This document shows positions 1 through 37,158 of a stretch of 37,158 nt of DNA, in pieces (within the stretch, counting starts at the first letter, position 1; each line of letters starts with the position of its first letter). The stretch is from Candidatus Gottesmanbacteria bacterium RIFCSPLOWO2_01_FULL_43_11b (GTDB taxonomy: Bacteria > Patescibacteriota > Microgenomatia > UBA10105 > UBA927). The stretch lies in NCBI GenBank assembly GCA_001780985.1, contig MFJV01000001.1:308-37465 (forward strand), given 5' to 3'. Made by a program: the position numbers and the translations under genes. Below the pieces are notes generated by a model that did no database searches, had not been told where the DNA came from, and worked only from the letters and a program-made list of their open reading frames with translations.

Positions 1-1
1 C

Positions 2-1075
2 TCAACCGAGGCTAAGTGTTTTGGTGCTAAAACCGGGATGCAGGTTCGTGAAGGACGGGAGCTTTGTTCAAATCTTGTTATTTTACCCTCGGATCCGGAT
101 AAATACCGCTTCGTCAATCGAAAACTCCTTTCATTGTTGCAAACGTACAGAGGCGACATTGAAGTCAAGTCTATTGACGAAATGGTTATGAAGTTTCAGG
201 AAGGAGATTTGACCTCTTTCGCTAAAGAAATCAAACGGCGCATCAAAGAAGAAATCGGAGAGTGGCTCACTGTATCTATTGGTATTTCAACAAACCGCTA
301 TTTGGCAAAAATTGCCTCAAATTTACATAAACCCGACGGATTGGATATCATTTGGAAAGAAAATATTGAAGAAACTCTAGGGAGTCTTCAACTTGAGGAG
401 CTTTCTGGCATTAAAGAAGGGAATGGTGGGAGACTGAGGCAACATGGCATAACAACTCCACTTCGTATGTACGCTGCATCAGCTGATATGCTGAAAATCG
501 CATTCCGTTCAAAGATTGGTTATGACTGGTGGCTCATGCTCCATGGTTGGGAGTCAAGTCTTTACGATTATAATGGGACCAAAACCGTCGGGCACTCTTT
601 TGCACTCCCCAAGCCATACGCCATAAAAGACCCGAGACTGCATCAAATTCTCTGCCAGCTTGTTGAAAAAATGGGTAGACGCCTTCGCAGTTATGGTTTT
701 GCTGCGTGCGGCATTCACATTTCGTGTCTTTTTGCCGATCATACCTTTTGGAATCATGGAGAAAAACATGTCCATACGCTTATTGATACCCGTGATTTGT
801 ATCGTGAAGCGTTGCGTATTCTTCTGAAAGCGCCAAATAGTCCCGTCCGGATTCTTGCGGTATCTTGTTTTTCGCTTGTTACCCATGAACAACTTTCTTT
901 CTTTGGATCATCAAAAAAGAATCTAACCAGCGCGCTTGATAACATTGCCGATAGGTGGGGAGAATTTAGTGTGTACCCAGCTCGCATGCTCGGCACACCG
1001 CAAAAAGTCCTCGACAGAATTGCGTTTGGTGGAATTAGGGGGCTTGACAAACCCATTCAAACTCCTCTAGTCTAG
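2..1075 (+). CDS. Y-family DNA polymerase (DinB/UmuC-like), 5' end truncated by window
   Basis: Frame is open upstream of the listed ATG (STEAKCFGAKTGMQV...), with Y-family motifs AK.FGAKTGM, VKSIDEM and SVGIS.NRYLAKIASNLHKPDG. Confidence 0.85.
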   Translation, partial: STEAKCFGAKTGMQVREGRELCSNLVILPSDPDKYRFVNRKLLSLLQTYRGDIEVKSIDEMVMKFQEGDLTSFAKEIKRRIKEEIGEWLTVSIGISTNRYLAKIASNLHKPDGLDIIWKENIEETLGSLQLEELSGIKEGNGGRLRQHGITTPLRMYAASADMLKIAFRSKIGYDWWLMLHGWESSLYDYNGTKTVGHSFALPKPYAIKDPRLHQILCQLVEKMGRRLRSYGFAACGIHISCLFADHTFWNHGEKHVHTLIDTRDLYREALRILLKAPNSPVRILAVSCFSLVTHEQLSFFGSSKKNLTSALDNIADRWGEFSVYPARMLGTPQKVLDRIAFGGIRGLDKPIQTPLV

Positions 1076-1083
1076 TATATAAA

Positions 1084-1164
1084 CTATCAAGAGATGTAGC
1101 TTTGCTACACAACAACCGATCCCGGTGGGCACCGGGACACGGTGCTCAAAATTAAGATAGGCCC
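1084..1164 (+). promoter_or_regulatory. SAM riboswitch, SAM-I/SAM-IV clan (compact variant), upstream of metK
   Basis: P1 CTATC(1084-1088)/GATAG(1156-1160); AAGAG core; P2 TGTAG(1095-1099)/CTACA(1105-1109) with loop CTTTG; CAACAACC; P3 ACCG/CGGT plus TCCCGGT(1120-1126)/ACCGGGA(1131-1137); GGTGCT core; possible pseudoknots L2 TTTG(1101-1104) with CAAA(1147-1150) and L3 GGGC(1127-1130) with GCCC(1161-1164); directly precedes metK. Confidence 0.85.
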
Positions 1165-1184
1165 TTGGTTCGCAGGGGAAAACT

Positions 1185-2288
1185 ATGAAAACACATTTTA
1201 CTTCAGAATCTGTCGCAGCAGGACACCCGGACAAAATTTGCGACCAGATATCTGACGCAATTGTCGATGCAGCCCTTGCTCAATATCCCAAGTCCCGCGT
1301 TGCAGTTGAAACGCTTGTTACGGTAAACCGAATTGTTCTTGCCGGTGAAGTGACGACTCCAAAAAAACTTAACTATGAAAAAATCGCACGCGGAGTGATT
1401 AAATCGTTAGGTTACACAAAAGATCTCTACAATTTTACATATAAATCGCCTTTGTCAATTTACATTCACGAGCAGTCACCGGATATTGCAGTTGGTGTCG
1501 ATGATGGCGGAGCCGGCGACCAGGGAATGATGTTTGGTTACGCCACCGACGAAACCCCGGAATTTATGCCCATGCCGATTCTCCTTGCCCATAGGCTTGT
1601 TGAAAGGATGGACCAGGTGCGGGAGAAAAAGATTATTCCGGCACTTCGACCGGATGGGAAAAGTGAGGTGAAGATTGTCTACGAAAACGGGAAACCAAAA
1701 GCGGTAGAGCGGGTTGTGTTAGCCGTTCCTCATGATCCGAAAGTATCCAACGGACAACTTAAGAACTTGCTTTTTGAGCATGTGGTCAAACCAGTTGTAC
1801 GAAAGTATAAACTGAAAGCCCCGGCACTCAAAGATGTGATTGTTAACGGAACCGGAAAATGGGAAATTGGCGGGCCGGCAAGCGATACAGGGGTGACAGG
1901 AAGAAAAATTATCGTTGATACTTACGGTGCATTTGCCCGTCATGGTGGAGGAGCATTTAGCGGGAAAGATCCGACAAAAGTTGATAGAAGTGCAGCCTAT
2001 GCAGCCCGCTATATTGCAAAAAATATTGTGGCACACCGCCTTGCGAAACGGGCAGAAGTTCGCGTTGCCTATGTCATAGGACACCGCGAACCTTTAGCAA
2101 AAGCGATTGAGACCTTTGGTACGGAAAAGAAATCGATGAAAACAATCGAGGATTTTGCATGGAAACTTCTCGACCTTTCTGTGGGAGGGATTATAGAAGG
2201 ACTTAAGCTTCGTCGCCCGATGTATAGAGAGGCCGCCCGTTACGGTCACTTTGGCAGAAACGGATTCCCCTGGGAAAAAATTATCTAA
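1185..2288 (+). CDS. metK: S-adenosylmethionine synthetase
   Basis: FTSESVAAGHPDKICDQISDAIVDA, GAGDQGMMFGYA, GGGAFSGKDPTKVDRSAAYAARYIAKN; AGGGG Shine-Dalgarno-like sequence upstream. Confidence 0.97.
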   Translation: MKTHFTSESVAAGHPDKICDQISDAIVDAALAQYPKSRVAVETLVTVNRIVLAGEVTTPKKLNYEKIARGVIKSLGYTKDLYNFTYKSPLSIYIHEQSPDIAVGVDDGGAGDQGMMFGYATDETPEFMPMPILLAHRLVERMDQVREKKIIPALRPDGKSEVKIVYENGKPKAVERVVLAVPHDPKVSNGQLKNLLFEHVVKPVVRKYKLKAPALKDVIVNGTGKWEIGGPASDTGVTGRKIIVDTYGAFARHGGGAFSGKDPTKVDRSAAYAARYIAKNIVAHRLAKRAEVRVAYVIGHREPLAKAIETFGTEKKSMKTIEDFAWKLLDLSVGGIIEGLKLRRPMYREAARYGHFGRNGFPWEKII

Positions 2289-3061
2289 GAGATGGCTTTC
2301 GCCGCCGCTTGGGAAGCGATCTTCATGGATTTTTGAATATCCTTTGTTTGTAAATACGTCACAACAAAATACGCTTGATACACATCTCCTGCACCCGTAG
2401 TATTTTTCGTTTGAACGGCTAACGACGATTCTTTGTACATTTTGTTTTTCGTAAACACAATACTTCCCCGTTTACCTAAAAGAGCAAGGACGAGACAATG
2501 GAAAGATAACTGCTGAAGTATTGCAAGCGACCGTGAATCTTCAACACTTTTAATAATTACATCGAGAGATTTAGCGTATTGTTTGATAATGGAAACCGGA
2601 TAACTATCAAGAGATGTACCGGCAAAATCCCCAATTTTTAGCGTTTTTCTCAAATCTATGGAACAAAATTCATCAAACAGCCGTTTGGTTGAGGTAAAAA
2701 GAACTGCCCGTGCTGCGTCGTGGGAACGTAGGAATGTCCGATCACTTGTCACTGTCTTAATAGCAGCCGTTTTCCAATCGCTGTACGTTGGTTTAGTGTT
2801 GACGAGTTTAATCTTTATCGTGTCGGTGTTTCCTGAAATTCTTGTGAGATGAGTAAAGTCTATATTATTTTTTTTGAAGCTTTGCAAAAATTTATTTCCA
2901 ATAGAATCAGTTCCGATTGCAGAAATAATACTCGTATGTGCTCCTGCCTTTGATGCGGCGAGGGCCACATTGTATGCAGTACCGCCAAGTTTTACCGTTC
3001 CATCATCATATATATCAGCGCAGCAATCACCGATCGAAGCAAAACGGATGATCTTATTCAT
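2285..3061 (-). CDS. PfkB-family (ribokinase-like) sugar/nucleoside kinase
   Basis: N-terminal IGDCCADIY...GGTAYNVALAASKAGA and C-terminal NTTGAGDVYQAYF PfkB signature. Confidence 0.8.
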   Translation of the reverse strand: MNKIIRFASIGDCCADIYDDGTVKLGGTAYNVALAASKAGAHTSIISAIGTDSIGNKFLQSFKKNNIDFTHLTRISGNTDTIKIKLVNTKPTYSDWKTAAIKTVTSDRTFLRSHDAARAVLFTSTKRLFDEFCSIDLRKTLKIGDFAGTSLDSYPVSIIKQYAKSLDVIIKSVEDSRSLAILQQLSFHCLVLALLGKRGSIVFTKNKMYKESSLAVQTKNTTGAGDVYQAYFVVTYLQTKDIQKSMKIASQAAAKAIS

Positions 3062-3081
3062 ATTTACGTTATAATATTACC

Positions 3082-3252
3082 ATGTCAAACGAATTTCAGA
3101 GATTACTTGTTTTCGCTCGATCGAATGTCGCTCGAAAGGTAACTTCACAACGGAAACTACGGATGCACGCCATGCGTCTCCATCTGAATTCGCTGCAACG
3201 CTTAGGATGGTGGTACAATACCTTCGATGAACGAAGCTCGTCCGCTTGCTGA
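3082..3252 (+). CDS. putative 56-aa small protein (below ORF-track cutoff)
   Basis: Hand translation MSNEFQRLLVFARSNVARKVTSQRKLRMHAMRLHLNSLQRLGWWYNTFDERSSSAC*; TATAAT at 3070-3075, 6 nt before the ATG; overlaps the rarA start. Confidence 0.35.
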   Translation: MSNEFQRLLVFARSNVARKVTSQRKLRMHAMRLHLNSLQRLGWWYNTFDERSSSAC

Positions 3253-4360
3253 TATTCTTCGACCGAAAAACCTTGATGAAGTTGTTGGACAAGAACACCT
3301 TGTTGGAAAATCCGGCGTGATTCGAAAAATGCTCTCTTCCAACTTTTTACCGTCAATGATTTTTTGGGGACCACCAGGATGCGGAAAAACAACGCTTGCA
3401 TATCTTCTCGCAACACTTACAGATAGTGAATTTGTCAGTAAATCTGCAGTAACAACAACTCTTGCAGAAGTTCGGGGAATCATAAAAAACGTTACCGGGC
3501 GTACAATTTTTTTTCTTGACGAAATACACAGATTTAATAAAGCACAGCAAGATGCGTTGCTTCCGGCAGTTGAAAAAGGCACGATCATCTTAATCGGTGC
3601 TACCACGGAAAATCCGTCATTTGAGGTAATTTCCCCGCTTTTATCACGATGCAGAGTTGTTGTATTAAAACAACTAAGTTCAGAAGAATTAAAAAAAATC
3701 GCTTGGAAAGGATTGAAGTATCTACAAAGGAAAATGGATGCAAATGCTGAAATATTTTTGCTTGAAGTTGCCAATGGTGATGCGCGAGCACTTCTCAACA
3801 TTCTTGAAATCGCGTCTCAAATCATAGAAGGTTCGCATACTTCTATAACGAGTGAAATAATTGAGCAGGCGGCGCAGAGGAAAATGCTTCAATATGATCA
3901 AGTGGGTGATGAGCACTACAACACAATTAGTGCGTTTATTAAATCCATGAGGGCAAGTGACGTTGATGCGGCGCTTTACTACCTTGCCCGAATGGTAGCA
4001 GCAGGAGAAGATCCACTTTTTATAGCACGTAGAATGGTTGTATTTGCCTCGGAAGACGTCGAAAGTCCGACGGCACTCGTTGTAGCCAATGCGGTTTTTG
4101 ACGCATGTCATAAAATCGGTTACCCGGAATGTCAGGAAAACCTTGCTGCCGGTGTTGTCTACCTAAGTAACGCCAAAAAAGACAGAAGTGCCTACGATGC
4201 GTACTTTCGGGCGCTCGATGATGTGAGAAAATACGGAAATCTTCCCATCCCGATGACTATCCGAAACGCACCGACAAAATACGACCCCTATACCAAAGAA
4301 AGCTTACTTCCTGATAGAATGAAAGGTAAGAAGTACTATCTGAAGGGGGGTGAAAAATAA
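3227..4360 (+). CDS. rarA: replication-associated recombination protein A (MgsA/RarA AAA+ ATPase)
   Basis: RPLADILRPKNLDEVVGQEHL, Walker A GPPGCGKTTLA, Walker B FFLDEIHRFNKAQQDALLP. Confidence 0.93.
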   Translation: MNEARPLADILRPKNLDEVVGQEHLVGKSGVIRKMLSSNFLPSMIFWGPPGCGKTTLAYLLATLTDSEFVSKSAVTTTLAEVRGIIKNVTGRTIFFLDEIHRFNKAQQDALLPAVEKGTIILIGATTENPSFEVISPLLSRCRVVVLKQLSSEELKKIAWKGLKYLQRKMDANAEIFLLEVANGDARALLNILEIASQIIEGSHTSITSEIIEQAAQRKMLQYDQVGDEHYNTISAFIKSMRASDVDAALYYLARMVAAGEDPLFIARRMVVFASEDVESPTALVVANAVFDACHKIGYPECQENLAAGVVYLSNAKKDRSAYDAYFRALDDVRKYGNLPIPMTIRNAPTKYDPYTKESLLPDRMKGKKYYLKGGEK

Positions 4361-4614
4361 TGGATGTTCAAGTTGGTAAAGTAACCCATTTCTACGACAA
4401 AATCGGTGTCGCCATTGTTGAAGTCATGAATCAACCGCTTAAAGTAGGTGATACGGTAAAAGTTTCAGGTCATGACAATGAATTTACCCAAAAAGTTGAA
4501 TCATTACAGGTCGAGCATAAGCAGGTCAAAGAACTTGCCGTAGGCGAATCAGGCGGTTTTAAAGTTGACCAAGCGGTTAAAGTTGGCGATATTCTCTACT
4601 TAACGACAAAGTAA
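4360..4614 (+). CDS. small EF-Tu domain-2-like protein
   Basis: 84 aa resembling a beta-barrel translation-factor domain (VGKVTHFYDKIGVAIVEV..PLKVGDTVKV); start overlaps rarA stop (TAATG). Confidence 0.6.
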   Translation: MDVQVGKVTHFYDKIGVAIVEVMNQPLKVGDTVKVSGHDNEFTQKVESLQVEHKQVKELAVGESGGFKVDQAVKVGDILYLTTK

Positions 4615-4630
4615 ATAGGAAATTCTTCAT

Positions 4631-4711
4631 ATGCAAACCGAGCATTCTGCCGGTGGTATTATCGTTTCACTTTATAAAAAACAATGGAAATTAAACGAGC
4701 TCCGGATGTAA
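4631..4711 (+). pseudogene. possible Nudix hydrolase N-terminal remnant
   Basis: Hand translation MQTEHSAGGIIVSLYKKQWKLNELRM*; the SAGGIIV start resembles Nudix N-termini, but no Nudix box follows. Confidence 0.25.
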
Positions 4712-5076
4712 AAAAAATTGTTTCGAATATTCTCAAACACACACCATTTCTTTATATACAGGGGAGGAGTATTGTGTGCATGAGAAGTTTCGGGGCCAAA
4801 AGCCGGGCACGGGCGCGCATTTGGAGCTTTCCAAAGATTTGGCAACAAGCACTCGATGTTTCTCCTCATTACATAATTGAAGTAATATCCGCGCATTTTG
4901 ATCACCTCTCCGATGATGATAAAATTCGGGTCCTAATTCATGAACTCATGCATATCCCTAAAAATTTTTCTGGTGCGCTTGTTCCGCACCGCGGGATTCA
5001 TAAAAAAATTAATCACCGTTCGGTAGAAACGGTATTTCAAATCTACAAACAAAATGATTACTCTCATTCACGGTGA
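4684..5076 (+). CDS. putative zinc metallopeptidase-like protein
   Basis: HELMHIP (HExxH) motif followed by a GALVPHRGIH segment. Confidence 0.55.
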   Translation: MEIKRAPDVKKIVSNILKHTPFLYIQGRSIVCMRSFGAKSRARARIWSFPKIWQQALDVSPHYIIEVISAHFDHLSDDDKIRVLIHELMHIPKNFSGALVPHRGIHKKINHRSVETVFQIYKQNDYSHSR

Positions 5077-5734
5077 CGATATTGACGCCTCTCGACAAGC
5101 GCTTAATACTTTTAAAAAAGAAGCGAAGTCTAAAGAATTACGACAGCTAGACGGCAGGAGTGTTGATGCAACAATGCTTACACAAACACTCGAATCAGGC
5201 TCACTATTTGGAAAAGAATATGTTGTTATTATTGAAAATTTATTCGGCAAACTTGGAAAAAAAATAAAAATCATTGAATCTTTATCAACAATACTTCGTA
5301 AATCAAACAGTCAAATTATTTTATGGGAAAATAAAGAATTAAGTGCAACTGTCATAAAAAGCCTCGGAAAAGTGGATGGTAAACTTTTTAAAACACCGAT
5401 TATTCTCTTTCAATTTTTAGATAGCATCGTTCCCGGCCGGAAAAGCAATGCTTTGATATTATTTCAGAAGCTTGAAACAACTCAACCGGTTGAAATTGTC
5501 TTTATGATGCTCTTTCGAAGAATACGGCAACTTCTCATAGTGATAAGCGGTAGTTCTCCGGAAGGGTTGCAACCATGGCAGACTAGTCGCTTACGAACAC
5601 AAGCCAAAATGTTTTCACAAGAGAAATTACTTGACCTTTACCGGACACTTTTGGATATTGAGTATTCCATAAAGTCAGGAGCATCGCCATTCACACTCGG
5701 TAGCCACATACGACAATTTCTGATATCGTTATAA
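5054..5734 (+). CDS. holA: DNA polymerase III delta subunit-like
   Basis: MITLIHGDD..ASRQAL start, SLFGKEYVVIIENLF, C-terminal helical collar-like region. Confidence 0.7.
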   Translation: MITLIHGDDIDASRQALNTFKKEAKSKELRQLDGRSVDATMLTQTLESGSLFGKEYVVIIENLFGKLGKKIKIIESLSTILRKSNSQIILWENKELSATVIKSLGKVDGKLFKTPIILFQFLDSIVPGRKSNALILFQKLETTQPVEIVFMMLFRRIRQLLIVISGSSPEGLQPWQTSRLRTQAKMFSQEKLLDLYRTLLDIEYSIKSGASPFTLGSHIRQFLISL

Positions 5735-5737
5735 CAT

Positions 5738-7093
5738 ATGGATTTATCTATATTTAAAGATTACGACATTCGTGGAATATATCCTGATCAACTTAATGCG
5801 GATGTTGTAAAAAAAATTGCGTACGCAATCGTTCGAAAATTCTCTCCAAAATCCATTGCAATGTGCCGCGATATGAGGCTATCAGGCAAAGAACTTCGTG
5901 ACGCAATGGTAGAAGTCTTCGTATCTTTAGGGGTTGATGTTTATGATGCTGGACTGGTCGGAACGGAGATACAGTATTTTATCGCAGGAACAAAACCTTA
6001 TGATTTGGTTCTCATGCTTTCTGCGTCTCATAATCCTCCCCAGTATAACGGAATAAAATTAGTTCAAAAGGGACCAATAGCTGTAACAAGCGAAAGTGGC
6101 CTTTTTGCTATTCGTGATCTTCTTAACGAAAATCCATTACCGAATGCAGAAACTCCAGGAAAAGTTACAGACATAGATGTCATGGATGAATGGAAAGATA
6201 AAATACGATCGCTCGTTAATCTATCATCGTTTAAACCACTCAAGGTTGTTGTTGATGCAGGAAACGGTATGGCAGGCAAACTTATCCCGAAAGCGTTTGA
6301 GGATCTCCCGTTTGAGGTGAAGTCGTTATTTATGGATTTGGATGGGACATTTCCCAATCACGTCCCCAATCCGCTCATTGAGTCAAACAACATAACGCTG
6401 ATTGAAACAGTACGAAAAGAAAAAGCAGATCTTGGACTTACCTTTGACGGTGATGCTGACCGCGTATTTCTTATTGACGACAAAGGAAGATTTGTCAGCG
6501 GTACGATTACCTCAGCTCTTCTCGCCCGTTATATATTAAGAAAATATCCCGGAGAGCTTATTCTCTATAACGCAATTTGCGGCAAGGTTGTTCCTGAGAC
6601 AATACAAAAATACGGAGGGAAATCCAAACGGGTACGCGTGGGTCACAGCTACATAAAACAATACATGAAAGAAACAGGAGCAATTTTTGCAGGAGAACAT
6701 TCCGGCCACTATTACTGGCGGGATTACTTTCGAGCAGAAAGCGGTGCACTCACTTCTCTTATTATTCTATCATTACTTTCTGATGAAACGAAAAAATTAT
6801 CAGAAATCGTTGATGAACTTTCAATCTATCCCGCAAGCGGAGAAATAAATTTTGTACTTGCCGATATTCCAAAAACGCTTGATTTGCTTCGTAAAGGCTT
6901 CCCCGACGCCAAATCCACCGACGAGGTTGATGGAATATCTGTGTGGTATGATCAATATTGGTTTAATGTGAGGGCGAGTAAAACTGAACCATTGTTACGA
7001 CTAAACGTTGAAGCCGACACAGGGGAGATTCTTAAGCAAAAAACAGACGAACTAGTAACAAAAATAGAATCCTTTGGAGGAAAAAGAAAATGA
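5738..7093 (+). CDS. phosphomannomutase/phosphoglucomutase
   Basis: FKDYDIRGIYP, catalytic-Ser region SASHNPPQYNGIK, metal loop TFDGDADRVFLID, sugar loop GEHSGHYYWRDYF. Confidence 0.93.
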   Translation: MDLSIFKDYDIRGIYPDQLNADVVKKIAYAIVRKFSPKSIAMCRDMRLSGKELRDAMVEVFVSLGVDVYDAGLVGTEIQYFIAGTKPYDLVLMLSASHNPPQYNGIKLVQKGPIAVTSESGLFAIRDLLNENPLPNAETPGKVTDIDVMDEWKDKIRSLVNLSSFKPLKVVVDAGNGMAGKLIPKAFEDLPFEVKSLFMDLDGTFPNHVPNPLIESNNITLIETVRKEKADLGLTFDGDADRVFLIDDKGRFVSGTITSALLARYILRKYPGELILYNAICGKVVPETIQKYGGKSKRVRVGHSYIKQYMKETGAIFAGEHSGHYYWRDYFRAESGALTSLIILSLLSDETKKLSEIVDELSIYPASGEINFVLADIPKTLDLLRKGFPDAKSTDEVDGISVWYDQYWFNVRASKTEPLLRLNVEADTGEILKQKTDELVTKIESFGGKRK

Positions 7094-8109
7094 ATGAACT
7101 CGATAGTGCAAATGTTTTAGGCTCCACAATGCTATTTCCGGATCAATGTGAACAGGCATGGACGGAATCTTCATCACTTTCTTTCGGAGACAGATACAAA
7201 AATATATATAACATTGTCGTCTGCGGTATGGGTGGATCCAGATTTCCGCCAAAAACAATCAAAGAATTATTCCGTGATCGAATCAAAGAGCCATATGAAA
7301 TCGTTGAAGATTATACACTTCCTTCCTATGTTGATTCCGATACACTCGTTATTCTTTCCTCGTATTCCGGAACGACTGAAGAGGTTATTTCCTGTGCCAA
7401 TGACGCAATAAAACGCGGATCAAGAATTACCGGAGTTACAAGCGGAGGCCAAATTGCCCAAATACTTCGGGAGCACACAGGGTATGTTTTTACTCCCAAG
7501 CATAATCCTTCAGATCAACCCCGTATCGGTGGCGGGTACCTTCTCATGGGTCACATAGGCTTACTCAAAGCCTTAAATCTTCTCGAAATAGATAGTAGTG
7601 AAGTTGAAGAAGCTATCAAATTTATACGGGAGCAAACGTCAAATATTCAAAGTAAAGCCAAGGATCTTGCGAAAGAGCTAAAAGACAAACATACATTTAT
7701 TATTACATCAGAGTTTCTCAAAGGATTCGGGAATGGATTTGGGAATCAGCTAAATGAAACGGCAAAGATTATATCCGACCCGAGAAATATTCCGGAACTT
7801 AATCACCATCTGATGGAGGGATTGAAATATCCCGATACGCTTCACACAAATGGATTATTTCTTTTTTTCGTGTCGGATTTGTACTCAGCGCAAGTTCAAA
7901 AACGTTACAGAGTAACCGAAGAAGTTGTAAAAAAACAAAACATACAAACACTTAACGTTGTTTTGACAGGGAAAACAAAACTCTCGCAGGCGTTGGAAGC
8001 ATATACACTCTCTGGATTTACTTCGTTTTATTTAGCAATGTTCAATAATCTCGATCCAAGCAAAATTCCTTGGGTTGATTACTTCAAAAAAGAGCTTGCA
8101 AAAGACTAA
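7090..8109 (+). CDS. bifunctional phosphoglucose/phosphomannose isomerase
   Basis: SIS domain VCGMGGSRFP...LSSYSGTTEEVISC; C-terminal ELNHHLMEGL region; ATGA overlap with previous gene. Confidence 0.85.
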   Translation: MNELDSANVLGSTMLFPDQCEQAWTESSSLSFGDRYKNIYNIVVCGMGGSRFPPKTIKELFRDRIKEPYEIVEDYTLPSYVDSDTLVILSSYSGTTEEVISCANDAIKRGSRITGVTSGGQIAQILREHTGYVFTPKHNPSDQPRIGGGYLLMGHIGLLKALNLLEIDSSEVEEAIKFIREQTSNIQSKAKDLAKELKDKHTFIITSEFLKGFGNGFGNQLNETAKIISDPRNIPELNHHLMEGLKYPDTLHTNGLFLFFVSDLYSAQVQKRYRVTEEVVKKQNIQTLNVVLTGKTKLSQALEAYTLSGFTSFYLAMFNNLDPSKIPWVDYFKKELAKD

Positions 8110-8130
8110 GTCCCCCTGCATACTGAATAT

Positions 8131-10374
8131 ATGGCAAAAAAATACGTGGTGAAGTTTTCTGATGTGGATAAAGACGACATTGCCACAGTCGGGGGAAAAG
8201 GTGCAAACCTCGGTGAAATGACCCATGCTGGTTTTCCCGTCCCGCCAGGATTTATTATTACAGCAGAAGCGTACAAAGAATTTCTAATAGACGGCAATCT
8301 TACCCATAAAATTATCGATATTCTTCACAATCTTGATGTTAATGACTCTAAACAGTTAGACCGGGCAGCAAAATCAGTACAACACATAATTACGCGATCA
8401 CCATTTCCTAAATCCCTCGCACTAGAAATTATTCGCGCATATTTTTCTTTGGAGAAGGGGCTCGTGAAGCATCCGTTCGTTGCCGTACGGTCCTCGGCAA
8501 CAGCAGAGGATCTTCCCGGAGCATCATTTGCAGGACAGCAGGCAACCTTCCTTAACGTTCAGGGTGAGGCGAATCTTATAGAGAAGGTCAAAGAGGCGTG
8601 GGCATCCCTTTTTACCGCTCGGGCAATATTCTATCGGGCAACGCATAAGTTTAATCACATGAAGGTCTATATTGCAGTTCCCGTCCAAAAAATGATCCAA
8701 TCAGAAGCTTCCGGAGTGATGTTTACTATTGATCCCTTAAATAACGACAAAACAAAACTCGTTATTGAAGCAATTTCAGGCCTTGGAGAACTCATTGTGC
8801 AAGGAGAAATTACCCCGGATCACTATGTCGTTGACAAAAAAACTGAAAAAATTCTCGAAAAGACTGTTCACACACAGGAAAAAGTGATGAAGGGAAATAG
8901 AGTAAAGAAAGATGTCATAAAAAAGCAAAAATTAACTGACGAACAAATTCATACGCTTGCAAGTCTAGGGAAAAAACTAGAGCAGCACTACTACTTCCCT
9001 CAGGATGTTGAGTGGGCAATAGAAAAAGGAAGGGTGTATATTGTACAAACGCGGCCGATTACAACGACCGGAAAAATACGTAGCGAAATAAACGCAGCAC
9101 TTTTAAAAAAAGATATTCTTTTACACGGAGATCCGGCAAGTCCCGGAATTGCATCAGGTCCTGTAAAAATTCTTCATTCTCCAAAAGAAATTCATAAAAT
9201 CGTTCCTGGTGATATTTTAGTTGCGGAGATGACTAATCCGGATTTTGTTCCGGCAATGAGAAAATGTGTCGCAATCATAACCGAAAAAGGTGGCCGAACC
9301 TCTCATGCTGCTATAGTTTCCCGTGAACTTGGCATTCCGGCTGTTGTCGGCACAGAAGGGGCGCTTAAGACACTTCTGGATAATTTTGTCATCACCGTTA
9401 ATGGCGCAACGGGAGATATTTATAAGGGAGCGGTTCAAAGAACCCAAAACATTGAACCAAGCGTTCAAATACATCATGAAAAAATAAAAACAGCTACAAA
9501 AGTCTACGTAAACCTTGCAGAGCCAGACCGTGCTTCTCTTGCTTCAAAACTTAATGTTGATGGTGTGGGACTACTGCGAGCTGAGTTTATGATTGCAGGA
9601 ATAGGCGTTCACCCCAAGAAATTAATTGAAGACCGAAAACAAAAAGTGTTCGTGAATACATTAAGTACTCAATTAGAATTCTTTTGCGAAAGTTTTGCTC
9701 CTCGACCGGTTGTCTACCGTACCACAGATTTTCGCACGAATGAATATAGAAATCTAACGGGCGGAAAAATATATGAACCTGAGGAACCAAATCCAATGTT
9801 GGGATTTCGTGGTGCAGCTCGGTATATAACAAATTCTGATGTTTTCGAATTGGAACTTGAAGCAATCCGTAAAGTCCGCAATTCATACAACAACTTGTGG
9901 CTTATGATCCCATATGTGCGAACGCCGGAAGAATTACTCAAAGTCAAAAAAATAGTCAGTGCAGCAGGTTTAAGTAGATCATCGTCATTTAAATTGTGGC
10001 TCATGGTAGAAATTCCAACGAATGTTATTAGACTCGATGATTTTATTGACGTCGGTATTGACGGAGTTTCCATTGGTTCAAATGATCTCACTATGCTTAT
10101 CCTTGGCACTGACCGTGATAATAGTGAGGTTGCCCATGATTTTTCAGAACTTGATCCGTCGGTCCTTTGGGCGATCGAGAGAACGATAAAAACATGCAGT
10201 AAAAGAGGCGTTACTTCATCAATTTGCGGACAAGCACCTTCAGACTACCCAGAACTTGTTGAAAAATTGGTATCATGGGGTATAACGAGTATCTCGGTTA
10301 ATATGGATGTAGCAGAGCATGTACGTGATGTTATTTCAAACGCCGAAAAAAAACTCATTCGAAAAAAACTATGA
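8131..10374 (+). CDS. ppsA: phosphoenolpyruvate synthase
   Basis: VGGKGANLGEM, VRSSATAEDLPGASFAGQQATFLNV, phospho-His motif GGRTSHAAIVSRELGIPAVVG, C-terminal GSNDLTMLILGTDRD. Confidence 0.95.
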   Translation: MAKKYVVKFSDVDKDDIATVGGKGANLGEMTHAGFPVPPGFIITAEAYKEFLIDGNLTHKIIDILHNLDVNDSKQLDRAAKSVQHIITRSPFPKSLALEIIRAYFSLEKGLVKHPFVAVRSSATAEDLPGASFAGQQATFLNVQGEANLIEKVKEAWASLFTARAIFYRATHKFNHMKVYIAVPVQKMIQSEASGVMFTIDPLNNDKTKLVIEAISGLGELIVQGEITPDHYVVDKKTEKILEKTVHTQEKVMKGNRVKKDVIKKQKLTDEQIHTLASLGKKLEQHYYFPQDVEWAIEKGRVYIVQTRPITTTGKIRSEINAALLKKDILLHGDPASPGIASGPVKILHSPKEIHKIVPGDILVAEMTNPDFVPAMRKCVAIITEKGGRTSHAAIVSRELGIPAVVGTEGALKTLLDNFVITVNGATGDIYKGAVQRTQNIEPSVQIHHEKIKTATKVYVNLAEPDRASLASKLNVDGVGLLRAEFMIAGIGVHPKKLIEDRKQKVFVNTLSTQLEFFCESFAPRPVVYRTTDFRTNEYRNLTGGKIYEPEEPNPMLGFRGAARYITNSDVFELELEAIRKVRNSYNNLWLMIPYVRTPEELLKVKKIVSAAGLSRSSSFKLWLMVEIPTNVIRLDDFIDVGIDGVSIGSNDLTMLILGTDRDNSEVAHDFSELDPSVLWAIERTIKTCSKRGVTSSICGQAPSDYPELVEKLVSWGITSISVNMDVAEHVRDVISNAEKKLIRKKL

Positions 10375-11636
10375 ACCCAAAAATTTACTCTATAAATGCA
10401 CGAGAAATTCTCGATTCACGGGGAAATCCCACAGTTGAAACAACAGTCATTCTTGATAGTGGATATCGGGGAACTGCTGCTGTTCCGGCTGGTGCATCAC
10501 TGGGTAAATATGAGGCAGTGGAGCTTCGCGATGGGGACAAAGAGCGCTATGGAGGTATGGGAGTTCTTAAAGCTGTACAAAATGTTAATACAACTTTAGC
10601 TGCCAAACTTAAAGGAATGGATGCATCAAATCAAACGGTTTTCGATAAAACAATGAATGATCTTGACGGAACAGCGGAAAAGAAAAATCTCGGAGCAAAT
10701 AGTATTTTAAGTATTTCTCTGGCTAATGCAGTTGCAGTCGCAAATCACACACGTACGCCTCTCTATAAATATCTCAATACTCTTTTTAATACGCTTCTGC
10801 CAACCAAAGTTGAACGTATGCCAACGCCGGAATTTAATATCATAAACGGCGGTAAGCATGGAGCAGGAAATCTTGATTTTCAGGAATTTCATATCGTACC
10901 TGCAACCAATAAACCATACCGTGAAGCATTACGAATTGGTGCGGAGGTGTATCAATCCTTAAAGAAAGTTTTAGTGTACCGAAATGCAATACACTCTATA
11001 GGTGACGAAGGTGGCTTCGCACCAAATCTTTTTACTAACGTTGAAGCACTTGAAGTTATTCTTGAAGCAATCAAGGGTACGCCGTATAAATTTGGTATAG
11101 ATATCTTTTTTGGCCTTGATGTTGCTGCAAATTCGTTTAAAAAAGAAAAAGGATATCAAATTAAAGACCAACCAGAACCATTGACTGCAAAGCAGTTTAT
11201 TGAGTATTTCAAACAACTACACAGTAAGTACCACCTTCTTCTTCTTGAAGATCCCCTTGAAGAGGATGACTGGGCAAGTTGGACTGAAATAACCGCGGAT
11301 CTTGGAAAAGAAGTATTCATCATTGGCGATGACATTTTAGTAACGAATAAAGTGCGACTTGAAAAAGCTATATCTTTAAAAGCATGTTCTGCAATACTTC
11401 TTAAGCCAAATCAAATTGGTACACTCACTGAATTTTTCGAGGTAATCGCAATTGCCAAGAAAAACAATATAAAGACTATAGTTTCTCACCGAAGCGGTGA
11501 AACCAACGACACATTTATTTCTGATGTTGCTGTTGCCGTGCAAAGCGATTATGTGAAATTCGGAGCACCGGCTCGGGGTGAAAGAGTTGCGAAGTATAAC
11601 AGACTCCTTGAAATAGAATCGGAGCTCTTCAAATAA
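10371..11636 (+). CDS. eno: enolase
   Basis: AREILDSRGNPTVET, VPAGASLGKYEA, GDEGGFAPN, LLLEDPLEEDDW, VSHRSGETNDTFISD. Confidence 0.97.
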   Translation: MNPKIYSINAREILDSRGNPTVETTVILDSGYRGTAAVPAGASLGKYEAVELRDGDKERYGGMGVLKAVQNVNTTLAAKLKGMDASNQTVFDKTMNDLDGTAEKKNLGANSILSISLANAVAVANHTRTPLYKYLNTLFNTLLPTKVERMPTPEFNIINGGKHGAGNLDFQEFHIVPATNKPYREALRIGAEVYQSLKKVLVYRNAIHSIGDEGGFAPNLFTNVEALEVILEAIKGTPYKFGIDIFFGLDVAANSFKKEKGYQIKDQPEPLTAKQFIEYFKQLHSKYHLLLLEDPLEEDDWASWTEITADLGKEVFIIGDDILVTNKVRLEKAISLKACSAILLKPNQIGTLTEFFEVIAIAKKNNIKTIVSHRSGETNDTFISDVAVAVQSDYVKFGAPARGERVAKYNRLLEIESELFK

Positions 11637-11637
11637 A

Positions 11638-13263
11638 ATGCAGAAACCCTTTGTGCTCATTGTTCTTGATGGTTGGGGATTGGCAAAACCGGGTCCGGGA
11701 AACGCGATTTCCATGGCTTCATTACGAAATATTCCGGAACTTTGGGCTTCATATCCGCATACTGAACTTGCTGCATCAGGAGAAGCAGTTGGACTGCCAC
11801 TAAACGAAGACGGCAACACTGAAACCGGGCATATTAATATCGGTGCCGGACGCGTTGTGTATCAAGATTTTCCTCGTATAAATATGAGTATTGCCGATAA
11901 AAATTTCTATAAAAACGAAGCATTCCAAGGTGCAGTTCGATATGCAAGCAAAAATAATTCGAATCTCCACATTATGGGGATTATTAGCGATGCCAGCGTT
12001 CATGGCAGTCGCGACCACCTCTTCGCTCTCCTTGAACTTATGGCATTAGGTGGTTGTGCCTGTCCGGTTTACTTACATTTGTTTACAGATGGCCGTGATG
12101 CCCCTCCTAAATCCGCAAAACGATTCGTTGCTGATGTGGAACTTAAAATTTCCCGAATGAAAAACGTACACATTGCCACAATTATGGGTAGATATTACGC
12201 AATGGATAGAGATAAGCGGTGGGAAAGAACTGAAATTGCGTATAAATCACTTACTGAAGGGACTACTCAAACTGCACCAGATGCAGTCACAGCAATTGAA
12301 AAAGCCTACCAGCAGGGAAAAACTGATGAATTTATTGAACCGACGGTAATTGGAAATTTTCCAAGAATTAAAAACCATGATGCGGTAATTTTTTATAACT
12401 ACAGAATAGATCGTCCGAGGCAACTTACCCGTGCATTTGTTCTTCCGGATTTTGAAACACATACGAAAGAGGAATCATTTGATCCGTATGCTGTTAAATA
12501 CTTCCACAAACACGTAGTTGACGTAGACACCCGTATGAAACCGTTTACACGGAAACTAACACTCCCCAATATTTTTTTCGTAACAATGACTGAATATGAA
12601 AAGAATTTACCGGTGACCGTTGCTTTTCCTCTCGAACCCGTTGCAATACCCATAGGACGGATTTTTTCAGAGTTGGAAATGCGACAACTTCGCTTAAGTG
12701 AAACGGAAAAAGAACGGTTTGTCGGTTTCTACTTCAATGGTATGCGTGAAGATCCGTTTTCAGGAGAGGATCGGCTCATTATTCCTTCAAAAAAAGTTTC
12801 CACATACGATTTAGCACCCGAAATGTCTGCGAGAGAAATCACGCAAAAACTCATTGATCGGCTCTCAATTGATGTCTATGCATTTATATTAATTAACTTT
12901 GCAAATCCTGATATGGTTGGGCATACAGGAAATATTCCGGCCGCTATTGCGGCCTGTGAAATAACTGACGAGTGTGTAGGGCGAATAGTTCGGGAGACTC
13001 TTGCTCATGATGGATCGTGTATTATTACAGGCGACCACGGAAATGTCGAAGAAATGATATCACCTGATGGGCAAATGGATACAGAGCATTCAACGTACCC
13101 CGTACCATTTATTATGATTGACAAAACTCTCACGGGAAATCCAAATGTTCTCCCTTCAGGAAAACTTGCAGATATTGCGCCGACTATGCTAGCATGGAAA
13201 GGTCTTGAAATTCCGAGTCAAATGACCGGCAATAATTTACTTGCTCAAATTCAAAGGAGGTAA
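11638..13263 (+). CDS. gpmI: 2,3-bisphosphoglycerate-independent phosphoglycerate mutase
   Basis: LIVLDGWGLAKPGPGNAI, LFTDGRDAPPKSA, TGDHGNVEEM. Confidence 0.96.
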   Translation: MQKPFVLIVLDGWGLAKPGPGNAISMASLRNIPELWASYPHTELAASGEAVGLPLNEDGNTETGHINIGAGRVVYQDFPRINMSIADKNFYKNEAFQGAVRYASKNNSNLHIMGIISDASVHGSRDHLFALLELMALGGCACPVYLHLFTDGRDAPPKSAKRFVADVELKISRMKNVHIATIMGRYYAMDRDKRWERTEIAYKSLTEGTTQTAPDAVTAIEKAYQQGKTDEFIEPTVIGNFPRIKNHDAVIFYNYRIDRPRQLTRAFVLPDFETHTKEESFDPYAVKYFHKHVVDVDTRMKPFTRKLTLPNIFFVTMTEYEKNLPVTVAFPLEPVAIPIGRIFSELEMRQLRLSETEKERFVGFYFNGMREDPFSGEDRLIIPSKKVSTYDLAPEMSAREITQKLIDRLSIDVYAFILINFANPDMVGHTGNIPAAIAACEITDECVGRIVRETLAHDGSCIITGDHGNVEEMISPDGQMDTEHSTYPVPFIMIDKTLTGNPNVLPSGKLADIAPTMLAWKGLEIPSQMTGNNLLAQIQRR

Positions 13264-13267
13264 AGAT

Positions 13268-14377
13268 ATGAAAACAACTCTCTCTGTCATTAAAGCGGAT
13301 ACCGGATCAGTCGGTGGACACAATAGACCAAGTGAGGCGATGCTCGATAAAGCACGTGAAGTTGCCGCAAAAGCAGTAAAGAAAGGACTCCTCAAAGACG
13401 CACGGGTAAGTTTCACGGGTGACGATATTGCTTTCCTCATGAGTCACACCCGTGGTGTTGATAATTCTGATATTCATAAATTTGCATGGGATGCATTTGT
13501 GGAAACAACAAAGATTGCTAAAAAACAGGGTCTCTATGGCGCTGGCCAGGACCTTCTCAAAGACGCATTCTCAGGAAACGTTCGTGGTATGGGACCGGGA
13601 TCATGTGAAATTGAATTTGAAGAAAGAGCAGCAGAACCCTTTATTCTTTTTGCAGCAGACAAATGTGGACCTGGAATGTTTAATCAGCCGATTTTTGAAG
13701 CATTCGCAGATCCTTACCACAATGCAGGGCTTCTTCTTGCTCCGGATATGAAAGCAGGGTTTACATATAACATAATGGACGTAAATTACACAGAAGCTGA
13801 CAGAGTAATTACACTGCGTGTTCCTGAAGACATGTATGAAATTAATGCGCTTCTTCGGGATCCAAATCATTATGTTATTGAAAGTGTCATAGAGAACGCC
13901 AGTGGACTTAAGGGAGCTGTTGTCTCGACAAGCAGGCTCCATAATATTGCCGGAAAATATGTCGGTAAGGATGATCCTGTTGCAATAGTTAGAACTCAGA
14001 AGCAATTTCCATCAACAGGAGAAATTCTTTCTCCATGGGCAAAGGCGTACTATGTCTTAGGAGATAACCGAGGAAGTCATCATGTAGCGGTAATGCCAGT
14101 CAAACAGAATACAATAATTAGTTACTTCGACGGTCCGACTATAGTTTCAGCAGCAGGATATTGTGTTCATGAAGGCAAATTCACTGAACTGGTAGACCTA
14201 TTCGACCAACCGTTCTGGGACATGGTCCGGGAAAAAGCGTCACTGAAGACCTATGAAATGAGACAACAGGGTTTCTATGGACCGGCAATGGCTGGAATGG
14301 ATGAGCTTGAGTATACAGGCGTAGTGCAAATCCTCAAGGGTCTTGATAAGAAATTCACCATCAGAAAATCGAAATGA
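13268..14377 (+). CDS. archaeal-type (class V) fructose-1,6-bisphosphate aldolase/phosphatase
   Basis: MKTTLSVIKADTGSVGGH; GAGQDLLKDAFSGNVRGMGPG; KYVGKDDP (Y-x-x-K-D-D) and DELEYTG motifs; strong AAAGGAGGT SD directly upstream, hence start at 13268 rather than 13241. Confidence 0.92.
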   Translation: MKTTLSVIKADTGSVGGHNRPSEAMLDKAREVAAKAVKKGLLKDARVSFTGDDIAFLMSHTRGVDNSDIHKFAWDAFVETTKIAKKQGLYGAGQDLLKDAFSGNVRGMGPGSCEIEFEERAAEPFILFAADKCGPGMFNQPIFEAFADPYHNAGLLLAPDMKAGFTYNIMDVNYTEADRVITLRVPEDMYEINALLRDPNHYVIESVIENASGLKGAVVSTSRLHNIAGKYVGKDDPVAIVRTQKQFPSTGEILSPWAKAYYVLGDNRGSHHVAVMPVKQNTIISYFDGPTIVSAAGYCVHEGKFTELVDLFDQPFWDMVREKASLKTYEMRQQGFYGPAMAGMDELEYTGVVQILKGLDKKFTIRKSK

Positions 14378-16047
14378 AGTCTGCCCCCAATCTAGAAGAC
14401 TACGCGACGACGTACCGGTCTTTTTCATGGAATAGTGTTCGACGTGAGCTTGACTGGTTTAATCACCACATAAATGCCGCCTATAATGCCATAGATCGTC
14501 ATACTTCTACATGGCGTAAAAACAAAGTTGCTCTCTACTGGCACGGAGAAGATGATTCAAGAAAAAAATTCACGTTTGAAGAACTATCGATTGCTTCCAA
14601 TAAGTTTGGGAATATTCTAAAAGATTTCGGCGTTAGTCGGGGGGATCGTGTGTTTCTTTTTCTTCCGCGAGTTCCTGATCTTTTCTTTGCATTCCTCGGA
14701 ACAATTAAAATCGGAGCAATTGCAGGAACACTTTTTAGTGCGTTTCAGGAACAGGCACTATTAGATCGACTCGCAAACTCTGATGCAAAAGTACTGGTCA
14801 CAAACAGTGAATTAAAAAAAAGAGTAGACAAAGTAAGAAAAAAACTCCCCGGTCTTGCTCATATTATTACGGTCGACACGGATGACTATAAGAAGTCATT
14901 CAACCATGCCTCAGCGGAGCTTTCTATTGCCCACATGGATCCGGATGATTATGCCTTCATGCTTTATACATCAGGTACAACGGGAAAGCCGAAAGGAGTA
15001 GTCCACACGCATAGGGCGATATTACAGGAATACATGACAGCCAGATGGGTTCTTGATCTTAAAGATGAAGACGTGTATTGGTGTACGGCAGATCCGGGTT
15101 GGGTAACAGGAATTGCGTATGAAATATTAGGGAGTTGGGCATGTGGCGTATCAGCAGTAATCTATGAAGGCAGATTTGACCCGAAAAAATGGTACGAAAT
15201 ACTCGAAAGCTACAAAGTAACCGTCTGGTACACGGCCCCGACAGCAATTCGGATGCTTATGGTTACTGATAGTAATCTTCTTAAAAAATATGACCTCAGT
15301 AATTTACGGCATCTCTGTTCTGTCGGGGAACCGCTTAATCCCGAGGCTATAAAATGGTCAAAAAAGGTGATTGGACTGCCGTTTCATGACAATTGGTGGC
15401 AAACCGAAACGGGTGCAATCTGTATAGCTAACTATCCATCTATGAAGATTAAACCAGGGTCTATGGGAAAACCCATTCCAGGGCTTACTGCCGCAATTGT
15501 CGACGATCATGGAAATGAAGTCGGACCGAATAAGGAGGGTAATATTGCTCTCAAACCTCCGTGGCCATCAATGATGAAAACAATTTGGCGCCGTCCCCTT
15601 AAATACAAGAGCTATTTCATAAATGGGTTATACATAAGCGGGGATCGGGGTATGAGGGATAAAGACGGCTATTTTTGGTTTATTGGCCGCGCTGATGATG
15701 TCATCAAAACCTCAGGAGAGCGTGTCGGCCCATTTGAGGTAGAATCTGCCCTTGTTGCCCATCCTGCAGTCGTTGAGGCTGGAGTTATAGGAAAACCAGA
15801 TCCACTCCGGGGTGAAATTATCAAAGCGTTTGTTGTTTTAGAAAAGAGTCAAAAACCATCTGAAAAACTAAAAAACGAACTCTCCTTGTATGTAAAAAAG
15901 CATCTTGCTGGGCACGCCTACCCACGGGAAATAGAATTTATCGATAAACTTCCCAAAACCCGCTCAGGCAAAATCATGCGCCGAATTTTGAAGGCAAAGG
16001 AAATGGGACTACCAATCGGTGATACATCAACTCTTGAGGAATATTGA
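14374..16047 (+). CDS. acsA: AMP-forming acetyl-CoA synthetase, AcsA-like short form
   Basis: YTSGTTGKPKGVVHTH, YWCTADPGWVTGIAYEI, DNWWQTETGA, TSGERVGPFEVES, KLPKTRSGKIMRRILKA; ATGA overlap with previous gene. Confidence 0.93.
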   Translation: MKSAPNLEDYATTYRSFSWNSVRRELDWFNHHINAAYNAIDRHTSTWRKNKVALYWHGEDDSRKKFTFEELSIASNKFGNILKDFGVSRGDRVFLFLPRVPDLFFAFLGTIKIGAIAGTLFSAFQEQALLDRLANSDAKVLVTNSELKKRVDKVRKKLPGLAHIITVDTDDYKKSFNHASAELSIAHMDPDDYAFMLYTSGTTGKPKGVVHTHRAILQEYMTARWVLDLKDEDVYWCTADPGWVTGIAYEILGSWACGVSAVIYEGRFDPKKWYEILESYKVTVWYTAPTAIRMLMVTDSNLLKKYDLSNLRHLCSVGEPLNPEAIKWSKKVIGLPFHDNWWQTETGAICIANYPSMKIKPGSMGKPIPGLTAAIVDDHGNEVGPNKEGNIALKPPWPSMMKTIWRRPLKYKSYFINGLYISGDRGMRDKDGYFWFIGRADDVIKTSGERVGPFEVESALVAHPAVVEAGVIGKPDPLRGEIIKAFVVLEKSQKPSEKLKNELSLYVKKHLAGHAYPREIEFIDKLPKTRSGKIMRRILKAKEMGLPIGDTSTLEEY

Positions 16048-16071
16048 CAAAATAACCAAAAGCGTTATGAT
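16044..16071 (+). promoter_or_regulatory. sigma70-like promoter (TTGACA-N16-TATGAT)
   Basis: -35 TTGACA 16044-16049 overlapping the acs stop codon, -10 TATGAT 16066-16071, ATG at 16083. Confidence 0.6.
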
Positions 16072-16082
16072 GCAGCCATTCT

Positions 16083-16358
16083 ATGACAGGATATACAGTG
16101 GAAATACCAAGAGATGGACGAACTCAAGTTTTACCTGAGAGAATATTTAGTATTATTTGGATTTGTAGAGGAATTCTACCCGATGAGCTTTCCGTAGAAG
16201 AACAAATCTCCTGGAGAAGCGCCCCGCATGAGGGAACGACAACCGCAAATGGATTCATCGACGCACGGATGCCTCAAAATGTCTTAAAAGATCATGAGGC
16301 CTGTTGTAAAGCCAAAAACCACAAATTTAGTTACTATTTCAATTTCATAACCTCATAA
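16083..16358 (+). CDS. hypothetical protein, 91 aa
   Basis: ORF beginning just after a consensus-like promoter; no family recognised. Confidence 0.45.
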   Translation: MTGYTVEIPRDGRTQVLPERIFSIIWICRGILPDELSVEEQISWRSAPHEGTTTANGFIDARMPQNVLKDHEACCKAKNHKFSYYFNFITS

Positions 16359-16377
16359 CCTAAGAAGAATATTTGAA

Positions 16378-16596
16378 TTAGAAACCTTCGCCTCGGGGGT
16401 CAGGGTCGAACGGCCCAAAAGCTTTCCAGTCAGTATTTTTATCTATTTTAATTAGTTCGCTCAGATGTGGCTTAAATCCGATACTTCGCCAGGCCAGTGG
16501 TCCAATAATATAAGCCATAACAAAATTTTCCAGCTTTTGTTTAAGTGTTTGACGAGGAAAATGAATTCTCTGCCAATCTAATTCAACTTTTACCAT
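16378..16596 (-). CDS. hypothetical protein, 72 aa
   Basis: ORF with plausible composition, tandem with 16603..16818. Confidence 0.4.
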   Translation of the reverse strand: MVKVELDWQRIHFPRQTLKQKLENFVMAYIIGPLAWRSIGFKPHLSELIKIDKNTDWKAFGPFDPDPRGEGF

Positions 16597-16602
16597 AGCT
16601 TC

Positions 16603-16818
16603 TTAACCCTTTTCTTTCGGTGCAAAAAAACCCATACCAGTAGTGCCAAGCCCGTTTTTTGTTTCTTCTTGTTTCATTGAAGGCTCTCTCATTTTCCCTT
16701 CGCGCGGCCCCATCCCGGGATCTGTATAAGCCATTAAACGGTCGATGGGAAGAAAAACAACTCGAAGAATACGTTGAACAATTGAACTCTTTGGCCGAGT
16801 TTCAACTTTTTCCTGCAT
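16603..16818 (-). CDS. hypothetical protein, 71 aa
   Basis: ORF directly upstream of 16378..16596 on the same strand. Confidence 0.4.
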   Translation of the reverse strand: MQEKVETRPKSSIVQRILRVVFLPIDRLMAYTDPGMGPREGKMREPSMKQEETKNGLGTTGMGFFAPKEKG

Positions 16819-16883
16819 ACACTGGCGATACTAACACAAGAGCCATGATAACACAAACAAAAAAGGCAAATACCGTAGAGTTT

Positions 16884-17351
16884 CTATGCGTCGCCGTCCT
16901 CCATGCTACCAAATGAGGTCAGTCGGGCGATAGAGCCATTGGGTCGCGGATTCTCTTCAAGAATCTTTTGAAATAGACTATTGCATAGCTGCTGATATTC
17001 GTCATCATTCATGCTGCCTTTCGGCGGTTTGACCGCGTCAAATAGCGTATTAATACGTACATTCCAGGAAATATTTCGTGCGGCTTTAATGTCGTCCTCA
17101 GAGGCGTGTGAATCACGCAGAATTTGAACCGCCCATCGTTTGTTTGCTTCATAGTGCAACCGCTGCACTCTACGTTTTATTATAAACTGGAATTCAGACG
17201 GCGTGAGGTCCTCTAAAGCTCCCGTGTATGCGTATAGAGTCCATTTGCTATCATAAAATCTCGCAAGTGTGCGAATTTCGTCAATAGTTTTGTTCCCAAT
17301 TTCGTTTTCGAATGTGGGCAAATATTTAAGTACATTTATTTCTCGGCCCAT
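16884..17351 (-). CDS. hypothetical protein
   Basis: Start at internal ATG 17351 preferred: TATAAT lies 9 nt upstream on the minus strand; acidic helical protein, no family recognised. Confidence 0.6.
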   Translation of the reverse strand: MGREINVLKYLPTFENEIGNKTIDEIRTLARFYDSKWTLYAYTGALEDLTPSEFQFIIKRRVQRLHYEANKRWAVQILRDSHASEDDIKAARNISWNVRINTLFDAVKPPKGSMNDDEYQQLCNSLFQKILEENPRPNGSIARLTSFGSMEDGDA

Positions 17352-17423
17352 AGTGCAAGGATTATAGCAGCACACGGGTGTGAAACAAAACAAGGGCCAT
17401 TGACTATGGTATGATCATTGTTT

Positions 17424-18080
17424 ATGGAATGGGTTGGGGGATTTGTCGATATTATTCTTCACCTTGACGAGTATTTGACCGAGCTGGTGGGGACCTATGG
17501 AGTCCTCACCTACGGCATCCTCTTCCTTGTCATCTTTGCAGAAACCGGATTTGTCGTAACCCCGTTTCTTCCGGGTGATTCCTTGCTATTTGCTGCCGGC
17601 GCAATTGCCGCACTCGGGTCACTTGATATAGGACTCATTGTTCTTGCTCTCATAGGAGCTGCAGTTTTGGGGGACACAATAAATTACTGGATCGGGCACT
17701 ATTTTGGTCAAAAAATTGTCGATAATCCGAAAATAAAATTCATTAATCAGGAACATATCGATAAAACTGAACAGTTCTACAAAAAATACGGAGGAAAAAC
17801 AATAATACTGGCACGGTTTGTTCCCATTATTCGTACATTTGCACCCTTTGTTGCCGGTGTAGGTACAATGGAATACAAAAAATTTATTCTCTTTAACGTC
17901 ATTGGGGGTGTTGTCTGGGTTTCTCTTTTTACTCTTGCAGGTTTCTTTTTTGGAAATATTCCGTTTGTTCAGGAAAACTTTCACTATGTCATCTTTGTGA
18001 TCATTTTTCTCTCAATTGTTCCAATCGTCTCCGAATATATCCAACACAAAAGGAGTAAACTACACAAATTTACGGATTAA
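17424..18080 (+). CDS. DedA-family membrane protein
   Basis: FAETGFVVTPFLPGDSLLFAAGA; RFVPIIRTFAPFVAGVGTM; GGVVWVSLFTLAGFFFGN; TATGAT 8 nt before ATG. Confidence 0.93.
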   Translation: MEWVGGFVDIILHLDEYLTELVGTYGVLTYGILFLVIFAETGFVVTPFLPGDSLLFAAGAIAALGSLDIGLIVLALIGAAVLGDTINYWIGHYFGQKIVDNPKIKFINQEHIDKTEQFYKKYGGKTIILARFVPIIRTFAPFVAGVGTMEYKKFILFNVIGGVVWVSLFTLAGFFFGNIPFVQENFHYVIFVIIFLSIVPIVSEYIQHKRSKLHKFTD

Positions 18081-18683
18081 ACCTACGACTTTCCCCTGAA
18101 TTTTGACGTGTGTGGTAAAAATCGGTGTCATGGTTGAATTTGCAGGAGCGAGTTTAATCCGCTCTTTTTCAAAATATATCCGCTTAAGCGTCGCTAAGCC
18201 GTTTGGAAGGAGGGCGACGACTATATCACCATTTTTAGCATCCTGCTGGTGCACAATTACAACGTAATCGCCGTCTAAAATACCATCCTCTACCATTGAG
18301 CTTCCCTTCACCTGAAGAACATAGCCTGATTTTGACTGCGGAATGAGGCCGGGGGCAACAGAAATATAGAAATTGGGGTCTGTATATGGCTCAAGGGGCG
18401 TTCCTGCCGCAATAAACCCAAGAACCGGGAGTTCCACTGCATTTGGATTGGTCGTTGTCCTATACTCGTCCCGGATTACATCAATACCACGGGAAGTTCC
18501 GTCAAGTTTTTTAATAAAACCCTTCTGACGGAGCCTGTCAACATGCTCGTGGACGGTTGCAGGAGAATGCATATTCATGGCTTCTCCTATCTCTTTAAGC
18601 GTCGGAGCGTACCCGTAACGGTCTATAAACTGCGTGATAAAATCAAGGAGCTGTCTTTCTTTAGGATAGAGAATTGCCGGCAT
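18060..18683 (-). CDS. lexA: LexA repressor
   Basis: PTLKEIGEAMNMHSPATVHEHVDRLRQKGF wHTH; cleavage region FIAAGTP; Ser GSSMVEDGI; Lys ATLKR. Start at 18683 (MPAILYPKERQ) fits the family. Confidence 0.93.
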   Translation of the reverse strand: MPAILYPKERQLLDFITQFIDRYGYAPTLKEIGEAMNMHSPATVHEHVDRLRQKGFIKKLDGTSRGIDVIRDEYRTTTNPNAVELPVLGFIAAGTPLEPYTDPNFYISVAPGLIPQSKSGYVLQVKGSSMVEDGILDGDYVVIVHQQDAKNGDIVVALLPNGLATLKRIYFEKERIKLAPANSTMTPIFTTHVKIQGKVVGLIRKFV

Positions 18684-18723
18684 ACTATTAATGGTATAAT
18701 TGAAATTAATCCGAATTGTCAAG
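18682..18723. promoter_or_regulatory. overlapping divergent lexA/uvrB promoters with candidate LexA operator
   Basis: Near-perfect 16-bp palindrome ATACTATTAATGGTAT (18682-18697); minus-strand -35 TTGACA (18723-18718) and -10 TATACC (18698-18693) for lexA; plus-strand TATAAT (18695-18700) for uvrB. Confidence 0.6.
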
Positions 18724-18732
18724 ATATCAAAC

Positions 18733-20703
18733 ATGGGCAAATTTAAACTTCAATCAACATTTCAACCTACCGGAGATCAGCCTCAGGCTATAGAAGCTCT
18801 TGTAAAGGGACTAAAGTTAAAATTACCCGAACAGGTGCTCATAGGAGTCACTGGGAGCGGGAAAACGTTTACTATGGCAAATGTTATCGCAAACGTTCAA
18901 AGACCTACATTGATTATTTCCCACAATAAAACACTTGCAGCACAGCTTTACCAGGAATTTAGGGATTTCTTTCCCAATAACGCGGTAAGCTACTTCGTTT
19001 CTTACTACGATTACTACCAACCGGAAGCATACATTCCGCAAACCGATACATACATAGAAAAAGAAACGGAAATTAACGAGGAGATAGATAAACTCCGGCT
19101 TGCCGCAACAACAAACCTTTTAACTCGAAAGGATACGATTATCGTAGCTTCAGTTTCGTGTATATATAACATTGGCTCTCCCAAGGAATACGGTCATTTT
19201 GTGCTTGAACTTCGTCCGGGAACAAAAGTAACCCGGGAAAGTATTTTTGATCGTTTGGTTGATCTTCAATACAGCAGAAGCGATTATGGTTTTCACCGGG
19301 GTACATTTCGTGTTCGGGGCGATACAATAGACCTTTTTCCGGCCTATGAAGATTCTGCAATCCGAATTGTCATGGGCAGTAGCGGAGTTATTTCACTTGA
19401 TCGAAGAGATCCGTTAACCGGTAAAAAAATAGAAGATCTTCCTGCCACAGTCATTTACCCGGCAAAACACTATATGACCGATCCGAGAATGTATAAGGAT
19501 GTATTTGCTCAAATACGGCAAGATATGGAAGAACGAGTCAAATATTTTACGAAAAATAAAAAATTTATTGAGGCACAGCGTATCCGGGAACGCGTTACCT
19601 ATGATCTGGAGATGATCCAGGAAGTGGGATTTGTTAACGGTATAGAAAATTACAGCCGGTACTTTGACGGGAGAAAGCCCGGAGAGCCTCCGTATACACT
19701 CCTTGACTATTTTGAAGAAGCAGCAGGCCGTGACTATTTATTGTTTATCGATGAATCACATATGACGGTGCCTCAGATTCGTGGCATGTACCATGGCGAC
19801 AGAAGCCGAAAGCAAACGCTTATTGATTACGGATTCCGTCTCCCTGCTGCAATTGACAACAGACCTCTTCGGATTGAGGAATTTCTCCGTCGTATGCCGC
19901 AAACCGTTTACGTTTCCGCCACACCTAGTGAATGGGAGGTAAGTCGGGCAGAGACGGTGGAGCAGTTGATCCGACCAACTGGCTTAGTTGATCCGGCAAT
20001 TGATGTTCGCCCTAGTTCCGGCCAAATCGAAGATCTCATCTCTGAAATTCAAAAAAGAGTAGTAAAAAAAGAACGGGTACTTGTTACGACACTGACGAAG
20101 CGTACGGCAGAGGATTTATCTAAATTCCTTAAAGACCGCGGTATTAATGTTCACTATTTACACTCAGACATCATCACTCTTGAACGAAGTGATATTTTGG
20201 CGGATTTACGGGGCGGAGTTTACGACGTTATTGTAGGGATCAATTTACTTCGGGAAGGACTGGATCTGCCGGAAGTATCGCTTGTGGCAGTTCTCGATGC
20301 GGATAAAGAAGGATTTCTGAGAAGCCGTGTGAGTCTTATTCAAACCATGGGAAGAGCTGCACGGCACGTTGCCGGACAGGTGATTCTTTATGCCGATACA
20401 ATGACAGGATCGATGAGAGAGGCAATCGAAGAAGTGACAAGGAGAAGGAATATTCAGCTTGAATACAATAAAAAACACGGCGTTACTCCCAAAAGTATTT
20501 CAAAGCCAATTCGATCACGATTGGTTGAAAAGGTAGAAGAGATAAAAGAAGAAATGAAGGTAGAATCCATGACGCCAATGGATAAAAAGAAAGCCATTGT
20601 TCGCTATACCAAGCTTCTGAGAGAATCGTCACGCGATCTCGATTTCGAATCCGCCGCCCGCTTCCGAGATCTTCTCACTCAACTTCAAGGAGACTCCTCG
20701 TAG
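18733..20703 (+). CDS. uvrB: excinuclease ABC subunit B
   Basis: FKLQSTFQPTGDQPQAIEALV, GVTGSGKTFTMANVI, YYDYYQPEAYIP, GINLLREGLDLPEVSLVAVLDADKEGFLRS; start 18733 preferred. Confidence 0.97.
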   Translation: MGKFKLQSTFQPTGDQPQAIEALVKGLKLKLPEQVLIGVTGSGKTFTMANVIANVQRPTLIISHNKTLAAQLYQEFRDFFPNNAVSYFVSYYDYYQPEAYIPQTDTYIEKETEINEEIDKLRLAATTNLLTRKDTIIVASVSCIYNIGSPKEYGHFVLELRPGTKVTRESIFDRLVDLQYSRSDYGFHRGTFRVRGDTIDLFPAYEDSAIRIVMGSSGVISLDRRDPLTGKKIEDLPATVIYPAKHYMTDPRMYKDVFAQIRQDMEERVKYFTKNKKFIEAQRIRERVTYDLEMIQEVGFVNGIENYSRYFDGRKPGEPPYTLLDYFEEAAGRDYLLFIDESHMTVPQIRGMYHGDRSRKQTLIDYGFRLPAAIDNRPLRIEEFLRRMPQTVYVSATPSEWEVSRAETVEQLIRPTGLVDPAIDVRPSSGQIEDLISEIQKRVVKKERVLVTTLTKRTAEDLSKFLKDRGINVHYLHSDIITLERSDILADLRGGVYDVIVGINLLREGLDLPEVSLVAVLDADKEGFLRSRVSLIQTMGRAARHVAGQVILYADTMTGSMREAIEEVTRRRNIQLEYNKKHGVTPKSISKPIRSRLVEKVEEIKEEMKVESMTPMDKKKAIVRYTKLLRESSRDLDFESAARFRDLLTQLQGDSS

Positions 20704-20704
20704 G
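20683..20704 (+). repeat. palindromic repeat copy a (CTTCAAGGAGACTCCTCGTAGG), 3' end of uvrB
   Basis: Exact reverse complement of copy b; supplies the last uvrB codons and the TAG stop. Confidence 0.85.
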
Positions 20705-20760
20705 CTATAATTTCATGATACAATGCAAGGTGCCACGGTATATCGGTGGTCGTTTTGGGT

Positions 20761-23652
20761 ATGGAATACATCACTATCAAAGGCGCCAGACAGCACAATT
20801 TAAAAAATATAAATCTGGAGCTTCCGAAGAATAAGCTCATTGTTTTTACGGGATTATCGGGCTCCGGGAAGAGTTCTCTTGCCTTTGACACGATTTATGC
20901 AGAGGGGCAGCGGCGATATGTTGAGTCCTTAAGCTCTTACGCACGGCAGTTTTTGGGTGTCATGGACAAACCTGATGTAGATTCAATAACCGGTCTTTCT
21001 CCTGCAATTTCTATTGATCAAAAATCAACCTCCCATAACCCCCGTTCTACAGTCGGAACAGTCACGGAAATTTACGATTATCTGAGACTTTTGTTTGCCA
21101 GAATTGGCCACCCCCATTGTCCTATCTGTGACAGGGAGATTTCCCGGATGAGTATTGATCAAATTATCGATGCAATGCTTACCCGTGCAAAGGAAAAACT
21201 AACAGAAACCAAATATTTCCGGTTTCTTATTGTTTCTCCCGTTGTTCGTGATCGAAAAGGCGAGTTTGGTGAACTTTTTAAAAACCTCAAGTCAAAGGGA
21301 TTTCGGCAGGTACGAATCGATGGTCGCTTCGTTGATTTGGATGAAGACATATTCCTCATTAAAACAAATAAACACACGATTGATGTCGTTATTGACCGAT
21401 TGAGCGTTGACAAAAAAACACTTTCAGCAATGCGATCCCGATTGCATGACGCTACGGAACAGAGTCTTACATTATCGGACGGGTTAGTGTACCTTGTTGA
21501 AATCCATGATGCAGGCTTTACCATACCCAAAAAACCTAAAAAAATGAATGATTATGTATTTTCAGAAAAATTTAGTTGTCCGGTTGATAATATTTCACTT
21601 GCTGAGATCGAACCCCGCTCATTTTCCTTTAACTCTCCGCATGGTGCCTGTCCTAAGTGTACGGGGTTAGGAAGTATATTGTCTGTTGATAGTGAACTTA
21701 TAATACGTCCTGAACTTTCAATTACAGAAGGCGGAATATTACCTTTTGCGAAAATGTTTCTCTACGATACGTGGTATGCACGGGTCATCCAAACAGTATG
21801 TGATCAGTATGGCATTGATATCCGTGCTCCGCTGCGGAATTTAACGCAAAAACAAAAGAAAGTACTGCTTTATGGAACTGGTGATGAACTTTTTAAAGTG
21901 AGAGGAACCAACCGTTTCGGAGAAATGACCGCGATTACTGAAGAATTCCATGGTTTTATACCGGAACTTATCCGCAGACATAAAGAAACAGAATCGGATT
22001 ACGTGAGAATTGAAATCGAAAAATACATGCGGGAGGAACTTTGTGAACTCTGCGGAGGAAAACGGCTAAAAAAAGAGAGTTTGACCATAACCATCGATAA
22101 ATTTTCTATTGCTGATGTCGTTGATCTTTCCATCACCGATACCCACACATGGATACGAAGTCTTTTGAGTAAACTTGGTAAAACTGAAGCTATTATTGCA
22201 ACGCCGATTATTAAAGAAATTGATAATAGACTTGGATTCCTCATGAGTGTGGGGCTTGAGTATCTGACTTTGTCACGGGCTGCACGAACTTTAGCCGGAG
22301 GGGAAGCGCAACGTATTCGATTAGCTTCCCAAATTGGATCAGGGCTTACCGGTGTACTCTATGTCCTTGACGAGCCGTCAATCGGACTCCATCCAAGAGA
22401 CAACAACAGGTTAATTACAACGCTTAAAAGACTTCGGGATTTAGGAAATACAGTGGTCGTTGTAGAACATGACAAGGAAATGATAGAGGAAAGTGACTGG
22501 ATTGTTGATTTTGGTCCCGGGGCAGGAAAACACGGAGGAAAAATTATAGCGGAAGGAACAGTTTCTCAGGTTTTGAGAAATACGCAATCTATTACCGGTC
22601 AGTTTCTTTCCGGGAAAAGGCACGTTCATGTTCCTCATACACGAAAAGAGCAATCCAGTATGATACTTAAAATATTTGACGTCTCCCATAATAACCTTAA
22701 AAAAGTCGATGTGTCATTTCCTTTAGGACGGTTCATTGCCGTAACAGGGGTATCAGGGAGCGGAAAATCATCACTGGTCGTTGAGACGCTCTATCCATCT
22801 CTCATGCGTCACTTTAATCCATTCTCCAAAGAACGCCCCGGAACCCACAAACGCATTGAAGGAACCGAAAATATAGATAAAGTGATTCTTATCGATCAAT
22901 CACCAATCGGACGAACACCACGGAGTAATCCCGCCACCTATACAGGGCTCTTTAGTTTTATTAGAGAAGCATTTGCCAGTGCCTCTGAGGCAAAATTGCG
23001 AGGGTATATGCCCGGAAGGTTCTCGTTTAATGTTAAAGGGGGAAGATGTGAGGCGTGTGAGGGAGAAGGGCAACGGAAAATCGAAATGCAATTTTTAGCA
23101 GACGTCTATGTTACCTGCGAAGTATGTAGCGGAAAGCGGTATAACCATGAAACTCTGGAAGTTCTCTTTCACGGCAAAAATATTGCGGAAATCTTAGACC
23201 TAACCATTGAAGAGGCGTTGAAATTTTTCAAAAACCATTTTCGTATTGCGGGTAAACTCCAAACGTTAAGTGATGTCGGACTTGGATATATGCATCTAGG
23301 ACAACCCGCAACGACTCTTTCAGGAGGGGAAGCGCAGCGGGTCAAGCTTGCAACAGAACTATCACGGAGAGATACAGGAAAAACGTTTTACATTCTTGAT
23401 GAGCCTACAACCGGACTTCATTTTGCGGATCTGGAAAAATTACTCCATGTGCTCCATAGACTCGTTGAAAAAGGCAACAGCGTTGTTGTCATTGAACATA
23501 ATCTTGATGTTATTCAATCTGCTGATTGGATTATCGACCTGGGTCCTGAAGGCGGCGATGCAGGCGGATATGTTGTTGTTTCCGGTTCACCGACAGATGT
23601 TGCAAAACACAAAAATTCTTACACAGGACAATTCTTACGGAAAATACTATAG
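20761..23652 (+). CDS. uvrA: excinuclease ABC subunit A
   Basis: ITIKGARQHNLKNINLELPKNKLIVFTGLSGSGKSSLAFDTIYAEGQRRYVES; two ABC signatures (LAGGEAQRIRLA, LSGGEAQRVKLA); CxxC zinc motifs; start 20761 preferred. Confidence 0.97.
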   Translation: MEYITIKGARQHNLKNINLELPKNKLIVFTGLSGSGKSSLAFDTIYAEGQRRYVESLSSYARQFLGVMDKPDVDSITGLSPAISIDQKSTSHNPRSTVGTVTEIYDYLRLLFARIGHPHCPICDREISRMSIDQIIDAMLTRAKEKLTETKYFRFLIVSPVVRDRKGEFGELFKNLKSKGFRQVRIDGRFVDLDEDIFLIKTNKHTIDVVIDRLSVDKKTLSAMRSRLHDATEQSLTLSDGLVYLVEIHDAGFTIPKKPKKMNDYVFSEKFSCPVDNISLAEIEPRSFSFNSPHGACPKCTGLGSILSVDSELIIRPELSITEGGILPFAKMFLYDTWYARVIQTVCDQYGIDIRAPLRNLTQKQKKVLLYGTGDELFKVRGTNRFGEMTAITEEFHGFIPELIRRHKETESDYVRIEIEKYMREELCELCGGKRLKKESLTITIDKFSIADVVDLSITDTHTWIRSLLSKLGKTEAIIATPIIKEIDNRLGFLMSVGLEYLTLSRAARTLAGGEAQRIRLASQIGSGLTGVLYVLDEPSIGLHPRDNNRLITTLKRLRDLGNTVVVVEHDKEMIEESDWIVDFGPGAGKHGGKIIAEGTVSQVLRNTQSITGQFLSGKRHVHVPHTRKEQSSMILKIFDVSHNNLKKVDVSFPLGRFIAVTGVSGSGKSSLVVETLYPSLMRHFNPFSKERPGTHKRIEGTENIDKVILIDQSPIGRTPRSNPATYTGLFSFIREAFASASEAKLRGYMPGRFSFNVKGGRCEACEGEGQRKIEMQFLADVYVTCEVCSGKRYNHETLEVLFHGKNIAEILDLTIEEALKFFKNHFRIAGKLQTLSDVGLGYMHLGQPATTLSGGEAQRVKLATELSRRDTGKTFYILDEPTTGLHFADLEKLLHVLHRLVEKGNSVVVIEHNLDVIQSADWIIDLGPEGGDAGGYVVVSGSPTDVAKHKNSYTGQFLRKIL

Positions 23653-23661
23653 AATAACATC

Positions 23662-25443
23662 ATGATCAAGAGAATTATTTTTTCTCTGTTTATCTTCCTG
23701 TTTTTACTCACGTCAAAAATATATGCTGCAGGGGAATTTCAGGCTGACTATAACGTCAATTACGCAATTTCACCAATTGGTACGACGATCGTAACCCAAA
23801 ATGTAACTCTCACCAATAAACTCACGAATCTCTATCCCAAGCGGTACAACATAACCATTGATAGCGACAAAATTAAAAACGTCATAGCTACTGACGAAGT
23901 CGGAGCAATTACTCCCACAATTGCCTTAAAAGACGGGAAAACAGAAATTGGGATTGACTTTAATACCCAAAATGCCGGTGTTGGGAAAAAAACCCTGTTT
24001 ACGCTTCGATATGAACATGGCGATGTTGCCCACAAAAACGGTCGCATATGGGAAATTCTCATTCCGGGAGTTGAAAATGATCAGGATCTGGGAAATTACA
24101 CGACAACACTCTCTGTTCCATCATCGTTTGGACCTGTTGCGTACCTTAATCCCAGACCCAATCACGGAGCCTGGACAAAAGAGCAGATGGTGCAGGGAGG
24201 AATTGTCGCAGCGTACGGGGATGAACAGGTATTTGCGCTCACTCTCTCGTACTATTTAGAAAATAACTCTGTTGCAAGTAACGATCTGGAAGTAGCCTTA
24301 CCACCTGATACTGCCTTCCAATCAGTCACAATTGATTCAATTTCCCCTCAACCCAAAACAGTCATTCGCGATGCAGACGGAAACTGGCTCGCACGCTATA
24401 ACGTAAATCCGGGGCAAAAGCTCGAAATAACGGCAAATCTTACAGTTCGAATCTACCTTACTCCTAAAAAAGATTGGGTTGCTGAGTCAATTAACCCGGA
24501 TGACTACCTTTCGCCTTCTCGCTATTGGGAGGTTTATGATGCAAGAATCACAAAACTTGCACAAACCTATCGTACTCCACGCCAGATTTATGATTACGTC
24601 GTTACCTCTCTCTCTTATGACTATCAACGTGTCACACAAAATCCCACAAGACTCGGTGCGGTCGGGGTTTTGGTAAATCCAAAATCGGCAATTTGCATGG
24701 AATTTACTGATTTATTTATCGCAATTGCCCGTGCTGCAGGTATTCCTGCCCGGGAAGTAGTCGGATATGCCCATACGACCAATAGCAAATTACGGCCTCT
24801 TTCCCTTGTTTCCGATGTCTTACATGCATGGCCGGAATATTACGACAGCGACAGAAATATCTGGGTTCCTGTGGATCCCACGTGGGCAAATACAACCGGG
24901 GGAGTTGACTATTTTAATACGCTTGATTTTAACCATATTGTATTTGCGATCCACGGAAAATCGAGTGAACTGCCGTACCCTGCAGGATTTTACCGAAATG
25001 CAGCAAAATCAGGGAAAGATGTTCAAGTTAGTTTTGTCGAAACGAAACCAGACGAGATAACGGCAGGACCGCTGACTATAACAATTGACTTTCCTGATAA
25101 AGTAACCGGAGGGATCCGCTCAGCAGGTCATGTTTATGTAAAAAATGAAAGCGGTAATAGTATTTCCCAAGCCAATATTTCCGTTGAATCGAAAGTAGGT
25201 AATATTAATCTATCCAAAGTTGAAAAGAACATTCCTCCTTATGCGTCAGTTGATATTCCTATAGAAATTAAAACAACGTCATTTAGCCTCATGGAAGAGG
25301 GAAGATTAATTGTGAATGTTGATGGGCAAATAGAAACACACTCATTTATTGTCCGACCTATATATTGGATATTTCTTCCCTATGTTGCAGTCGTTGCCGG
25401 TGGTATGATACTTTTCGTCCTATGGAAGTATCTACGGCGCTAA
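23662..25443 (+). CDS. secreted/membrane-anchored transglutaminase-like domain protein
   Basis: N-terminal signal peptide; Cys motif AICMEFTDLFIAIARAAGIPAREVVGY and His/Asp HAWPEYYDSDRNIWVPVDPTW; C-terminal TM helix. Confidence 0.85.
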   Translation: MIKRIIFSLFIFLFLLTSKIYAAGEFQADYNVNYAISPIGTTIVTQNVTLTNKLTNLYPKRYNITIDSDKIKNVIATDEVGAITPTIALKDGKTEIGIDFNTQNAGVGKKTLFTLRYEHGDVAHKNGRIWEILIPGVENDQDLGNYTTTLSVPSSFGPVAYLNPRPNHGAWTKEQMVQGGIVAAYGDEQVFALTLSYYLENNSVASNDLEVALPPDTAFQSVTIDSISPQPKTVIRDADGNWLARYNVNPGQKLEITANLTVRIYLTPKKDWVAESINPDDYLSPSRYWEVYDARITKLAQTYRTPRQIYDYVVTSLSYDYQRVTQNPTRLGAVGVLVNPKSAICMEFTDLFIAIARAAGIPAREVVGYAHTTNSKLRPLSLVSDVLHAWPEYYDSDRNIWVPVDPTWANTTGGVDYFNTLDFNHIVFAIHGKSSELPYPAGFYRNAAKSGKDVQVSFVETKPDEITAGPLTITIDFPDKVTGGIRSAGHVYVKNESGNSISQANISVESKVGNINLSKVEKNIPPYASVDIPIEIKTTSFSLMEEGRLIVNVDGQIETHSFIVRPIYWIFLPYVAVVAGGMILFVLWKYLRR

Positions 25444-26678
25444 CTTCATTACCCCACCAACCAGGTGTTTACTTGTTTCGGGATAAAAGTAATCACGTTA
25501 TTTACGTTGGGAAAGCAATTGATCTATTCCGGAGGGTTAAAAGTTACGTACACACTCCACTTTTTGAACATATAGCAGATATTCAAACAATTGAAACAAC
25601 AAGTGAATTTGATGCCCTGCTTCTTGAAGCAAAACTCATCAGAGAATTTAAACCGAAGTTTAATGTAATAACAAAAGACGATAAATCCCCTCTTTTTATC
25701 GTCTTGACACTTTCTCAACCACTCCCGAGAGTGCTGTTTGCACGAAAGACTCAGCTTCGTGCCTTAGTTACAAAAAGAGGGGATAAAGTATTTGGCCCGT
25801 TTCAATCAGCCAAAATGACTTATTCGCTCATGCAGCACATTCGGAACGTTATCCCATTTTGTCAACAGAAAAGAAGAGATGGGAAACCGTGTTTTTATAC
25901 ACACCTTGGTCTTTGTTCACCATGCCCTTCAGTATTATCGAAAAACCCAAATGCGAAAGGGAAACATATCTACCGCCGGAATATGATTCGAATAAAAAAT
26001 ATTTTAAACGGAAAAGCTACATTCGTACTTTCTCAGATGGAAAAAGAAATGCAAAGTCGTGCGAAAGCCATGCGTTTTGAACAAGCACAAGTATTAAGAA
26101 ATCAAATTGCATCGTTTTATGAACTTCTCAAACGGAAATATGACCCTTCGGTATATCTCCACGATGACGGGGCGCAGGATATTTACAGGGAACAAATAGA
26201 GGATCTTGCAAATATTCTAAACTTATCAAACCTGCGCCGTATTGAGGCAATTGATATATCGAATATTTCAGGGGGTTTTGCTACAGGATCGCTCGTTGTT
26301 CTTACAGATGGACGTACGGACAAAGACTGGTATAGACGGTTTCGCATACGTACAGTACGAGGTTCTAACGACACTGCAATGATAACTGAAGTCGTCAGAA
26401 GACGCTTTAAACACGACGATTGGCCAAAACCGGATCTTTTGGTTATTGACGGGGGAAAAGGGCAGGTAAGGGCAGCAGCAGGCGCACCTGTGCCCGTTAT
26501 AGGGCTTGCCAAACGACTGGAGGAAATAATCGTTCCGACTGACATAGGATTTAAAGTACACAGACTTTCCCTTTCCCGGCCGGCAATTCACCTCCTGCAA
26601 AGAATTCGCGACGAAGCCCACCGCTTTGCTCTCCGCTATCACCGCCACCTACGAGGAGTCTCCTTGAAGTCATTCTAG
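25422..26678 (+). CDS. uvrC: excinuclease ABC subunit C, short form without C-terminal HhH region
   Basis: GIY-YIG PGVYLFRDKSNHVIYVGKA; UVR-like helix; RNase H-like AIDISNISGG..PDLLVIDGGKGQ..RDEAHRFALRYHRHLR; ends LRGVSLKSF*. Confidence 0.92.
   Translation: MEVSTALTSLPHQPGVYLFRDKSNHVIYVGKAIDLFRRVKSYVHTPLFEHIADIQTIETTSEFDALLLEAKLIREFKPKFNVITKDDKSPLFIVLTLSQPLPRVLFARKTQLRALVTKRGDKVFGPFQSAKMTYSLMQHIRNVIPFCQQKRRDGKPCFYTHLGLCSPCPSVLSKNPNAKGKHIYRRNMIRIKNILNGKATFVLSQMEKEMQSRAKAMRFEQAQVLRNQIASFYELLKRKYDPSVYLHDDGAQDIYREQIEDLANILNLSNLRRIEAIDISNISGGFATGSLVVLTDGRTDKDWYRRFRIRTVRGSNDTAMITEVVRRRFKHDDWPKPDLLVIDGGKGQVRAAAGAPVPVIGLAKRLEEIIVPTDIGFKVHRLSLSRPAIHLLQRIRDEAHRFALRYHRHLRGVSLKSF
26648..26669 (-). repeat. 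palindromic repeat copy b (CCTACGAGGAGTCTCCTTGAAG), 3' end of uvrC and adjacent to RAYT stop
   Basis: 22/22 identity to the reverse complement of copy a. Confidence 0.85.
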
Positions 26679-26862
26679 ATCTAAAGTAACTTCGGTTATG
26701 GGCTTTATGTCATCAAAATTACCTTGCTCCACGAAGGACCGATAGTTCATATGAGGATTTTTATGAAAAAAATAACTTAGAATACTCTCCGTCGACACCC
26801 ACTCCTGAGAAAACCGGTGTAGGTAATTGCCATATGAAGAATAACCATATTCATCTAACATT

Positions 26863-26880
26863 CGAGGAGTCTCCTTGAAG
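26863..26880 (-). repeat. palindromic repeat copy c, inside RAYT coding sequence
   Basis: CGAGGAGTCTCCTTGAAG, 18-bp identity with copy b; encodes PFKETPRM in RAYT. Confidence 0.8.
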
Positions 26881-27161
26881 GGGGATAACGATATAGGATT
26901 ACGGTGGATATATTTGGAAAGATAGATAAATTGGTTTTCATCTGTAACTCGTACTCCCTTATATGTTCCTTGAAAAAGTGGACCGATTCTTCGGTAATGG
27001 GAGTTAAAATACCTGACGTATTTCGTGGCAAGTGATCGCATGAAATGATCGATTCCATGATCAGAATTCTGTTTCACAAAGAGATGAAAATGGTTTGGCA
27101 TTAGACAGTAACACAGTAGAGTAATCTCACCATTATAGTTTTTGAGTTTTCGTGATGGTGG

Positions 27162-27183
27162 CTTCAAGGAGTCTCCTTGTAGG
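27162..27183 (+). repeat. palindromic repeat copy d, inside RAYT coding sequence
   Basis: CTTCAAGGAGTCTCCTTGTAGG; encodes PLQGDSLK on the RAYT strand. Confidence 0.85.
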
Positions 27184-27353
27184 GGTTCTGCAGTTAAATA
27201 GATTTCGAGGTAGGACAAAAACGTTTTATAATCACGGTCCTCCTGAAAAATTGTTCTTTTATCCACACCGCGATTATAAATATGATAGTAACCACCAGGG
27301 TCATACTCCTTTAGAGCATTTTTAGCAGGCATTAACTTAGTATACACCTTTAT

Positions 27354-27375
27354 CTTCAAGGAGTCTCCTCGTAGG
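27354..27375 (+). repeat. palindromic repeat copy e, upstream flank of RAYT
   Basis: CTTCAAGGAGTCTCCTCGTAGG; inverted relative to copy b on the other flank. Confidence 0.85.
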
Positions 27376-27429
27376 TATAGCGATTGTTTGCCTTTCCACC
27401 CTCCATTTGTTACCATCGTTTTACCTAAC

Positions 27430-27834
27430 ATGAAGTATTTACTTCGAGTTTACCTTTTCAACGTATTTGCGCTCTGGTTAACGAGTCAACTACTTCCAAG
27501 CTTAGTCATTTTGGGAGGTTGGCAGGTTATTATGACCGCCGGTATATTTTTGAGCCTTCTTATGCTCCTGGTAGCTCCGGTTTTGAAAATACTCTTTATT
27601 CCTATAAATCTCCTCACGTTTGGGCTTTTTTCGTGGTTAATTAATGTTGCAGTCGTCTTTTTACTTACTTTTGTTTTCCCCAGCGTCACCATACGGCCTT
27701 TTACGTATGAAGGGGCGACATTTTCAGGTTTTGTTATTCCATCAGTTGAGGTAACGTACCTTGCTTCTCTTATTATTACATCGCTTACTATAACGCTTAT
27801 TACAAATATCCTCCATTCGGTAAGTGAGGGTTAA
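27430..27834 (+). CDS. phage holin family 4 (DUF360-like) membrane protein
   Basis: Four hydrophobic segments with APVLKILFIPINLLTFGLFSWLINV, typical of this family. Confidence 0.75.
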   Translation: MKYLLRVYLFNVFALWLTSQLLPSLVILGGWQVIMTAGIFLSLLMLLVAPVLKILFIPINLLTFGLFSWLINVAVVFLLTFVFPSVTIRPFTYEGATFSGFVIPSVEVTYLASLIITSLTITLITNILHSVSEG

Positions 27835-27835
27835 T

Positions 27836-28828
27836 ATGGAAACCAATCGTAAAAAAATAGTCTGTATAGGTGGTGGAACAGGCACATTCGTGGTTCTTCG
27901 CGGTCTCAAACACCATCCTGTTAGTTTAACCGCAATTGTTACCATGAGTGATTCCGGTGGAAGCAATAAACGGATACGGGATGAATTCGGCTTACTTCCT
28001 ACGTCTGATATACGTCAATGTTTTGTGGCACTTTCTGACGAAAACGGTGGGGTGGGACTCCTTCGAAAGCTCTTTATGCATCGATTTGAGAAAGGAAAAG
28101 GAATATCCGGTATGACATTCGGCAATCTTTTTATGGCAGCGTTAAGTGACATTCTTGGCTCCCAAAAGGAAGCGATTAAACAAACAGGTAAAGTGCTTCG
28201 AATTCGCGGTACGGTCATTCCGGTAACGTATACGCAAACAAACCTTCGGGCACAATATGAAGACGGGCACACTGTATCAGAAGAGCACTTTATCGACGAA
28301 CCGATTCACGACGGCCGATTAAAGATCGTTTCTGTTGAACTTAAACCAAAAGCACAAGCAAATCCCGATGCAATCCGCGCAATAGAACAGGCAGACCTCA
28401 TTGTTTTAGGTCCGGGAGACCTCTATACAAGCCTCATTCCAAATCTCCTTATTTCCGGAATTTCCGGTGCAATCAAGCGCTCGAAAGCAAAAAAAGTATA
28501 CATAGTCAATCTCATGACTAAATACGGACAAACGTATAATTTCACGGCACGCGATCACGTCAACGCACTTTCAGAATATATTGGAAGCTCGACACTTGAT
28601 TATGTCCTTATCAATAATAAAAAATTGCCCAAAACTGCCCTTGATCTCTATAAAAAATCACATGAGTTTCCCGTAGAAGATAATCTCAATAACGATAATT
28701 CACACAAAGTTATTCGGGCTGATCTGGCAAGCCAAGCGCTTATTACCCGTGCTGCCACTGATAGGCTCATTCGAAGCCTCATCCGGCATGACAGCACCAA
28801 GCTAGGAGGTGTATTAATAAAATTATGA
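27836..28828 (+). CDS. yvcK: YvcK-like (CofD-related) protein, putative gluconeogenesis factor
   Basis: IVCIGGGTGTFVVLRGLK, VTMSDSGGSNKRIRDEFGLLPTSDIRQC, GMTFGNLFMAALSD. Confidence 0.92.
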   Translation: METNRKKIVCIGGGTGTFVVLRGLKHHPVSLTAIVTMSDSGGSNKRIRDEFGLLPTSDIRQCFVALSDENGGVGLLRKLFMHRFEKGKGISGMTFGNLFMAALSDILGSQKEAIKQTGKVLRIRGTVIPVTYTQTNLRAQYEDGHTVSEEHFIDEPIHDGRLKIVSVELKPKAQANPDAIRAIEQADLIVLGPGDLYTSLIPNLLISGISGAIKRSKAKKVYIVNLMTKYGQTYNFTARDHVNALSEYIGSSTLDYVLINNKKLPKTALDLYKKSHEFPVEDNLNNDNSHKVIRADLASQALITRAATDRLIRSLIRHDSTKLGGVLIKL

Positions 28829-29040
28829 GAATTGCACTCCTTATCGTTCATCTTTTGATTGCCATAGGCCTTACCGGATTTATTTTGCTTCAAAGCAGCA
28901 AAGGAGGCTTAGGTGCTGCATTCGGAGGTGGAGAAGCATATCACAGTAAACGTGGTGCCGAACGGATGATATTTACGGCAACAATTGTTGCAAGTGTTTT
29001 ATTTTTTCTTACATCCATCGGACTTCTTTTAATCGGCTAA
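28825..29040 (+). CDS. secG: preprotein translocase subunit SecG
   Basis: 71 aa, two TM helices, ILLQSSKGGLGAAFGGG. Confidence 0.92.
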   Translation: MRIALLIVHLLIAIGLTGFILLQSSKGGLGAAFGGGEAYHSKRGAERMIFTATIVASVLFFLTSIGLLLIG

Positions 29041-29041
29041 C

Positions 29042-30391
29042 ATGAGTATTATTCCAATGCGCCGTATACGTTTTCTCTTCTGGGTTGTCCGTGAACTCAC
29101 CGGCAAATATAAACGGTCGCTCCTTATTGGCTTTTTAATAGGACTAGCCGTAGCGTTTGCAATCGGCAGATTTTCAATAACACTCTCGTCGCAACTTTTT
29201 ACAAAAACAGTGAGGGTCGGTATTATCGGTGAATTCACTCCAACAACGCTGCCGATTAAAATTCAGCAAAAAATAAGTAACGGGCTTACGCAACTATCTG
29301 CAGATGGTTCACCGCAGGCATCTCTTGCATTATCCTGGGAATCGACCGAAAGCGGAAGACTTTTTCTTTTTCATCTCCGTGATGGTTTAACGTGGCATAA
29401 TGAAAAATCTGTATCTGCAAAGGACATAAACTATAATATTCGCGGAGCAACGCTAAATCCTATAGACGAACGTACCCTTGAAGTACATTTATCAACTGCC
29501 TATAGCCCGTTTCCTGTTCTTGTAGCAAAACCGATTTTTCAGGCTGGCCTTCGTGGTTTTGGGCCGTACAAAGTTTCCGCAATACGCCTTAAGGGCGATA
29601 AAGTCGATTACATAAAACTGGTTCCGTTTAAAGACGACACACTTCCTGTTACCGAGTATCGATTTTATAGAACTGAGGCTCTGGCTACCTTAGCCTACAA
29701 GAGGGGAGACGTTGATATTTTAGAAGATATGAGTTCTGCACAAGCCCTTTCACAATGGGGGCAAACGACAGTTATTGAAGAAACGAATTTCCAGCGTATT
29801 GTGACGTTGTTTTTCAATCAAAAAAAGCAGTTGCTTATGGAAAAGGGGATACGGCAGGCACTTGGATATGCTGTCGGGGAGCTTCCGGGTGAACGTGCAT
29901 ATTCACCGTTCTCAAAATTATCCTGGGCATATACCGATAAAGTTAAAAAATATGACTCTGATATTGTACAGGCGAAAAAATTATTTAGTGCAAGTAATGT
30001 GGGAAGCCAATCTGCAACGCTGACTCTTTCAACGTTTCCAAGCTACCTCGAGGTTGCTAATTCAATTGCGCAGTCTTGGACCGACCTTGGGCTACCAACG
30101 ACCGTACGAGTCATTAGCAGTGTTACGGATGACTATGATGTGCTTCTTTCGGCCGCCGAATTGCCGCCGGATCCTGATCAGTATCCGTTTTGGCATTCTA
30201 CGCAGACGCAAACAAATATAACGAGCTACGTGAATGTTAAAATTGATAAATTACTTGAGGACGGAAGGCAGGAAACGGATCCGGAGAAACGAAAACTCAT
30301 TTACGGCGATTTTCAGCGCCGTCTCACCGACGACGCCCCGGCAATATTTTTGTATCACCCCAAGACGTATACGATAAAAAGAGGAAAATAA
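29042..30391 (+). CDS. ABC transporter substrate-binding protein, family 5 (oligopeptide-binding-like)
   Basis: LSWESTESGRLFLFHLRDGLTWHNEKSVSAKDI; C-terminal YGDFQRRLTDDAPAIFLYHP; N-terminal TM anchor. Confidence 0.85.
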   Translation: MSIIPMRRIRFLFWVVRELTGKYKRSLLIGFLIGLAVAFAIGRFSITLSSQLFTKTVRVGIIGEFTPTTLPIKIQQKISNGLTQLSADGSPQASLALSWESTESGRLFLFHLRDGLTWHNEKSVSAKDINYNIRGATLNPIDERTLEVHLSTAYSPFPVLVAKPIFQAGLRGFGPYKVSAIRLKGDKVDYIKLVPFKDDTLPVTEYRFYRTEALATLAYKRGDVDILEDMSSAQALSQWGQTTVIEETNFQRIVTLFFNQKKQLLMEKGIRQALGYAVGELPGERAYSPFSKLSWAYTDKVKKYDSDIVQAKKLFSASNVGSQSATLTLSTFPSYLEVANSIAQSWTDLGLPTTVRVISSVTDDYDVLLSAAELPPDPDQYPFWHSTQTQTNITSYVNVKIDKLLEDGRQETDPEKRKLIYGDFQRRLTDDAPAIFLYHPKTYTIKRGK

Positions 30392-30397
30392 TCCTGG

Positions 30398-30450
30398 CTG
30401 CGGGGCTTGGATTCGAACCAATCCGCCAGCTGGCGGACTGCTCTCCCACA
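30398..30450 (-). pseudogene. degenerate tRNA 3' portion carrying a palindrome in place of the anticodon arm
   Basis: Minus strand TGGGAGAGCAG-TCCGCCAGCTGGCGGA-TTGGTTCGAATCCAAGCCCCGCAG: T-arm and 3' acceptor but no matching 5' acceptor adjacent. Confidence 0.5.
30422..30437. repeat. perfect 16-bp palindrome TCCGCCAGCTGGCGGA
   Basis: Sequence equals its own reverse complement. Confidence 0.8.
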
Positions 30451-30455
30451 CAAGG

Positions 30456-30526
30456 CTTCGGGACTACGATTCGAACGTAGATTCACAGCTCCAAAGGCTG
30501 TTGTCCTACCATTGAACGATCCCGAA
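30456..30526 (-). tRNA. tRNA-Gln (anticodon TTG)
   Basis: Acceptor TTCGGGA/TCCCGAA, anticodon arm ACAGC-CTTTGGA-GCTGT, T-loop TTCGAAT. Confidence 0.9.
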
Positions 30527-30532
30527 GCTCTA

Positions 30533-30579
30533 TGCGGGACTTTGCGCCGGTTGGTGTCCTACCATTGAACGACCCCGCA
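30533..30579 (-). pseudogene. 47-nt tRNA-like remnant (acceptor plus D-arm only)
   Basis: Minus strand TGCGGGG-TCGTTCAATGGTAGGACACC...TCCCGCA; D-arm matches the neighbouring tRNA-Gln; anticodon and T arms missing. Confidence 0.5.
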
Positions 30580-30582
30580 ATG

Positions 30583-30596
30583 GGTATAATTATACC
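30583..30596. promoter_or_regulatory. bidirectional -10 palindrome GGTATAATTATACC between divergent tRNA genes
   Basis: Perfect 14-bp palindrome with TATAAT on both strands. Confidence 0.45.
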
Positions 30597-30629
30597 ATTG
30601 GTCTTATATTTCTGGTAAAATTGCATAAC

Positions 30630-30703
30630 GGACGATTAGCTCAGCTGGCTAGAGCGTCTCATTTACACTGAGAAGGCCGGGGGTTCGAGTCCCTCATCGT
30701 CCA
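30630..30703 (+). tRNA. tRNA-Val (anticodon TAC)
   Basis: GGACGAT/ATCGTCC acceptor; TCTCA-TTTACAC-TGAGA. Confidence 0.93.
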
Positions 30704-30776
30704 CTTCGCTTCGCTCAGTGCAAGCACAAAGCATTTGTTATAATATTGTTTACTCTGAAGCGCTTTACGCAGAAGA

Positions 30777-30849
30777 GCCGAGATTGCCAACGTGGTCAAG
30801 GCGCATGTCTGAAGAACATGTTACCCAGGTTCGATTCCTGGTCTCGGCA
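30777..30849 (+). tRNA. tRNA-Phe (anticodon GAA)
   Basis: GCCGAGA/TCTCGGC acceptor; CATGT-CTGAAGA-ACATG. Confidence 0.9.
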
Positions 30850-30865
30850 CAATAGTAAACGCACA

Positions 30866-30894
30866 TTGACATTTTGAACTGCAATTATTATCCT
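30866..30894 (+). promoter_or_regulatory. promoter TTGACA-N17-TATCCT
   Basis: -35 at 30866-30871, -10-like at 30889-30894, ATG at 30905. Confidence 0.45.
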
Positions 30895-30904
30895 AATCTA
30901 GGAT

Positions 30905-31579
30905 ATGATTAGAAATAAAAATTTGTTTCTTAAAGCTGTCGCATTGAGAAAAGCAGGAAAAAGTTATGGTGAGATACGAAAAACTATTGGTCTTTCTAAA
31001 GCAACATTAAGTAGCTGGTTCACGGATAAAGATTGGTCTAAAAATATTGCGCGACGGCTCAGTGATAACAATAGGGAACTAACTATCAATAGGCTCTTGA
31101 GGCTAAACAGCGCTAAGCGTGAACAAAAACTTTTGCGCTATGAAAGTTATAGAAGTGAGGCAAGAGAAGAATATTTTTCGTTAAAAACCAATCCTTTATT
31201 TATTGCCGGGCTAGCAATTTATTGGGGAGAGGGAGATAAAACGGAAAACGGAAGAGTTTCGGTTATAAATAGCGATGCAAAAATGCTACAAACCGTTGCA
31301 AGTTTCTATCGTAATATTTTAAAAATTTCTGAGGAAAGGCTTCGCGCGGGTATGTTCATATATCCTGATATAAAGAAACAAAGTGTACTTGATTATTGGT
31401 CTGGTGCGTTAAAAATTCCAAAAGAGCAGTTTATTAAAACTCAATTGTTACCAAGCAGAAGCACATTAACTAAACGAAAAGTAAAATTTGGAATCTGCAG
31501 TCTGTACTTTTCAGACACGAAAACCCAGCTAAAAATTAAAGAATGGATTAGGCTATTAGCAAATGATACGCGGGTGTAG
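30905..31579 (+). CDS. HTH protein with homing-nuclease-like (LAGLIDADG-type?) domain
   Basis: N-terminal HTH KSYGEIRKTIGLSKATLSSWF; LFIAGLAIYWGEGDK...VSVINSDAKML pattern. Confidence 0.5.
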   Translation: MIRNKNLFLKAVALRKAGKSYGEIRKTIGLSKATLSSWFTDKDWSKNIARRLSDNNRELTINRLLRLNSAKREQKLLRYESYRSEAREEYFSLKTNPLFIAGLAIYWGEGDKTENGRVSVINSDAKMLQTVASFYRNILKISEERLRAGMFIYPDIKKQSVLDYWSGALKIPKEQFIKTQLLPSRSTLTKRKVKFGICSLYFSDTKTQLKIKEWIRLLANDTRV

Positions 31580-31640
31580 CTCAATGGTAGAGCGCGACAT
31601 TGCCAATGTTGATACGGGGGTCCGATTCCCCTCACTCGCT
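31570..31640 (+). tRNA. tRNA-Gly (anticodon GCC)
   Basis: GCGGGTG/CACTCGC acceptor; CGACA-TTGCCAA-TGTTG. Confidence 0.9.
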
Positions 31641-31666
31641 CAAAACATATTGTAACTCTATACAGT

Positions 31667-31752
31667 GCGGACGTGGCGGAATCTGGTATACGCGCATGCT
31701 TGAGGTGCATGTCCCGCAAGGGGTGGAGGTTCAACTCCTCTCGTCCGCACCA
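31667..31752 (+). tRNA. tRNA-Leu (anticodon GAG), CCA encoded
   Basis: GCGGACG/CGTCCGC; CATGC-TTGAGGT-GCATG; long variable arm. Confidence 0.93.
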
Positions 31753-32567
31753 ATAGGTTTTAAAACTATCGGTTCCAAATCATCCCGTGGGGCGTCGAGG
31801 GAAAAGTCGTCACCGGCTGAAGCCATTACATGAACGATTTCGATAAACGGATTGTTTTTTCCACCGGACGAACCTGCTACCATCTTCAATTCAGAGCTGG
31901 TCTCAAATGTTTTTCCGTTCATTGATATTTTCACCAGCGCACCATTGAGAATTTCTTTAGATACCTGACTTTTTCGGATGGTGGTTTTAATATTACCGTA
32001 CCCATCAATTGATGCAACGCGGTTGGCGGGAACATCGGGGATTAAGACGGGGTCAATTGGTTTTCCGACACGACTGACATCACCATTTAAAATTGCCATT
32101 GCTGCCTCAGGATACTGATCCCGTGAACGAAACTGTGTGCCAACATTGGTGACTCCAACTTCCCACAAACCCTTCAGTCTGTCTTTAACAAATGAAAGAT
32201 TATATCCTGCAGCAACGGTAAATATCGGAATATCGTTATCAAGGAGACCGCAGACAAAAGGTTGCGTAAGCTCTCCTGTCCAGGCTATTTTTCCACGCGG
32301 AGCCGTATTTGAAAATATTACGAGGTTCGGATGTTCACTATGAAGCCCGATTTGTGCTATCCAAAACCCTGTTTCGATCGTACTAAATCCGGCAACTGCA
32401 GTTTCAGTAATCCAACCTAATTTTCCCCCTGTATCAAACCTCAAAAAGTGATTTCTCACTTCACTAAACGCCGGATCAGGGCTATGCCTGCCTCCGTAGT
32501 CGGCAATGACTTCTATATGAAGACTATATGGCTTAATGTCAACAGATTTTTTGTATGTCCAGTTCAT
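31731..32567 (-). CDS. SAM hydroxide adenosyltransferase-like (DUF62/SAM_adeno_trans) protein
   Basis: NTAPRGKIAWTGELTQPFVCGLLDNDIPIFTVAAGYNLSF..., VASIDGYGNIKTTI resembling the family D.FGN..TNI motif. Confidence 0.6.
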   Translation of the reverse strand: MNWTYKKSVDIKPYSLHIEVIADYGGRHSPDPAFSEVRNHFLRFDTGGKLGWITETAVAGFSTIETGFWIAQIGLHSEHPNLVIFSNTAPRGKIAWTGELTQPFVCGLLDNDIPIFTVAAGYNLSFVKDRLKGLWEVGVTNVGTQFRSRDQYPEAAMAILNGDVSRVGKPIDPVLIPDVPANRVASIDGYGNIKTTIRKSQVSKEILNGALVKISMNGKTFETSSELKMVAGSSGGKNNPFIEIVHVMASAGDDFSLDAPRDDLEPIVLKPIGADERS

Positions 32568-32654
32568 GGTGCCGCAGAGAGGAGTTGAACCTCTATGCTA
32601 TTGCTAGCACACGCTCCTGAAGCGTGCCTGTCTACCGGGTTCCAGCACTGCGGC
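32567..32654 (-). tRNA. tRNA-Leu (anticodon CAG), CCA encoded
   Basis: GCCGCAG/CTGCGGC; CACGC-TTCAGGA-GCGTG; long variable arm; CCA at 32569-32567. Confidence 0.93.
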
Positions 32655-32694
32655 GTGCGTGACAATTATATCACGGAGTGTTACGATAACGCTC

Positions 32695-34071
32695 GTGAAA
32701 ATTCGGACAAAAATTATTGATAATGGATTTGCTGTGGGAGTAAACAACCGATGGATAAAAAATATCTATCCGAAAATTGTCTGGTCCTCATTTCCAATTA
32801 GTCTTCGTCAAATTCTTTCCGATAACGCAGCATATTTTTTTAGTATTCATTTTTCGTTTGAAAACAAAGGAAAAATTGACTATCAATTTCCTCCGCCGAA
32901 TTTACTGTCTTTTTTTACTCATGGGCTGTGGTATTCACTTCCTGAAGCGGTATTAGAGATTCCTGAGGCAAAATTTACGTCTGAAAAATTACTCCGCGAT
33001 GCATATAATAGCGGTCTTCGAACATCATTTAAGGGCCACCCATACCTAGCAAGAAGCGTAATTCCTCCAAAAATAATTAAAAATTCATTTCTCCTTCCGT
33101 TTAGTTTCGGAAAAGATAGTTTACTCACGTATGCTGTGGCAAAAGAAATAGGCCTCAAACCTCATCCTGTATTTTTTATAGAACCGACGAGCTCTTTTGA
33201 AAATGCCAACAAGGCAAAACTCCGGTTAAAATTTCAAAAAGAATTTAATGAAACAATTACACAATTTCCTCTAAATCTCGGTGCACTCCGTCAAAAAGGA
33301 GGCACGTTGTGGGGATGGGATATGCTTTTAACACAATATACGCTCCTCATGATTCCGTATCTGTATTTTTGGAAACCGCAATACTTCTTCTGGTCCAATG
33401 AACAAAGCACCAACGACGTCGAAAAAGATAAGCAAGGGTACATCATAAATACTACCTATGAGCAAGGGGTATTCTGGACAGTGCACCTCAATAATTTGTT
33501 GCGAACGTTTTCTAGTAACACAATTATTTCAAGTATTATCGAACCGCTCCACGAGATGGCAATTCTCTATATTCTTCACCATCGATATCCCAAAGTAGGA
33601 AACTATCAGTTATCCTGTTTTAATGACGATCCGAAATCTAAAAAACAAAAATGGTGCGGAAACTGTTACGAGTGTGCACGGGTATATATATTCTTACTTG
33701 GTGTAGGAGTTAATCCGAAACAAGTTGGTTTTGTCGATGACATGCTCACTCTGAAGAAGAAAAATTTGTATTATATGTTCGAACACAAAGAACTTACCCG
33801 GCCACTCAATATTCTTTTTCAAAGTTGGGGAGAGAGACTTTTAGCGTTTTACCTTGCGTACAAGCGGGGAATTAAAGGAGATCTGATTACGTTATTTGCA
33901 AAAGAACTCCTCCCGATTGTACTTAAAAAAAAGAAAGAGCTTCTTACCCAATATTGCGGTCTTCACTCGACAGAAACTATCGCAAAGGAACTTCAACCCA
34001 AATTACTCCACATTTATAGGGATGAAATGTCACGATTCCGACGGGAAATTAAGCGAGTGGATCGAGGATAG
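32695..34071 (+). CDS. PP-loop ATPase-like protein (possible distant MurL-like), paralog 1
   Basis: PFSFGKDSLLTYAVAKEIG PP-loop; SC...KWCGNCYECARVYIFLLGVGVNPKQVGF Cys cluster; GTG start at 32695 preferred by alignment to paralog 2. Confidence 0.7.
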   Translation: MKIRTKIIDNGFAVGVNNRWIKNIYPKIVWSSFPISLRQILSDNAAYFFSIHFSFENKGKIDYQFPPPNLLSFFTHGLWYSLPEAVLEIPEAKFTSEKLLRDAYNSGLRTSFKGHPYLARSVIPPKIIKNSFLLPFSFGKDSLLTYAVAKEIGLKPHPVFFIEPTSSFENANKAKLRLKFQKEFNETITQFPLNLGALRQKGGTLWGWDMLLTQYTLLMIPYLYFWKPQYFFWSNEQSTNDVEKDKQGYIINTTYEQGVFWTVHLNNLLRTFSSNTIISSIIEPLHEMAILYILHHRYPKVGNYQLSCFNDDPKSKKQKWCGNCYECARVYIFLLGVGVNPKQVGFVDDMLTLKKKNLYYMFEHKELTRPLNILFQSWGERLLAFYLAYKRGIKGDLITLFAKELLPIVLKKKKELLTQYCGLHSTETIAKELQPKLLHIYRDEMSRFRREIKRVDRG

Positions 34072-35512
34072 AATGATAGATACGCAGTACCCGTGGGCGG
34101 AGATCAGAAGGAATTGTACGTGTGGAATGAATTCCGAAAAATGTCTGACGAAGTTTTCGTTCATGTTTTTTAGCAAACGCGCCATAATGCCGTGAAAATG
34201 CACGCATCACCGGACCCCTGAATCCCCGCTTATACGCCATTCGGAACGCGAGAATTTGTTCATTTTTTCCGGCTTCGCTCTGATCATAACCAAAATCTTG
34301 TATCCGGCCTTCAGAAAAAATTGAGTAGAAGCCGAGGTATTTTTGTTTGAGAAGGTCGTGCTTAAAACCTACTGTTTTTGGATTAATTCCATGAGCGAGG
34401 AGAAATATATACATCCGCGCACATTTACTACAGTGTTCACACCATCTACCTGCACTTTTGGGTTTTTCCGGGAGATCGCAGGAACTTTGATACTTTGCAA
34501 TTTCTGGATAGCGTTTGTGTAATATTCTCATGATTGCTATTTCATGGATTGGTTCAAGAAGTGAGCCAATGGAAAGAGAATTTCCTCCGACTAAGCTTGC
34601 CATGAGTGAATTTTGTAAAAGCCAACTGTGTGACTGTTCAAATACAGGATTACACTTAAATCCGTCGCTATCAACTACCGTATCGTCGCAACTTTGTTCG
34701 TTGGAAAAAAGTATATAGCCTGCTTTTTTAGCATACACATACGGAAGAAGCATGAGAGAATATTGGGTAAGTTGTAATTCCCATCCGAACCAACCGTACG
34801 GTTGTCGTAGAACGCCAAGCGTATTTCTTAAAAATGCAATTTGCGTATGGAATTCTTTTTTAAAAGGTTCTGCTAATAATTTTTTCGCTACTTCTTCAAA
34901 CGGAGAGTAGGGTTCTGAAATATAAACCGGCCATACTTTCACACCTAGTTCTTGAGCAAGGGCGTAGGTAAGCAAACTGTCTTTACCAAATGTGAATGGC
35001 ATAATTGCCTGATCGCTAAAACTGGTTCTATTGTATGAGGGAATTTCAGTTTTCGTATTGCTAAACACATATTCAATATCAAAAAGTCGTCTGAGGAGAT
35101 TAGAGGTAATCCGTTTATCTTTTTGCGGTTGCATAATGGCGGTTGATGGAAGAGCAAGAGAAAGACCCTTAAAAAGAAATGGTTCTGCAAGTGGGACCGG
35201 CATATTGTAAAAAACCTTATCTAAAGAAGTGTAAAGATAGGGGATCTGAAAGGTCATGGCATAGGCAATATTCTGGGCTAAGACTTTTTGATGCGATTTT
35301 GGAAATCGTTGCCAAATAGTTGGCGGGTAACGGAGCCGAATAGTTTTATTATTTATTTTTACTTCAAAACCCCGATCCAAAATACGGGAGGATATCCGCG
35401 CAACGCCATTTACCTTTATCTGCGGCAATCTATCCCTCGGTGGTTCAACAGTATTAAACTGGGGGAAATCAGTTATCGATTGAAGATTTTTTGTGGTGTT
35501 CATGAAATTCAA
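34049..35512 (-). CDS. PP-loop ATPase-like protein (possible distant MurL-like), paralog 2
   Basis: PFTFGKDSLLTYALAQELG; SC...RWCEHCSKCARMYIFLLAHGINPKTVGF; clear co-linear similarity to 32695..34071. Confidence 0.7.
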   Translation of the reverse strand: MNFMNTTKNLQSITDFPQFNTVEPPRDRLPQIKVNGVARISSRILDRGFEVKINNKTIRLRYPPTIWQRFPKSHQKVLAQNIAYAMTFQIPYLYTSLDKVFYNMPVPLAEPFLFKGLSLALPSTAIMQPQKDKRITSNLLRRLFDIEYVFSNTKTEIPSYNRTSFSDQAIMPFTFGKDSLLTYALAQELGVKVWPVYISEPYSPFEEVAKKLLAEPFKKEFHTQIAFLRNTLGVLRQPYGWFGWELQLTQYSLMLLPYVYAKKAGYILFSNEQSCDDTVVDSDGFKCNPVFEQSHSWLLQNSLMASLVGGNSLSIGSLLEPIHEIAIMRILHKRYPEIAKYQSSCDLPEKPKSAGRWCEHCSKCARMYIFLLAHGINPKTVGFKHDLLKQKYLGFYSIFSEGRIQDFGYDQSEAGKNEQILAFRMAYKRGFRGPVMRAFSRHYGAFAKKHERKLRQTFFGIHSTRTIPSDLRPRVLRIYHSILDPLA

Positions 35513-35611
35513 TAAGCACCATAGTTTATCCTATACATCACAGTAACATACATGGAGATGATGTCAAGTGATTCGCAAAAAATTGCTGAATTTTGTACAA
35601 TGAAAACAAAC

Positions 35612-35698
35612 GCCGCGGTGGTGGAATTGGCAGACACGCGGGCCTTAAGAGCCCGTGAAGCTTAACACTTCGTGTGAGTTCGACCCTCACCCGCGGCA
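35612..35698 (+). tRNA. tRNA-Leu (anticodon TAA)
   Basis: GCCGCGG/CCGCGGC; GCGGGC-CTTAAGA-GCCCGT; long variable arm. Confidence 0.93.
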
Positions 35699-35700
35699 CT

Positions 35701-35774
35701 CGGGGTGTAGCTCAATTGGCTAGAGTGTGCGCTTTGGGAGCGTAAGGTTGAGAGTTCGAGTCTCTCCACCCCGA
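35701..35774 (+). tRNA. tRNA-Pro (anticodon TGG)
   Basis: CGGGGTG/CACCCCG; TGCGC-TTTGGGA-GCGTA. Confidence 0.93.
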
Positions 35775-35777
35775 CAA

Positions 35778-36212
35778 ATGAAAAAAATTCTGCCGTTTGT
35801 AATTATCATTCTTGGAATTCTTTTCTTATACTATTGGAAAAATCCGTTGAGTGCGCAGGTAAAAATTCGTGACTCAGTTTTTTACGTTGATCTTGCCATT
35901 GCTCCAAAAGATAGAGAACGTGGATTATCAGGGCGAAAATCCATGGCACAAAATCGCGGAGTGCTTTTTCTTTTCGGTTCTCCCGGTGTCTATCATTTTT
36001 GGATGAAAGACATGCATTTTCCTCTTGATTTTATTTGGATCAGTGAATCAACAGTCGTTGATATCGACGAAAATGTCCCGCCTCCAAAGACGGGTGAGTT
36101 TCCAGTCGAACTTTCCCCCTCGCAATCGATTGATAAAGTATTGGAGGTCAACGGAGGAGTTGTTAAATCGTCAAGAATTCAAATCGGTGATACACTGCAA
36201 TTCAGAAACTAG
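35778..36212 (+). CDS. DUF192 family exported protein
   Basis: N-terminal TM; RERGLSGRKSMAQNRGVLFLF....FWMKDMHFPLDFIWI. Confidence 0.9.
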   Translation: MKKILPFVIIILGILFLYYWKNPLSAQVKIRDSVFYVDLAIAPKDRERGLSGRKSMAQNRGVLFLFGSPGVYHFWMKDMHFPLDFIWISESTVVDIDENVPPPKTGEFPVELSPSQSIDKVLEVNGGVVKSSRIQIGDTLQFRN

Positions 36213-36250
36213 TTTTTACTATAAGCCTTCTTTTTGCTATAATCCCGTGC

Positions 36251-36805
36251 ATGAAATCAGTATCACCTGAAATACTATCTCAGGAGCTTTTTTTCCATGA
36301 ACCAGGAGCTAGTCAAGCAGTAGAAAGCCTACTTAAAGGAGACCCGCTTTTTTGTCTGAGGGGTAGAGCAACACTAGAACGAGGAAATCTTCATTCTGAT
36401 GACACACTTCAGCTGGTATTCCGTATTCCTGTCGCACAACAGAAAAATTGGCTGGAGAAACCATTTGATTCTGGATTTGAAGATTTTGCTTGGGGGAGCA
36501 ATCGATACATCGCACTTAAAAAGAGTGTGCCTCCATGGCATATGTCAGCCGCTCTTCGTTGGTTCGACATTCAAGAACAGACTGTGTACGAAAAAAATCG
36601 AATAACGGTAGGTGATATTCGATATTTGCCAACTAAGTTTTTAATTAACACTGTAGGGCCCCATGAGATTATGGCTATGCAAGGCGATAAACTATTGTCT
36701 ATAAAAGTTTCACTTCCCAATACGATTCTCAACACGGAAGGAATTTCCGAAGAGGTAATAATTAATGCAACGCAACATTATTTCAAAACGAAACTCAACC
36801 CTTAG
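36251..36805 (+). CDS. hypothetical protein
   Basis: 184-aa ORF with TATAAT 7 nt before ATG; no family recognised. Confidence 0.7.
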   Translation: MKSVSPEILSQELFFHEPGASQAVESLLKGDPLFCLRGRATLERGNLHSDDTLQLVFRIPVAQQKNWLEKPFDSGFEDFAWGSNRYIALKKSVPPWHMSAALRWFDIQEQTVYEKNRITVGDIRYLPTKFLINTVGPHEIMAMQGDKLLSIKVSLPNTILNTEGISEEVIINATQHYFKTKLNP

Positions 36806-36807
36806 TG

Positions 36808-36880
36808 CGCCCCTGGAGGGAATCGAACCCCCAGTCTTGTGTTTAGAACACACCTGCTTTATCCGTTAAGCTACAGGGGC
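36808..36880 (-). tRNA. tRNA-Arg (anticodon TCT)
   Basis: GCCCCTG/CAGGGGC; GTGTG-TTCTAAA-CACAA. Confidence 0.92.
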
Positions 36881-36883
36881 ACC

Positions 36884-36957
36884 TGGAGCGGGTGAAGGGA
36901 ATCGAACCCTCGTCACCAGTTTGGAAAACTGGCGCTCTACCATTGAGCTACACCCGC
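36884..36957 (-). tRNA. tRNA-Gly (anticodon TCC), CCA encoded
   Basis: GCGGGTG/CACCCGC; CCAGT-TTTCCAA-ACTGG. Confidence 0.92.
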
Positions 36958-36969
36958 TTACATCCCTTG

Positions 36970-37158
36970 CTATAATGAATCAAAAATTGATTTCAGCTCT
37001 TTTCTTCCAGCACCTGTTTTTAGAAACGCTTCTCTCCGTCTAGCTTCGATATATGTCGAATATGTTTCCGATTTTATCAATCCCCACGGTTTATATCTAT
37101 TTGTATATGCTCCTTGTCCAGCGTTGTGTTCGTGCAACCTCCTGATTATGTCGTTCGT
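36970..37158 (-). CDS. GIY-YIG endonuclease-like protein, C-terminal part, truncated by window end
   Basis: Hand translation ...NDIIRRLHEHNAGQGAYTNRYKPWGLIKSETYSTYIEARRREAFLKTGAGRKELKSIFDSL*. Confidence 0.8.
   Translation of the reverse strand, partial: TNDIIRRLHEHNAGQGAYTNRYKPWGLIKSETYSTYIEARRREAFLKTGAGRKELKSIFDSL

Follow-up and report, generated by a model that had tools for sequence, protein, structure and literature searches.

A probable REPtron-like unit, a RAYT-type transposase gene with flanking and internal cognate palindromes, in a Gottesmanbacteria genome

Introduction

REPtrons of E. coli, Pseudomonas and S. maltophilia combine a RAYT (TnpA-REP) transposase of the Y1/HUH fold with flanking and dispersed hairpins, the loop and stem of which are specific to the family and the third pair of which is imperfect in many copies. 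Canonical GTAG REPs carry an unpaired 5' GT[AG]G, are extragenic and occur in more than 100 copies. Intragenic REPs have also been published, including copies in uvrA, uvrB and dnaE (PMC3733652). In TnpA-REP subclass 2.4 (RAYT group 4), double-foot palindromic REPs lie in frame inside the tnpA-REP gene, mainly between HuH and Y (PMC6006769), and subclass 2.1 (RAYT group 1) is tabulated without REP (PMC6006769). TIRtrons (with the transposase TIRYT) consist of a tyrosine transposase between terminal repeats, some of them self-complementary; these repeats form dispersed families without GTAG tags (PMC3733652). A literature search for RAYTs in CPR, Microgenomates or Patescibacteria found no relevant paper.

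The locus described here lies in a 37,158-nt stretch (the window) of a Gottesmanbacteria genome represented by one closed contig of 1,020,299 bp (1.02 Mb). It resembles the REPtrons in fold, in flanking and dispersed hairpins, in family-specific loop and stem and in the imperfect third pair, and differs from them in the low copy number of the palindrome (3-28) and in two internal in-frame copies within the transposase gene.

Anatomy of the locus and its transposase

A preliminary description of this DNA had placed a Y1 transposase gene between two inverted copies of a short palindrome. Both copies are present, CCTACGAGGAGTCTCCTTGAAG at 26648-26669, immediately next to the stop codon of the RAYT (26670-26672), and CTTCAAGGAGTCTCCTCGTAGG at 27354-27375. 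However, the arrangement is not merely a flanking pair, as each RAYT gene has four copies, two of which are coding. The features of the window are as follows.

20683-20703, + strand: palindrome copy a, forming the C-terminus and TAG stop of UvrB (LQGDSS-stop)
25365-26678, + strand: uvrC ORF (TIGR00194), convergent with the RAYT gene; copy b supplies the last codons
26649-26669, - strand: palindrome copy b, directly 3' of the RAYT stop; the other strand is the UvrC C-terminus (LRGVSLK-SF-stop)
26670-27332, - strand: RAYT-like Y1 (HUH) transposase of 220 aa (PF01797), with ATG at 27332 and the open frame running on to 27431
26860-26880, - strand: palindrome copy c, internal position 2, in frame, encoding PFKETPRM (approximately residues 151-158), after the Y141 motif
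27162-27182, - strand: palindrome copy d, internal position 1, in frame, encoding LQGDSLK (approximately residues 51-57), before the HUH motif
27339-27344, - strand: TATACT, a -10-like hexamer recognised from sequence, about 7 nt before the RAYT ATG
27354-27374, - strand: palindrome copy e, 5' of the RAYT start; coding strand CTACGAGGAGACTCCTTGAAG, loop GAC

Copy e and the upstream copies of orthologues share a position, -36 to -59, and TATAMT-like hexamers precede the start in several RAYT orthologues too. Given the -10-like TATACT, copy e would lie near the -35 region. The position of the palindrome at the end of UvrB is also occupied in a related genome, G018, with loop GAG.

The RAYT ORF matched PF01797 (Y1 transposase) at 36.4 bits (cut-off 23), and matched the NCBIfam equivalog model for REP-associated tyrosine transposases, NF047646, at 36.6 bits, below the cut-off of 80; it is a relative of that family, not a member by that model. 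In an alignment of 35 sequences H81, H83, Y141 and N145 are invariant, the HUH motif being H81-F82-H83. Y141 is presumed to be the catalytic tyrosine, and the spacing of Y141 and N145 is the same as that of Y115 and N119 in the E. coli protein. A structure model of the RAYT (pLDDT 87.4) had as its best Foldseek match 4er8, a TnpA-REP with its REP hairpin, followed by the IS608 and ISDra2 transposases, several of them hairpin-bound. The palindrome-coded stretches form low-confidence loops of the model (means 55 and 69), distant in sequence from the HUH strand and the Y helix. No match to the RAYT was found in a PDB sequence search or in PHROGs. RAYTs are regarded as single-copy in a genome and not autonomously mobile. 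The genome encodes one RAYT of this clade and one distant Y1 transposase (L062, G000:C1:65219-65848), for which no matching palindrome was detected; its relatives have 1-11 divergent copies. IS200/IS605 elements are characterised by near-identical multiple copies, subterminal hairpins and excision as a whole; here flanking hairpins are present, and copies within a genome have diverged.

Like subclass 2.4, the locus has in-frame copies within the gene and double-foot palindromes. It differs in that the internal copies lie before HuH and after Y, in its motifs (NHFH, FQ and YIHRNP here, NH[IFV]H, WQ and YIxNNP in subclass 2.4; PMC6006769) and in foot polarity, which is reversed (5'-CTAC...GTAG-3' here, 5'-GTAG...CTAC-3' there). 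The host lineage differs as well. By motif comparison only, subclass 2.1 is closest (NH[YF]H, FQ, Y..NP; PMC6006769); unlike that subclass as tabulated, the present family has cognate palindromes. With TIRtrons it shares a tyrosine transposase flanked by repeats that are also dispersed, but internal copies are not described for them (PMC3733652).

The palindrome and its dispersal

The consensus of the palindrome is CTWCRAGGA-nnn-TCCTYGWAG, a 9-bp stem with a 3-nt loop. A pattern search of the window allowing up to 3 mismatches gave five matches, beginning at 20683, 26649, 26860, 27162 and 27354, and none in dinucleotide shuffles. When 116 distinct CPR sites are taken together, bases outside the consensus pair at positions +-1 (C/G) and +-2 (64/116 paired, 32 expected), beyond which pairing stops; the unit is therefore approximately 25 nt long, its stem comprising 11 bp and its loop 3 nt. 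The third stem pair at these sites is frequently an A-A or T-T mismatch, and the DNA hairpins predicted for mismatched copies of the present genome are weak (-1.5 to -4.5 kcal/mol).

A whole-genome search located 16 sites, as compared with 0-2 matches in controls, which rules out chance occurrence. Thirteen fit the generalised consensus CTWCRAGGAGNCTCCTYGWAG perfectly and the other three deviate from it at a single position. With no site at two or three mismatches, a tail of decayed copies is absent. The loop is GAC/GTC in all 16. The preliminary description had held that a lack of enrichment elsewhere would speak against its proposal, in which a CPR genome encodes a RAYT-type transposase and contains dispersed copies of the cognate palindrome; the repeat is enriched both here and in relatives, and the proposal is supported.

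Four of the 16 copies are those of the RAYT gene, one on either side of it and two in the ORF, and about 12 others are dispersed. Approximately nine are gene-internal and four lie at gene ends. Internal copies were found in the genes for PheT, MiaA, DnaE, a ComEA-like protein, a glycosyltransferase, a PolX-like protein and a sugar-dehydrogenase-like protein; besides those of UvrB and UvrC there are two more C-terminal copies, and two copies are at probably non-coding places. Unless a family search is cited, host-gene names reflect a reading of the sequences and their alignments. The site at IleS is probably 5' of the true start, and that in PolX (984449), where relatives have a native PTGRLLG, is the weakest among the host-gene sites.

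The 3'-foot GTAG that had been recorded earlier is indeed present. However, it lies within the stem, where a 5' CTAC or CTTC pairs with a 3' GTAG or GAAG (with a GCAG variant), and it is not the unpaired 5' guide of canonical REPs. The canonical elements are also extragenic and far more numerous, whereas many of the 16 copies here are intragenic. Read from its sequence, the system would be REPtron-like, yet with neither the 5' GTAG nor the extragenic placement of canonical REPs.

Distribution in related genomes

The palindrome was found in 9 of 138 near genomes and in 13 of 374 genomes of the class. Contigs carrying it are named Collierbacteria, Beckwithbacteria, Gottesmanbacteria, Saccharibacteria, Portnoybacteria, Roizmanbacteria and Pacebacteria, and single scattered matches in unrelated phyla resemble chance. 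No RAYT was detected in G018 (87% complete) or G303, though both carry palindromes. In G018, direct copies at 1750 and 2169 of L118, 419 bp apart and with longer common flanks (tatccc...acttata), lie at the ends of two genes, one of them uvrB and the other its neighbour. A GatA-like ORF of Portnoybacteria (L101:1322-1370) contains two palindromes of the same stem, 28 bp apart and both in frame, with loops CTG and CAG. In Saccharibacteria, distant RAYTs (L108, L147, L063) are flanked by palindromes of the same stem (loop TTA/TAA) and are without internal copies; L108 also contains another RAYT, the palindrome of which is unrelated. Some Collierbacteria genomes have multiple loop types and multiple RAYTs, which blurs one-to-one matching there. 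Collierbacteria proteins (L068, L138, L137, L081, L204) contain other recurrent in-frame peptides (LPAGRQ, AQSRDL, MDSGSEPGMT, SGQARGPA), which look like further coding-repeat families.

Matching of transposase and palindrome

Palindromes at four positions (approximately -36 to -59, 141-177, 446-485 and 658-698 bp) were found in 11 RAYTs, the present one and ten others at 57-67% identity, from Gottesmanbacteria-, Collierbacteria- and Beckwithbacteria-type genomes; a few of them have no clear copy at one of the four. With the reverse complement allowed, the copies of any one gene share their loop triplet, which varies from gene to gene (GAC, GAG, CAG, CCA, TCA).

Internal position 1 reads L(Q/R)GxS(L/S)K in genes of the present palindrome class, and copy b lies between convergent genes, as expected if the repeats were conserved merely as peptide, through an artefact of protein alignment, or were ordinary terminators. 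However, the second internal copy of an orthologous RAYT (L067) is inverted and read in a different frame at the same position, which rules out conservation of the protein only; the repeat is conserved as DNA, and the possibility of a purely protein-level repeat, raised in the preliminary description, falls. Loops change as well, the majority of copies lie within ORFs, copies occur in unrelated proteins, and other family members have unrelated stems at the same positions. An explanation by peptide or terminator is therefore barely credible.

Those other stems were identified by a de novo hairpin search of the wider family; among them are CCTGCAGGGCCAGGCCCTGCAGG, present four times in G057, TGACAAGGTGCGACCTTGTCA and TGGAAGGGTCGGACCCTTCCA. 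Of 61 related Y1 transposases, mostly from Microgenomates, 30 contain internal palindromes, at either or both of two fixed sites. Among the 31 genes with flanking and internal hairpins, the arms match at 7.45 of 8 positions within a gene, as compared with 4.91 when genes are shuffled, and none of 1000 shuffles gave so high a value. On a tree of the 61 transposases built with the palindrome residues masked, internal copies are clustered (17 changes, 26.7 when shuffled). The stems differ between tree neighbours, as in L296 and L299 of one genome, which are 69% identical and have the arms CTGCAGGG and CTTCAAGG. That the hairpins change sequence together across relatives indicates that they are the transposase's own recognition tags. 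In L284 the copies differ from each other at one or two paired positions, possibly representing a transition between types. The upstream and internal hairpins of L038 are mutually inside-out, AGGGATCAACCC...GGGTTGATCCCT and AGGGTTGATCCC...GGGATCAACCCT.

A second palindrome type, CCTGCAGGG, was sought in seven genomes; it has 28, 5 and 4 copies in the three that encode a matching RAYT and none in the other four. In an ArgS-like ORF of G240 (L320), the frame appears broken shortly 3' of a palindrome of this type, which may reflect a pseudogene or an assembly error.

These data also bear on Rickettsia-type palindromic elements (RPE), selfish coding palindromes with an unspecified route of spread, to which the RAYT gene would be just another victim. 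RPE too are read in frame within housekeeping genes, where many of the present copies lie, and genes of DNA repair and replication are affected here as in published lists of intragenic REP and RPE (PMC3733652). However, a gene that was only a bystander would not be expected to follow the repeat, and here the palindrome type is particular to each RAYT and occupies set positions at its gene; away from that gene, the second type is confined to genomes with the matching RAYT. The present family further differs from RPE in its cognate transposase and its unit of about 25 bp. Spread in the manner of RPE is thus unlikely.

Palindromes in host genes

Compared with sister genomes, the length of the host protein is unchanged at the palindrome in GatA, YchF, DnaE, PolX and SgdH, as it is in CobO compared with PDB 4hut; it is increased by 1 aa in RecR, 2 aa in RadA and at the end of UvrB, 4 aa at the end of TrxB and 6 aa in RpiB. 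The remaining host sites fall in variable linkers and are uninformative on this point. The change in conserved contexts is therefore 0 to +6 aa, not the full insert that distinguishes RPE, and a simple insertion of 24-25 bp is absent from every conserved, alignable site compared. At the DnaE, GatA and SgdH sites, codons at conserved residues match those of relatives in 6 of 49 cases, as compared with approximately 30-50% in the flanks, which points to wholesale replacement and not to a few point mutations. YchF is an exception: the same place is occupied in four sister genomes by a variant of the palindrome, CTGCRAGGA-nnn-TCCTYGCAG, and this site is therefore older. As judged from these alignments, the palindrome in conserved host proteins usually appears to replace native codons with little or no change in length. 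Selection for protein length may contribute to this neutrality.

Codon replacement with so little length change would also suit a chromosome-organising or uptake motif (parS, matS or DUS-like), arising in place by point mutation and selection with no transposition. Also in its favour, eight of the 13 palindrome loci in the genome are no more than 110 kb from contig coordinate 0 (nominal p of about 0.002, obtained post hoc and relative to the contig coordinate). However, the low codon match at the three sites, the patchy distribution across the class, and the family-wide copies at the RAYT gene with their coordinated stem changes argue against such a motif, which is considered very unlikely.

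Proposed mechanism and significance

The locus is best explained as a REPtron-like unit, in which a single-strand-DNA Y1/HUH RAYT (TnpA-REP) transposase would recognise the hairpin, and a probability of about 0.82 is assigned to this reading. Its anatomy, the dispersal and fixed positions of the palindrome, the matching of transposase and palindrome and the coordinated change of flanking and internal copies were all observed. Counting against it are the NF047646 score below its cut-off, the palindromes of G018 and G303 in the absence of a detected RAYT, the blurred matching in some Collierbacteria genomes and the weak predicted hairpins. The RAYT would bind the folded single strand via stem and loop, as supported by the S. 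maltophilia REPtron, where cleavage depends critically on the 3-nt loop of the REP (PMC8266576). It would then nick the hairpin strand and copy or move the palindrome to new sites, among which survival would be limited to in-frame, tolerated events. The internal copies may track the flanking ones through conversion by this same activity, or through a requirement for all four, for example in autoregulation. Since the upstream copy lies just 5' of the TATACT near the start, binding there could regulate the RAYT gene.

It is possible, and is put forward tentatively, that there is no clean insertion and that single strands made by the RAYT overwrite partly matching stretches in a conversion-like manner. 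This would give both length-neutral entry into essential genes and internal RAYT copies that retain the sequence of the flanking ones while specificity evolves. The proposal is drawn from comparison with sister genomes rather than with exact ancestral sites.

In this family the presumed recognition site of a transposase forms part of its own coding sequence and stays matched to the flanking sites, and the repeat has entered conserved genes almost length-neutrally. The family bears on the question of how REPs spread, and provides dozens of natural transposase-palindrome pairs in which stems and loops have been switched, and the rules of recognition should therefore be readable from sequence and testable.

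Follow-up and report, generated by a model that had tools for sequence, protein, structure and literature searches.

The gene for a RAYT/TnpA-REP-like Y1 transposase in the window (the whole stretch of 37,158 nucleotides analyzed here) belongs to a RAYT lineage with a recurrent layout of four palindromes: one upstream of the gene (UP), two within the reading frame (sites d and c) and one downstream (DN). Within any one gene, the copies form a mutually cognate set and have undergone joint changes on many occasions, and the two internal sites correspond, in a structural model, to loops that flank the HuH-Tyr core. With a probability of about 55%, we consider the internal palindromes to be ancestral in-frame copies that are kept cognate by templated patch replacement and reside in two tolerant loops.

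The transposase gene and its palindromes

The gene is located on the minus strand between uvrC and a small ORF resembling membrane proteins (Table 1). The encoded protein matches the Y1 domain profile (PF01797, E=6.5e-9) and scores 37 bits against NF047646 (REP_Tyr_transpos), below the cut-off of 80; all 36 of its 36 aligned homologs match this family. The start codon is M34 of the listed 253-aa ORF (ATG at 27332, MPAKN...), where the homologs also begin, and the first 33 residues of that ORF probably represent an untranslated extension; copy e therefore flanks the gene on its 5' side and does not count as a third copy within the reading frame. In the alignment of the homologs, N80, H81 and H83 are invariant, and F82 is present in at least 90%; Y141 is the putative catalytic tyrosine, as assigned by family. 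Searching the PDB by sequence yields only weak IS200-type matches; the best fold match identified by Foldseek is 4er8, a TnpA-REP with a REP hairpin (E=5e-6, TMt 0.63). In the AlphaFold model (mean pLDDT 86.7), a helix (32-46) and a strand (70-77) enclose the low-confidence coil (residues 47-69, pLDDT about 52) into which site d falls; site c belongs to the coil following the Tyr helix. This agrees with the surface loops that the preliminary description had considered for the internal copies. Both HuH (80-83) and Tyr (141) are located between the two sites, which lie outside the 80-141 interval.

The genome, a single contig of 1.02 Mb, is that of a Microgenomates-type CPR bacterium, and the nearest RAYT relatives with a named source are likewise mostly those of Microgenomates CPR (Beckwith-, Collier-, Levy-, Davies-, Woese-, Gottesmanbacteria and others). 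The same genome encodes a second RAYT-like protein (L039, G000:C1:65219-65848, 34% identity), for which cognate palindromes are not detectable.

Table 1. Transposase locus and palindrome copies in the window
Feature	Position	Strand	Remarks
RAYT/TnpA-REP-like Y1 transposase gene	26670..27332	-	220 aa; ORF extendable to ATG at 27431
HuH motif NHFH, residues 80-83	27084..27095	-	between sites d and c
Putative catalytic tyrosine Y141 of YIHRNP	26910..26912	-	Y141 and H143 invariant in homologs
uvrC ORF	25365..26678	+	runs toward the transposase gene and terminates in palindrome b; TIGR00194 297.6 bits
Palindrome copy a	20683..20704	+	uvrB 3' end; supplies last codons and TAG stop (LQGDSS*)
Palindrome copy b (DN), 3' flank	26648..26669	+	also encodes UvrC C-terminus (LRGVSLKSF*)
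Palindrome copy c, in-frame site c	26859..26880	+	residues 151-158, PFKETPRM; one end degenerate
Palindrome copy d, in-frame site d	27162..27183	-	residues 50-57, PLQGDSLK; CTTCAAGGAGTCTCCTTGTAGG on +
Palindrome copy e (UP), 5' flank	27354..27375	-	centre about 32 nt ahead of start codon

The 22-nt palindrome (consensus CTTCAAGGAGWCTCCTYGTAGG) is present in four copies (b, c, d and e) within a 728-bp stretch. Sites within 2 mismatches of AAGGAGWCTCCTT number 5 in the window, against 0.62 expected, and none of 100 shuffles reaches 5. Flanks b and e form an inverted pair, with 23-nt arms that are 96% complementary. The strands of the palindrome start with CTTC or CCTAC; the 5' GT[AG]G foot is absent, and GTAGG is found only at the 3' end. 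The hairpin is weak (6 bp and a 3-nt loop), and an Rfam search of positions 26400-27500 returned no match. The preliminary description assigned the internal copies to the transposase's own repeat family, placed them in frame within the ORF, and noted that b and c share one orientation and d and e the other; all this is confirmed. For copy c, 26863-26880 is the better-conserved part, and the whole 22-nt consensus begins at 26859.

The convergent uvrC ORF ends (HRHLRGVSLKSF*) in or just past palindrome b (26648-26678), directly after the RNase H-like domain, and the usual C-terminal helix-hairpin-helix region of UvrC is absent. Perhaps this region was lost at the junction with the RAYT gene.

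Internal copies and their joint change in homologs

Homologs were collected first from 59 related genomes and then by a class-wide search of 374 genomes, which added the close clade. Already in the first set, RAYT genes commonly have a matching palindrome upstream and downstream, each gene with its own sequence. The internal repeats that the preliminary description proposed to look for in other RAYTs of related genomes are indeed found: all 22 genes at 51% identity or higher (window included) contain at least one internal in-frame copy, and 16 of the 22 contain both, counts that take in two degenerate copies. The general palindrome form of this clade is CCTNCRAGGNNNNNCCTYGNAGG, with a variable centre: AGACT in the window, AGAGT (G021, G240), ACCAT (G228, G314), ATTAT (G192), CCAGG (G057, G240, G314), ACTGT (G314, G192, G240) or TTACA (G309). 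The 18 close genes scored, the window gene among them, all read site d in a single frame, giving xLQGxSLKx and variants; site c is read in one of two frames. The scan also produced spurious rows with 2-3 mismatches (L209 aa 66, L040 aa 56, L239 aa 216), and L213 is absent from the frame-scored set, yet both of its sites were found in a separate survey, with site d at the same position and in the same frame.

In the merged and deduplicated set of 189 distinct genes, a cognate flanking pair is detected in 93, and 41 of these 93 also carry internal cognate copies, all 50 of which are located at residues 54-69 or 151-159; scanning with the flanks of other genes as a control gave 1 hit in 539. Among genes with a flanking pair, an internal copy is present in 15/15 at 51% identity or higher and in only 18/69 under 45%. 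Distant RAYTs often lack internal copies, and these copies were therefore gained or lost.

Several other features of these genomes are worth mentioning. The distant homolog L063 (G035) contains a longer, gapped palindrome in the site c region that weakly resembles its flank. Some of these small genomes (G044, G036, G010, G006) encode 10-18 RAYT homologs each. In the genome G246 (L213, L235, L239, L240, L244, L255), the general palindrome form occurs 47 times, with many different centres, alongside at least four RAYT genes, which makes this a good genome for assigning palindrome families to individual transposases.

The internal copies follow their own flanks closely. At all five variable central bases, 34 of the 36 scored internal copies are identical to the flank of the same gene, the two exceptions being the degenerate d copy of L208 and the spurious scan hit in L239. 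The match to the flanks of other genes averages 2.36/5, and the observed sum was reached in 0 of 5000 permutations, a test that ignores relatedness; among close relatives, common descent accounts for part of the central match. A count of changes on a tree does take relatedness into account, and an IQ-TREE tree built without the loop columns requires at least 13 changes of the centre. This joint change suggests that short patches were rewritten and not simply inserted.

The peptide varies along with the palindrome (LQGDSLK, LQGESLK, LRGESSK, LQGQALQ, LQGLSLK). The preliminary description had reasoned that homologs with the same peptides and unrelated nucleotides would point to ordinary conserved residues; the opposite is seen, i.e., the cognate palindrome is kept and the peptide changes. 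A merely coincidental palindrome in conserved loops, for which nothing but the shortness of the repeat speaks, can thus be practically dismissed: palindromicity and cognacy persist as the peptide changes, and the shuffle, permutation and swapped-flank nulls agree.

A more serious alternative is that the internal copies are functional sites at which the transposase would bind or nick the gene that encodes it, or from which hairpins would arise in the transcript, limiting expression or copying parts of the gene, with selection keeping all four palindromes cognate. The presence of internal copies in 22/22 closest genes fits this explanation, and so does the frequent orientation in which UP equals d and c equals DN, inverted (e.g., in G228, the centre is ACCAT in UP and d and ATGGT in c and DN). 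The same applies to G057, where four of the six genome copies are retained in the RAYT gene and the remaining two lie within about 7 kb. However, the orientation rule is not absolute, many distant RAYTs lack internal copies, and palindrome-for-palindrome switching also occurs in radA (see below), where such a function is unexpected. Moreover, folding of the mRNA around the window copies is unremarkable, with z-scores of -1.3, -1.0, +0.9 and -0.3 for 91-nt stretches and local hairpins of 6 bp or shorter, which lends no support to the autoregulatory mRNA hairpin proposed in the preliminary description; one homolog, L207, folds more strongly at site d (z -2.9). Regulation via DNA binding would be compatible with the folding result. 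On balance, functional sites are a possible but doubtful explanation.

Palindromes in other genes and the proposed patch replacement

The genome contains 16 copies of the palindrome, 4 of them at the RAYT locus, and none of the reversed control pattern. Six of the 12 copies outside the locus are in frame within ORFs, namely, those for dnaE, pheT, miaA, a ComEA-like SLBB/HHH protein, a glycosyltransferase and a GSDH-type dehydrogenase, where the names rest on Pfam (for pheT, on its B3/4 domain only). Three more form the end of an ORF together with its stop codon: uvrB, in which Pfam finds UvrB domains, and two ORFs that we presume, from reading, to be peptidase-like and membrane-protein-like. 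Two copies lie between genes or 5' of an ORF. This placement covers 11 of the 12 copies, the other being at 984448. The presence of palindromes in uvrB, uvrC, dnaE and radA (the latter in G314 and G240) is reminiscent of the preference for DNA repair and replication genes that has been reported for intragenic REPs.

Comparison with relatives is informative at four loci, for two of which only other genera are available. In dnaE of the window genome, an exact palindrome is found where 20 relatives have TEPETKRLLDVA-like codons (TEEPTRRLLEVA in the window genome), the length remaining constant (net 0 nt), and in one relative, 15 of the 22 bases match the palindrome in register at that site. In G021, ychF has 3 nt fewer than its counterparts in five congeners, and pheT of the window genome has 30 residues between anchors, compared to 31-35 in 18 measurable relatives. 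In radA, G314 and G240 have different palindromes (centres ACCAT and ACTGT) at one site, and each palindrome matches a RAYT encoded in the same genome; the net gain is 6 nt, and three congeners (G057, G192, G228) have this site without a palindrome. The +21 or +24 nt expected of an insertion is seen at none of the four loci. These lengths are suggestive of replacement of resident bases by the palindrome instead of an addition of about 23 nt, although insertion followed by a near-equal deletion could be an alternative.

The same data bear on the possibility that palindromes were simply inserted repeatedly near the RAYT gene, the survivors being in-frame events in two loops, which is akin to the self-insertion tolerated by the protein that was originally considered. 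The location of both sites in loops and the different frames of site c in different genes agree with this possibility, and intragenic REP insertions (PMC3733652) and in-frame REPs in tnpAREP genes (PMC6006769) are known. Nevertheless, it appears too simple and, overall, unlikely: the same two sites recur, site d is in one frame in 18/18 close genes scored, none of the comparable loci has gained or lost a net +21/24 nt as insertion would predict, and independent events fail to explain why internal and flanking copies switched jointly at least 13 times.

Patch replacement is favored over insertion by the length-neutral changes together with the joint replacement of copies, and is testable in a defined gene. 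Under this scenario, the transposase would make or expose a palindrome as a short patch of single-stranded DNA, which would anneal to other single strands that match it in part, existing palindromes being the best targets, and the annealed patch would be copied or ligated in, overwriting the resident bases, much like a short oligonucleotide in recombineering or a short gene-conversion tract. Because such a patch overwrites and does not insert, the reading frame would tend to survive, which could explain why many copies are intragenic. In the transposase gene, selection would spare copies at the two tolerant loops only, and these would be refreshed at each change of the family palindrome, since the nearest targets are always those in the gene for the enzyme itself. 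Ancestral copies combined with patch replacement would thus account for why the sites and the frame of d are fixed, why the copies switch jointly and why so many of them are intragenic. Against this scenario speak the small number of comparable loci, the weakness of the window's hairpin, the frequent absence of internal copies from distant RAYTs and the share of the central match that close relatives owe to descent. The transposase gene would then be its own record of past palindrome switches. A title by Higgins et al. from 1988 reportedly already asks whether gene conversion is a route of REP evolution.

We infer that the replacement is performed by the transposase itself, on the grounds of the association, the local clustering in G057 and the action of IS200/IS605 enzymes on single-stranded DNA, which is established at replication forks (PMC6006769). 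The sequences are compatible with the transposase acting on its own gene. Because the variable centre of the palindrome determines which residues stand in the middle of loop d (LQG-x-S/A-L), one could further speculate, at long odds, that this loop is part of the recognition surface, such that a palindrome change alters enzyme and target in one step; if so, specificity would be written into both at once.

Comparison with known systems

The window gene shares with RAYT/TnpA-REP and REPtrons (IS200/IS605-related Y1 transposases; PMC2817692, PMC8266576) the Y1_Tnp domain, the HuH and Y motifs, the fold closest to 4er8, inverted flanking palindromes and coevolution of the palindrome with the transposase. 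It differs in falling below the NCBIfam RAYT cut-off and in its palindrome, which has no canonical 5' GTAG foot, is low-copy and mostly intragenic, and recurs in frame at two fixed sites of the gene. REPs are extragenic and have a high copy number, in contrast to the 16 copies found here, of which, outside the locus, 6/12 are in ORFs and 3/12 at ORF ends. REPINs (PMC3116915) are likewise short palindromic repeats thought to depend on RAYTs, but are doublets of two REPs, whereas the dispersed copies here are single palindromes.

Intragenic REPs, including those in uvr genes and dnaE, have been described as insertions, and, like these and the Rickettsia palindromic elements (PMC3733652), the present palindromes are short, occur in frame in housekeeping genes and can provide stop codons with their ends. 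Unlike in the Rickettsia elements, the host protein is not lengthened by an insertion (dnaE 0 nt, ychF -3 nt, pheT shorter, radA +6 nt), and, unlike in both, the genome has a RAYT whose gene contains copies of this very palindrome.

The closest parallel is tnpAREP subclass 2.4, abundant in Cyanobacteria and Bacteroidetes, for which Quentin et al. (2018, PMC6006769) describe in-frame REPs within the transposase gene, generally between HuH and Y. The unbroken frame and the variable peripheral regions are shared; here, the copies are located before HuH and after Y (residues 50-57 and 151-158, outside 80-141), and in Microgenomates. The main text passages of that paper make no mention of concerted switching of internal and flanking copies, and a literature search of incomplete coverage found nothing on RAYTs in Microgenomates. 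Thus, in-frame REPs inside RAYT genes are already known from subclass 2.4, and, as far as the incompletely covered literature, supplements aside, shows, the new features are the two fixed sites outside HuH-Y, the Microgenomates clade, the joint switching and the length-neutral replacement.
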